A DNA stretch of 64,000 nt from Bryopsis sp. KO-2023 (taxonomy: Eukaryota > Chlorophyta > Ulvophyceae > Bryopsidales > Bryopsidaceae): positions 7,502,001 to 7,566,000 of the forward strand of contig BSYQ01000003.1 in NCBI GenBank assembly GCA_030272585.1. Direction: 5' to 3'. The notes beneath the pieces were generated by a model that saw nothing but the letters and a program-made list of their open reading frames with translations, ran no database searches and was not told the origin of the DNA. Both the position numbers and the translations under genes were made by a program. Positions 1 through 64,000 of this stretch are shown here, in pieces (the stretch's first letter is position 1; every line of letters starts with the position of its first letter).

Positions 1-1554
1 AGGATGTCATCCAAAAAGACTTGGACAAATTTATCAATATATGGAGCCAGGATCTCATTCATCATGGACATAAAATGTCCAGGAGATCCACTCAGGCCCA
101 TTGGCATCACCAAAAATTCAAACTGTCCATACTTTGTTCTGAATGAAGTCTTCCCTTCCTCCCCTGGAGCCATCCTCAACTGCCAAAATCCTGCCCTTAG
201 ATCCACTTTGCTGAAGTACCTTGCATGGTTGAGTCTGTCCAGCATCTCATCCATTCTGGGTATGGGAAACTGAGTGACTTTGGTGGCCCTATTCAGAGCT
301 CTGTAGTCAACACAGAATCTCAATGCCCCTCCAGGTTTTGGGACAAAGAGCACAGGTGCACCAAATGTGCTGTGACTTGGTCTGATCATCCCTTTCTCCA
401 GCAAATAATCCAATTGCTCCCTGAGAGCATCTAATTCTTTTGGGGATTGTTTATACAATGGGCCAAAGATTGGTTTTGTACCATCTTTCAATGGGATCTT
501 CATGTCCCAGGGTCTGTGAGGTGGTAGATGATTTGGCAGATCCATAGGAAAGACATCCTTGTATGCATTAAGGACATCCTTCAGCTCATGTAGCTCATCA
601 TCCAGTCCATCCACCATGCTTTTGAAATTTGCATCTGTACCATCCTCAGTACCCTTGACTTCCATAGATTCACCAGGATTCCTGATCTGTTTAGCTGCAT
701 TGATTTCCCCAGATGCTTGAGGATCCTGAGCTTTCCTGACCAGCACCAGATATGCTTCCCCATTCCTGTTCTTCAGACATTTCTTGGCCTCACTGGCTGA
801 GAGTAAGTTTATCTCCTGTGGATCCTGGGTTGTTGCCACCTTTGGATGGAATCCTTGCAACTTAATTGGGGCTTTGTTAGGTCTGCAAATGGTTATCACA
901 TGACTTCTCCAGTTGATGTGTGGATTGTGATCAACCAACCAGGCCTTTCCCAAAATGACCTTGTGCTTCAGATTTGGTACCATCCAGAAGATCCTCTTTA
1001 TCACCCAAGGACCCATCCTTATCCTGACCAGTGCCTGTTGTTTGAGTAGCAATCTGGAACCATCTGCCAGTTCCACTGATAGATGTGCATCCTTGATGAT
1101 TTTCAAGGCATTTTCCTGGGCTGTTTGGACATCCATGAAGTCCCCTGTGGCTCCACTGTCTATGAGACATTTGACTGTTTGTTTTTGCAACTTTCCTGGC
1201 ACATATAGCAGGGTGGATCCCAGGTCTCCTTGACCTACTGATCCCAATTTCCCTGTCATCATATTTTCCACTTTTTCCTGGCTTGGTGTTGGACAATGTG
1301 TCTCAGCTGGTGGTGAGAATCTGACTTTCTTGTGAATCCCATGACCCCCTTGTGAATCCCCTGTTGCCTGTGTGGATTTCCATACTCCTGAGGCTGTGAG
1401 GACCTCTCTGGGCTTAGATGTGGATTCCTTGAGTCTCTGTATCTGTGTCTGCACCTCCACTGATCCTTTAGAAGGGGAGGACTGTACTCTGTCCTTTGTT
1501 ATCCCTTCCTTCTCAGGGGTTTTCTGTATTGATTGTCCCAACACTGTGGGGATG
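1..1554 (-). mobile_element. Element A (older Ty3/gypsy chromovirus copy), 3' half, running off the left window edge
   Basis: This stretch is the reverse-complement continuation of the retrotransposon whose 5' half is at 8,827-11,152. It matches the protease to reverse-transcriptase part of element B along its whole length. The join is exact: removing element B and one copy of the 5-bp duplication GGATG fuses position 1,554 to 8,832 and restores the same sequence B carries near 3,931-3,949. The remaining pol and the 3' LTR lie outside the window. Confidence 0.93.
1..1554 (-). pseudogene. pol: pol of element A, middle part, cut off from its start by the insertion of element B
   Basis: Read on the minus strand from 1,554 to 1, the frame encodes the linker after gag, the aspartic protease with its D-S-G-A-T motif (near 1,155-1,170), and the reverse transcriptase up to the F-L-D-D-I catalytic motif at the window edge. 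I see no stop codon in this stretch, so the frame was probably intact when element B landed. Protein similarity to B pol is very high, with scattered substitutions. Now the gene is broken: the first part of pol is 7.3 kb away at 8,827-9,226 and inverted element B lies between. It cannot give a full Gag-Pol. Confidence 0.88.
1550..1554. repeat. 5-bp target site duplication of element B, left copy
   Basis: GGATG lies directly before the 5' LTR (TGTGACAG...) and again directly after the 3' LTR at 8,827-8,831. Five bases is the usual duplication length for Ty3/gypsy integrases. It shows that B inserted as one unit and has not recombined since. Confidence 0.93.
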
Positions 1555-1570
1555 TGTGACAGTTCTAAAG

Positions 1571-1640
1571 TGCGAGAGGTGGGACTTGATCCCGGGACCT
1601 CTCAGTCCAGAGAATAGTAACGGTCGCACTAGCGAACCAG
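1571..1640 (-). other. Antisense tRNA-like module 1 in 5' LTR of B
   Basis: On the minus strand this reads like a degenerate tRNA gene: a D-arm-like stretch, an anticodon-arm-like hairpin (TTCTC/GAGAG) and a T-arm with stem GGG...CCC around a B-box-like GGATCAAGTCC. No matching acceptor stem is visible, so a functional tRNA is unlikely. An identical copy lies in the 3' LTR (8,474-8,543). Confidence 0.5.
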
Positions 1641-1800
1641 TGGGCGACGGTGGTTACGGAGGTTGGGTCGGTTATGTAGCCGTCCGACCAGTGACGTGAC
1701 TTGATGTGATAGTGTGATGGTACGGTGACTGTATGTGTGACTGTATCCGGACGGTGTAGTCCGGGGTCACGAGTGAGAGAGTCAGGGACAGTTACGGTTG

Positions 1801-1866
1801 TGACCGTTGACGGGATTCGAACCCGGGTCAACGGTTGACGAGTCTTAAGGCTTCTCGCCTTAGACC
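1801..1866 (-). other. Antisense tRNA-like module 2 (Leu/Ser-like, long variable arm) in 5' LTR of B
   Basis: The minus strand holds GGTCTAAGGCG, a typical D-arm/A-box of leucine tRNAs, then a CTTAAG anticodon-loop-like stretch, a self-complementary variable-arm-like segment (CAACCGTTGA) and a consensus T-arm CGGGTTCGAATCCCG with a perfect B box. The anticodon stem-loop is not canonical and the acceptor stem is not visible, so it is tRNA-derived rather than a working tRNA gene. Repeated at 8,704-8,769 in the 3' LTR. Confidence 0.6.
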
Positions 1867-1925
1867 GTGTTGTTCTTGTATTGTAAATTCTCCGTGTTGT
1901 CTTATACCCCCGCGTCTCTTACAAG

Positions 1926-1938
1926 TGGTTTCGGAGCG
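1926..1938 (+). promoter_or_regulatory. Primer-binding site of element B
   Basis: TGGTTTCGGAGCG starts two bases after the LTR end. TGG is the complement of the CCA tail of a tRNA, so minus-strand DNA synthesis would be primed by a tRNA ending CGCTCCGAAACCA. It resembles the initiator-methionine site TGGTATCAGAGC used by many plant gypsy elements but is not identical. The same site, inverted, adjoins the LTR of element A (10,819-10,831). Confidence 0.8.
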
Positions 1939-2015
1939 AAGTGTACAGGGCTACACCCAAACGATCGGGCAGCCTGTGATATTGGGTTCGTCGTAAAGAC
2001 CGGGAAAGAACCAGA

Positions 2016-3593
2016 ATGTCGGCGGAAGACTTTAACAACCTGGTGGAGTCGGTGGCGGCACTAAAGACGGGGTGCAAAGCACTGGAAGACCGAATCGGGG
2101 AACTCGAAGGGTTGGAGATAAAGACAGAAATCGCGAATATCCACAAAGCAGGACAGAACGTGGAGAAACTGGTGAATAAGCATGGCGACGAGTTCGCAAA
2201 GGTTCACAAAGCAGGCTTGGCAGTCGAAAAACTGGCGAATAAGCATGGAGAGTCCTTACAGAAACTGTCGAAAGCGGTCGGCAAGCTCGATGAAGCGGGA
2301 GCCGGGCTACAGGACAAAGTCAAAGCTGTAAAGGAGAAAGTTGCTGAGCTTGGAACCACGAGCGAAACCAGACATGTCGAGACGACTGGGAAACTGGAAC
2401 TGCTGGAGAAATCGGTGGGTGACGTCCGAGCAGACATGCTGAAAGTTCGACAGGCGGGCACGAAACTGGAACAGAAATTGTCGAAAGTGACCCTCGACGG
2501 CCAAGCGAACCACCAGAAACTAATGCAGAAGCTGGACGAACTAACGTTGAGCCAGACCCTACGGGAAACACAAGCGATGGAGTTTCGGACGGATACGGAT
2601 GCAAAGATCTCCACCATGGTGGCTACTATGACGGAATTAACCGAACAGCAGTCGACGGCGCAGTCGGCTGTGGGCATCAACTTGGAAGCCGGGTCAAGTA
2701 TGCACAAAAAGCTATTGGACCTGCAAGAACAAATGGCGAACCAAAGGAGCGACTTCCAAGCATCGTTGTTGGCAGCAAAACAAGAACTGGAGCAAAAGCT
2801 CCGTCAAGCGAGAGCGACGAGTGGTGCGACGAGTGGTGCGACGAGTGGAGGCTCTGCAGGGCCATCTATACCTGATGTGTGGAACTTTGCGCCTATCCGG
2901 CTGGGGAATCCTCCCCAGTTCTTTGGGAAAACGGGAGAAGGAGCATCCGACTGGGTGGAGAGTATGGAAACTTATTTTGTGGCGTCTGGATGTCCCCTGA
3001 ACAAGAGGGCGTTACTGGCGTCGACGGTGTTGAGAGGAGCAGCGCAGGAATGGTTTACTGTTAAGAAAGCGTCCAACCCGGACGTGTTGGCGAGCTGGGA
3101 GACTCTGGGGCAGGAGATTATCGAATATTTCGACCCCTTTGACAAAGCAGAAACAGCCAGAGACCAACTGTTCCGGTTATCACACAAGAAAGGAACGCTA
3201 AGGGAGCATATCGCTTTGTTTGCCAAACTCTTGCTGAAGACTCCCACCATGAGCACCGAAGACAAGGTGCATCTATTCACGCACTCTCTACAGGCGAAGA
3301 TAAAATCCCATGTTTTCCTAAACCGTCCCCACACATTTGATGAAGCCGTCCAGTTGGCACTGCAAGCAGATCGGGCTGCAGGCCGAGCAGGAAACGACCA
3401 GACTCCCTGGTACCCAAAGCAAAACCGACAGTATGACGATAAAATGGAGATCGGCGCAGTGTCTGGAGAAAAGTGGAACAAGTCGGCGCCCAAGAAAGGG
3501 AAATGTCATAACTGCGGAAAGTTCGGGCATTTTGCGAGAGAATGTCGATCGAAGAACAAGGGTGGCCAGAACAAGTCGTCGGGAAACGAGTAA
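2016..3593 (+). CDS. gag: Gag polyprotein of element B
   Basis: Structural protein of 525 residues that would form the retrotransposon particle and package its RNA. Residues 1 to about 270 are long alpha-helical heptad-like repeats, rich in K, E, L and A (repeated V-E-K-L-x-N-K-H-G units), a predicted coiled coil. Residues about 290-455 match the Ty3-type capsid region (retrotrans_gag: G-A-A-Q-E-W-F and the following helices). A CCHC zinc knuckle, C-H-N-C-x4-H-x4-C, lies near residues 496-509. ATG follows a 92-base leader after the LTR. It ends at TAA 3,591-3,593, six bases after the slippery site that gives access to pol. Element A carries a 521-residue homologue with a few short indels. Confidence 0.95.
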   Translation: MSAEDFNNLVESVAALKTGCKALEDRIGELEGLEIKTEIANIHKAGQNVEKLVNKHGDEFAKVHKAGLAVEKLANKHGESLQKLSKAVGKLDEAGAGLQDKVKAVKEKVAELGTTSETRHVETTGKLELLEKSVGDVRADMLKVRQAGTKLEQKLSKVTLDGQANHQKLMQKLDELTLSQTLRETQAMEFRTDTDAKISTMVATMTELTEQQSTAQSAVGINLEAGSSMHKKLLDLQEQMANQRSDFQASLLAAKQELEQKLRQARATSGATSGATSGGSAGPSIPDVWNFAPIRLGNPPQFFGKTGEGASDWVESMETYFVASGCPLNKRALLASTVLRGAAQEWFTVKKASNPDVLASWETLGQEIIEYFDPFDKAETARDQLFRLSHKKGTLREHIALFAKLLLKTPTMSTEDKVHLFTHSLQAKIKSHVFLNRPHTFDEAVQLALQADRAAGRAGNDQTPWYPKQNRQYDDKMEIGAVSGEKWNKSAPKKGKCHNCGKFGHFARECRSKNKGGQNKSSGNE

Positions 3594-6500
3594 GGCCTCC
3601 CTGGACCAGGCCAGGAGGGGCGTCAAAGAAACCTGGACATGCAAATGTGATGTCGGAAATGTCGTCGGAAAGTCGTCAGAATGGTTCTCAAGACAAGGAA
3701 GGATTACAAGGAAATCAGAGGAATGTCAGTGATGGGAAGGTGCTAGTGGTTGATAAGGTTGAAGGGGGAACATCTAAAGGATCTCCTGAGAATGGTGCTC
3801 AGGCAAAGGCAGGATCCAGATGTAAGACATCTTCATCTTATTTGGGAAGGTTTGGGGGAGGGAAGCTTGCCAGATCCAGTACCTCAGATTCGAGGGCTGG
3901 CAAAGGGGATCCGGTCAGCAACAAAGCTAAGGGATCCATCCCCACAGTGTTGGGACAATCCATACAGAAAACCCCTGAGATGGAAGGGATAACAAAGGAC
4001 AGTCTACAGTCCTCCCCTCCAAAAGGATCAGTGGTGATGCAGAAACAGCTACAGACAATCAAGGAATCCATCTCTAAGCCCAGAGAGGTTCTCACAGCCT
4101 CAGGAGTATGGAAATCCATACATGAAAAAGAGGAATCAAAAGGGAATCATGGGATTCACAAGCAAGTCAGATTCTCATCATCAACTGAGACACATTGTCC
4201 AACACCAAACCAGGATACAGAGGAGAAAATGGTGACAGGGAAATTGGGATCAGTGGGTCAAGGAGACCTGGGATCCACCCTGCTATATGTGCCTGGAAAA
4301 TTGAAAACACAGACAGTCAAATGTCTCATTGACAGTGGAGCTACTGGTGATTTTATGGATGTCATCACTGCCCAAGAGAATGCATTGAAAATCCTTAAAA
4401 ATGAACATCTATCAGTGGAGTTAGCTGATGGATCCAGAATCCTGCTCAAGGAGAAAGCATTGATCAGACTCAGATTGGGTCCATGGGTGATTAAGAGGAC
4501 CTTCTGGATGGTACCAAACTTGAAGCACAAGATCATACTGGGAAAGGCTTGGCTGGTTGACCACAACCCACACATTGACTGGAGGAGTCATGTGATCACC
4601 ATCTGCAGGCCTAATAAAGTCCCAATCAAGCTACAAGGTTTCCATCCAAAGGTGGCAGCAGTTCAGAATCCCCAAGAGATCAACCTCCTCTCAGCCAGTG
4701 AGGCTAAGAAATGTTTGAAGAACAGAGATGGAGAGGCTTACTTGGTGCTGGTCAGGAAAGTTCAGGATCCCCAGGAATCAGGGGAAATCAATGCAGCCAA
4801 GCAAATCAGGAATCCTGGTGAAGCAAAGGCAGTCAAGGGTACAGAGGATGGTACAGATGCAAATTTCAAAGGCATGGTCGATGGATTGGATGATGAACTA
4901 CATGAGCTGAAGGATGTCCTTAATGAATACAAGGATGTCTTCCCAATGGACCTACCTGATCATCTACCACCTCACAGACCATGGGACATGAAGATCCCAT
5001 TGAAAGATGATGCTAAACCAGTTTTTGGACCACTATATAAGCAGTCCCCAAAGGAATTAGATGCTCTGAAGGAGCAATTGGACTATTTGCTACAGAAAGG
5101 AATGATCAGACCCAGCCACAGCAATTTTGGAGCACCTGTACTCTTTGTCCCCAAACCTGGAGGGGCATTGAGATTTTGTGTGGACTACAGAGCTCTGAAC
5201 AGAGCCACAAAGGTCACTCAGTTTCCCATTCCTAGAATGGATGAGATGCTGGACAGGCTGAGCCATGCAAGGTACTTCAGCAAAGTGGACTTAAGGGCAG
5301 GATTTTGGCAACTGAGGATGGCACCAGGGGAGGAAGGAAAAACAGCTTTCAGGACAAAGTATGGCCAGTATGAATTTCTGGTCATGCCAATGGGACTGAG
5401 TGGATCACCTGGGCATTTCATGTCCATGATGAATGAGATCCTGGCTCCCTACATTGATAAGTTTGTTCAAGTCTTCCTGGATGACATCTTAATCTATTCA
5501 TCCACCCCTGAAGAGCATGCAAAACACATGAAGATGGTGCTGGAGGCCCTCAGGAAACATCAACTGTATGCAAAGCTGGTCAAGTCTGCAGTAGGGAAAA
5601 AGGAAGTGGACTTTCTGGGAACATGGGTCACTCACCAAGGAGTTCAGCCTATGGCTGATAAGCTGGATGCAATCAAGAAGTGGCCTACACCCTCTAATGT
5701 CCATGATGTCAGGAGCTTCCTGGGATTGTGCTGCTTCTACAGAAGATTTGTGGCCAATTTCAGTGGGAAAGCTGCAGCATTGACCAACCTGACCAAAGGG
5801 AATCAGCAGTTCATATGGGGAAAAGAAGAACAACAGGCATTTGAAGATCTCAAGGATGCATTATGCTCAGCACCTGTTTTGATACATCCCAGGGAAGATT
5901 GGCCCTGGATTGTGGCCACTGATGGCAGTCAATCAGGAGTGGGGGGAGTATTGATGCAAGAGGGGCCAGATGGCTTGCATCCAGTAGCTTTTGAATCCCA
6001 TAAGCTGACTGATGCTGAAACAAGGTACCCCATCCATGAGATTGAGCTGTTGGGGATTGTCCACTGCCTAAAGAAGTGGAGAGCATATTTGGAAGGAAGA
6101 GAGTTTGTCCTCAGAACAGACAATCAGTCATTAATTTGGCTGGATTCTCAACAACACTTGAGCAGGAGGCAAGCTCGATGGGTGGAGTTTCTAGCTCCAT
6201 TCAGGTTCCAAACTGTTCATATCCCTGGGAAAGATAATGTGGTGGCTGATGCCCTCTCCAGATGTCCACATCCAGTGGATCCAAGGGATTCTGGAAGTGG
6301 AGGGGGAGAATTGAAGGCATCTGCACCAAATGGCACAACCAACACTCTTGTGAAGCATGATGGCAAAGTTCAGAGGTACCAAGGCTTGGGGGCCTGGGGA
6401 GAGAATCATCCACAGGATCTTGTGTTTGATGAACAACCAGGAGAGCCATTGGGTTCCAGATTGGTGAAGGTTACTGGATGCCAAACTGGAAAGCTGCCTG

Positions 6501-8140
6501 AGAGACTGAAAACAGATGTGATGCCAAGTGATGCAAGAGGAGGTACCAAATGGGGTACTGTAAATGGATCGCCAAGATCTGATGAACAAATCAATGCACT
6601 GGAGAAAACATCCATGGAACCTGTGGCTCAAGGGAGCCCACAAGAGGTTGCTGATGCCCAGAAGAATGATGTACATTGCAAGGAAATCCTGAAGAGATTG
6701 GATTCTGACATCCAGAGCCAAAGGGTGTTCAAGATGTCTGCTGATGGAGTTCTACAGACTGTGGAAGGGAAGATTGTAGTGCCACAAAGTCTGAAAGCAA
6801 TGGTGATGAAGGAAGGGCATGACAGTTTGCTTGGAGGACACAAAGGGAAGGAAAGAACATTGTCTACACTACAGCAGAACTTCTGGTGGAAGAAGATGTC
6901 TCAAGAGGTGGCTCAGTATTGTAGGAGCTGTCCTGTGTGCCAGAAGACTAAATCATCTACTCAGAAGATTGCTGGAGATTTACAATCACTGCAAATCCCC
7001 ACAAGAAGATGGAGCTCTGTGAGTTTGGACCTCATCACAGGATTACCAAGGACATCAAGGGGGAAGGATGCAATAGTGGTGTTTGTGGACAGGATGTCAA
7101 AGATGTCCCATTTCTGTGCAACTGAAGGAACCATTGGAGCTGTTGGGATGGCTAGGATGCTATTTGATGAAGTCTGGAGGCATCATGGAATGCCTGAAGA
7201 CCTGGTATCTGACAGAGATGCCAGGTTTACATCTGAATTGTGGAAGGAGTTAATGAAGCTGGTGGGTACTACATTGAAGATGTCATCTGCCAGGCATCCC
7301 CAATCAGATGGCCAGACAGAGAGGCTTAACAGGATACTGGAAGAGAGCTTAAGAGCCTATGTGAGCCATTCCCAAACAGACTGGGATTTGAAGTTAAGTG
7401 CAGCTGAATTTGTGTATAATCAAGGGAAACAATCAAGTACTGGGTATAGCCCCTTTTACTTGAATTCTGGAGAAGAACCCTTGGTCCCTGCAGCCTTGAT
7501 TGGAAGGAAGAAGATTGAGACACCCATCAGAGGTGTGGATGAGATTTTGAATGACCTGAAGATGGATGTGGAGGTGGCCAAGACATGTATTGCTAGAGCT
7601 CAAAACAGACAGAAGCAGAGTGCAGACAAGCACAGGAGAGTGGATGAGTTCAGTGTGGATGACAAGGTCCTCCTCAGTACTAAAGATTTGAAGCTGGCTG
7701 GGGACAGATGCAAGAAGCTTGGGCCCAAATATGTGGGACCATTCAGAGTGAAAAAGAGAGTGGGTCAGGTGGCCTATGAACTGGAAGTCCCACAGCAGTG
7801 GAGTCTGCATCCAGTGTTCCACATTTCAAAGTTGAGGAGATTCCATCAGGATGGACAGTATGGGGAGAGGGAACCCAACCCAGTTCCACCTGAAATCATT
7901 GATGGAAACACAGAGTTCCATGTGGAAAGGATATTGGATCACAGAGAGGTCAAGAGAGGCAGAGGCAGGGGGAGGACATCAAGAGAGTTCCTCATCAGAT
8001 GGCAAGGATATGACAGAGGTCATGATAGCTGGGAGCCTATCAGAAACCTGGAGAACTGTCCAGATGTAGCAGCATCATACTTCCAGCAGAATCACTTGGA
8101 AGCAACAGAGCAGGAGAAGAAGGTTTGGAAGTGGAGATAA
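3542..8140 (+). CDS. pol: Pol polyprotein of element B (protease, RT, RNase H, integrase, chromodomain)
   Basis: The open frame is about 1,530 codons and overlaps gag by 52 bases in the -1 frame. The ATG at 3,542 opens it, but the real protein is probably Gag-Pol made by frameshifting at 3,581-3,587. Domains, numbered from that ATG: a 260-residue linker; protease with D-S-G-A-T near 264; reverse transcriptase with F-L-D-D near 646-649; RNase H with T-D-G-S near 791 and T-D-N-Q-S near 860; integrase zinc-binding H-x-H/C-x2-C about 1,094-1,132, then the DDE core including S-D-R-D-A-R-F and H-P-Q-S-D-G-Q-T-E; a GPY/F-like region; and a C-terminal chromodomain, residues about 1,460-1,518, with the aromatic residues of H3K9-methyl readers (W-Q-G-Y, D-S-W-E-P). 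The chromodomain would steer integration to heterochromatin. Confidence 0.95.
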   Translation: MSIEEQGWPEQVVGKRVRPPWTRPGGASKKPGHANVMSEMSSESRQNGSQDKEGLQGNQRNVSDGKVLVVDKVEGGTSKGSPENGAQAKAGSRCKTSSSYLGRFGGGKLARSSTSDSRAGKGDPVSNKAKGSIPTVLGQSIQKTPEMEGITKDSLQSSPPKGSVVMQKQLQTIKESISKPREVLTASGVWKSIHEKEESKGNHGIHKQVRFSSSTETHCPTPNQDTEEKMVTGKLGSVGQGDLGSTLLYVPGKLKTQTVKCLIDSGATGDFMDVITAQENALKILKNEHLSVELADGSRILLKEKALIRLRLGPWVIKRTFWMVPNLKHKIILGKAWLVDHNPHIDWRSHVITICRPNKVPIKLQGFHPKVAAVQNPQEINLLSASEAKKCLKNRDGEAYLVLVRKVQDPQESGEINAAKQIRNPGEAKAVKGTEDGTDANFKGMVDGLDDELHELKDVLNEYKDVFPMDLPDHLPPHRPWDMKIPLKDDAKPVFGPLYKQSPKELDALKEQLDYLLQKGMIRPSHSNFGAPVLFVPKPGGALRFCVDYRALNRATKVTQFPIPRMDEMLDRLSHARYFSKVDLRAGFWQLRMAPGEEGKTAFRTKYGQYEFLVMPMGLSGSPGHFMSMMNEILAPYIDKFVQVFLDDILIYSSTPEEHAKHMKMVLEALRKHQLYAKLVKSAVGKKEVDFLGTWVTHQGVQPMADKLDAIKKWPTPSNVHDVRSFLGLCCFYRRFVANFSGKAAALTNLTKGNQQFIWGKEEQQAFEDLKDALCSAPVLIHPREDWPWIVATDGSQSGVGGVLMQEGPDGLHPVAFESHKLTDAETRYPIHEIELLGIVHCLKKWRAYLEGREFVLRTDNQSLIWLDSQQHLSRRQARWVEFLAPFRFQTVHIPGKDNVVADALSRCPHPVDPRDSGSGGGELKASAPNGTTNTLVKHDGKVQRYQGLGAWGENHPQDLVFDEQPGEPLGSRLVKVTGCQTGKLPERLKTDVMPSDARGGTKWGTVNGSPRSDEQINALEKTSMEPVAQGSPQEVADAQKNDVHCKEILKRLDSDIQSQRVFKMSADGVLQTVEGKIVVPQSLKAMVMKEGHDSLLGGHKGKERTLSTLQQNFWWKKMSQEVAQYCRSCPVCQKTKSSTQKIAGDLQSLQIPTRRWSSVSLDLITGLPRTSRGKDAIVVFVDRMSKMSHFCATEGTIGAVGMARMLFDEVWRHHGMPEDLVSDRDARFTSELWKELMKLVGTTLKMSSARHPQSDGQTERLNRILEESLRAYVSHSQTDWDLKLSAAEFVYNQGKQSSTGYSPFYLNSGEEPLVPAALIGRKKIETPIRGVDEILNDLKMDVEVAKTCIARAQNRQKQSADKHRRVDEFSVDDKVLLSTKDLKLAGDRCKKLGPKYVGPFRVKKRVGQVAYELEVPQQWSLHPVFHISKLRRFHQDGQYGEREPNPVPPEIIDGNTEFHVERILDHREVKRGRGRGRTSREFLIRWQGYDRGHDSWEPIRNLENCPDVAASYFQQNHLEATEQEKKVWKWR
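3581..3621 (+). promoter_or_regulatory. Programmed -1 ribosomal frameshift signal between gag and pol
   Basis: The heptamer GGGAAAC at 3,581-3,587 is read in the gag frame as G GGA AAC, the X-XXY-YYZ form of a -1 slippery site. The gag stop follows after GAG. After a six- to eight-base spacer, CCTCCCTGG (3,596-3,604) can pair with CCAGGAGG (3,611-3,618) around a six-base loop, a stem placed where frameshift stimulators occur. Pol is exactly in the -1 frame and open through the slip. Element A keeps the same heptamer and stem. Confidence 0.8.
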
Positions 8141-8457
8141 GAGGACTTCAAGAGTTGAAGAGTGAGTAAATGAAAGATATCCCTGCAGAGATATGGGAAT
8201 GAGAAAGGAATTTCAGTCTATGACTGTTGGGGGTTCAGGGGAGTTGGTGTTAGTGCTGAGGCCAGGTCAGCTGTTTTCTTTTCTACTGTCTTTGGGATGG
8301 TCTTTCAGATGGGGCTTTTCCTTTTTGCTTTTTGGGAGGTCTTTGGGATTTTCCTTTTTGCTTATGGGGGAGTGCTCTATTCTTTTTGCTGGAGTCTGTA
8401 TGTGCTAGTTGGTGACCTTAGGTCTGGGGGCCAGATTTCTAAGGTCAGGGGGAGTCT
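8141..8457 (+). other. 3' untranslated part of element B with polypurine tract
   Basis: About 300 bases after the pol stop hold T-rich sequence (a CTTTTTGCTTTTTGGG-like unit is imperfectly repeated) and no ORF worth calling. The purine stretch AAGGTCAGGGGGAG at about 8,441-8,454 ends three bases before the 3' LTR and is the probable polypurine tract that primes plus-strand DNA synthesis. Confidence 0.7.
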
Positions 8458-8826
8458 TGTGACAGTTCTAAAGTGCGAGAGGTGGGACTTGATCCCGGGA
8501 CCTCTCAGTCCAGAGAATAGTAACGGTCGCACTAGCGAACCAGTGGGCGACGGTGGTTACGGAGGTTGGGTCGGTTATGTAGCCGTCCGACCAGTGACGT
8601 GACTTGATGTGATAGTGTGATGGTACGGTGACTGTATGTGTGACTGTATCCGGACGGTGTAGTCCGGGGTCACGAGTGAGAGAGTCAGGGACAGTTACGG
8701 TTGTGACCGTTGACGGGATTCGAACCCGGGTCAACGGTTGACGAGTCTTAAGGCTTCTCGCCTTAGACCGTGTTGTTCTTGTATTGTAAATTCTCCGTGT
8801 TGTCTTATACCCCCACGTCTCTTACA
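8458..8826 (+). repeat. 3' LTR of element B
   Basis: 369 bp, matching the 5' LTR apart from one base near the end (CCCCCACGTC here, CCCCCGCGTC there). It carries the same two antisense tRNA-like modules at 8,474-8,543 and 8,704-8,769. It is followed by GGATG (8,827-8,831), the second copy of the target duplication. Confidence 0.95.
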
Positions 8827-9226
8827 GGATGGATCCCTGAGCATTGATGCTGTCCGGATCCCCTTTGCCAGCCCTCGAATCTGAGGTACTGGATCTGGCA
8901 AGCTTCCCTCCCCCAAACCTTCTCCCATAAGATGAAGAAGTATTACATCTGGATCCTGCATTTGCATGGGCACCATTCCCAGGAGATCCTTTAGATGTCT
9001 CCACTCCAACCTTATCGACCACTAACACCTTCCCATCACTGACAATCCTCTGATTTTCATTCATTCCATCCTTGTCTTGAGAACCATTCTGACGACTTCC
9101 TGACGACATTTCCGACATCACATTTGCATGTCCAGGTTTCTTTGACGCCCCTCCTGGCCTGGTCCAGGGAGGCCCTACTCGTTTCCCGATGACTTGTTCT
9201 GGCCACCCTTGTTCTTCGATCGACAT
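8827..9226 (-). pseudogene. pol: Start of pol of element A, interrupted by element B
   Basis: Minus-strand frame overlapping the end of A gag. It begins in the -1 frame through the conserved slippery GGGAAAC (about 9,181-9,187) and encodes the same linker as B pol (G-K-R-V-x-P-P-W-T). It ends at codon G-S-I exactly where the target duplication GGATG marks the insertion of B; the frame would continue without a break at 1,554. No independent stop before the junction is visible. Confidence 0.85.
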
Positions 9227-10740
9227 TCTCTCGCAAAATGCCCGAACTTTCCGCAGTTATGACATTTCCCTTTCTTGGGCGCCGACTTGTTCCACTTTTC
9301 TCCAGACACTGCGCCTATTTCCATTTTGTCATCATACTGGCGGTTCTGCTTTTGGTACCAGGGTGTCTGTTCGTTTCCTGCTCGGCCTGCAGCCCGATCT
9401 GCTTGCAGTGCCAGCTGAACAGCTTCATCAAATGTGTGGGGACGGTTTAGGAAAACATGGGATTTTATCTTCGCCTGCAGAGAGTGCGTAAATAGATGCA
9501 CCTTGTCTTCGGTGCTCATGGTGGGAGTCTTCAGCAGGAGTTTGGCAAACAAAGCGATATGCTCCCTTAGCGTTCCTTTCTTGTGTGATAGCCGGAACAG
9601 TTGGTCTCTGGCTGTTTCTGCTTTGTCAAAGGGGTCGAAGTATTCGATAATCTCCTGCCCCAGAGTCTCCCAGCTCGCCAACACGTCCGGGTTGGACGCT
9701 TTCTTTACTGTAAACCATTCCTGCGCCGCTCCTCTCAACACCGTCGACGCCAGTAACGCCCTCTTATTCACTGGACATCCAGACGCCACAAAATACGTCT
9801 CCATACTCTCCACCCAGTCGGATGCTCCCTCTCCTGTTTTCCCAAAGAACTGAGGAGGATTCCCCAGCCGGATAGGCGCGAAGTTCCACACCTCTGGTAT
9901 AGACGGTCCTGCATAGCCTCCACTCGTCACTCCACTCGTTCCTCTCGTTTGTCGGAACTTTTCCTCCAGTTCGTATTTCGCTGCCAGTAACGATGCGTGG
10001 AGGTCGCTCTTCTGGGTTGCCATCTGCTCTTGCAGTTCCAGTAGTTTTTTGTGCATGCTTGACCCAGCCTCCAAGTTAATGCCCACAGCCGACTGCGCCG
10101 TCGACTGCTGCTCAGTTAGTTCCGTCATAGTAGCCACCAGAGTAGAGATCTTTGCGTCCGTATCCGTCCGAAACTCCATCGCCTGAGTTTCTCGTAGGGT
10201 TTGGCTCAACGTTAGTTCGTCCAGCTTCTGCATTAGCTTTTGGTGGTTTGCTTGGCTGTCGAGGTTCACTTTCGACAGTTTCTGTTCTAGTTTCGTGCCC
10301 GCTTGTCGAACTTTCAGCATGTCGGCTCGGACGTCACCCGCCGATTTTTCCAGCAGTTCCAGTTTCCCGGTCGTCTCGACATGTCTGGTTTCGTTCGTAG
10401 TTCTAAGCTCGGCGACTTTCTCCTTTACAGTTTTGACTTTATCCTGTAGCCCGGCTCCCGCTTCATCAAGCTTGCCGACTGCCGTCGACAGTTTCTGTAA
10501 GGACTCTCCATGTTTATTCGCCAGCTTTTCGACTGCCAAGCCTGCCTTGTGAACCTTTGCGAACTCGTCGCCATGCTTATTCACCAGCTTCTCCACGTTC
10601 TGTCCTGCTTTGTGGATGTTTGCAATTTCTGTCTTTATCTCCAACCCTTCGAGTTCCCCTAGTCGGTCTTCCAGTGCTTTGCAACCGGCTTTCAGTGCCG
10701 CCACCGACTCCAACACGTTGTTCATGTCCTCCGCCGACAT
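9175..10740 (-). CDS. gag: Gag polyprotein of element A
   Basis: An intact 521-residue gag frame, start ATG at 10,740. It has the same order as B gag: N-terminal coiled coil with V-E-K-L-x-N-K-H-G units, capsid-like region, CCHC knuckle near the C terminus. It is shorter by a few residues in the spacer before the capsid region, where B has extra T-S-G-A repeats. No stop or frameshift is visible, so A was probably competent until it was interrupted. It lies just downstream of its own LTR and PBS. Confidence 0.93.
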   Translation of the reverse strand: MSAEDMNNVLESVAALKAGCKALEDRLGELEGLEIKTEIANIHKAGQNVEKLVNKHGDEFAKVHKAGLAVEKLANKHGESLQKLSTAVGKLDEAGAGLQDKVKTVKEKVAELRTTNETRHVETTGKLELLEKSAGDVRADMLKVRQAGTKLEQKLSKVNLDSQANHQKLMQKLDELTLSQTLRETQAMEFRTDTDAKISTLVATMTELTEQQSTAQSAVGINLEAGSSMHKKLLELQEQMATQKSDLHASLLAAKYELEEKFRQTRGTSGVTSGGYAGPSIPEVWNFAPIRLGNPPQFFGKTGEGASDWVESMETYFVASGCPVNKRALLASTVLRGAAQEWFTVKKASNPDVLASWETLGQEIIEYFDPFDKAETARDQLFRLSHKKGTLREHIALFAKLLLKTPTMSTEDKVHLFTHSLQAKIKSHVFLNRPHTFDEAVQLALQADRAAGRAGNEQTPWYQKQNRQYDDKMEIGAVSGEKWNKSAPKKGKCHNCGKFGHFARECRSKNKGGQNKSSGNE

Positions 10741-10818
10741 TCTGGTTCCCCCCCGGTCTTTACGATGAACCCACTTCTACAGGCCGCCCGATCGTTCGGT
10801 GTAGCTCTGTACACTTTT

Positions 10819-10831
10819 CGCTCCGAAACCA
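10819..10831 (-). promoter_or_regulatory. Primer-binding site of element A
   Basis: CGCTCCGAAACCA on the plus strand is the reverse complement of TGGTTTCGGAGCG, identical to the PBS of element B and likewise two bases from the LTR edge. Both elements therefore use the same tRNA primer even though their LTR bodies differ. Confidence 0.8.
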
Positions 10832-10910
10832 CTTGTAAGACACGGGAGTGGTATAAGACAATGGAACTTTACAAAGAACACCGAGTCCACCACCACACTA
10901 CTCTTGTAGT

Positions 10911-10974
10911 GCGGACCGGTCAAAGTCCAGTTACGGTTACGGCGGAGGTTCGAATCCTCCCCGGAACCAACTCT
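10911..10974 (+). other. tRNA-like module in LTR of element A (T-arm with perfect B box)
   Basis: On the plus strand, antisense to the element, GGAGGTTCGAATCCTCC (about 10,947-10,963) is a perfect five-base-pair T-stem and loop with a consensus B box, followed by CCGGAACCA. A-box-like sequence lies upstream. It corresponds to module 2 of the B LTRs. No full cloverleaf is evident. Confidence 0.55.
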
Positions 10975-11052
10975 CACTCTTTCACACAATCACACAATGT
11001 CCCACTATGATCGGTCAGTCACACAACTAACCATCACCAACTACCACTCAGC

Positions 11053-11122
11053 CTAGCGGTTAGAACGAAAATAGAAAGTCTCGCGATCCGGAGATCACGA
11101 GTTCGAACCCCACTGTTCCCAC
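11053..11122 (+). other. tRNA-like module in LTR of element A (A box, anticodon arm, B box)
   Basis: Plus strand, antisense to the element: CCTAGCGGTTAGAACG resembles a D-arm/A box, GTCTC/GAGAT can form an anticodon stem, and ACGAGTTCGAACCCC is a T-arm-like segment with a B box. The acceptor stem is not recognisable. It corresponds to module 1 of the B LTRs. The unit could act as an internal RNA polymerase III promoter. Confidence 0.55.
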
Positions 11123-11152
11123 ACTTCCACTACCACAAAGAAAACTGTCACA

Positions 11153-11475
11153 TCGCTCCTTGAAAATACTTTGTTCTCGTCTTCTCTTCTTTTGTTCTTC
11201 TTTTTCTGGTGATAGCCAAAGCTCAACAGCGGCCGATCCTGTCACATCCACGGTACGATCTCCGGCCATGGCCAGCTTGACGAACATAGTTAAAGGTACT
11301 CGTCCACCTCCAACACAGGATCGCTCTCTCGACCACACACGTTCTTCTCACTCGGCAAACGGAGCAGCTTTTTCGACACAAACACGCGCCTCCGCACAAG
11401 GTCTGGGACACGAACCGACAGAAAACACCATAATCAAATAACATCAATCACTTTAGGAAAAACGTAATTTCCCTT
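11153..11475. other. Flank between element A and the composite hAT unit
   Basis: About 320 bases with no gene I can support. A plus-strand frame from an ATG at about 11,269 runs 57 codons to 11,441 but is Ser/Thr/Pro-rich and unrecognised. The last 29 bases (11,455-11,483) match the left half of the putative empty site at 27,036-27,063. Confidence 0.4.
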
Positions 11476-11483
11476 GTGAGCCG
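11476..11483. repeat. 8-bp target duplication of the composite unit, left copy
   Basis: GTGAGCCG precedes MITE L and recurs immediately after MITE R at 21,106-21,113. Eight bases is the hAT target length. It does not match the sequence after L (GTGTGCAC), so it belongs to the outer ends of L and R together. Confidence 0.8.
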
Positions 11484-11808
11484 CAGTGTATTTTTGTGGC
11501 CCATTGTGGCCCTTTTGGCCCATTTTGGCCCCCCGAAAATTCAGAATGGCAAATTTTGGGGCCACAAAAGGGCCACATTCACCCGAAGTTTGTAAGGCCC
11601 GGGCCACATCCAAGAAATCAATCGAGTTTCCACAAAAATCAAAACCAACAACATTATATAAACACCCAGCCTTGTAATTTCTGTTTTTGAAGTTGGGGCC
11701 ACATTCTATTTTTTTCGGACAAATTGGGGCCACGAAGGGCCATAACTGGATGAAACGGCCAAATTTAGGGCCACTTTGGGGCCAGTGAAATTGAAAAAAA
11801 ATACACTG
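11484..11808 (+). mobile_element. MITE L, non-autonomous hAT derivative
   Basis: 325 bp with terminal inverted repeats CAGTGTATTTTT and AAAAATACACTG. Subterminal regions are packed with GGCC-centred repeats (TGTGGCCCATT, GGGGCCACAAAAGGGCCAC). No coding capacity. Nearly identical to MITE R except for about a dozen extra bases in R and scattered changes. Ends and subterminal repeats match those of the autonomous element at 12,276-15,970, which could supply transposase. Confidence 0.88.
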
Positions 11809-12267
11809 GTGTGCACATTAGCTCTGTTTCGGTTTTCGAGAAAATTCTTTCTTTGGCAAGTGAACTGTGAGAAGGCCTCTATCGTGTGTTGCAGACCTTG
11901 GAGAGACAAAGGCCCCTGGTCTTCGAGGTGGCGGCCGAAATAAGAGACCGCAACGAATGGGTGATTCATAATGTGAAGGTGTCGGTCGACAACCTCCTGC
12001 GAGGTCTGGACACCGAAGTCGAGGTAACGCTGCAGAGAACAACTCCATTCCTCGTTCGATCTCAGTAACAAAGAAGAATTATTCACCTGGTGGCTCCCTC
12101 GAAACACCCTCCAAAGCGAGAAAGCCCCCCGCTGCGCCAGCTCTTCCAGAGAGCACACAGGTCAAGGGAATCCTAAAGTCACCATTGTCTTTGGCAGAAG
12201 GCCAGTACATGGACGAAAAAACAATGACCACTGCGACATTGTTGTTGGCGTCCAAAATGTCCACGGC

Positions 12268-12275
12268 GTTGGGAC
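12268..12275. repeat. 8-bp target duplication of the autonomous hAT element, left copy
   Basis: GTTGGGAC at 12,268-12,275 is repeated at 15,971-15,978, directly outside CAGTG and CACTG. A perfect 8-bp duplication is characteristic of hAT transposition and fixes the element ends. Confidence 0.95.
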
Positions 12276-12894
12276 CAGTGTATATTTTTGTGGCCCATTG
12301 TGGCCCATTTGGCCCATTGTGGCCCCCCAAAAAAATTCTTGAGCACATTTTCGGGCCACAAAAGGGCCAAAACGTTTTTTTCTCAGACAATTTTTGGGCC
12401 ACAAAAGGGCCACATCCACCCGATCTTTGAAAATATTGGGCCACATCCAACAAAATAATCAACGATTCTACCAAACCAAAATCAACACTGAAATTGATTG
12501 TACAGCGAAAAATGTGCCAGTCCACGCCCTGTGTCAATCAATCGATCAATTATTACATGTTGCGTGAGTGCTCCTCAGTGAGGAGTCCTCACGCCCTGGT
12601 TCATGAACCCTGCCACGCCAGCCCGTGATAAATGTTGGGGTGATGCGACCCCAGTATTCTGGGGGCTGATTCCACGTCACGTTTTTTCCGTTCCTGCCAA
12701 GTTTACAGTGCCAACCACACCCCTTGGTGCTGGCGGATATCAAGCGCAACATCGCAACCATCGCAGTCAGGAACGTGTGGGAGGGCATCGAAGAGCGACA
12801 CTTATCAAGGTGCTGAGTTAATTTCACTCGGCGCTCGGTGTCAAACAGGGTGTTGTTTCGTTTCTTGTGCGTTTGGGTGTAGAAGCTTTCCAGG

Positions 12895-15171
12895 ATGGAT
12901 AAGTTTCTAAAAAAACGAAAAAAGGATGGGGGTGTGGAAGGCACATCAAAGCAATTTGAACGTGAAAGAGAAGCAAAAGAAGCAGGTAAGGGGAAAAAAA
13001 AGGTGGGGGGGGGAGAAGCTGATTATGAGGAACAGGCTGAAAATAAAATAAAAAAGAAAGAAAACAAACGATCCTGGAAAGAAATAGATCAAAGAAGGAG
13101 AGCAGGTCCATGGCAAAAGCAGTTTGCATGGATTGTAGAAGGGAAATGCGTGTTTTGTGAGTATGCGGGACATATCAGTCCTGTATTTACAAAAATTTAC
13201 AATTGCACCCGACACGAAATCTCTACGAAACACGTGCAATCCAAAAAGATTTATGAGCAAAAATATGGTGCTCTTGTTGCTCCAAAAAAAAAAGAGGAGA
13301 TTGTGCGAACGATACGCACCGCATTCAGGGCACCCACACGATTACGTGATGGCGTTATACAACAGTTGAAGATCATATTCAACATTCTTCGAAAAGAAGC
13401 TTCCGTGTCCAGTATGGAGGCAGACTATGAGTTAATGTTTGAGCTCGGAGTTGGGCTGCCAACCACCCATAGTTCAATTAGCTCTGGGTGGGAAATGGTG
13501 GAAGCGATAGGGCACGTGATGGAGGAAAATCTTAAGTGTCGATTAAAAAAAGCGAAGTTTGTGGGGATCGCAATCGATGACTCGACCCTTATCGACTCCA
13601 CAGAATGCACAACTCTTGTGGTAAAGTATCTAAGTGTTGGGAATCAGTTGGTCACAGAATTCTTAGCTCTTGAGAGGCTTGTGGGAGGATCTGATAGTGA
13701 AAAAATTTTTTCAACCGTTGAAAAAATTCTGAAAGACTATTCAGTCGAGTGGTCGAAGGTTGTTAGCCTGGGGACGGATGGCGCGAGTGTGATGACTGGA
13801 AAAAAAAGGGGGGTGGCTACTATGATGAAGCGTCGATCACCTTACCTTGTCGCAACACACTGCCTCGCCCACAGGAATATGTTGGTGTGTCGTGATATCC
13901 TGAAAATCGAGGAGATTCAAAGCATCTCGGCATTTTTATCGAGGCTCTACGGTCACTTCGCTAGAAGTCCAAAGCGTCAAGACTTATTCGAGCTCTGCCA
14001 AGTCGGGGAACAAACGTACAAACTGGTGCAGTATATTGAGGTCAGGTGGTTGTCAATACGAAACAGTATTCAGAGAGTATTAGACCTTCTTGACCCTCTG
14101 AGGCGTTATTTTGCTGAGAATCGTGAAGGGTCTTTCGAAATTAAGGAGCTGGAAAAGATGTTACAGAAACCTTCATTTGTACTCCTCCTGTGCGGGGTCT
14201 CGGACCTGTTGGGTCACCTCCAAACCTTGTCCTTGACATTTCAAAAGAAAAATCTCTGTTATGGTGAGGTTATGGAGGTGGTCCAAGTGGTCAAAGAAAT
14301 TGTACAGAATGATATCCTGATCCACGGGAGCATAGGAAAGAATTTTCAGAAAGAAGCGGAGAACGTTGATGAAGAAGAAAAAAAACAGGTCATCAAAGTG
14401 TTGAAAGATGCGGCCAAGCTGACATTACATGAGCTTGAGGAGCGCCTTCCTGATTCAGGCATGGTCAATGCCTTTGCTGTCTTACAACCCCATTTTTGGA
14501 GACAACGAGAGGTTAGAGTAAAGACAAGAGATGGTCTGGAACATTTCAAGGAGTTGGGTCGTTACTATGGGACCTCATTTGCTGGAGAAAGTGGACTTAT
14601 AGACCCCACTGAGCTCTTGAATGAAAGGGCCTTTCTTGCTGCCAAAATGTGTACCTTCGTGCGTGCATATGACAAGGCCGTTGGGGATGCAAGTGATGCG
14701 TCTGATCGAGCAAAACTGCTGAGTGTAAATATTACCGTGGAGGTATGGGAAGAAATTCTAAGAAGTGAAGTAATGAGGGAGAGCATGCCTCAGACTTGCT
14801 TGTTGGGGGAAATTATGTTGGTGATGTTTATCACAACAGCAGATTGTGAACGTTCTTTCAGCACAATCAAGAGGGTTAAAAGTACGTTGCGGAACCGGCT
14901 AAAAGGGGACCATCTGAGGACGTGTGTTCGAGTTGCGAGTGCAAAACCTTCTTTCGATTCCTTTGATTTTCATCATGCATTTGACACATGGTACAACAAA
15001 AAAACTAGGTATACGGGTGGAAGAACTGCTAGGAATGATCCAGAAGTGGAAGAAGATGAGGGAGGTAAGAAAAGGTCACCTGATGGAGGAGGCAATCATG
15101 ATCTAGGGAATGAGCGCACAGGGGTGGCTGATTGGGACGAGCTTAATGATGAAATATCAGATTTTTGTTGA
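12895..15171 (+). CDS. hAT-family transposase
   Basis: 758 residues, one exon. A basic Lys-rich N terminus (1-80) is followed by a zinc-finger-like motif, C85-x2-C88 ... H107-x5-H113, as in BED/TTF-type DNA-binding domains of hAT proteins. The RNase H-like catalytic core carries candidate acidic residues in A-I-D-D-S-T (about 224-229) and L-G-T-D-G-A-S (about 296-302), then the conserved T-H-C-L-A-H-R helix (about 322-328). The C terminus has the hAT dimerisation motif (F-I-T-T-A-D-C-E-R-S-F-S, about 644-655). The last 60 residues are acidic and Gly-rich. ATG at 12,895 is the first in frame, about 620 bases from the left end. No stop or frameshift is present. Closest in style to ZNF862/ZBED-like hAT transposases, judged from memory. 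Confidence 0.93.
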   Translation: MDKFLKKRKKDGGVEGTSKQFEREREAKEAGKGKKKVGGGEADYEEQAENKIKKKENKRSWKEIDQRRRAGPWQKQFAWIVEGKCVFCEYAGHISPVFTKIYNCTRHEISTKHVQSKKIYEQKYGALVAPKKKEEIVRTIRTAFRAPTRLRDGVIQQLKIIFNILRKEASVSSMEADYELMFELGVGLPTTHSSISSGWEMVEAIGHVMEENLKCRLKKAKFVGIAIDDSTLIDSTECTTLVVKYLSVGNQLVTEFLALERLVGGSDSEKIFSTVEKILKDYSVEWSKVVSLGTDGASVMTGKKRGVATMMKRRSPYLVATHCLAHRNMLVCRDILKIEEIQSISAFLSRLYGHFARSPKRQDLFELCQVGEQTYKLVQYIEVRWLSIRNSIQRVLDLLDPLRRYFAENREGSFEIKELEKMLQKPSFVLLLCGVSDLLGHLQTLSLTFQKKNLCYGEVMEVVQVVKEIVQNDILIHGSIGKNFQKEAENVDEEEKKQVIKVLKDAAKLTLHELEERLPDSGMVNAFAVLQPHFWRQREVRVKTRDGLEHFKELGRYYGTSFAGESGLIDPTELLNERAFLAAKMCTFVRAYDKAVGDASDASDRAKLLSVNITVEVWEEILRSEVMRESMPQTCLLGEIMLVMFITTADCERSFSTIKRVKSTLRNRLKGDHLRTCVRVASAKPSFDSFDFHHAFDTWYNKKTRYTGGRTARNDPEVEEDEGGKKRSPDGGGNHDLGNERTGVADWDELNDEISDFC

Positions 15172-15970
15172 GGTACAGAAGTAGATACTTTGGAAAATTC
15201 TGAAGAGAAGCTAGAAATCAACAGGGGCATCATTTAGAAGGGGACACTTTGAAAAGTGAGGGGCTGGAATGGAAATCTCAAGGAGAGGTGCTGGGCTGGG
15301 GAATTTACTAAGGGAAATGGGGGAACATTCAGGGTGTCGGTATTGCAGGGTGGAACTTTTTTCCGCTCTTGTTGGCTGTTTCCAGACTTTTGGCCGGCTG
15401 GCTCTGTGAACAGAAGGGACTGTACATGGAGATGTCATTATTGGAATGATGTTTGACAGGATGGGAGGGGTCAGGGGGTTTTGCACTGTGTGACATTAGC
15501 TCTGGTTTGGGGGAAAAAGGGAGGGGACGAGAAAATATTTCACTGGGGAAAGAAAAAAGAAACCAAATCTGAACCAAATCTGGTGGTTACAACATAGATG
15601 GCACAACAGTTCAACAGAGAGAGGGATATTGATTTGGATGCCACATTGACAATGGACTGTTTTTTATATGTTTTTCATAGGGAAGGGCTTTTTTTGTTTG
15701 TTTGCTTTAATGGACACTGGATGGATTGCTTGTGTGGGGCTAGAGTATGGGGAAAGGAAAATGCCCAGAAAGTGAAAGTGGGTGAGTTGTTCAACAAGAA
15801 GTGGAAGGAGTGTGATAGGGACCTTTCGAACCTTGTAACTTGACAATTCGAATTTGGGGCCACATTCTTATTTTTGCATGAAAATTGGGGCCACAAAAGG
15901 GCCACAACGATTTGAAATGTCTAAATTTGGGGCCACTTTGGGGCCAGTAAAATTGAAAAAAAATACACTG
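15172..15970 (+). other. 3' non-coding region of the hAT element
   Basis: About 800 bases between transposase and right inverted repeat. An 81-codon frame (15,598-15,843) shows no recognisable domain and is probably fortuitous. The last 120 bases hold the subterminal GGGGCCAC repeats shared with the MITEs. Confidence 0.7.
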
Positions 15971-16182
15971 GTTGGGACAAGCAATTTCTAACATTCCGCC
16001 TTAAGAAGATTCTTGACTTAAGATAATTGTTCCTTTTATGCTCGTGTTTATTTCGAATCGTGTGAGCAACCATTTCTAGAAAACAACGTCCAAGCTGCGC
16101 TTCTGGACTTTTTTCGGAGTTGACAATATCATTGTAAAGTTATTTCGCTGGTGGATTCTCAGCAGAAGAACTGCTGAGGAAA

Positions 16183-16613
16183 TACACTTTTTTTAATTTC
16201 GCTAGACCAAAAGTGGCCATAAATTTATAAGAAAAAGAATGAGAACGTGGCCCCAACCCTGATGATACAAATAATAAGGTTTGGATCCCAACATTGATTC
16301 ATAAATAGTGTGGAAAGGACTAATTTAGTTTGGGCAGTTGCTGTGCAATTGGTACAGTTAGGACTCTGGCTTGTGGTATTCGAAGGGACTTTGGTTGAAA
16401 CAAGGGTCATACTTTCTACTGTAAAAATGTGAATTCAACAACAGTTAATCTTTATTAATAGTATTATAATTGCAAATATCTTTCTTGGGGGTTGTGGAAT
16501 CATCGATTGGTTTCTTGAATGTAACCAGACATCGGGTGGATATGGCCCTTTTGCGTCCCAAATATTACCAGGCAAAAGGGCCACAATAGGCTATAAAAAA
16601 ACACATTGGTTCT
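16183..16613 (-). mobile_element. Degenerate MITE of the same hAT family, inverted
   Basis: The left edge (ACACTTTTTTTAATTTCGCT, then AAAAGTGGCC) matches the right end of the MITEs in reverse complement, and the right edge (AAAAGGGCCACAATAGGC ... AAACACATTGG) matches their left end. The interior is much diverged and the ends have lost the CAGTG consensus. It is an old copy in opposite orientation to L and R. No target duplication recognised. Confidence 0.65.
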
Positions 16614-17436
16614 GAGCGCTCGTCTGGGTGGATGAATGAGTGAATGAAAGAAACCAGCAAGAATCAATCACAAATAACACTGGCAAAGTTTTGTCCACAA
16701 AAAATGGAGCACATGATTCAGCAAAACCAACTTACATAGCCTTGCATATGACCAAGATTTCTTCTACTATTTTTTTTTGTTTCCCTCGACCCATCTTTCT
16801 ATACAACACCCCTCCCCTCCTTTTGTTTTTTGTTGGCAAATTTCCACATCCAGAGATTGTGGTAAAAAAACACCAAAACTTCAAAAAAAAATATACTGCA
16901 AAAACTTCAGAAATGAAAATCAATTCTTCCCCCCTCTTTTCACCATCCCCCTGTGCCTGCCTATTTTTTTTTTTTTTTGAACCCAAACACGTTCTATGTA
17001 CATACAATTATACGCAACATCGATGGTGTAAATACATCGACAGCATTTGGAGTTCCAGGCAAATTGCTCCAGGCAGATTTTTCAAAATTTCATTGATTGA
17101 TTTTTGGTTTTTCGGTTTTTTGGTTTGGTTTTGCGTTAGTAGTGTTACTACTTTCGATTTTTTTCTTTTCCTTTTGATAGCAAAACCAACTCGCTTGGGG
17201 GAAAAAAATGACGAAGCACATCCTATCAGCCTCCCAACTTCTTAATATCATGAACTGTTCCAGTTTCATAGGAAAGAAAGCAATTTGATTCTTTCTTTCG
17301 AAGTGTTGAAAAAAAAAAACTACCTATTTTTTCATTTTCCAGCCATCGCCCGTCGATCTCCAAGAAATAATACCCCACCGCCATCCTGTTGAGTTTCTTC
17401 TATTTTATAATATTCAGCCTCGAGATTGGCTGGTTT
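16614..17436. other. Intergenic AT-rich stretch
   Basis: A 201-codon plus-strand frame (16,640-17,245) is made of Phe/Pro/Lys runs over T and A tracts and looks fortuitous. This is presumably the 3' untranslated region of the CDK gene plus spacer. Nothing else seen. Confidence 0.5.
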
Positions 17437-20242
<2,806 letters not shown>

Positions 20243-20490
20243 TTCTCCAGAGGGCGCACCAAACTAACACGGACCTTCAGGGTTTTCGCAAGGACACTCG
20301 CCAACTACACCCGAGAGGCCGTATATATCTCGCACGCACCCCACCCCCTTGCGAAGGGTAACATCGCCGCCAAGAACGCGACGTTGTCTTCGGCGTGCCG
20401 TCGCATCATGAGTTGCAGCCTTCCTACAAGAATCGAGGGATTGCTGCACTGGTCGTGTGCTGTTCTGCGTTCGATCCAAAGTGAAGAAAG
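20243..20490. promoter_or_regulatory. Shared upstream region of the CDK gene and a divergent gene
   Basis: 248 bases separate two start codons on opposite strands. It includes a TATATAT stretch at about 20,322. It probably holds promoters for both. No transcription-factor site is called. Confidence 0.4.
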
Positions 20491-20746
20491 ATGTTGCGGG
20501 GAATCCTGTTGCTGTTGAATGGTAAGATGGAGAACATGACGGTTTTCATGGCTGAGTCTGCGCTGTTGATTAGCATGGAGTTTGTTCGAGGTTTCGATTT
20601 GCGGACGTCGTCTGCTGCAATGCGAACAGACCTCAACGAAGGCAGAATCGCGGGTAGAGGACGCGATTTCCCAAGCCCTCGGGGATATATTTTCCCTGGC
20701 CCTGTCCTCGATTCAGAAATGCGAGAACGAGGATCTCTTTGGACCG
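20491..20746 (+). CDS. First two exons of an unidentified gene, cut by MITE R in intron 2
   Basis: Exon 1 20,491-20,521 gives a short hydrophobic N terminus (M-L-R-G-I-L-L-L-L-N); exon 2 20,574-20,746 follows a TTAG acceptor in matching phase and encodes about 57 residues, helical and Cys-containing, ending before a GTGAGC donor. MITE R starts 20 bases after that donor. To the right of R I find no convincing exon 3. The exons at 11,895 onward, on the same strand, start in the matching phase 0 and read smoothly on, so the two halves may be one gene in permuted order. Function unknown. Confidence 0.45.
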
Positions 20747-20766
20747 GTGAGCGCCTGGGAGCTGTC

Positions 20767-21105
20767 CAGTGTATATTTTTGTGGCCCATTGTGGCCCTTT
20801 TGGCCCATTTTGGCCCCCAAACAAATCAGAATGGCAAATTCTGGGGCCACAAAAGGGCCACATTCACCCAAACTTTGTAAGGCCAGGGCCACATCCAAGA
20901 AATCAATCGAGTTTCCACAAAAATCAAAACCAACAACATTAAGTAAATGCTATATAAACACCAAGCCTTGTAATTTCTGTTTTTTAAGTTGGGGCCACAT
21001 TCTATTTTTTTCGGACAAATTGGGCCACAAAAGGGCCACAACTAGATGAAATGGCCAAATTCAGGGCCACTTTGGGGCCAGTGAAATCGAAAAAAAAATA
21101 CACTG
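20767..21105 (+). mobile_element. MITE R, non-autonomous hAT derivative
   Basis: 339 bp, direct orientation relative to MITE L, ends CAGTGTATATTTTT and AAAAATACACTG, same subterminal GGCC repeats. Left flank GAGCTGTC, right flank GTGAGCCG. The right flank equals the left flank of MITE L, 9.3 kb away. Confidence 0.88.
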
Positions 21106-21113
21106 GTGAGCCG
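21106..21113. repeat. 8-bp target duplication of the composite unit, right copy
   Basis: GTGAGCCG follows the right end of MITE R and continues as ATTCTGATCATTTCTTGCCG, which matches the right half of the empty-site-like sequence at 27,056-27,089. Confidence 0.8.
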
Positions 21114-24100
21114 ATTCTGATCATTTCTTGCCGAATTTTGAAGGTGGGAGATGGTCCAGCTCGACATCGAGGTGCAGAGGAAGGTTTTCTGCCATCTGCT
21201 GGTGGGTTGGGACCAGGCGTTCGGCATAGAGCGTTTCTCTGCAATTCGACTCGCCGACCAAGGGATGGATATAAAAAATTTCCTCTCTGCACTTTTATTA
21301 GCAGGGGGGGGGGGCAGTCTGAGAAGGATTTAAAACACAGCAGCATTTCATTGCAACAAGAGCATTTAAAGGAAGATACGTTAATGTATCTTCCCTTAAA
21401 TGCACAATTTCCACTTCTCCTTGTCACACTGACATTAACCCAGATCTATTGAACGACAAGAGAAGATTTTCGAAAGAATTTAGTTCGCTGTTTTTAAAGA
21501 AGTCGGTATTGACTCTTTTTTTTTTCTATCAGTCTGAGAGGCGCATCTTGTAGTCTTCAAGTAAGGAGAAGTTGTGGATCAGATCCATCAAGAAAAAAAA
21601 TCCCCCAAAAATAATTAATTGCCAGCTATGCATTAAAGCAACTATGACAGTTTGCATTTGATTTTGAAAACGATGACTTTCGAGTCATCGAGTATTCCTC
21701 AAAAAAACACTTAGAAACAGGAAAAAAAACCAAACTTGCAAAACTTACAGACAGAAATGCGCTCTGCATATTGCAAGAAGCCTAATGGAAAGCCAACCAG
21801 CAACAACACTGAACAAAATTCTGGAAGAAGCCGGAGAATTGTTCTCTTGATTTTATTTCTAGATTGCATTTTTATTTTTTCAAAAATATGCTACGAAATG
21901 TTATTGGATCCGTTCAATTTCTGCGCCCCTCCTGTCTGTAAAAACCTGTCTGTGGGGTGGGGAATCATATCTGAGTTTGGGAGTTTACCTAGCGTTTTCG
22001 TGTTTTTGCTGTGATTGTAATTGCGTTTTCGTGTTGGAGGATCCAGGGGGCTGTTGGAGTTTTGGTGTCGTTGAGTATATGATAAGACTCAATCAAAATC
22101 TTACAAACACCTTCACGTTTCACCACAATTAATAGTTCCAAATCCAGTGGGACAGTAACTAACATCAAACTGTCAGTCCTCCAGTCAATCCATTAGCCTA
22201 ACCCTTGCAACTAGATCATTGGTTAGAGCATCTGGGACATTGAGATCCCAAATGGGCGTTTCGTGACATTACGAACTGTGTATGGAAAATCCGATACAGT
22301 AGATAAGTAGAGAGCGGGAGTTAGCGCTGCCAACGCAGCACGACGGCCAAATGTCGCAGCGAAAACATTCTTTTCGTGGCTGCGATTGGCTGGTGCTGCT
22401 TTCTTGAGGCCGCAGCGCTCGAAAAAAAAAAAAATCCAGTTCACAAATGATATTAGGCACAGGCTGCTTTGTGGAGCGTTTGTGTGGGGTTTGTGATGAA
22501 ACAAAAATAATCTTGGTTTTTTCCATGGTTCTGTCCATATGGGTTTTTTTTCAGACCTTAAGGTAAGGTCAAACAGCTGACTGCTGGATAGAAAATGATG
22601 ATGAACTCATCTCCAAAGCAATTGTTTCGAGGACCCTGCTTTCACAATTGATTGCAATGAAAGATCTTATTTGCAATCCAATCAACATCCTCTAGCCCAG
22701 AATAGATGGATGGTGTGTTTGAAACAACAGTCCTCATGTTTGTCCTGATGTTCTCTGAAAAACAAGAATTCAGGGAAATATGGGCATGAGAATGGGCCAA
22801 AATTGAAACCACAAAACTTTCGAGTTTTGAAAAGGCCATCACAGTTCCAACACTTTTCAGAGCAGCAAACAATCATCTATTAAAAAATCTCCAAGTCCAG
22901 TTTACATGAAATACTTCCTCCCCTCACAACTCACAGCCCTGGTGAATCCACATGAACCCCCCACCCCCAGCGATTCTCAAGACAACACCACTCATCCAAT
23001 CAATGCTCCCATTTTTGTCATTTTTGTCTCCAGTTCACCACAGATTTTTAAGGATGCGGCCCTCCAGATTCTTACAATCCACATGTCTATTTCTTCCTCA
23101 TGGTTTCTTTTCTTGGCTCTTTTTTTACATATTTTTTTATCATAAATCAAAAGATCAACACCAGAAAAGCAAACTCAATCATTCTTTTGTTTCTTTTGCT
23201 CCTTTTTTTTCTCTTCGCACTTTTAGTCTTTTTATAACACAATTGTTTTCCCCCAACTCCTTTTTTGTAAAAGTTAATTTCACTACTCTTCTTTTTATTT
23301 AAACAGCTTTTTCTCGACGTCAAAAAGCTGAAAAGACCTGATTTTGACCAGCAAAAAAATTTCAAGCAGAACAGATCGCTGTAGACACCCACCAATCTGG
23401 CATACAATACACTAACCCATTCAGCCTCCTCCACGACTGCCCACTCTATCTAACCATCAGATCCACAAAGATACATAAAATAAATCTCATCTGAATCCCA
23501 ATCCGTCTTCATGTCAGTCTACCTCTCATTCAAGCCATAAAGCCTCACCGCACCATCCATACTGATTCCCATTATGTATTTTTCGCTGATGGCGTCACAT
23601 CGCTGGGCAATCCACACTCTCCACAAAATCATTCTCCATCTCTTGCTTCCGAGGAGTTGAATTTCTAGCTTCTCTTCAATATGGAGTGTTCTGTCCAATT
23701 TGTGATTGGTGTGCAGCAACTAGCTGTCTGACATGGTGCCCAAATCTCGCATCGGTACCTTCATGCACACTCCAGCACACGTGTCGATTCTTTTGCTTGG
23801 TAAAAACGCTGTTGCTTTATTGCTTTACTTTATGAGGTACTCTAGAGTTCCAGATCTGGTGCTCACCTTCTTGGAATGTTTTTCTAGGGTGCCTGGACAG
23901 GGATCAAGAAGGACACTTTGCACAACAAAGCAGTTTCTGGGAGTGCTGGCTCAGAACAGAAGCTTTGTCCCGGACATAAAACATTGTGCGGAGTGCGACA
24001 GTGAATTCAAAGAGTTCTTTTCTGGAAGAGGGTTTTTTGTTTATTTTATGCCGATGTGTATCTTGCTGGTCAATGCATATTGTATTGCATGTATTACAAG

Positions 24101-24640
24101 AAAATGAGATTAGAATGCAAACGATTGAGATGCATTTCCCACTTATCCTGGACATCTCTTTCTATCACTTCTATCACTTTCTATCAACATTCTCAGGTCT
24201 GTTCAAAGGGCCGCAGAGAGTCCAACCTAACCTATCCAACCTGAGATGATAACTAAGATGTTTGCTGGGAACCCAGGAATTTGATATTGATATTTTGAAC
24301 TGTGAATAGAAAGCAAAAATCTGCTCTCTTGTTCTGTTTTGTTTTGTGGGGTGGATATTTGATCAAATGGTCCCACCCACTTCAGTTTACCGTGTCATCC
24401 ACATTCAGTGCTTTTGTTAGTGTCTGCGACAAACCCCTCATGTTTGGCTGTTTTACGGAGATTCCACGATAATACAAGAACTATTTCAGATTCATTTTAC
24501 AGAAATAGTTGGAATTTGTTTGAATATGTCCAGAGCAATTTGGGAATCGAACCCTTTCTTGTGGCCCCATCATGACACACTGCTCTTTTTTTTGTTGACG
24601 GAGAAAAAACCTTGCGGTTAAAAAAACTCCAAAAAGAACC
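21114..24640. other. Long stretch without a supportable gene
   Basis: Bases 21,140-21,270 have protein-like frames on both strands (plus strand begins M-V-Q-L-D-I-E-V; minus strand ends ...F-G-K-K-stop) and may be an exon of the gene into which the composite unit inserted. A poly-G run lies at 21,305. At 21,362-21,398 AAGATACATTAACGTATCTT-like inverted sequence can form a hairpin. A 124-codon plus frame at 23,733-24,107 and short minus frames near 23,519-23,719 show no domain. I call no gene. Confidence 0.4.
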
Positions 24641-24649
24641 CACCCCCCC

Positions 24650-25165
24650 AAAAAAGAAAAAAATCCCCTACCCCTACTTTTTCTCAATGTTTTTTTTTTT
24701 TTTCAACCCCCACCCACAACATACAAATGAAAAACTAGCACATGCACTCGCCTCAATTTTTTGTTTTTATTTCCCCATTTTTTCTATTTTTTTCTTTTTT
24801 CCTTTGTTTTTCTTTTCTTCTTTAAGCCCCACCCCCACCCGACACACCCACAGAATTTTTTTCAAAAGCTAACACATGCACTCCCCTCAATTATTTTTTT
24901 TTTATCATCCTTTTCATTCTTTTTTTCTTTTTTTCATTCTTCTTATATTTTTTTCTTTTTTTTTCTTTTTGTTCATTTTTTCTTTGTTTTTCCTTTTCTT
25001 TTTCAAGCCCCACCCCCACCCAACACACCCACAGAAAATTTTCAAAAGCTAACACAGGCACTCCCCTCAAATTTTTGTTTGTTTTTTTTCATGCTTTTTA
25101 TATTTTTTCTTTGTTTTTCTTTTCTTTTGTTTAACCCAACCCCACCCACCCACCCACGGTTGTTG
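24650..25165. repeat. Imperfect tandem repeats of 120-180 bp, pyrimidine-rich
   Basis: A unit made of T-rich sequence, then CCCCACCCCCACCC, ACACACCCACAG, a stretch like CAAAAGCTAACACATGCACT and CCCCTCAA recurs about every 120-180 bases (C-rich blocks near 24,706, 24,826, 25,005 and 25,135). The long open frame across it codes for Phe/Pro runs and is a by-product of the repeats. Confidence 0.75.
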
Positions 25166-25445
25166 TCGAATTACGACCGCCTCCTCTGATGCTCATCATA
25201 TTCGTCGGCTCCCTGATTCCAGAATCAAACAAGTGAGGGGCACGCATTTTCCTTCCAGGTGTTTTTTACCCCAGAAATATTTTGGATTAAAGTTCCGTGG
25301 ATGGTGTCCTAATTGGATCCAACCGATCGCTCCTCACAGGAAATGACCTCAAATATAATAGAGAGAGAGAACGAATTTGAAATTTTTGCTTCTTCCCCCT
25401 TTTGGACTGCAGTTCAACTTTTTCGTTTCGATGGTTTGCCACATT

Positions 25446-26574
25446 TCACCCTACCGCTGAGAAAGTAAAGGGTAGCGTTGGTGGATGTTTTTTTTCCTCC
25501 TCCACAACCTTTCGCTGTAGTTCCTTTTCTTGATTCTCCAACATGTCTTGCCTGTGGACAGGAAAAAAATTCCTGTTCAAGGTTTGGTTCCACATAAATC
25601 ACAATTATGGAAATGACAACACATCTGGATCAGCCATGACACAATTTTCAAGTTTCCTCTATTCGGGAGCTTGACTTTTTCTTCCTCTCTTACCATCTTT
25701 GCAGAGCTTCCCTTTCCTGAGCCAACTGACCTGACAAGGTGATTTTTTCAACCTCCAGGTCAGCTCTGATCTCCTCCTGAGGAGAAGAAATAAAAAATAA
25801 TAATAATTTCCCAATGAATTTATTTATTTATTTATTTATTCATTCATTCATTCCTTCATTCCTTCCTTCCTTCCTTCCTTCCTTCCTTCCTTCCTTCCTT
25901 CCTTCCTTCCTTCCTTCCTTCCTTCCTTCCTTCCTTCCTTCCTTCCTTCCTTCCTTCCTTCCTTCCTTCATTCATTCATTCATTCATTCATTATTTATTT
26001 ATTTATTTATTCATTTACAGTTTGAATGCAAAAACAGAATTTGGACGAGTCTCCCCTTCAGGAAATTATTTGGCTGCCACAAAATTTTGCCGTTAATAGA
26101 CCCTGAATGCAATAAATGACCCCAAACTAATTTTCAGATACAAAATTGCAATGGAACTTTTGAGGATGATTGATGATATATATACCTGTTCGTTGTACAA
26201 TCTCATTTGTCTTGACACCAGGCTTCTCTCTCTTTGCTTGAGACCCTTCTCGAATCTCCTCAGTTCCCTTTCCTTGGCAGCAAGTTTGTCTCCCCTCCTC
26301 TGGAAAAACCAAACACATTTGATTTGTTTGGAATTTTTTAGATTCATCAACATGGAAAATCAAGTCCAGCAGAGAGAGGGAAACTCCACCTTTCGCCACC
26401 AGATGCTCAGACAGCACTCGAGGGACGTCCAGAAAATTGCAAACAGAATAACGTGGATGTGCCTGCGCAGAGAATGTAGAAAAAACACTTTTTCAACGCC
26501 GTCCGACAGCTACGACTTTTTTTGAGCAAGGCGAGGTCTCACGTTTCAAGGACTGCGAACGCGGTGGCCACCAT
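25446..26574 (-). CDS. Small membrane-anchored coiled-coil protein, five exons
   Basis: 135 residues. Exons (minus): 26,574-26,543; 26,462-26,390; 26,299-26,186; 25,776-25,694; 25,551-25,446; all junction phases agree. Residues about 12-32 form one hydrophobic, Trp/Cys-containing segment (I-H-V-I-L-F-A-I-F-W) followed by W-W-R-K-R-R, suggesting a single membrane span with a basic cytosolic edge. Residues about 36-120 are almost wholly charged helix (R-E-L-R-R-F-E-K-G-L-K-Q-R-E), a predicted coiled coil, ending in a short Pro-rich tail. I recognise no family. Exon 5 is also open in another frame, but phase favours this one. Confidence 0.65.
25815..26012. repeat. Compound microsatellite (ATTT)n(ATTC)n(TTCC)n(ATTC)n(ATTT)n
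   Basis: A near-palindromic order of tetranucleotides: TTTA units, then ATTC, about 28 tandem CTTC units (about 25,857-25,966), then ATTC and ATTT again. The open frame across it encodes S-F-L-P repeats and is not a gene. It lies in intron 3 of the coiled-coil gene. Confidence 0.95.
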
Positions 26575-27829
26575 TTCGTCTCCGTTTCAGGCCGATGGAC
26601 TTCAAAGTGCTCCACAGGTCAAAACAAAAGGCGCGCAGGTGAACGGCGTCAAAGACGACTTCGCCTAAGTGCGGTCGCCTCGGCTGGACGGTTGGAGCAG
26701 TTGGCGTCCGTCTTTCCATGCGTTTCTGTCATGAACAGCAAGGGGCGTGCAGGAGTCGAACCCGAAGCAAGCAGCCGCGCCACCCCACCTTTGCCAGTCT
26801 GAGTCCAAACTCAAAAACCGAATGAGGCGAGAGAGCGACGGCGGACACAAACATACAGCGACGACCAGGGACGTCGCCGCCACCAAGAAACAGCCCTGTG
26901 CTTCTCTTGAAAACGAATTCGTTTCGAAGTGGAGCATGGATAGATAGCAGACAGGGCCACCAGAAAAATCAAGAAGGAGAGTCCAAGAGGGCGTTCGTGC
27001 TCGTAGCAGAGCTGGTGGCGGCGCCAAGCACTTGAGGAAAAACGTAATTCCCCTCGTGAGCCGATTCTGATCATTTCTTGCCGAATTTTCAAAGGGGGAT
27101 ATGTGGGATACTCCTTCGGTTTGCTTGATGTTTGTTTGTTTGTTCGGTTTGCTTAATCTATTGTGATCTTTCAGGGCATTCCAAAATTGAGATCCAGATC
27201 TGGATGAAAAGAATTGACCAGAGGTGAGGCCAGGTGATTGGCTTCTTGTGGCAAGATCACTTTATAATATTACACTTCCCGAGTCACTCCATCCAAGCTA
27301 TCTTCAGGAGCACCCACCAAATGGAGGGTCGCTGTCGAGTTGAAAGGGATGTGTGTATTAGCTGACACAATCCATAATTATTACTGCAACATTTATAGAG
27401 AGGGAATGGCTGATGATTCATCATAAGCTTGCACAGCAAAAATTTCCCCACCCAGTTAAGCGAGTGAAATTTTCCAAAATTCATTAAAAAGAACACCCCA
27501 TGCGATGGTACAAAACCCACACAGCAAAACTCCACAGGCGGAAAGAAAGCGAAAAAAAAAAAAGAAAAAAAAAAGAAAAAACGATGGATTTGGAAAAAAA
27601 AAACGAGATGCAATCAAAAATTGGTCCCCAAAACTCCATCGTTAGATTAATTGCACGGAAAATAAAAGAAAGAAGAGAAGCAAAACACGCAAGATTCCCT
27701 GGAGAAGAAAAAAGGAAAAAAAAAACCAAGCAAGCTCCAGGTACACACACTTGCGAAATGAGAAGAAAAAAAAACGATGGCACAGGTGCCTTTCTCTCCT
27801 CTTCTTTTTTTTGAATGAAAATTGATCGT
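26575..27829. other. Spacer with the empty-site-like repeat; no gene called
   Basis: 26,575-27,030 is GC-richer than its surroundings and has frames on both strands (plus 26,747-26,947; minus 26,665-27,092) without recognisable domains; it may contain 5' exons or untranslated sequence. 27,100-27,829 is AT-rich with A tracts and frames of low complexity. Confidence 0.4.
27036..27089. repeat. Paralogous empty target site of the composite hAT unit
   Basis: The first 28 bases match the 29 bases left of MITE L and the remainder, from GTGAGCCG (27,056-27,063), matches the sequence right of MITE R, with a handful of mismatches. Here the two halves are contiguous and GTGAGCCG is present once. It therefore looks like a second copy of the target without the insertion. 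Confidence 0.75.
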
Positions 27830-29238
27830 TTAACTCTCCTTGGCAATAACCAAGGTCATGTCTGTCTCACAGACAAGATCCTCTCCAACATAGCACTCTC
27901 CATGGGACTTGCAGATGCCAAATCTTTTGTTAAATTTCGTGATTTCAACCTTCATCATCTGGACATCAGAATAAAAAACAAACCATGAAGCCATCAAAAT
28001 TAGCTTAAACTATTGATCTGTTTGGGTATGTACATTTCAGTTGGCAAAACAAAGAAACAGGGATGGCATTGCCAGGAAAGAAGTGCTCAAGGCCTGAATC
28101 AAACGTGGATGTGCTATGTCATGCTTTGGGTTCAAATTTGACCTCGTTCTGTACATGTCATCCCCATAAATCGATGCTATGCTGGACTTTTGTTAGTTCA
28201 GCTGGGAAGGGGGTGCAGCCCAATGAAAAAAAAAACCAAAAAAAACTGAACATATATATATGAAAAGAAAAACATCATACCAAAGTGTCGCCTGGCACAA
28301 CCGGTTTTTTGAATCGGCATTTCTCGATTCCTCCAAAGAAAAAGTTGCTTTTTGCCGTATCATCAGCACCCTCCAAAACAAGAATTCCACCTAACTGGGC
28401 CAAGGCTTCCACTTGCAAAACGCCTGATACCAACGACAATCACTTCTCAAAATCAATTGCAAATTCTTGAATTCTTAAGGATACTCACTGATTATTTGCA
28501 GCAGACAAAAGGGTGCCATCCTAAAAACATCTTTCTTTTCAGGTTTTTCTTTCCCTTATTTTCTTGCTTTTTTTTGTTGAACTTCTTGAGGCATTTCTTT
28601 CAGTAAGAAAAAGAAAAACTTTCAGAAATTTTTGATGCAAACATATTGGTGAAGGTTTTTTGTTGCATAATAACTTGTTTTTGCACTCTTTTCTTTATTT
28701 TTTATTTTTTTTCCCTCGTGGCTTACCTGGCATGATTGCCCTCTCTGGAAAATGTCCTGGGAAAAAATTGTCATTGATTGTTACATTCTTGTAGCCAACA
28801 ATGGATTTGCCTTTCTGAATCTCAACCACTCGGTCGACCAGAAGAAAAGGAAACCTGTTGGTCACCAGATTTCATAATCAGATATCCATTTTCAATTCAA
28901 ATATGCACAATGCTGGATGCCTTCAGAACAATGCGAAAAAATAAGCTTTTCTTGGAAAAGAAGATAGTCGTCAAGGCCGACCTGTGAGGGAGAATATTCA
29001 TGATCTCGTCGATGTTTTTTACTGGTTCGAACGCGGTGGACGACTTCTCCAAACCAGGTGCACTTTCCTCCCCTTCCGCGCGAACCACGTGAATGGAGCG
29101 AGTCTGTCGCGTTGGGAGTCGCATCCTGGCTCCCACGAGGCCAAGCTGGATGTTGCGGGAACCAGAAACGGGGTTCCGCGCGTCCCGAGCTCCGGCGGCG
29201 CCGTGTGTTTGTGAAATCACGCAACGAAGAGACGCCAT
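27830..29238 (-). CDS. fabZ: (3R)-hydroxyacyl-[acyl-carrier-protein] dehydratase FabZ, plastid-type
   Basis: Dehydrates 3-hydroxyacyl-ACP in type II fatty-acid synthesis, expected in the plastid stroma. 218 residues in four exons (minus): 29,238-28,982; 28,854-28,727; 28,423-28,281; 27,958-27,830. Residues 1 to about 60 are Arg/Ser/Ala-rich without acidic residues at the start, a transit-peptide-like leader (M-A-S-L-R-C-V). The hot-dog domain follows, with [13 protein letters not shown], the catalytic H120 in F-P-G-H-F-P and E134 in V-E-A-L-A-Q, 14 residues apart as in E. coli His54/Glu68. I chose the ATG at 29,238; the open frame extends upstream only from non-ATG codons. Shares a 335-bp upstream region with SAICAR synthase. 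Confidence 0.95.
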
Positions 29239-29573
29239 TGGCAATGGGACTGCGTGGAGCCGGGAGAATAGAGGCAATACGTTCGAAACGGAACTTGCTG
29301 GGGAAGGGAAACACTGGCTGGCCAGGAAGATAGACAAAATGGGTGGAGCTGAGAGATCACGTGATCATCGCTCTATTTTTAGGGCTACTGCGGGACGTAC
29401 ATATCAACTTGGGACAGATTGCGCCAGCAATTCTCCCCAGAATGAAGTCTGCCGCCGTTGGGACCTGCACACAAACTGTCGGCGATAGACGTCGACTTGG
29501 AGCTAGGCGCCCGGCTCCACGTTTGATATGTCGATCCAGGTGGGTTGATCTGCAACGAAAGCTTCTTTTTTTG
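29239..29573. promoter_or_regulatory. Bidirectional promoter region of fabZ and SAICAR synthase
   Basis: Start codons of two divergent genes are 335 bases apart. It contains a TCACGTGATC palindrome (about 29,356) with a central CACGTG, an E-box/G-box core bound by bHLH or bZIP factors in many eukaryotes. Whether it acts here is inference. Confidence 0.45.
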
Positions 29574-31488
29574 ATGCTTCGCGCGAGGCTGAGCTTTCTG
29601 AATGCGATCTGCTGTGTTGCTCTGCGTAGCGCCACCCCGACGAGAGATCTGGTTAGGCCTGAAATAAACGATGCAATCGAGCACGCGTTGGATTCTTGCT
29701 TGACGACTACGGACCTTCCGTGGGGAACGAGAAGGCAGGTGTGACGCTTTTGTCCTTTGTACCGAAAACATAGCAAGAAAATTCAAATGAAAATCCATTG
29801 TCTGTAATTTATCCAACCGGCCAGAAAACACGGAAACACGGATCCAGCCTTATATTTTTGTCGCACCCATGAAAACTCTGACCAGAAAAAAAATGAATCA
29901 CCTAAATCGAATTTGATCTGACTTCCAGGGAAAAGTGAGGGATACCTATGACTTGGGGGACAAACTAGCAATCGTCACAACTGATCGACAGAGTGCCTTT
30001 GATCGAATTCTGGCCTCGATTCCATTCAAAGGCCAAGTTTTGAATCAGGTCAGTTCATGGTGGTTCAACAAAACATCAGACATCGTCCCCAATGGCTTGC
30101 TGTCTGTTCCGGACCCCAATGTCTCGATAATGGACAAGGTAGATGTCTTTCCAGTGGAATTCGTTATGAGGGGATTCATGACAGGTGCGGCGGTAACAAG
30201 GTTCGATTTTTGATCAATGTTCAATTTAAGTGAATTGTCTTCAAGGTCTTTTTGCTGGACTGCCTCCATTGATTGGAAAACTGTCTATGATTTACAAGGG
30301 AAAAGTCATTGCAAGCTATTGATATTGAGAGAGTGGAAAAGCCTGGTCGAAAGGAATAAGATCTGGTCCAAATTATTCATAACCTTCCCCCCCTCCTCAA
30401 TGCCTCTTGTACAGCAATATGTATACAGTGTATATATATATATATTCACCAATCTTATATAATTAATCAAAATTTGGGTTGATGATTGGCTGCACAGGAT
30501 CTACGGAAACTTCATTATGGACGCATTACAAGAATGGAAGTCGCAATTATTGTGGAAACGCTTTCCCAGATGGCCTGACGAAAAACAGCAAGCTGGAATC
30601 AGAAGTCTTGACCCCTACCACGAAGTCTGAAACTAGGGACGTGCCTGTGAGTGCTGAAGAAATTTTAAACCGGGGATTGATGACTGAAGAAGATTGGGAA
30701 ATCACAAGCACCTTTGCAAAAAAATTGTTTTCCTTCGGAGGGCAAGAGGCTTTGAAAAGGGGGTTACTGTTGGTCGACACGAAATATGAGTTCGGCAAGA
30801 CTAAGGAAGGCAAAATCGTGGTGGTCGATGAGGTAAGATGACGGCAAATGTCAGTGCTGAAGGTGAAGCACAGTTTTATTTTGCTGAATTGTTCGTGTTG
30901 TGCTGTAGGTTCACACACCTGATTCAAGCAGATATTGGCTGAATGACTCGTACATGGAACGACATATGGCTGGAGAGGAGCCAGAAAGTATCGACAAGGA
31001 GTTTTTGAGGCTGTGGTTTAAGGATCATTGTGATCCCTACAAAGATGAGGTAGGTTTCAGCATCAAAGTAATTTTCGACTATGTCAGTCAGCAAGGATTT
31101 GTTTTCGAATGCAAAAAAAATGATGCGGGTCATTTTCTTAGCAAACCTTTGTGTAGTAACATGCTTGCGATAAGAAAATCGATGGTATTTTTTCAGCTCA
31201 GTTAAATTGTCTGCAACAGGGGAGGATTAATGGTGGAATGGAATTGCCCCTGAAAAAGTCGCGGGTTGCTTGTGGTTGTGGGGTTTATTAAATTCTTGAT
31301 CCAACTAAATGTGTGTCATTTTTTTTCTCAAGGTTTTGCCTGAGGCTCCAGCATCATTGGTTGAAGAATTGTCGCGTCGGTATATTTTGCTGTACGAAAA
31401 GATCACGGGGGAAGAGTTTGAATTGCCTGATCTTTCAGAGGATCGAAACTCCAGAATCGTATCGAATCTATCTGGGGTTGTAAAGTGA
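29574..31488 (+). CDS. purC: Phosphoribosylaminoimidazole-succinocarboxamide synthase (SAICAR synthase), plant-type
   Basis: Joins CAIR and aspartate with ATP to make SAICAR, a step of purine synthesis. 350 residues, five exons: 29,574-29,738; 29,929-30,184; 30,498-30,832; 30,909-31,049; 31,333-31,488; phases agree. The domain starts at G-K-V-R-D-T-Y-D-L-G (ATP-binding region), then T-T-D-R-Q-S-A-F-D-R, L-N-Q-V-S-S-W-W-F, E-F-V-M-R-G, D-T-K-Y-E-F-G and D-E-V-H-T-P-D-S-S-R-Y. The order and length fit the single-function plant enzyme rather than the animal PAICS fusion. The N-terminal 45 residues are variable; in plants this enzyme is plastid-targeted, and a leader here is possible but short. 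Confidence 0.96.
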
Positions 31489-31775
31489 GAATCTATCTGT
31501 TTTCAAATCCACCAAACAAACTTCAAGTGCAAATGAAAAAAGAAAAATAGCCTTCAAACGCTCATTTACACTGTGGACAGGCTATAGACAGGCATCGGAC
31601 TCCCAGCCTGGATGTAATGCATTTGTAAAATAAAACCAACTGAGAGCGTTCTACAATTCGATGGTATGTTAAATATGAAAGAGCTTCAACACCATAAGCA
31701 GAAGAAATGATATTCTGGAATCGTTTTGTCGACCCAAACCACCACCAGCCGAAATCCAAGCAAGCTCCGAGTTTA
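31489..31775. other. Convergent 3' ends of SAICAR synthase and the CFAP97-like gene
   Basis: 287 bases between two stop codons on opposite strands. AT-rich; no feature beyond expected untranslated sequence. Confidence 0.5.
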
Positions 31776-33200
31776 TCATAGCTCACTTGCTGCGTGGGAT
31801 ACCCTGCTTGCCGACCTGCGAAGAACACAGATATGTCTTTCTATGTATTGCCAGAACTGGGGTGCCCATTTCTTCTTTGTTTCTTTGATTTCAAAGTGTT
31901 TCTTTTGCTGACCTGTGGACAGTGGAATCACGTCTTCGGATGGATCCGCTGAGATATGGCGATCGTCTCGATTCTGAAGTTTTGAGAGTCCTCCTGTGCG
32001 AGTTGGGACAAATAGTTCACATATTTTGACCACCATTCAGGGACTTCCAGCTTTTGGTTGATACACACGCATGGACTGGAATGACAAGATACCTCTCAAG
32101 GTCCGTGCTCCTCAATGATGCAGTGAGCGAAGGTTGGGGGGCTGTGGATGGACATCCAGCTCGCCCACTTTTGGATCTGCTGAACGTGGATAGACGAACC
32201 AGCCGCTTTTCCGTTTCTCTGGCCTCCTCCTCAAATTCTGCGGCGCTGTAGAACGGTTTGCGAGACGAAATCGCCGTCAGAATTTTCATGTTCTGCGTCA
32301 GTCACAAAAGATTGATTTCAACAGTGCCTCATCAAATGCACCCCAAAGCGAAACACCAACTTCGATACAATAAATTATCAGTGTGGGCTCCGCCAAACCC
32401 GCGAGTAGCTTCTGACCGATTTGTACCTCCTTTGCCAAGTGTTGCTCCGCTTGGTTCTGTCTATAACTTCGCCTGCTTCCAGGAGGGGCACTGGGACTCC
32501 TCCTGAATTGTCTGTTGTCGATGTAAACTTGGCTGCTTGATGGATCATAGCAAAATCCTTGTTTGAAGCCCAACGATGTTCGAGCTCGCCAAGGTGTTAC
32601 ATGAGAGCGATCAGACATCGCAATTTTGTCCATCTTTTTAACAAGAATCTGGTTTTCCTGTGAGGCACAAATGTTGGTCCATGCTCATTCGGAATATTTC
32701 TCCAGGCCCCAACCCCCCCAAAAAAGAAAGAGATCTTTGTGTTTTATGGACACTGGTAAAACACCCACAAATTCAAGGAATATGATGAAAACTGAGCAAT
32801 TCTCCTAATAGAACAAAAAAAATAAAGCAATATCCTGAGAGAACACCAAGCCAGGAGTTTAAGGCAAACTGCACTCATCCCTAGATAAAAATCAAATGGA
32901 ACAAAAGGAAATCATCCCACTTGACCGACTGATTGGTACACTGAAACTCCTATCGATAACACTATTCAACAGTGAAGGTTGAAATTGTCGATACAAACAT
33001 GTCGGGCAATAGGTTTCACGTTCCAGCCCAACTCAGCAAGGGCGTACTCTTTCGATTTCATACAGTTCCTCGGCCTTTTGCAACATTCGCTTCTTATTTT
33101 CCTTCAAATGCTTCCGTTCGGGTGGGGGCTTGTTGTCAATCCTGGCCCTTGTGGCGCCAAGCCGTTCTTTATGGAGTTTGAAGCATTGTTCTTGGTATTT
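31776..33200 (-). CDS. CFAP97 (Hemingway)-domain protein; 5' end unresolved
   Basis: Exons I can support (minus): 33,200-33,048; 32,657-32,427; 32,292-32,093; 31,993-31,913; 31,815-31,776 (stop TGA 31,776-31,778); phases agree. The first shows the CFAP97 signature: a basic helix K-E-R-L-G-A-T-R-A-R-I-D-N-K-P-P, then a conserved helix ending Y-E-I-E-R, completed in the next exon by E-N-Q-I-L-V-K-K-M. The family acts in axoneme assembly or motility of cilia and flagella. The rest is Arg/Ser-rich and variable. Upstream coding exon(s) are needed: the first exon here has no ATG. A minus-strand ATG at 33,601 opens a candidate 5' exon, but I cannot place its donor. Divergent from the CLT-like gene. 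Confidence 0.75.
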
Positions 33201-34167
33201 CTGCAAACCACACACGCCATCGCATCTCAGTCCAAGTGCAACGATTCTCCACTGTTACTGCAGACTAGCAGGCCACCTCTGATGCCTTCGAAATTGAGTA
33301 CTGAAGCAAACACGGCGGCGGGTGCGACCGAGGATAAATCGCTGAACCATTGGTCCGCCAGTTTCAGCAGCGTACCCCATCCACCAGGTGGGAAGAAACA
33401 GGGAAAGCCCTCCTCCCTCGATCTGCCATTCCACGTTGATACTTGTGATTGATAGAACGGCGAACGGAAAAGCAGGGGAAGGGATATGCGGCGCTTCTTC
33501 TTTATCGCGTTCAGCTTGTCGTTCGACCAAAACCCATATTCGTTGGACGTTGTGAAGCAGACGCACGGAGCGGCTTGTCCGATATCGCGAGCTTCCTGCA
33601 TAGGTGCAATCGAAACTGGCGACGACTATGAGCAGGGTGATGTGGGTCGGTTTATACGGCGGCGGCGGAGCAAGGACGATTCTATGTACAGGCTGTGCAT
33701 GTTTGTGAAAGACCGCTGACAATGAGGCGAACAAATGCTCTATTAGGACAAGCAGCCAGGACCCAGTGAAATCCAACTCTCAAACAAGACTACGATGCCC
33801 GCCGCCCTCCATCTCGATCCCACATGGAAGCGGCGTGCCCAACATCGAGTGTTAGACAGTGGCTATGCTATTCACTTTCACGGGCCTTGGCTGAAAGTGC
33901 GCTTGACGCTTGGCCCTATCTGAGCTCATTCATAGCTCATAACTTTCAACTGCGAGAGGAAAATTCTGCAGACGTCAATCGCAAATTAATATTGCGTGGG
34001 GGTTGGTGTTCTGGCACGGGGCAAGCAATTTCGAGTGTATTGCGAGCAGACAGTCAAATCACATCCAGTGCTGAAGCTATTACAAGACCCCTACTGGCAC
34101 AAAGGTAACAGAAATATTGCAGACATGCAAGCTTTCGGAGTGCATTTTGCATCCTGCAGTTTCGCCC
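33201..34167. other. Region between CFAP97-like and CLT-like genes, probably with the 5' exon(s) of the former
   Basis: Minus-strand frames 33,227-33,601 and 33,255-33,776 are open and overlap; one probably supplies the start of the CFAP97-like protein. 33,780-34,167 is the probable promoter and leader of the CLT-like gene. No other element seen. Confidence 0.4.
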
Positions 34168-36540
34168 ATGTCCGCGTCCATCTTCAAGCCCCTCCCCCAT
34201 CTCGCCGGTGGGCGACTTGGGGAACCAAGGACAGGTTTGCTTCTCAGAGCAAAAAGATCGAGAGATGCTGGAGTGCCTTGCAGCCGTTTGGCTCCACGAA
34301 ACTACACGACATTTTGTTTCGATAAGTTCGCGCTATCCTCATCGCCAGCTCTCGTAAAGCGCGACATCGCTGCGAAAGCTGCAGCGTCCGCCGAAGCAAA
34401 AACCACTGAGGAGGAAGGAAGCTCTTGGAAAGTCTTTGTAAGGTGTTTGGGACGAGACTTCCATCTTCTGATATATATGCTTCGTTTCTGCTATATTGGG
34501 TTTCGACGCTCCACTGACACGATTCTTTAATTGTTTTTTATCGCTGCACCAGCTCGCTGCGGCAATAACGGTGGCGCTGGGAGTGGCGAATCGAGTGACT
34601 TACAAAATGGCCCTCGTGCCGTTGAACAATTACGTCTTTTTTCTGGCGCAATTTCAGACGTTTGGATACATCTTGATTTACTTCTCCATTTTACGTTCTC
34701 GTTACAGGTGGGAACCAGAGGTGTAATTCTACTTGCTTCTTTGTTTAAATCCAGACAACATGTCACTCTCTAGATTTGCCACAAGAATTTCACTTGCATA
34801 ACATGTGTCAATTCCAGACTCCCATTATATATGTGTTTATTCTTCCTGTGTGAATGAAGGTCAAAGCTGGTTACAGATGAGATGCTTTCCGTTCCGAAGA
34901 AGCCGTTCGCTGTGATTGGCATGGCTGAAGCCTTGGGACAAGTTTGCATGTTGATTGGAGCGGCGAAACTGCCTGGAGCCCTGTTGCCCCTTTTTCAGCA
35001 AACCATGATCGTGTGGCAACTCATTCTCTCTGCCATAATCTTGGGCCGGAGGTGAGCCTTCCATGAAATATCAGTTTCGATAGTTGGGGTCATCAGATCG
35101 TATTACATACAAATCTAACCCCAAGTCATCCAGAATTTTCCACCAGAATTTTTTCAATTTCAAGGATGAAATTCTTTCGAAACTAGGGCTCATTGTTGCT
35201 GAAAGCCGGAAGTTTTTGTTTCATGCACACCATATCTGATTCTTTCTTCTTGCCTTTATCCTTTAGCCCCCGATGATGCCAATCCAACCCATGCTGAGCA
35301 TTCGTCGCTTTGTTGGTTTTCATCTGTAGGTACTCTGTGTCTCAGTTGATGGGTTGTGCATTAGTCATAGCTGGAGGGTGCCTGGCTGGTTGGGCTTCGA
35401 CATCATCCACCGGCTCCTTAGCTGCAAGTCCTGTTTACATGTCATTTTTCCTGGTCGGCGTTGCATTTCCATGTATTGCAGTCATAGCTAAAGAAAAGAT
35501 ATTTGCTGATGCGAAAGAAAAACTGGGAGGAAAAGATTTGGACTTGTTTGTGGTGAACTCCTTTGGGTCCTTGGCACAGGTGAGAAAATTTATGATTTAA
35601 GAAAATGTACAACAGAAAACTCCAGCGTTTTTTTTGTTTCAATGCACATGGAATTTTTATACCCGAATAATCAATAAAAACTGTAGTTTTGGTTCTTGGT
35701 AGATAACGCATGTGTGAAACACTTTGGTTTCAAAAACATTACGATTGGCTCTCTCGTTGTGTTTTGGCAGACAACTTTCCTTTTTGCTCAGTTTTGTCAA
35801 TGTTCCCCCCCCCCCCCAAGAAAAAAAATATATAATATCTCCCCATCTTCTTGTTAGTTGATGGGGGTCCTTTTTTTGGTGTCTTTTCCTTGACCAAATT
35901 TTTCATTCTGACCAGGCAGTGTGCGTTTTCATGCTGCTGCCCGTTATAACCTCACTTCGCAACATCCCCCTGTCTGGGCTCCCTGCCTACCTCTACCAAG
36001 GGGGTCAATGCTTCATGGGCATTTCCCCTGCTTGTGGTTCGAACTGCGCTGGAGCCCCATTGCTCCCAGCTCTCTATATTGCATGCAACCTGGGATTCAA
36101 CATTGCTGCCTTGAATATGTTGAGACTGGCTGGAGGGGTGAAGACCATGCTGGCGATGTCGGCTGTTCTGCCATTAACTGTTCTGGTTTTCACAATGGAT
36201 CTACCTTATTTGGTAAGTGGTGGTGGTGGGGAGAAGTTCTATTGGAAGCCACCTTGAGAAGAAACAGGCAGTCCAGTGTTTCACAGGCAAAATCTAGTCT
36301 GATCATATCAAATCGATGTTTTGTGCTGGATGGTTTACAGTTGAGTATCGGTGGTGTGCCTTGAAATGATTCTGTGGAAAAATGCCAATGGTATGGACGA
36401 TGGATGCATTTTTTTTCCTGCAGGGGGTTGCTCCTCAAGTCGGCAGCCTGTTCATGGGTGGATGTGCACTAGTCTTATCGGGGATTTTGTTCTACAACCG
36501 AAAAGAGATTTCTGAGGGTCTCAAGAAAAAACCAACTTAA
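34168..36540 (+). CDS. Chloroquine-resistance-transporter-like (CLT) membrane carrier
   Basis: 426 residues in six exons: 34,168-34,437; 34,553-34,707; 34,860-35,051; 35,330-35,579; 35,916-36,212; 36,424-36,540; phases agree. Residues 1 to about 85 are a basic, Ser/Ala-rich leader consistent with plastid targeting. About ten hydrophobic segments follow, as in the CRT branch of the drug/metabolite transporter superfamily. Characteristic motifs: G-V-A-N-R-V-x-Y-K-M-A-L, F-F-L-A-Q-F-x-T-F-G-Y, the D-L-F-V-V-N-S-F-G-S loop, the Cys-containing luminal loop between hydrophobic segments (C-F-M-G to C-A-G-A-P-L-L-P), and P-Y-L-G-V-A-P. Plant CLT proteins export glutathione and gamma-glutamylcysteine from plastids; that substrate is inferred from the family. 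Confidence 0.94.
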
Positions 36541-37260
36541 ATTTATGGATGGGAAAAACCTCTTGGATTGAAAACAGAGTGACAAGGTGAATAGGCCTGG
36601 GTTGTTGAACTTCCTGTTCGGTGTTGCATGTGTCTGACATGCATGCCCTTCACCAAAAGGGATCAGAAGAATGGAGTCCTGGGCGGACCACGAATGACTT
36701 ATTTTTTTTGGAAATGTTTGGATTGGGAAATCGAATTTGATATTTTGTGTACAGTACTGGTATTTTTTTGATGCTTTGGTTTTTTCGAGTATTCATGTTA
36801 AGGGTTGTTTTGACTGAAATGCAGTGCTTGTCGAGATTATTGACAAATCCTTTCTTTTTGAAACACAAGTGCCCGGGGAACAGTGACCATCCCTTTTTTC
36901 TTCTCAACTATGAGGGGGATAGAGAGCCCCTTTCCACTGCATATTGCAATATTTCATCCAGGAAAGAGAAGACAACATCTAGTTCGCCATTATGTCGGCG
37001 CACCCAAGGCTTTCTGAAATAAAAACTGTTCTTTGGAAACAAAATAGACAAGCGGAAATGTAGAACTCAGTCGCTACCAGCCCTAGAAAACAAAAAGCTT
37101 CCCCACTACAGTGTTATTCCACCAGATGTCGACCACCATTCGATGCTTTTTTGACTAGAAAGCCACATTGGCCAAACCTCAGAACAATTCCCCGACCCAA
37201 GATCGCCAGGTGTTCTTAAACCTATGTCAAGACTGATAGGCCAAGCTCGAGCAGAGAAAA
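36541..37260. other. Intergenic, convergent 3' ends
   Basis: 720 bases between the stop codons of the CLT-like gene and metaxin. Contains untranslated sequence of both; short frames on either strand show no domain. Nothing further seen. Confidence 0.5.
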
Positions 37261-39507
37261 TTAGTCATATTCATCATCCCCCTCATCGACAAGATCTGCA
37301 ACAGACACGATGTGGACTGGGGGAGGGTACCACCATGCATAGCCAAGAAGGGCAGCGGCAGCACCAGTGAGCCAGATCTTGCCCCATTTCTTCAGTCTTT
37401 TCTCCTCCGGAGTATCCTCCTCCTTTTTTGGCTTCGGTTCTGGCTTCTTTCCCTGATAAAAGTAGACGGGGGTAAAAAATCAGGACAATATGTATGCAAA
37501 TCAACGACGACAGGGATAGCTCGAATGACTAATCACATGCATCCTTGGGACTCCACATTCTACAGTAAGGTTGTCCAGGGTACAGGGACTCTGGGTCGCT
37601 TTTAATATCTTCAAAGCATTAGCTGGAAACGACTTTCTTGTCAAGAAAGTTTCGCCCACCTGGGCTGCGTCAGACCATGTCCATGACCTCCCACTTGTGG
37701 CGTCCTCCAAATCATCCACCCACGTTCTGGCAGGTGGGATTGGAGCCACATCAGTGAAAAATTGGCTGGAAATTCTGTCCACGTATTCCCTAAGATGCGA
37801 ATGCTCATCAAACTGAACCCAACCCAGCCCAACCAGAACCATCAGCCCCAAGCACAAACCATCAACATCGACAGTTGAAATTCAAATAACTGAACAAATA
37901 GTTTGCATGAGAACTTGGCACACATGAATTGCGACCTCGTATTGCTGCTTGGATGAAAATTGAAAGCTGCAAGTTGGGTGAAAAAAGGGCTACCTTCTTT
38001 TGTAGTACAGGGGCCACAACTGGAGCGAGGTTGTAGAAAAGAAGGTGGCCGTAAAGTACGGCATCCAATGAGCATGGGGTCTCTCCAAAGCTGAATGGAA
38101 AATCTGGGTTTCCACCGAGAAAATGGGCAATACAGTCTATTGCAGCTTCTGCAGCTCCATAGATCTGTCATACAAATAGAATCGAAGCAACCAATTTCAG
38201 TTCACAATTCTATTCTTAAAAGTCGATAAAGGACACCTCCCCCCCCTTATAAAAAAAGAAAATATCAAACTAGTATACACATATGCTCAAAAGGTGCATG
38301 CGAAAGTACTGACTAAAAAGTAGAAAATATAGTCTGGCATCGTAGTCGACCCAATATCTTTTGCACAACAGCTTTTGCTTTCCAGTTTTGCCCATCATAC
38401 AAGATAAGCATTGCAATCAACTGTACCCTGGCAGGATTTCGCACAAAGCCTTTTTTAAGGATGTCAATTTACCTCGCCAGGTGTTACATCTTTGAACTTT
38501 CTCCTCATTTTGAATCGTTGCTCCAGTGGCACCATGTGGTTCAAGGGAAACGGAAGAGGCCCAGCATACGCTTTCTAACAAAACAGCAATTTCAAGCAAA
38601 TCGATACCAAAAAACCCACAATTGCTGGGGATGTTTTAGATAAGTTCCTAAGCCCAGATATCACTCAAATGTGCTACACCCCATCTCAGCAACCAAAAAA
38701 ATAAAATAAAAATTGAACTCATGGGTTCATTAAGAAACTCACTAAAAATGATGAAAGAACTGATCTTAATCTCAACCTTGTATTTCCTTCAAGCCACCAA
38801 AATTAAATCAAACACCAATGAATTTGCCACGTGTTTTGATGCATATTTCTGCCCAACCGGACTCGGCTTGCTCACCCTGTATTCCCGATACCCTTCTGCT
38901 TCTATCCAAGCAGCAGAAATGGTGGCTGGTTCCAAATCGCTCTCGACTAATCGCACCAGCGCTCCAGCCACAGCTCTTTGAGCATTGGTTAAATGTGCAT
39001 CCACATCATCCCCCATGTTTTTCAAAAAATCCAGGATCCTTCGAGCAGCATCAAATTCAGTCTGGTCGGTGGTGGAAGCAGCTAAATCCTGGTCCCGTTC
39101 CAAACAGGGAAGACATCCTGTCAGGAGGCCACACACCACAATTCAAAAATCGTGCCCTGGCCATGAGGGGGGCTAGTTTTGCAAATTGGGTTTGGATTGG
39201 AAAGTATTACTGTAGCATGTCAGATTTTTGAGGAGAGCAATAAGCAAAGCCTGAGGCCAAACCCTCTCACCAGTGGGTGACCTTCCTGGTTCACTCGTGG
39301 ATTCGACTGCAAAATCAGCTCCAGAGAAGCGTAACAATGCCTGTTGTTGCAAACAAGAGAATAACAAGGTCACTGAGGAGCAGCGCTTAGGCGTCGAAAT
39401 CTCGTTCCCCAGGGATGTGCAGCTCTCCTCACCTCAGCCTGAATACAAGCTGGCGACAGGGATGGCAATCCCCAGCCAGAGGCGAGCTTGTAGAGAACGT
39501 ACACCAT
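37261..39507 (-). CDS. Metaxin / SAM37-like outer mitochondrial membrane protein
   Basis: Component of the mitochondrial sorting and assembly machinery for beta-barrel proteins. 334 residues, seven exons (minus): 39,507-39,433; 39,340-39,271; 39,117-38,876; 38,574-38,473; 38,164-37,994; 37,812-37,660; 37,452-37,261; phases agree. N terminus L-Y-K-L-A-S-G-W-G-L-P-S-L is the thioredoxin-fold motif of metaxins; L-L-R-F-S-G-A-D-F and the S-P-T-G turn follow. The GST C-terminal-like part includes T-P-C-S-L-D-A-V-L-Y-G-H-L. A hydrophobic segment at residues about 295-312 (W-L-T-G-A-A-A-A-L-L-G-Y-A-W-W-Y) near the end fits a tail anchor. Divergent from the 6 kDa ATP synthase gene, 212 bases apart. 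Confidence 0.92.
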
Positions 39508-39719
39508 CGCTCAGTGCAGCGAGTAAGCCAAATTCTCCAAAACCTGGCATTTTTGGAGTTCACCAACTCTCAAAAAGGATGACACGTATGATTTGTTTAG
39601 TAATAGTCCCTACGTCACTCACCGAATCTGTCTTGTGAAGGCCAACCCCAGTTTCGTTTGTATCAGCCCTTGGTTTCCTCAGAGATCGTTGGGAATATTT
39701 TTCTGGAGTGATAGCGACG
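39508..39719. promoter_or_regulatory. Bidirectional promoter region of metaxin and ATP synthase 6 kDa subunit
   Basis: 212 bases between divergent starts of two nuclear genes for mitochondrial proteins. Includes GTGACTCAC-like sequence (minus strand, about 39,613-39,621). Co-regulation is inference. Confidence 0.45.
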
Positions 39720-40824
39720 ATGCCCAAGTACTGGCCAGCTCACGCAGTCTCTAGCGAGCCGCTCTGGAAAACCATCAAGTCGGAGTCGACGAGAATGTGA
39801 GCAATGGCCTTCTCCCTTTGAAATTAACGATACTTTCGAAGGAGCTGGATGTATGTCGAAAACTGTCCTTTTTTTTTCGTGTTTATTCGAGAGGGGTAGG
39901 AGCGAAGTTTCGGTTGGGTCTATTTTTCCAGGTGGCCTTTTGTCGTTGGATTTGGAGCCACCTTTGGCCTGGTGATGAAGATGTCTCTCGGAATTACTGG
40001 TAAGGAAAAAGAGGCTGGGGGGACAAAACCATAGCTTATATCCACAGAATCATTTCTACTTTTGATAGCTCCTTCATTGACCTGTCATTTTATCCTCTGT
40101 CGACCTCACTCCTTTTGTAGGTGCAATTTTTGGAAAAAAAAAATTGACAGAAAATGAAATATCTCCACTATCAGTTTGCTTTTTTGTGCCTGGTTCCTTT
40201 GTATTCACCCTTTCTTTGAATTTGCTCAAACCCAAGCTTCAAAAAACAATCTTCATTTCATTTTGGCAAATCAAATTTTGCTCTACAAACCATTGTGACT
40301 GAAACCAATGCTTATATTCTATGAACCAAGGGGAAGCTTCCATTGTCTTGTCGTTTTTTTTCCCTTTTTTTTTCTCTCTCGAATGTTTTTTTCTAATATT
40401 TTCCGTTTTGTTTTTTGTCGCAGAGGAGGATATCAAGGCCTCAAGTAAGTTTCTTGCATCGCCAACTGAACAAAAAATATCACAAATATATAAACCCTTA
40501 GCTGATCATTGACACTAATTTCAAACAGAAATTTAAAACAGTGTAGGAAATGCTCAGAAGGCAACAAGACAACGTGGGAGCAAATTTTGGCATCTGATTC
40601 TTGCAAGTCCTTGGAATTTTGCTTAGAGTCAATTCCCAGTTTTTCCTCCAGTTTTTCCTTTCTAGACACACTTTTGTTGCTGAATGTATTTTTGATACAT
40701 TCAATAACGATGTTTTGACATCAACGAGTGACAGAAAAAAAGAAAAATATTTTATCCCAGTGTTTACTGACAGATTCTGTATTGTCATTCAGAATTCGCC
40801 AACCCTGGTGGACACCATCACTGA
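39720..40824 (+). CDS. Mitochondrial ATP synthase 6 kDa subunit, plant type
   Basis: A 65-residue protein split into four small exons: 39,720-39,796; 39,932-39,999; 40,424-40,444 (21 bases); 40,793-40,824; total 198 bases, phases agree. The single membrane segment begins W-P-F-V-V-G-F-G-A-T-F and is followed by L-G-I-T-E-E-D-I-K-A-S-K-F, which matches the plant F1Fo-ATP synthase small subunit (W-P-F-L-V-G-F ... L-T-E-E-D-A-K-N-S-K-F, from memory). It ends in H-H-H. In plants it is a membrane-sector subunit of complex V. Too short and fragmented to appear as an open frame. Confidence 0.85.
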
Positions 40825-43238
40825 AACGTGTGGCAACACTGACTGCGTTTGCAAGGATCAGGGAAAATGACATGTGTTGTTTAAAGGGAATCTGTGAAAG
40901 AGAATTATTAACCTTCTTCAAAAACAACGATTTCGAAATAGTTTCTTGTTTCACCTTTTCTCGAATTTTCTTGCCAGTGCACAGCTCAGAGCCCTTTCTA
41001 TTTTGAAAGTCTCGAGAGGGTCCAACAGAATGTGTTGTGGCAAGAGAGCCCAAAATGACAAATAGGTTACTTCCACACGACTTCCCCCTCATGAATTGAG
41101 GGAAGGGAAGGTGGGGGGGTGTTCCCCCAACACACCCCCTTTTTATTTGATAAGATTTCTACTTGCACAAAAGATCCAAGAAGCTGAAAACATATGCAAT
41201 GCTTTTCAGTTCCTTGGAACCAACCAACAAGGTTGTTCATACAGTTGGTGCTGCTGGATGCATGCATCCATGTGCAAACTTGTAGCTGATGACAATAAAT
41301 GCTATTCCCCAGTTTGCTCTCAACTGATTAACACAGCCAGTTGATTCAAGTGTCCTTTACCAAGAGGATCCAGCTGGGCTATCTAGGAATCACGATGCCA
41401 TCAGCACAGGAGCTTCTCTCTTGACGCTCCCTTAACGTCTTGTTCGATAAAAGTGTTTAAACAGCACAAACGGCGTGTCGATTTTGGCCAGGCGGCAACG
41501 CACAAAGCCTCTTTGATTGTAACTTGAAACTTGCTTCCTATTGTGCAAAACCTCTTTCAGTGGTGGCCAAGAAGGGGAGTTGGTTCCCTTGAGCGATTCT
41601 GGCGTTGGAAAAAATGGATGCCTCTAGCATACGAACTTCGATTGAGGGATACGCTTGGAAAGCCGTGAAGGCCTTGGGTAGACAGGGCAAAACCTTGCAG
41701 CACGCTTCTGGATTGAAGTGGTCGACTTGGAAACTCCATAAATACCCACACTTAGAACAGCAGTGACACAAATCTTGAGTCCTCATGCTTACATAAGATG
41801 GGTCCGATTAGGGATGCGATTCTAGTTGGATGTATGTGCTCACCCTGCTGTCCTGTCTGACTACACATACTGAATTCTCACAAGCACTTCCAGCACACCA
41901 ACCATTCCAGCAGTTCCCCACAAATACAAGCAATCACACCCACAGATAACCCACAATACAGCCACTACTCTTACAACCATGTTGAAAACAACAGGTTTTT
42001 CGATGAAGATCAAGGAAGTGCCCCCCTCACAAGAAGCAGTCCGCATCCATCGCCCTTTTTTCATTGTCAATAACGTTTTTCCAGATTGTCTTCTCACTCA
42101 TGTCACAGTTCATATGTAAAAACCCGCAGCCCTCTTTTTTTAGTTTTTAGTTTTTTTTAATACTCTGTATTTTTTTATGAAGTATTTTCACAGATATTCC
42201 ATCCATCACTTCAACTGTCAGTGCAAACTGGTAACCCACCCACCCAAAGAGAAAAAAAAAAGCGGTGGTTTCCTTTTTTAAAACCGCTCTGATTGAGAAA
42301 AAAAAAAAAAAATACCACCACTACCAAAAACACCATTCTTAAAAAAAAGGTTTTCTTTTTCTAATTGATTTTCATAAACAAAATAACCAAAAAGAGCGTG
42401 AGCAATGAAAGGATTGCCAAAACGGGAACGAAACGTATCTGCAAACCCCACAGGGTTTTTTCTCTTTTTCGCTTTTTTTCCCCTTTTCCTTTATCAATTT
42501 TCCCCCTGAAAATACATATATATCTGAATGCAGGTCAGGACCTTCCACCTGTCAGCGACAAACCGAAATCGAATACATATAGAGGTATATATCGTCACAG
42601 CTTTCCCACCATCACTCATTTTGTTGTTTTTCCAAAGCATATGATTTTTTTGGGCTCGTAACTTTGAATGAACAATATCAAGATTTCCACATAGGAAACC
42701 ACCCCTCCCCCAAAAGCGAGTCATTCGTTGTGATTTTTTTTTTCGCCTACTAGATCTACACTTTTTCTCTTTCCTTTTTTTCGTTGTTTCAATATCTACA
42801 TCTACATTCGAAATCTTCCCTTCCCTTTTTTTTCAACCCTATGTCGAAATTCTAACACCCATGTATATGTGCGATCAAAACCAACCAACATATCTTAACA
42901 AATCCCATATATGTGGAACTTACGTATATACAGCGAGTGTTATTTGGTTTTCTTTTTCCCTCCCTCCCCATCATGCTTAATTGAAACTTCTCTTGGAACG
43001 CCCCTCATGGAAAAGCCCTTACAAGTGCATCTATTTCTTGATTATACACCAGGTGTCCAAAAGGAAACAACACTTGAGAGAATATACAAGGGAAAAAAAA
43101 AATAACCGACAGAAAAAAATAGAAAGGGGACAGTGAAATCGAAGCCTTACAATGATGAATCACATGTGGTGTTTAGCCACCCATGCGTTGTTTTTTTGTT
43201 TTTGTTTTTTTTCCCTTCTTTGGCTTCCCATTTTTAAC
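40825..43238. other. Gene-poor stretch with low-complexity tracts
   Basis: Apart from the small frame at 41,614-41,766 I see no gene. 42,100-43,200 is dominated by T and A tracts. Short frames on both strands lack domains or splice support. Confidence 0.5.
41614..41766 (+). CDS. Possible small single-exon protein, 50 residues
   Basis: ATG after GGAAAAA, stop TGA at 41,764-41,766. The product (M-D-A-S-S-I-R-T-S-I-E-G-Y-A-W-K...) is basic and Trp-containing and ends H-K-Y-P-H-L-E-Q-Q. Its composition is less biased than neighbouring frames, and it resembles the size class of small mitochondrial complex subunits, but I recognise no family. An overlapping minus-strand frame exists. Low confidence. 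Confidence 0.3.
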   Translation: MDASSIRTSIEGYAWKAVKALGRQGKTLQHASGLKWSTWKLHKYPHLEQQ

Positions 43239-45059
43239 TTAGCTACTCGTATGTACAGCGAGTTGCTGTGCCCGCGCGAACTGGGAATTCTCCACGTCAG
43301 CTAAGAGTCCATTGGTGGTTGCGCATGACAGACATGCGGTCAAATGCCAAACGCTGTGTAGGAGGGGCGTTTGTGGAGCTTTCTCTTCGCAGCAAAAGCA
43401 CCCCAACCCCAGTCCACACGTGCTGCTGTGAAGTAATTGGGCTGGACGGAGTTCAGGATTTTTATGTGCCCGTCGCAAGTACTCTGCCTGTGTAGAGGGT
43501 GAAAAAAAAATTGAAAAAAATTCTCAAAACATTCGGAATTGATTTGCTTACGGACTGTGTGGCATTAAGCCGATTAACTCTGTTTGAAACAAAACCAAAA
43601 CAAGCAAGAGCACTATTTTCACACAGCTTCCATTCTACATGCAAATTTCTAGATATGAATTCCCCCTCAATCAACACAATAGAATCACCATGCATTGCAA
43701 AACGGGAATAATTTTGTCGCCAAAAGGAAGGGGTTTTCTGGGTTTTCCCTAAAGTGTTATTTTTTTGGTTGGTAAAGCGACTCACCTCCATTGCAGAGGT
43801 GTTTATGGATGACACAGCAAACGGCTTGAATGGAATAAATAACACACCAAGGCCCCACACCAAGGGATGGACACCAGGAAACACAGCTGTATTCATGCAA
43901 GCAGTGGAAACGGCGATCGCCCAGTAGTCCATTTTTCTAGCAAAGCAGCGCCATTCACCGCTTGAAGCATGGAACGTCATGGACGCAGCCCCCACCCCCA
44001 TCAGAGATGCACCGTAGAGTTTGCCATTTGCGGTTCGCCTCTTTCTGGACGAAATCCAAAAAAAGACTCCAGCAACCCCGCAAGGATTCATTATTTGTAC
44101 TTCCACGAGCTTTTTTCAGAAAAGGGAAATATCGCCCCGAAGAAATCATCCATTTTTCTTGGTGCTGAGTTTTTGTCACAGATAAACTTGGGTTTTCCCA
44201 TTTTCCTGTGGTTTTTTGGCACAAGAAATCACCAAACAAAAAAAGACAACAAAAGTTGATGGATGCACTAAAAATTGCGAACTAAATTTCTGATGACCAT
44301 GATTAAATTTCCGTTTTTCTATTTGCCCAGAAAAAACCCACTCACTTTACTGTGTGGCAGCCCACCAAGACAAACGGAATGGAGGTCAACACATTTGCTA
44401 TTCTTTCCCGAGCATTATGATCGCTGCTGCCAGGGCCCTGCAGCGTCAAAAAATCACAACATTATCATTCCTTTCCTAATTTTCTCTTAGATTTGTTGAA
44501 AACAGTTTTCAAAACTGATTTGTTTGGTTTTTTTCCCCTTTTCTTTCATTTTTCCAAGCCAGTACCATTGGCAGTACTGTACTGCCAACCACGTGAGGTG
44601 AGGATGTATGACTTTGGAAAATCGTATCTTACAAAAAGTACAGACACCTGTGCGATTAGTACATCAAAAGTTATGAATTGACGGGGAACACACGACACCG
44701 ACAAGCGAAAGCACGCTGTCCCTCGGCCGTATTCTGAACGCGAAATAAGTCGTTTGCTCGACACGCGACCATCAATCAAAGAACATCCCTCCACCAAGAC
44801 TTGGCCTGTTGTTGTCCGGGAGAAATTGACACCCTCTGAGGCCTCTTTACAGAATCCTGCAATCAGCACACCTTCCGGCAGCATTTCGATGGGTGTGTAG
44901 CGCGCTCACCTTGGGTGAAACAAAGGAACCCAGCGCCGCAATCACTCCAGTGAGTCCGAGAACTCCAGGCAACATCACATTTCGGGTGAAATCCGTCGTT
45001 GCGCGCAAAGATTTCAAGCCCCGTCGCAGAACCTCAGCGTTTCCATTCGCAACACCCAT
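43239..45059 (-). CDS. CREST-superfamily-like seven-span membrane protein
   Basis: 249 residues, four exons (minus): 45,059-44,910; 44,437-44,346; 44,044-43,786; 43,487-43,239; phases agree. Several hydrophobic segments. The metal-hydrolase signature of the CREST superfamily (alkaline ceramidase, PAQR, Per1, TMEM8) is present: S102-M-T-F-H106, D120 in R-K-M-D-Y-W, and H211-S-V-W-H215. An R-E-R-I-A-N-V-L-T-S-I-P-F-V segment precedes the first motif, as in several algal and plant members. These residues would bind zinc and cleave an amide or lipid bond; substrate unknown. The C-terminal 35 residues are hydrophilic. A different first intron with an extra exon near 44,865-44,800 cannot be excluded. 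Confidence 0.75.
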
Positions 45060-46130
45060 CCTTGTCACAAAGAATACTATTAAGTAGTTTTTTTTTCAGA
45101 AGCGGAGTGAGAAGCAGTCGAATCTCCTGGACGCGCGCGAACACCGCCGATAAGCACACTTCCGCGCCACTACAGGAAACGGGTGAGTCAATGCAGGGCC
45201 CTAATCCTTTTTCTTTTCCCTTGGTCGTTTTTCGACCTCAACGATACGACCAGAGCCCACCCTGTGCGTTCTTTTTGTTGCTTTTCTTTCCTCCCTCTTT
45301 TTTTCCCTAACCAAAGAAAAAAGTGTTGATTGCTCGCGGTCGGATCAGTGTAAAGTTACAAACACCTTTTTGCCTTAGTGTTGGGTTGTATGTGCTGACG
45401 AGTCATTCGTTTGATTGGTGTCCTTGGCGGATTTCCGATGCTGATAGATGTATATTCGACGAATCGTGATTGGACTTTTTCGAATCTGGTATGGTTCCGA
45501 AGGTATGGTTCGAAAAAAACGCCCTTTGCTTTTCTTCGGCCGATCGATTTCGGAACAAGAAGCGAAAGGGAAGTTCAATCGTTGCGCGAAGCATAGCATA
45601 TACTGTATTGTATCTCTCCCTGGCAGTTGCGCCAGCAAGGGATGTACTGGAACAACGGGGTTACTGGCACGATCGCCAGTATTGTTTTCTCAACGAGTGA
45701 GGGTATATCACGGCTTTAGTGTGCTCGCCATCCATGCGGACCTGTGCGAAATGAACTCCACGTTCGATTTGTTCGTGGCTTTCACAACCCCACCCAATTG
45801 AGACGACCTGCATCCCACCCAATCAACAGATGTGATGGGATCTCCCAGACTTTGGTATTTGACCCAAAACTGCTGTGTCCAAACTCAGTTTTAGAAAGGG
45901 GGATCCCAAAACATTACATGGAATCCTTGATATGTTTTCTCAACGAACTGCCACCAGCTCGCTCTTGGTCGTGGTAAAAAGTGACATCATAAGATGATGG
46001 CGAAAATCTTTTTAACATTGTGATGTATGCAGATCATTGAGAGTGCCGAGGCTGATCGAAATCCTCAACCTTCCCCCTCCAGCACAAAAGAAAAACAACA
46101 TGACAAAGTAACAACATGATATTACGGCCA
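45060..46130. other. Region without a supportable gene
   Basis: Plus-strand frames at 45,448-45,801 and 45,470-45,700 overlap each other in different phases and show no domain. A divergent partner for the CREST-like gene may lie here but I cannot define exons. Confidence 0.4.
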
Positions 46131-49100
46131 CTACCCCTTTCCGTTCGGTCGACTAAAGCTCCTCCCCCTTCTGGCAGTTTGTCTGCCTGGTCTGCTGGGT
46201 TGAGGTGCATAGGGAACGTCTTGAGATGGCTCCGTCAAATCGATCATCTCCACAACTGGCTCCACTTCCTCAGGCAGACATCGCCCAAACCACGTTTCCT
46301 TGCCATCCACTTCCCTAGGGACGAGCTTCCTCCCCTTTATCGTTGTGTCCGGAATTAAATCCTTGTGTCGCCTGACCCAATTTAACAGACTTCGCTGCCT
46401 CTTTCTTGCTCCTGATGTGCAGCCTTCCCTTCCAAGGGAAACGTTTGATATATAAAAAACAGTACGATCCAAATGCAGAAAAACACAATCACCTTTTGCA
46501 ACAGTCGGTTTTCTGAGTCGGGGTTCGAAAGAACCTTGAGACAAATGATAAACAAGTCGTCTGTTTTGCATTCACATCTTGACACACTTTCAAGTTCGCC
46601 TAATTCCGAGGGGTTGATGTGATGAATCAACCCTGGGTGCAAATTTGCAAAACAATATATTAAAAATAAAAAAAAGCAAGCAAGCAAGCAAAAACAACAA
46701 GTGTATGGACATATGAGGCCACAGTAGCAGATGTAAGACTGCTGCTAAGCTGGAGCTGCCCCACCTTTGTGTATCAAAGAAACTTTTCGTTGCATTTCTT
46801 CCGATGCTGATTTCAAGTTGGAAAAGAGACTACAAGCTTCAACAGTTTGCTTTTCTCTTTCTCTCTCAATTCACCTAGTTGTTCATGGCTTCCTTCTGGA
46901 ATTTCCGGTCCAGGGGCCAAACGCCGAGCTTCCACATCTTCCATATGCTACACACATTTCCCAAAGAAAAAAAATTTGAAGAAAAAATGAAATTTAATTT
47001 CTGACGCATCAGTCTCAACCTAATGTTCGTGGATACTCTTGTGCTGTTCTGCACGTTATCAAAACATCCAGACGAGCAAAATATATATATAACTCCCCCA
47101 AAACGGGGTTCCGGGGCTGTTTCTTTATTCGGTTTAGTCTTTGCAAGAATTTGGAAAAATGCAAAAATGCTCACCACTCTCAGCAAGGGTGGTGTGACGG
47201 CCTTTTCTGGCTTTTTGATTTTGATGGAGCCCTTTCCAGTCTCCGGCTCCACCACTTCGCAAATGTGTGCAAGATCCTTCAGCATCAACAGCAAGGAGGT
47301 GTAGCCGACAAACGACGGGTTGAGCTCGTAGCCAAAATTTTCAGTAAATTCATCAGGCAGGCTGCTCAGGGGGTCCAAAATCTCAGCAGAGCTTTCCACT
47401 TCATCTGTCGAACCAAACCAAGCATTTGGGTTCAATTTTTTTGGCGAGAATGATTTGCACAAGTGGGTGGGGATCAGCGGGTGATCGCAAAAGGACTCTA
47501 CAACATTTCGCTCGTTTTTTTTTTTTTTCCTTTCGATTTTTGCACAAGTTGTGGTTCTCTTGAAAGCAGGGTATACGATCCATAAATTTTTTTGACACAT
47601 CCACTACAACCATAAAGAGATTTCGCAGATCAGGAGCTGGCTTCTAATACAGAATGCATTCAATAAACTCCACAATGAGCCCAGGATCGTGTTTCCAGTC
47701 TTGTGCACCTACCGCTCCCATTTGCCTGTCCATTCAAAGCTTCCTCAACCAGAGTCCCCAGAAGAAACAACGGGCTGGGGTGCATGTACAAAACCTCCTT
47801 GTCCTTTCTGAACCATACAATGTCCCCAAAAACATCTCCATCGTCCAAGGCTTGAAGCCCCAGCTTCGCACAGTCGATAGGATATCCAAAGAGTTTTTCG
47901 AAATCCGCTTTGGCATCCTCTTCTGACAGCCAAAAGCCCAGATCCAGTTCTCGAGGGGAGCACCCCCTCACTCTGGGCGGCTTTGTTTCTGCGAGCCGCA
48001 CCGCCAAGGGTTTCATTTGTCCTTCCATATAATCCCGAAATTGCTTCACGGGATCCAAGAGCACCACAACTTCTCTGATACATCCACGAAACAAAATCGA
48101 TTCAAACAAAACTCAAAAAACCTTCCTGCCTGACTCATTATTTCCCAAAAATATCCAACGAGCAACACCATGCTACAGATCAATCGATTTTTTTCGGCAG
48201 AAATGTCATGGATACATTCCAGAATGGTTCAAAAAGATCAAAAAAAAGAGGAGGTGTGCAATATTTGATGCGGGAAACGGCTCTGAGGCTCATACCTTCC
48301 TTGAATTTTGAACATATCTGATAGAAACGGAGCTTGCAGGAGCTCTGCCCAACCATCATACCCAAATGGCTGAGGGTCGTTCCCAGAATCACCATCAAGG
48401 GCAGCTCTGAGGAAAGAAAAACATTCTTCAAGATCAGCATCCTCCTCCATGCCTTCCATTTCAAATCAATATTCCAAAGATACAGTTCGCATTGCTTTTT
48501 TAAAAATTCCAAAAACAAAATCCAATCATTTCATTTAAACATTACCCCTTTCGAGATGCATTTGCCAACCCAGAAGCAAAACTCACTCACATCGCAACAA
48601 TCAAAACACAAAACAGAAGGAAGCACAAGACATCCCACCTTTCTTACAAGAGAAATCAGCAGCAATGAATCAAGAAATGTGTACCTTACATTTGCAAGCA
48701 GGTCGGCTGATGTCAGGGATGCTCCGGTTTTTCTCTGAGAAGATCCAATGAGCTCCAATGCCAGAACCCTCCTGAAATCACCAAACACTAGATATTGACA
48801 GCCCTTTTTCGCACAAAATACTGCAAATCTATGGCACCCTCACTCAACTGAACAGTGATTTCAACACAAATATCGCTTCAGAGTGGGATCTCCATGCCCA
48901 GAGCAAAAATCTGTGGCTAAACAGAGATCCATGCATGGAAATCGGCTTCTTTCTTTTTTCTGCCTTTTTTTGCAAGGGAATCATACTCATTTAAGGAAAT
49001 CTGGAAAAAGTTGGATGAAGGAAAATTGAGTTGATAGAATACAGTGCAAGTGGCTCACCTGAGAGAACATACTTTTTGCAACAGTGGCAATCCATGCTTC

Positions 49101-51935
49101 GACTTCACTTCAACACACTGCACCAGCAAGACAAATAACCTCGTTAGATTTCCTCTAAAGTCGTTGCTCATCTTTTTCTTGGACTTTCCTCCATTTCTTT
49201 GTTGAGTGAAATTAAAACAGAATGCCAATTGAAAAAATATAAAAGGGCAAAAAAAACTCTCTTGAAAACGGGAGAAGAAGAAGCTCCTGAACATAGCGAT
49301 TCTTAAAAGTAGTTCAACAAAACAAAAAGATCGAAGCCTTGCAGACCGAAGAAAGACTAAATAAGAATAGATTTGTCTTGGGAAATGGGCATTGTTAATT
49401 ACGATAGCAAATCTTTCTATGCAATTCCACTACCATTATCAAATAAATAATAAAAAATACAGAAGCTCTAAAAAAAGCCCCGAAGAATAAGGCAATAGGA
49501 TGTGAACTTTTCCTTTAAAACTGAACTAGGGGTTCCAATGTATTTTGGTAAAAAAAGTTCGGAAAGGATTTCAATTGAGGCAAGTTGCTTCTCTAAAACA
49601 ACCTTAAAAAAACCCCACACGAATGAAAAATTTGCAAAACAAGAGCAACAAACTCTCAAAGAGGGAGGATGTGTCACTGAATAATGTCAGACGTGGGATC
49701 TTTTGTCGATATACACATCCACTGTTACCCTTGCTCAGCCAAATTACGGAACAGGGCGGAAAAACACCAACCTGATCCACGATTTCCACTTCGGGGTATG
49801 TCAATGCTAACAGTTCTTCCCTCAATACTGCCTTGGAACAGTCAGGACGCAGCTCCAGCAAATCTTTTAAAAAGAGCTTTTCTGAGCAGCTCAGCTGCTG
49901 TTGCGAAGTGCAGGGAGGATCCATCTGCACCCAAAGAAACAAGCACCACCTTCTTGGTCCACAGTAGCACAGAATTTTCACCCTTTTCTTTTGTCAGATA
50001 TCGCCAAGAGAATAACTGGCCCATTCTTTTTCCCAGGAAAGCACTTCTCCAGTGTTTCCAAAGTGAACAAACGAGAACTGCTACTTTCATTCAGCTCCAA
50101 ATTGCAACAATTACGGCAGTCCCTGCCGACACCAAGAAAAACAACTGGACTGCAAAATTCCGGCTGTCTGCATCGATTAAAAGCCCATCTCCTCCCAACA
50201 TGCCAAGAAGAAGTCGCACAATACCCACCTCAGAATCCTCGAATGCAAGATCACCATCATTGGACTGTGAAAAATCCAAAATGTCTCCACCCGTCGATTT
50301 GCATTCCTCACTGCCCTCTATGTTCTTGTACAATTCCTCACACACTCTTTCGCTTGCAGACGATTTCTTTTGACCACTGCCGCCACCAGCAGCAGTCTCC
50401 CCGACCCCACAACCAGTGTCAAACACTTCCTCTAGCTTTGGAGCCGATTGCCCCAGCTGCACAGCCCGACTTACCAATTTTTTCCACCGGTTGTACAACA
50501 CATCCATCACTCTTTTTATGACGAGATCCCTCAGATTCACTTTTTCCACTGTTTCTGCCCCAACAGCCTTACTTGTCTGTTCTTTTGAAACCTCAGTTGG
50601 CTGTTCACACTTTGGAACCGCTTTTTCGACCTTTTCAGCTTCCTCCACCCCTTCCATCGGAGTCGACACATTCCCCGCATCGACAATCACCACCTCCTCC
50701 TCAATGGAATCTTTACTCTTGCAAACCAGCCACCATTCCTCCTCTTCACACTCCACTTCCACAATGTCAGAAAACCTAGCCTTGAAGAAAAGATACGTCA
50801 ATTCTCTAGGGAACTCTTGCTCAAACACCTCAGCATATCTCTTCGATACATCCATCCCTTTCATTCGGTTTTCTCTCCAGCCCCCCATTTCTTTCTCCAG
50901 CAATGATCTCATTCGTTTCATGGCGATCCCAAGACAAACCGGTGGCGGTATTTCTTTGCCTCTCCAGTAAAACGACTCAATGCCGTTCTCTGCTCGGAGC
51001 TCCCCGATGTCCTGCATGTGGTGCGTAATGAAGCCCAACATTTTTCGGGGGGGCAGAGTATATTTGAACTGCCTAATAAACATCCTGGAAAGCTCCGCCA
51101 CCGTCACACTGCTCAAATCTTCGCTCCTTTGCTCCGTTCTTTGCAGCAATCGCCTCAAATCAGATGATTGATTTTCGGAGGTCCGCTGCGAAGCCTTTCT
51201 GACTTCTTCAACCTGGGCTGGGCCGGCTGGTGTTTCCTGACGCCCAGCGAACTGTGGTTGGACTGGTGGTGGTGTCACTGGAGCTCGATGCCCAGGCATC
51301 ATTCTGTTTCCTTCGACTTGGCTGAAAACAAATCCTTGTTGGGGAGGTCCATACCCAACTCCAGGGACAGCCTGTGGTCGCTGGATATTTCCCCCCAGGT
51401 AGTTTGTACCTGGTGGTCTTTGGTTTTGACCTTGCCACTCCATCGGCATTGGAACCATCTAAACAAACATAAATGCTTTCCTCATATTTGTTGAGGGGTT
51501 TCGAGGGGTGCTGTACTGGCCAGCATCAAACATGCAACAGTTGTTCTCAAAACTGAATCAGCTCAGCAAAAAAAAAAAAACTTTGGGCGGATTTCTGAGA
51601 CGGCATCAACCTTTCTGGGATCAGTCAAAATGAAGCAAAATGAAAATGAACTTCGTCTAGATTGATGAAGTCAAGCGAACCACTGCTAGGTGGGAAAATC
51701 ATAAAAAAATGTGATCCTTTTAGGTTTGCTTAACCAGAATTTCTGATCAGCTGAAAGGAAGATGTGGAAGTAGACTCACCATGGGTTGCTGCATCGGGAT
51801 TCTGTTCGCACTGGTGGCATATTGGGGAAATCCTGGCATCTGCTGTTGAACTGCTGGCATTTGGTGCTGGGCATAATTCACCACCCTGCCTGAATCTTTT
51901 CGATTTCGGCCTCCACACCTTCTTTTATTGTGCAT
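46131..51935 (-). CDS. Large protein with several LOTUS/OST-HTH-like modules, ten exons
   Basis: 913 residues. Exons (minus): 51,935-51,780; 51,458-50,229; 49,924-49,772; 49,117-49,059; 48,771-48,685; 48,406-48,296; 48,074-47,713; 47,404-47,175; 46,947-46,875; 46,411-46,131; all phases agree. The N-terminal 140 residues are Pro/Gln/Gly-rich (low complexity). LOTUS-like winged-helix patterns (Phe-Gly-Tyr-x-Leu, Gly-Tyr, Leu-Leu, Asp) recur near residues 655-705 (F-E-K-L-F-G-Y-P-I-D) and 740-785 (F-G-Y-E-L-N-P-S-F-V-G-Y), with weaker ones near 260-290 and 540-595. Animal LOTUS proteins bind RNA or G-quadruplexes and activate germ-granule helicases; a role in RNA regulation here is inference. 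C terminus is Arg-rich with an acidic D-L-T-E stretch before it. Confidence 0.7.
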
Positions 51936-52377
51936 CCTATAAACCCCAAAAAGCATATACTTGCTTCAAGACCACTATGAAGCCCAATTACGTTTCATAA
52001 ACCTTACGATTCTTATTAGATAATTCGTTTTCCCGGGGAAAAAAGACGCCTTTCTGGCGACACGACGGTGTCGAACTGGAACACAGACTGTAAGAAAGAA
52101 ACTAAGAAAGAGAATATTGACATTCAATAGAGACGAAGGGAAAAATGCGCATCACGGCCCCTTACCTTACGTAGCTTCACCCTGTGATCCTCCGAGCTCA
52201 ATTGTTGCAATCAACAGCTGCACCTCAACCTGTGCGCAAGTTGAACGTCTCCACTCTCTCCTCTTCTAACCGTCAAGGGTCAACGACAATCCAGGCCCTG
52301 CTTTCGAACGTCAGAGGTGACGTTTTTATTTCGCTGATCTTCGCGCGTCTTTACCAATCATTAGCCGATTCGAAAGG
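51936..52377. promoter_or_regulatory. Shared upstream region of the LOTUS-like gene and rimO
   Basis: 442 bases between divergent start codons. On the minus strand GTAAGG at about 52,161-52,166 could be the donor of a 5' untranslated exon of the LOTUS-like gene, with the acceptor nearer the ATG. No other element is called. Confidence 0.4.
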
Positions 52378-55370
52378 ATGCTTCCCCTCAAATGTTTCGA
52401 AAAATTCCTTCCTGGTGGAGACATTGCCATCAAAATGCTGGGCAATTTGAGGTTGGTGCCTGGACTGGGCGATCTGCCGCGCTGTGGGGGTGAACGGAGG
52501 GCGGCGCCGCCGGGTTCCCTCCGATGCAATTGCGTTGGAGGAACTGGGACTAAGGGAGGGAAAGTTTCCTTCGTGTCCTTGGGATGCCCAAAAAATACTG
52601 TTGATGGTAGGATGCACCGAGAAGATTAAAAATAAAAGCTCAACATATGGCTGGATTTACTTGAAATTTGCCGAAAGTCGGATTGCTTTTCTCTGATGGG
52701 TTTTTTTACCTTCCAGATGATTTGTTGATTTAATACTTTTGATCGCACCACATCAAGTGCTCATGACTTTTATGGGCCCATCACTGCAGTGAATTTGGAA
52801 TTTGGATTCTTTTGCATCTCTTTTGTACCCACCAGGGTACATCGCTGCAGTGATGAGAAATGCCAAATGTCAAAATTCTATTTTACCCCTACCATGTCTC
52901 AGGATTTACAAATTGAACTGGGTAATAAAATACGAATTGGACAGGAGAAGTGTGAAAAAGTAGACTTGCCGAGCACCAGTTCAGGGCCCTCTGACAGTAT
53001 AGCAATCAGGATGTCTTCCTGTTCAAGGGAGGAGCTGCACATGTCCGTGTTCTCAGATAGGAAAATCTAAAATTGCGATATTTTACCATAGGCGAAGTGC
53101 TGTTGGGGGATTTGCAGCGGTCAGGTTACAAAATCGTGAAGGAACACGAGGATGCAGATGCTATAATTGTGAACACCTGTGGTTTTGTGGAAGATGCCAA
53201 GAACGAGTCCATTGAGGTACTAAATCAACTGCTAAATGTCGATTCTCGACGATTCTGAGTTGAGGTGTCCTCACAATTCTGAACTGGCATAAGCACATGG
53301 ATCCCCCCCCCCAAAAAAAAAAGAGGTTCGATAGGAGTGATGAGCTGATCGAAATCAGCTGTGCAAGGTCAGGGACTGTGGAAAAGATAGTATGCAGTTG
53401 ATTTGCTTGATAAAATGTTGTGGATGTCTATGCCAGGCAATCATGGAAGCATCGTCTGTGACCTCCTCTGATGGAAAAACTCCCAAAGTGATTGTGACCG
53501 GGTGTCTTGCTCAACGATATGGGGGGGACCTTGCGGAAGAGTTGCCTGAGGCAGACATGGTGATGGGGTTTGAGAAATACTCAAATTTGCCCACAGCTCT
53601 TGGATCTGTATTGGGTAATGGCAATGGTCAAGAGCTGTCGACTTCCAGGGTGCAGGTAACGTTTTCTGTGTGGCTTTGTAGTGAATGTTCGATTGCCTCA
53701 ATATTCGTTTCAGTCCAGACCGGACCCTTCCCTTTTCTAAGTTTGTTTTGTTTTTCTGATCTCTTTTTTATCAGGTTGGGGAAGCTACTGTGCCTTTCCG
53801 AGAAGAATGGGACCGAATTCGATTGACAGCATCTCATACAGCTTATTTGAGGGTTGCCGAAGGATGCGACCATAAATGCAGTTTTTGTGCGATCCCAAAA
53901 TTCAGGTGAAGCCACATACCATCCGAAAGGAAAACATCATTCAAATACAAGGAAAACAGCTTTTAAATATGTCCCTGAATTCCGCAATAGGGAAGAAAAT
54001 GATTGGTCCAATGAGTTGGGGTGTGAATTATTGGACGTTTCGTTTCATAGGGGAAAATTCCGATCCAAGTCGTGGGATGCTCTGCTTGCTGAAGCGAAGC
54101 ATTTGGTCGCATCGGGGGTTCGAGAATTGAATTTGATTGCAGAGGACACCAATCAGTATGGGATGGATCGAAGAGGTTCTCCAGGTTTGGCCGAGCTAAT
54201 GAGGGAGCTTGGAAAACTGGAGGGCCTGGACTGGATGAGAATACTGTATGCTTATCCTTCCTACTTTTCGGAGGAGTTGATCGACGAAATCGCAAACAAC
54301 CCGAAAGTGAGAACTAATCCACTTAGTAGTACAACGCATCACAACCTTTTGACATGCATTCCCAACTGCTGGTTTCTTTGATTATATTATCAAGTTCTGG
54401 GACTTCCACCCGCAGGGATTTTGGATTTGAGTTGTTTTTGGCGGATGGGTGTCGATTGACCTCTCTTGAAAATAAGGAGGGTGACTACAATATCCTGCAA
54501 TATACTTGACCACATATTTTCGGGGTTTTTTACAGGTGTGCAAGTATGTGGATATCCCTCTCCAGCACATCAGCAATTTGACACTGCTGGCCATGAATCG
54601 ACCCCCCAAAGAGCACACAGTCAAGCTGCTCAGGAAACTGAGGGACAGAATTCCCAACCTTGTTCTGCGAACCACGTTCATCAGTGGATTCCCAGGGGAA
54701 ACGAATGAACAGCACCGAGAGCTCGTGGATTTCTGCAAGGAGTTCAAATTTGAAAGGATGGGGTGTTTTATGTATTCGGAGGAGGATGGCACCCCCGCAG
54801 GTAGTGATTTGACTGAATCAGGAATTAGTGGGGACACTTTCTTGGAAATATCAGGCAAAATGGTTGGCTTCTGAATGGATTCAATCCAGCCACACACTCG
54901 TTTGAAAAATGTCGGCAGTCCCCCCCCCCCCTTTTTCCCCATATGCTCAGTATTTAGACAATTTTTGGAAAGTCAAGTTGTTGGAGACTGAAACAGAGAA
55001 CTTTGTTCCTACCATTTTTTGCTGTTTTTGCAACTATTTTTCTGCGAATTTTGCAGGTGAGTTACCGGATCAGGTTGCCCCCGAAATCCGGGAAGCCAGG
55101 CGAGACGAATTGATTTCGTTGCAGCAAGATGTGTGCGTCACATTTGCTGAGTCAATGGTGGGAAAGGAAATCCCTGTTTTGGTGGATGGATACAGTGAGG
55201 ATGGTGAACTGGTGGGAAGGACCCAATGGGATGCTCCGGATGTGGATCCATTAGTGTTTCTTTCCCCACCCCTAGACCCTTCTGTACCTCCTCTAGAGCT
55301 TGGCCAATTGAGGATGTGCAAAATCCATTCGACATCCCTGTACGACCTTGAAGCCCACCCAGTTTCATAA
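52378..55370 (+). CDS. rimO: RimO-type methylthiotransferase (radical SAM), organelle-targeted
   Basis: Adds a methylthio group to an aspartate of ribosomal protein uS12, in bacteria and probably in plastids. 512 residues, seven exons: 52,378-52,606; 53,092-53,216; 53,437-53,655; 53,775-53,905; 54,051-54,306; 54,536-54,800; 55,057-55,370; phases agree. The first 60 residues are a basic leader. The N-terminal MTTase domain has the three cluster cysteines C70 (S-L-G-C-P-K-N), C106 (N-T-C-G-F) and C141 (T-G-C-L-A-Q). The radical SAM motif is C222-D-H-K-C226-S-F-C229. I-P-L-Q-H-I-S and [11 protein letters not shown] follow. [10 protein letters not shown] and the C-terminal TRAM-like part ([11 protein letters not shown]) point to RimO rather than MiaB. 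Confidence 0.95.
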
Positions 55371-55679
55371 AAGTTGCTTGAGTTGTGAATTTTGTTTTCA
55401 AACGATGATTTTTTTCTTTCCAGTTTTTTTTTGGGGGGGGGGAAGAGGGGGGAGATTATTTCCCTGTTTTGCTATTCCTTTGAGGGGCGAATGCTTGGTA
55501 TGTTTTGCAATGGATGTGGAGACTTTTCAAATTATTTTTTAGAAGAAATCTATGAAAGCAAAATGGAACAAAGCGAAAGTGCTTCGGAAACAAAAAGTGG
55601 AAAAATGTTGTGCTTTTCCAAGAAATACCCCACAAATCGGATGCAGAAAAACCCATTTTTAAGTGGAATCCCGGTATGT
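55371..55679. other. 3' region of rimO
   Basis: About 300 bases with a T run followed by a G run at 55,425-55,442. A plus-strand frame crosses it but has no domain. Confidence 0.5.
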
Positions 55680-56504
55680 CTACTGTATTTCAACGATTGT
55701 TCCAACTTCCTCCTTGATCGGGTTTCCCCCATCGGCCTCTGCCTTGTACTGGCTCAGTTTGACTGTTTTCAGCTCGACTTTGTGGGTGAGATTATCCACG
55801 TGAAGCCGAATCGCTTTCAGCAGTTGTTCTTTTATCTCCTTCTCTTTTGGTTGTGTATCCTTCGTAATGCCTTTTTCGAGTTCCCCGATTTCCTGATGGT
55901 TACACATCCGCCCAGTTCAGGGATTTCCCTACGCTGCCTGGTGTATTGTCAGCCTTGATTTTTTTTTGAGTTGAAACAAAACTATTGATTTTGAGCATAT
56001 GGGGGTTGATTGAGTTGTTGGCCATTGCACTTTGATGTACATGGGAGGCGGTGCAAGAAATTGCCATTGACTCTTTTTCCCAAGTTTTTCACTCTTGGAG
56101 GTCGATGCTCAAGGGACGATAACACACACCATATGCAATTGGTTTGACAAGAATCAGCCAGGAGTGAGGACAAAAAAAAAGTCCTTAGTTCCTATACCCA
56201 CCTTTTGATACTTATTGCACTGAAAGGACATCTTGTTAATGTCACCGCCAAGCTTCCTTATTCCTCGTCTGCATGGCCATTGAAACTCAACAGGGAATCT
56301 TACACAAAATTTTTGACTCTTTACTTCGCACCCTCCTCTACCACATTGCATATGACTAGATATGATTTGGTTTGCAATAATCATGGTGGAGTTCAGGCTT
56401 GAAATCTCACCTGATCGCTTCCATTCTGAATTCCTGAATTTCACGTTGCCTTTCTGAAGTGCTGCTGGGCTCCGTTTTCGTTTCCTCTTCGAAAGTTTGC
56501 CCAT
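55680..56504 (-). CDS. Small basic, helical protein, first and last exons only
   Basis: Exon 56,504-56,411 starts with ATG and encodes a strongly basic stretch (M-G-K-L-S-K-R-K-R-K-R-S). Exon 55,892-55,680 encodes 70 residues of charged helix (E-I-G-E-L-E-K-G-I-T-K-D) and ends with TAG. The first ends in phase 1 and the second begins in phase 0, so at least one internal exon is missing from my model; I could not place it in 55,893-56,410. A nuclear or nucleolar protein is suggested by the basic start. Family not recognised. Confidence 0.45.
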
Positions 56505-58554
56505 CTTTCCTTAAAATCACACCCCTCCCTCCACACGCACTGCATGTTCGCTAGAAATTGCAGTACATACATACAGTCAATCCTTGGGCAGTACATGATC
56601 AACGCAATCAAACGTCCCAACTGTGTGACACCCCAATCTCTTCCAAAATTTGAAAACAAAAAAGAAATGTAGACCTGTGCCGAAAATTGAAATCGCCGGA
56701 ACAGAAATCCACAACAATCATTCATGCACATGAAAAGTGCATCGTTTCAATGCAAATACTTTTTTAATGAAGTTTTATTTACACCTCGAGTATCCTGAAG
56801 TGATAGTCTTCTTTTTCGATCCCATCCCCTTGACAAACTTGGCACATTGATACATCATACTTCATTTTCCCTGAGGCCTCTGTATCATAGGCTCACACAG
56901 AAGCTTTTTTGTCAATACTGATGGATATATTGAGACCTCTCTGCATGAAGAAGGCAAACAGAGAGTCCAGAGTGGATCTGCATTGTAATCCTCAGCTGTT
57001 GGCAGAAGTATGGATATAAACATTGACAGAATCAACGAAGATCACAGGTCCCCAATTACAGAATCCATTTTCCTTGCAAAAGTGATTCCAGTTTTACCCC
57101 CACAACGGATACAAAGCAAAATCAGTGGAAATGCGGGCTGGCGTTTTCTTAGAAGAATATTCTTTCTTTTCGACTAACCTCTCGTCAACGCCATGACGCT
57201 GTTCAAATTTTTTGAGAGGAAGCAGCCACGTTTTTTTTCCACAAAAATCTTGTATCAGATTAAATGCCAAGAGCGATGACCTGGTGCGTTCGCAAGCGAT
57301 AAGCACTTTCAGGATTCTTATTTCCCAGTGGAACGCGGGTTCGTTTATGTATTCAGTCTCTATTTCTTCTTTCTACGTGTTGGATGGAAATATATACGAA
57401 AGAAATTGCATGTCCAATGACTTTTTATATCATTTCTCCTTCATCACCAAAACGTTTGCCGGTGGCATTTTTTGCCAAGGGGATTACCATATAACACATG
57501 CATTTCAAGGTGTTACAACAGTGACCATTGATCTGCATCTGGTTTGTGAGTTTTGCTAAATTTTGTAAGAGATGCCACGGAGCGTTTTAGCAACCCTAGC
57601 ATCTGAAATCTGTTGTGATGGAGGGGGAAATCAGTTGCGGATATATTTTTTTCCATGTTAAACCAAAAACCTACCAAACTGAAATGCACCACAACTAGCA
57701 ACTCGTCCCGTTCCCTTCCCTTGAACCCCCCCCCCCCCCCCCCCCCCAAAAAAAAAGGAGCACTAGAGGAAACAAAAAACGCCCTTCAAAAATCTTTAGA
57801 GCTCCTAATATGAAAAAAAATCAATCGCTAGATGCTTCCTCCAGATGCCACACTAGGCTAACTATCTACAAGACAATCCTCCAATGAAAAAAAACAACAA
57901 AAAACATATCCCCCATTTCTTTCCTCCTATTTCCCCCTCCTTCCTGTCTCTCTGTTGACCCTCCCCCAGTCGCTTTGTCTTCTCAAAATAACAATCGTCC
58001 ATTCGAATTTTCCCCAAATGTCATTTTCTTTGTTGCAATGGAAAAGACGAACGTGTATATCCATATTCTTTCTTTTCTCTTCTTCATGAAATAAAACAAA
58101 ATCAATTCATGCAACAACCAAATTTCCCTCTCGTTCAACAACCATTCTGATGCTGTCCATCTCAAATTTCCTTCAAGCCTACAAACGTTTCTTTTCTTTT
58201 TTCCTGCTCACTTTCTTTTTTCCTTTTCTTGAACTCAAAACCCAGCACCCCTTTTTTTACTCCTCCTCCTGTTTTTTCCATTTCCAATTCTTTCGAAACA
58301 TATTTCCTGCCCACCCTCAGAATCAAAAGGGAAAACAAAAATACATAAACTCCCTCCCCCCCCCCGGCCCCCTAACTTTTTCCCTAAAAGCTCAGTATCC
58401 CCATCAACTTCACTTTCTCGTCTTCCCTAAAAGTTTTCCCAACATCTTTTTGTCATGTTTTGTTAAGGTCGTAATTCGGCCCGTTTCTTTTTTTTTTTTT
58501 CTGCCCAGCCTAACTCTTTCTCTACATATATCGGTTTGTTCTTTTCAAGAAATA
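56505..58554. other. Gene-poor stretch
   Basis: Short frames on both strands (for example minus 57,094-57,306, plus 57,212-57,559, plus 58,150-58,584) have no domains or convincing splice context. Contains a run of about 20 C followed by 9 A at 57,727-57,756. T- and C-rich 57,780-58,500 is probably the 3' untranslated region of the ENT gene and spacer. Confidence 0.5.
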
Positions 58555-60467
58555 TCAAGTCTGTTTTATCGAAGGCGATGCTAACGCCATGATATCTGTG
58601 AGCATATTGGATGCACTTTCCTCCACTGGCCCCCCGCTGTTGTCCAAGCTTTCCGAAACCTCTTGCAATTTAGATATTACATCGGAGGTCAATTCAGTTC
58701 TGCAAACACACGTATATACATCAGTGATGTAAAATCAATAACGGCATCCCTATACATGACATTCTTTTTTTTCTCCTCAAATTAAAACTGTGTATAAGAC
58801 AAAAATGAATGCAAAAATTGTATCAACAGTGAGAAAAATCCAAACGGAAGAAAAATATTTAAAAAAAGTGAGGATAGGAAGAGATGGCGCTAGGGATATC
58901 TTAAAGCACCTTACAAAAAAAATTTGAGAAAAGCAAAAAACCAAATCGAAGGAAAACAACAAAAGAAACGGAGTGTAAGGAGAACCTCTATTGAGGGAAG
59001 TTGAAAAAAAAAATTGATAATCTGTGTAATAAGAATGAGATTGAATTGGATTCACTCCTACTCACCGTACCGACTGGGCTTCGCCTTGCATAGCGCTTTC
59101 CATCAATTCCTCCGCTTTTTCGTCGTTTATGTTCAATGCTTTTCGCAACTCAGCAAGGCACATCTCCTTGCTCTGCCAAGATGAACAAGGAAACCATAAA
59201 CAACGTTCTAATATCTCACATTTACACTTGCACTTATTCATTCAGGACCAATGGCATTCAAAAACACCTTTTATCGATCCTTTTCAAATTCCCTTCTGCC
59301 AGTGATAAGCAAAAAAACACCAAGACATTGCAGAAATTAATATACTGCAGAAGCAGTTTTCGAATTTATCTTCCCTAGCTAATCGATGCTCTTGGTTCCT
59401 AAAAGTGAAACAAGATGTTCACCGAAACGTTTATTTTTTTCCACCATCTGTTAAAAAAAAAATAGAAAGATAAAAAATCAGCTCACCAAGTCAAACTCTT
59501 CTTGTAAGAAGCACACCAACACCGCTCGATATGCTTTTTCTTGAAGCTCTCTTACTCTCGACTCGTGATCTGTTGGCATAGGGTTTGAAGCAGCGTTCGG
59601 GTCGAAATGAACTGTTTCAAGCAAAAAGTCACCACCACCACACTCTTCTCAAATTCCTTTTCGAATTCAAGCAAAATCCCAAACAACATTTCGGCATCAT
59701 GCCCCCCCCAAAAAAAAAAAAGAAAAATATTTAAACGAGTTGTGTGAAGCTTTCACCCCTCATTGAAAGCTTGTAGAAATGAACAGGATGGGCACCCCAT
59801 GCAGAAATCGACAACCAACTGCCCCGCATTCACAATCTATATCTACATCGTAATGCTTCGAGAATTATTTTTAACTTGATGGTGCTTTTTTCCTTGCATA
59901 TTTTGGAAATGATACTAAAGGAACTTTTGCGTGTGTTGCTATCATATATCTGTAGTCGCAGAACGTATCATTTCCAGAATCATCACATCATGGTTTTTCA
60001 GATTTAGCAGCTGTTGAACGCGAATCTGATAGGGGCAGTACTCAGATTAACGATTCTCATCAGAAACTTGCCTGTACAAATATTTTTGTTCTCTGAATGC
60101 GTCTGTGTTTCATCTGTGTTTACAAGCACAACTCGAGCCCCTAAGCCCTTCATGTTCTCTTACAGATATTTTATATCGTTCTGTTGCTTGTTTTTTTAAA
60201 GAATATTCTATTTTTATTTAAAAAGAATATTTTATTTTTAGAATCCCACATAACCCATATCAATATCAGAATATTGTTCCCGGCGTACTTTCGATATGTG
60301 TTTAAACCGAGTACTACGAGTTGGAAAGCAACAGGCTATGTTTGGAATCCCCTGAGTCACAGCTTTTCTTTTCATCGCTTGCGGGGGTTTCGATGGAAAA
60401 ATGAAACGGGTTTGACGCAAATACCTTCTGCTCCGTTTCCGGAACACGAGTCGAATGCAACACTCAT
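58555..60467 (-). CDS. ENT-domain protein (EMSY N-terminal-like), short
   Basis: 139 residues, four exons (minus): 60,467-60,425; 59,611-59,487; 59,172-59,066; 58,699-58,555; phases agree. Residues about 34-90 match the ENT helical domain: E-K-A-Y-R-A-V-L-V-C-F, then L-A-E-L-R-K-A-L-N-I-N-D-E. In animals the domain is in EMSY; in plants it accompanies Agenet/Tudor-like domains in chromatin readers (EML proteins). Here the protein is almost only the ENT domain with a short acidic C-terminal helix, so it would act as a dimeric adaptor. Divergent from the BAG6-like gene, 298 bases apart. Confidence 0.78.
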
Positions 60468-60765
60468 TCGTCCCTCAAAAACGTCGTGGAATCCTCTCCT
60501 ATTCGCGTTTTCTCTCTATCTGGCAAAATGAGGGCTGCCTTTCGACTTATTTATGCAGTCGTTGGGCGGAACAGCTCAGCATTACATCATCGACCCACTC
60601 TTTTTTTTATCAAATTTGACGGATTTTAAAGCTGTTTCTGGAGTTCGCTTTTCTGGCGAAGACGAGCACACCACACTCTATTTTATTTTCCTGCACAACA
60701 CGGTGTTTCCACAGGAAACTGCTCCCACTGCGAAAACGGCGGAGTTTTGATTAGGCGTGGAAACG
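60468..60765. promoter_or_regulatory. Bidirectional promoter region of the ENT and BAG6-like genes
   Basis: 298 bases between divergent start codons, with a GGAAACTGC-like segment and a CTCTATTTTATTTT stretch. No site called with confidence. Confidence 0.4.
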
Positions 60766-63700
60766 ATGAGTAACACGGAAGGGGCAAGAGAGGCTGGAAA
60801 GATGAAGCTGAAAGTGAAAACGTTGCCCAACGGGGAGCACGACCTAGAAGTGGCTACCAACGTAAGGGTCGTCTTCCTCGAGCTGCTCTTTCCCCTGTTG
60901 TGTGGAGATCCTTTCAAGATCGCTATCGGAGCAAAATTCGCTATCTGTTGTGCGGGACGTTTTTCCAGAAATAAAGTCTCACCCGTGTCGCGCAGATTAA
61001 AGTGGAGCAACTGAAAGAGATTCTTTTCGAAGTTACGAACATAGCCCTCGACCGACAACGACTGATCTGGCGTGGGAGGGTTTTGAACGATGGGGAGATG
61101 CTTCGAGAGCATGGTGGGTGAAGAAAAAACCCCTTTTGCCCAATGAAAAAAAAAAAAGAGTAACTGTTAGAATGCATTGCTCTAGAGAAAGAAATAGTGC
61201 AGTCTTTTAGAGAAAGCATTTCATCAGTATATGCAATGGTTGCTCTTCGGTGCTATTTTGAACTCTTTTTCTTTTTTTTTTTTTTGGGGGGGGGGGTAGG
61301 TGGAGTAGATTAATCGCAGAATTTGGGGGGGGGGGGGCTATGAAAATTGTGTGTTTTAGGTTTGAATGTTTTTTTTCCCAGGGAATAAATGTTTCTTTTG
61401 CCCCTTGCCAGCAAACTGCAGAGATGCATATTGAAATGGAATTTGGTGGACTGATTGAAAGTGGAAAAGAATCACATATTTTTCTGTCAAATTAGTTGGG
61501 CACTAACTTGGGCTCCCCATTCTAACAGGTGTTGAGGATGGCCACACCTTGCACTTGGTGGAAAGATCTGCTGCTGCCCCACCACCAGGACAACCGCAAA
61601 GTCAGCCAGGTACTCAATTTGGTGCAATTTCTCAAGAAAACTTTCGAGGAAAAGCCAGGCAAATTTTCCAATTTTGCTCAAAAAATTTTGTCCGGAGTTG
61701 GTGTTTGTTTCTTTTTCCCCAGGCAATCAGCCACAAATGCAACAGGGAAATGCTGCTCGAATTTCTGTCAATCTCGGTGGACCAGGAGGAGCAGGGCTGC
61801 AAGACATCGGCCGGGTAATCCCAACCTCTGTCTCTGAATATTTTTGTGCAATTAAAAGAGCATTTTCACTAGAGTGATTGTGTTTTGGGGGTAATCGAGT
61901 GTTTCTGACTGAACAGATGGTTCAAGGAGTCCTGAGAGCTGTGGGAATGGAAGGAGGGGTACCTATGCAAGTCCAGATGGGAGGAAGAGTTGTACAAGGC
62001 GAACCAGGTCAAGCTCAGAATCCACCCCCTCCTGCTGGAGCTGCGAGGCAACAGGGTAGGTTTGCTAGTCTTCCATTAGCATGGCCAAAAAACCCCTTCA
62101 CAGAGCCAATCAAATCTTGATGATACAGACAGAGAAGCACACGCAAAGATTTGTTGTTGCATGAGTAGGGGTGGTGGAGTGCCCTGGTGTCCCATCCATT
62201 TCCAATTTTCAGTTTTGCATGATGCAGGAGTCGGTCCTCGGCAAGATGCCGGGGGAAGTCAAAACCCGCCGCCTGTTGAGGATGTTCCCCATTTGCTGAG
62301 CACCATTAGACGTTACATTGATCGACTTGATGAGGGGGGGCTCCCAACCCGCACGCTTCCCGTGATTTCCCTCACGCCACCCACACCAGAACCTGGCCAA
62401 AATCAACCTCCCCAATTCAGTCAGGAAATCCAAGCTTTGACGGCATCGCTGTGCAACTATTTGCAAGACCAAGAGATTCCGGATGACCTTCGTAGGCAAT
62501 TGAACTCTGCTCAAGCAACACTGAGCAGTGACACCAATGAGGCTGATCAAAACAATGTCCGGTTCAGTTTGAGGTTTGGTGGGGGGGGTGACCCTGCCCC
62601 TGTGGAGAGCTATTCGCATTTGCCTTTGTTGGTGGCAGCTCTGGGTCGATTGGTTTCCAGGGCAGACACTTTGTTCAGGGAGAGAGCATCGCGAAGTTTG
62701 GCCAATGCTTGCCAGCAGCTGCTGGCTGCTACAGAAGTGGATGAATCCAACCAGGAGTTGCTTGCAGTGAGTCTCTCTTTGATACCTTTCAAATTAAGGA
62801 TGCCATTTGATCAACACAGCGGCAACCTAATGGGGAATTCGTTTCCTGCTATCCTATTCTGATTGATGGTGGAAGCGACTTTTCTTCATTAGCCTCAAAT
62901 AAGAAAGTGAAACAAGGTTGAACGAAAAGGAAAAAACTTTCTGTGTAGAGATAGGTAAGCTAGTTCATTCTTCAACTGGACACAGAAAATGGATTGGTTT
63001 GTTGACTAATTGAGTGTTTGTTTGCTGCTTTTTCTTCAAGGGAGGTGTCCGTCAGATTGCATCAGTTCTGAACTGGTACGGAGCTTTATTTGTCGAGCTT
63101 GCCAGAGTGGCTGCCTGTGCAGTCCCTGCACTCCAAGGAAACATCATTCCGCTGGCTGCCAACACAGCTGCAGTAATCGGCGCTGACGGTGAGTTCTGAT
63201 CGAATCGATTCAGACAGAAACCAAATTCACTGGTGACTTTTACAACAATGGACGGGGGGAATGCTTCGGACATCAATCACCCAAAAAAAATTGCACTTTT
63301 GCCAGCAATTGTGCTGAGGTTTCACAGCGTCACTGTCTAGCTTGCATGAGTTAGTCAGCATTTCATTGGGAAATGTGCATGATGGTGCAGGTACCCACCC
63401 CAACTTCAGGCTTTTGTTTCCACGGGGGCTGCACGACAACCAGGAGAATGGAGCTATGCAGGCAATGGGTCAGCAAAGACCTGGAGGTGCGTTGCGATAT
63501 CGACGAATGCACCCTCGTGTCATCCGGAGAACCCACCCACATCCATATCCCCGTCCACACTCACATCCACATTCCCATACCCACCATCAGCAAACAATTC
63601 GAAACCACTACAGAACAGATCATAACAGACATCCCAGACAACCATCACCCGCTCAAACACCAGGTACGCTGATCCACACCCCACAACCACCACGAAAGCA

Positions 63701-64000
63701 AAACACCCCCAAAATAATTAAAAAAATAATAAAATTTGCTAAGGGGTCGAGGACTCGATGTATTTTTAGCATTTATCTGTGCAGTGAAAAAGATTTGTTC
63801 TGAGGGAAAAAGGCAGAACAGAAAAAAGAATATTCTTATTTGCATGTGATTATTACATGGAAATCAACGCTCGGAACGGATAATACTTTAAAAAAAATGA
63901 CAAAACAATGTGACGGGGAATAGGATGGTGGAGCATATTTGGGGGGACAAGAAAGGTTTCGCTTAATGCAGGCGTTTTTAAAAAGTTCCAAAGAATATAA
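60766..64000 (+). CDS. BAG6/Scythe-like ubiquitin-domain protein, 5' part (continues beyond window)
   Basis: Exons seen: 60,766-60,861; 60,996-61,113; 61,529-61,609; 61,723-61,814; 61,917-62,055; 62,228-62,766; 63,041-63,188; 63,391-63,663; phases agree. The first three give an N-terminal ubiquitin-like domain (K-L-K-V-K-T-L-P-N-G ... L-I-W-R-G-R-V-L ... G-H-T-L-H-L-V-E-R) followed at once by a Pro/Gln/Gly-rich linker, the layout of BAG6, a chaperone holdase for tail-anchored and mislocalised proteins. Exon 6 (about 180 residues) is helical, with L-L-S-T-I-R-R-Y-I-D-R-L-D, resembling the conserved BAG6 domain. Exon 8 ends in a His/Pro-rich tract (P-H-P-Y-P-R-P-H). No stop is reached; the next exon is not recognised before 64,000. 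Confidence 0.82.

Follow-up and report, generated by a model that had tools for sequence, protein, structure and literature searches.

How can two separate transposable elements come to share a single target duplication? The question is raised by a locus on contig C3 of the siphonous green alga Bryopsis sp. KO-2023 (91-Mb genome in 28 contigs), where two MITEs, here called L and R, form the ends of a gene-bearing segment. According to the original prediction, two MITEs had landed separately and had then been mobilised together with the cargo between them, in one event and possibly driven by a transposase gene that the cargo itself brings along. We analysed the locus within its window (C3:7502001-7566000, the whole stretch of 64,000 nucleotides, to which all positions given without a contig name refer) and searched the genome assembly for relatives of its parts. 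The copy of the composite in the window is designated W, and the other two copies, which like W lie on C3, are designated B and C.

Structure of the composite

The following features of the block and its surroundings are relevant here (strand in brackets):

11476..11483 (+), outer 8-bp target duplication GTGAGCCG, copy to the left of L; the empty paralog contains it only once
11484..11808 (+), MITE L, a complete hAT-type miniature element of 325 bp, left end of the composite
11809..11816 (+), GTGTGCAC, remaining half of the older target duplication of L, where homology to the MITE-less loci starts
11809..12275 (+), left part of the cargo, shared with B and C; three MITE-less loci contain it in interrupted blocks
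12268..12275 and 15971-15978 (+), the two copies, left and right, of the 8-bp duplication GTTGGGAC that flank the nested element
12276..15970 (+), hAT-like element of 3,695 bp with a transposase gene, nested in the cargo of W only
12895..15171 (+), transposase ORF, 758 aa
17437..20242 (-), CDK-like protein kinase gene with nine exons and GT-AG introns, 311 aa in W
20759..20766 (+), GAGCTGTC, remaining half of the older target duplication of R, where homology to the MITE-less loci ends
20767..21105 (+), MITE R, complete, 339 bp, forming the right-hand end of the block
21106..21113 (+), outer 8-bp target duplication GTGAGCCG, copy to the right of R
27025..27103 (+), shorter and more diverged relative of the insertion site (90% over 79 bp), unfilled, with a single GTGAGCCG

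L and R both have the form CAGTGTAT...ATACACTG and the same orientation, and their outward-facing ends are thus complementary. The predicted pattern of flanks is exact at the nucleotide level, with L and R being complete direct MITEs: the outer flanks are both GTGAGCCG, whereas the inner flanks, GTGTGCAC and GAGCTGTC, are unlike. Given the base composition of the window, an 8-mer would be shared by chance with a probability of ~1.7e-5. The predicted content of the cargo could be confirmed as well, i.e. a CDK gene (20242-17437 on the minus strand) and a transposase gene with an open frame of 758 codons (12895-15171). To the left of the composite we observed the frames of a Ty3-type LTR retrotransposon (gag, and pol with a chromodomain), together with another gag frame on the opposite strand (2016-8140 and 9175-10740). 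Searching the window against Rfam at gathering thresholds returned no match.

Copies on contig C3 and their target duplications

The composite is present three times on C3 within ~340 kb. Besides W, these are:

C3:7639511-7645445 (-), copy B, with ATCACAGG on both outer sides
C3:7305055-7337239 (+), copy C, with GCCTCAAC on both outer sides and a split L

All three copies, including W with GTGAGCCG, thus carry an 8-bp duplication of their own on both outer sides; the probability that three copies would each share an 8-mer by chance is ~5e-15 (base composition of the window). On the inner sides, GTGTGCAC inside L and GAGCTGTC inside R have been retained in 3/3 copies. The single mobilisation event of the original prediction consequently has to be replaced, as we find three copies with three distinct outer duplications instead.

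Homology among the copies ends at the outer MITE tips. When the 4-kb flanks on each side of B and C were compared with the sequence at hand, the one match between loci was an 84% repeat over 1.3 kb, which relates the left flank of C to window positions 22468-23776, away from the tips; the right flank of C contains a self-repeat. With the cargo end beside R as query we obtained 7 matches, 3 of which adjoin an R MITE, and with the cargo end beside L 12 matches spread over 6 loci (three adjoining L). In copy C, L is interrupted by a 26,175-bp insertion (C3:7305375-7331549), which is flanked by a TTT repeat and is read as a CACTA element by its tips alone (CACTATGGG/CCCATAGTG). Insertions with CACTA-type tips in L are confined to copy C.

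Unfilled sites of the composite and of its MITEs

The flanks of W adjoin each other, with one GTGAGCCG and nothing inserted, at a paralogous position on the opposite strand (C3:7444371-7445088), 57 kb left of the window edge and 68 kb from the W insertion. Identity to this paralog is 96.4% over 336 bp for the left flank (to 11483) and 93.9% over 429 bp for the right flank (from 21103). Neither this site nor the shorter relative at 27025..27103 contains a MITE. The original prediction had envisaged alleles lacking the block; the target of W is indeed found empty, twice and each time with a single GTGAGCCG, but in paralogs and not in alleles. W and the flanks of the empty paralog differ by ~4-6%, compared to ~1% substitutions among the three composite copies, which fits an insertion of W later than the duplication of the paralog. 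An empty relative was found neither for B (searched with the left flank only) nor for C (searched with the joined flanks).

Paralogs of the cargo without MITEs at both sites are located on two other contigs, C1 and C5. At C1:9729844-9736439 the cargo is collinear across both MITE sites, without MITEs and with indels, the left site reading GTGTGCAC and the right site GAGCTGTT. The left site has no MITE in 3/3 loci, all of which contain GTGTGCAC and sequence that runs on past the site; the right site has no R in 4/4 loci, with GAGCTGTC in two of them, GAGCTGTT in one and a gap in one. The inner flanks of the composite therefore match unfilled ancestral sites in three of three cases on the left and exactly in two of four on the right. 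L probably landed in a neighbouring gene, because in one of the left loci (L047) an open stretch of 80 codons, for which there is no Pfam match, spans its insertion site. The parent segment of the cargo forms a small dispersed family on C1 and C5 that is devoid of the L and R MITEs.

The empty paralog, the two further copies with duplications of their own and the unfilled ancestral sites together bear out the central claim that two MITEs landed separately and then moved jointly. The proposed donor locus, in which both L and R would still lie between the two copies of their respective duplications, was not among the ancestral-flank matches of this one assembly, and neither was an excision scar. 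The ancestral left flank gave 3 matches and the right flank 6 matches in 5 places, with no adjoining left/right pair among all but the faintest right-flank match (48 bp at C5:760061).

Transposase sources and relatives of the MITEs

The MITEs and the nested element have 8-bp target duplications, which is a trait of the hAT superfamily, and the termini of the nested element share 78-86% identity with the MITEs. Its transposase reaches 21.1 bits against Dimer_Tnp_hAT (PF05699), just under the cut-off of 21.4, and 2 of the 6 homologs found carry PF05699. Among 29 protein matches to this transposase in the genome two are full length (in W and on C8) and 99% identical; a third place on C1 consists of two pieces (99 and 92%), and the remaining matches are 21-65% identical. 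The three places with a match of at least 92% have the same left terminus, and the element on C8 has its own duplication, CCCACGAC.

That the block brings along its own transposase source to drive its move could not be upheld: the element is a later, nested insertion present in W only, its site being unfilled in B and C. As a driver of the moves of B and C the nested transposase was rejected, since both copies are without it. The nested element may nevertheless belong to the driving family, as its ends resemble those of the MITEs, and W itself may have moved after gaining it.

Scanning seven loci for relatives of the MITEs, we found six distinct ones, and a perfect 8-bp duplication in four distinct solo copies. 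The two scanned loci without a duplication are L007, the left end of which is unlike L, and L005, which is R of copy C and for which unequal sides are expected. Patterns of the MITE ends retrieved 66 exact matches to the left end in the genome and, with up to one mismatch allowed, 87 matches to the right end; these lists are incomplete, the left pattern missing L of W and L of C and the right pattern R of W. According to them, four places have neighbours on the same strand no more than 20 kb apart, namely W, B, C and one on C1. The outermost flanks of the pair on C1 are different (GGCCTGGG / GTCGCAAA). Six units larger than 1 kb have both ends listed: the nested element, its C8 and C1 relatives, C1:9315848, C8:1160466 and C10:3356449, the last with unlike flanks. 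The 8.8-kb unit at C1:9315848-9324671 is bounded on both sides by an end of the MITE family and has a perfect duplication, GGCCTGGG; no MITE match was obtained for short pieces located a few hundred bp inward of either end. It could be a MITE that received a large insertion, or else a long element with cargo.

The kinase gene in the three copies

The predicted gene product contains a kinase domain (PF00069, 1.5e-55, residues 7-307). Its top matches in the PDB are CDKs (best 60 of 2556), and plant CDKB-type proteins are ~44-48% identical (best 120 of 7886 matches). Judged by these similarities, the gene is a CDK-like kinase gene with a full kinase domain. The exon model of W is open in all three copies, with B and C reading 8 residues further at the C-terminus; in copy C, exon 1 is three residues shorter at its end, where the splice donor is kept. 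Applied to B, the model agrees with the deposited 319-aa protein BSKO_04364 (Bryopsis sp. KO-2023) over the 312 residues compared. Identities of the exons versus the remaining sequence are 98.9 versus 99.1% for W-B, 98.3 versus 99.3% for W-C and 98.5 versus 99.0% for B-C. Exons are no more alike than the remaining sequence, so that the comparison between copies gives no sign of selection on the kinase and the open frames are no proof of it. They may only reflect the youth of the copies.

Origin of the composite

Very probably, 11484-21105 is a macrotransposon with MITE ends, i.e. a composite DNA transposon, which arose by separate landings followed by at least three jumps of the whole block. 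Two hAT-type MITEs of the same family inserted separately at GTGTGCAC and GAGCTGTC, as shown by the unfilled paralogous sites, in the same orientation and some kilobases apart, flanking the CDK-like kinase gene. The outer ends of both, left in L and right in R, were then used jointly, as shown by the three distinct shared outer duplications, and all DNA between these ends jumped as a single element on at least three occasions, from which W, B and C arose. A hAT transposase was presumably provided in trans by autonomous elements with the same ends, and the copy number might have gone up via jumps from replicated to unreplicated DNA, a behaviour by which hAT elements can raise their number. Local jumping is known for hAT elements, and the proximity of the three copies fits this. 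Later changes are the autonomous element, now found in the cargo of W only, and the 26-kb CACTA-tipped insert, found in L of C only.

The same outer and inner flanks are also predicted by homologous recombination into resident MITEs, if each of the three sites already contained a lone MITE and was entered by a circle or repair template that carried cargo plus MITE. An alignment of the six MITEs speaks to this: 30 columns, 11 of which are one indel, tell the three Ls from the three Rs, and across these columns (53 to 365 of 382) L- and R-type states are kept in 3/3 copies, whereas resident MITEs should bring variants of their own in the outer halves. The first 52 columns are non-diagnostic, so that L may have a different origin in its outermost part, which is a point in favour of recombination. 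Further points in its favour are that L of W is without 43 bp found in the Ls of B and C, as R likewise is, and that it matches R at one base in the first T run; these features could be due to a deletion and a change in run length, or to a small conversion. Moreover, parsimony sites among the copies conflict (WB 9, BC 6, WC 1; private to W 10, to B 16 and to C 16), which hints at exchange between copies. However, recombination requires three resident MITEs at three sites, and the absence of a MITE from both unfilled relatives of the W site argues against it. We regard this alternative as very improbable.

Reversed-ends transposition with re-replication, as in Composite Insertions of the maize type, might have made the first copy, followed by macrotransposon moves. 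Such events are known for Ac/fAc and, in the portion of the source available, yield blocks of flanking DNA between transposon termini (PMC4270019). Composite Insertions, however, join two re-replicated flanks, whereas the cargo here is one collinear stretch between both sites in the ancestral locus; plain macrotransposition thus suffices, and we consider a reversed-ends origin highly improbable. The location of the three copies within 340 kb of one contig would also suit a segmental duplication of a locus already holding the composite, without further transposition. This was rejected and deserves next to no credence, because homology does not continue past the outer MITE ends and the 8-bp duplication differs from copy to copy. 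Just as negligible is the chance of a Pack-type capture, in which a single long hAT element would have taken up gene sequence between its ends: it would yield a gene-bearing unit with one outer duplication, but both ends of the block are complete MITEs with both termini, and the inner half-duplications match unfilled ancestral sites. Assignment to the Pack-TIR class was rejected accordingly, the cargo being bounded by two complete MITEs and not by one pair of ends.

Comparison with known systems

The macrotransposon reading of the block can be taken further, tentatively and with considerable doubt: MITE pairs would make ordinary gene-bearing DNA a self-standing, amplifying composite in eukaryotes, and in Bryopsis would have spread open kinase copies with their own upstream region, possibly altering kinase dosage. 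If true, this dosage could change in a coenocyte with very many nuclei. The block itself shows that non-coding elements can, merely through their position, mobilise and multiply a whole intron-bearing gene, as a eukaryotic counterpart of bacterial composite transposons. The proposed order of events, from unfilled sites via MITE landings and three block jumps to nested insertions, can be read from one genome, and further cases could be searched for as direct MITE pairs with matching outer and unlike inner flanks.

Insertion sequences commonly code for transposase, unlike the Bryopsis MITEs, which have no transposase gene and rely on that of an element elsewhere. As in bacterial composite transposons, to judge from the excerpt of PMC6431247, two small elements mobilise the DNA between them. 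A hAT transposon multiplies a host gene also in Pseudocercospora, where, in the available part of the report, an intron-less histone H3 is captured inside a hAT element and the copies are inactivated (PMC6710886); the Bryopsis gene, in contrast to what this part describes, is intron-bearing, lies between two MITEs and stays open. Moves of DNA between neighbouring elements have been proposed, in the sections available, for P elements as a source of MITEs in Anopheles (PMC1562414) and for genes trapped between inverted repeats in Fusarium (PMC3599309). In those sections they are hypotheses, whereas Bryopsis offers an empty paralogous site and three target duplications. A multi-copy MITE-ended composite of eukaryotes was not found among the matches listed (titles and abstract openings, mostly outside the subscription literature), and the 'macrotransposon' literature, as far as represented by such excerpts, concerns maize or cites maize work.

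Macrotransposons of the Ac/Ds type in maize were reportedly treated by Huang and Dooner in 2008 and by Wang et al. in 2022. In the parts of the maize studies available, two linked hAT elements use their outer ends jointly and leave 8-bp end duplications, cargo reaches up to ~100 kb, and the macrotransposons, found in several maize lines, can gain copies (PMC9910405, PMC4270019, PMC3260210). The Bryopsis block resembles them in its linked hAT pair, the joint use of the outer ends and the 8-bp duplications. It differs in that both ends are MITEs of ~320-370 bp, in contrast to Ac, fAc or Ds in maize, and in that one unit with a complete multi-exon gene is present three times in the same algal genome. 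Taken together, the mechanism would be macrotransposition of the Ac/Ds type, and what appears to be new are the MITE ends and the presence of an intact gene in three copies.
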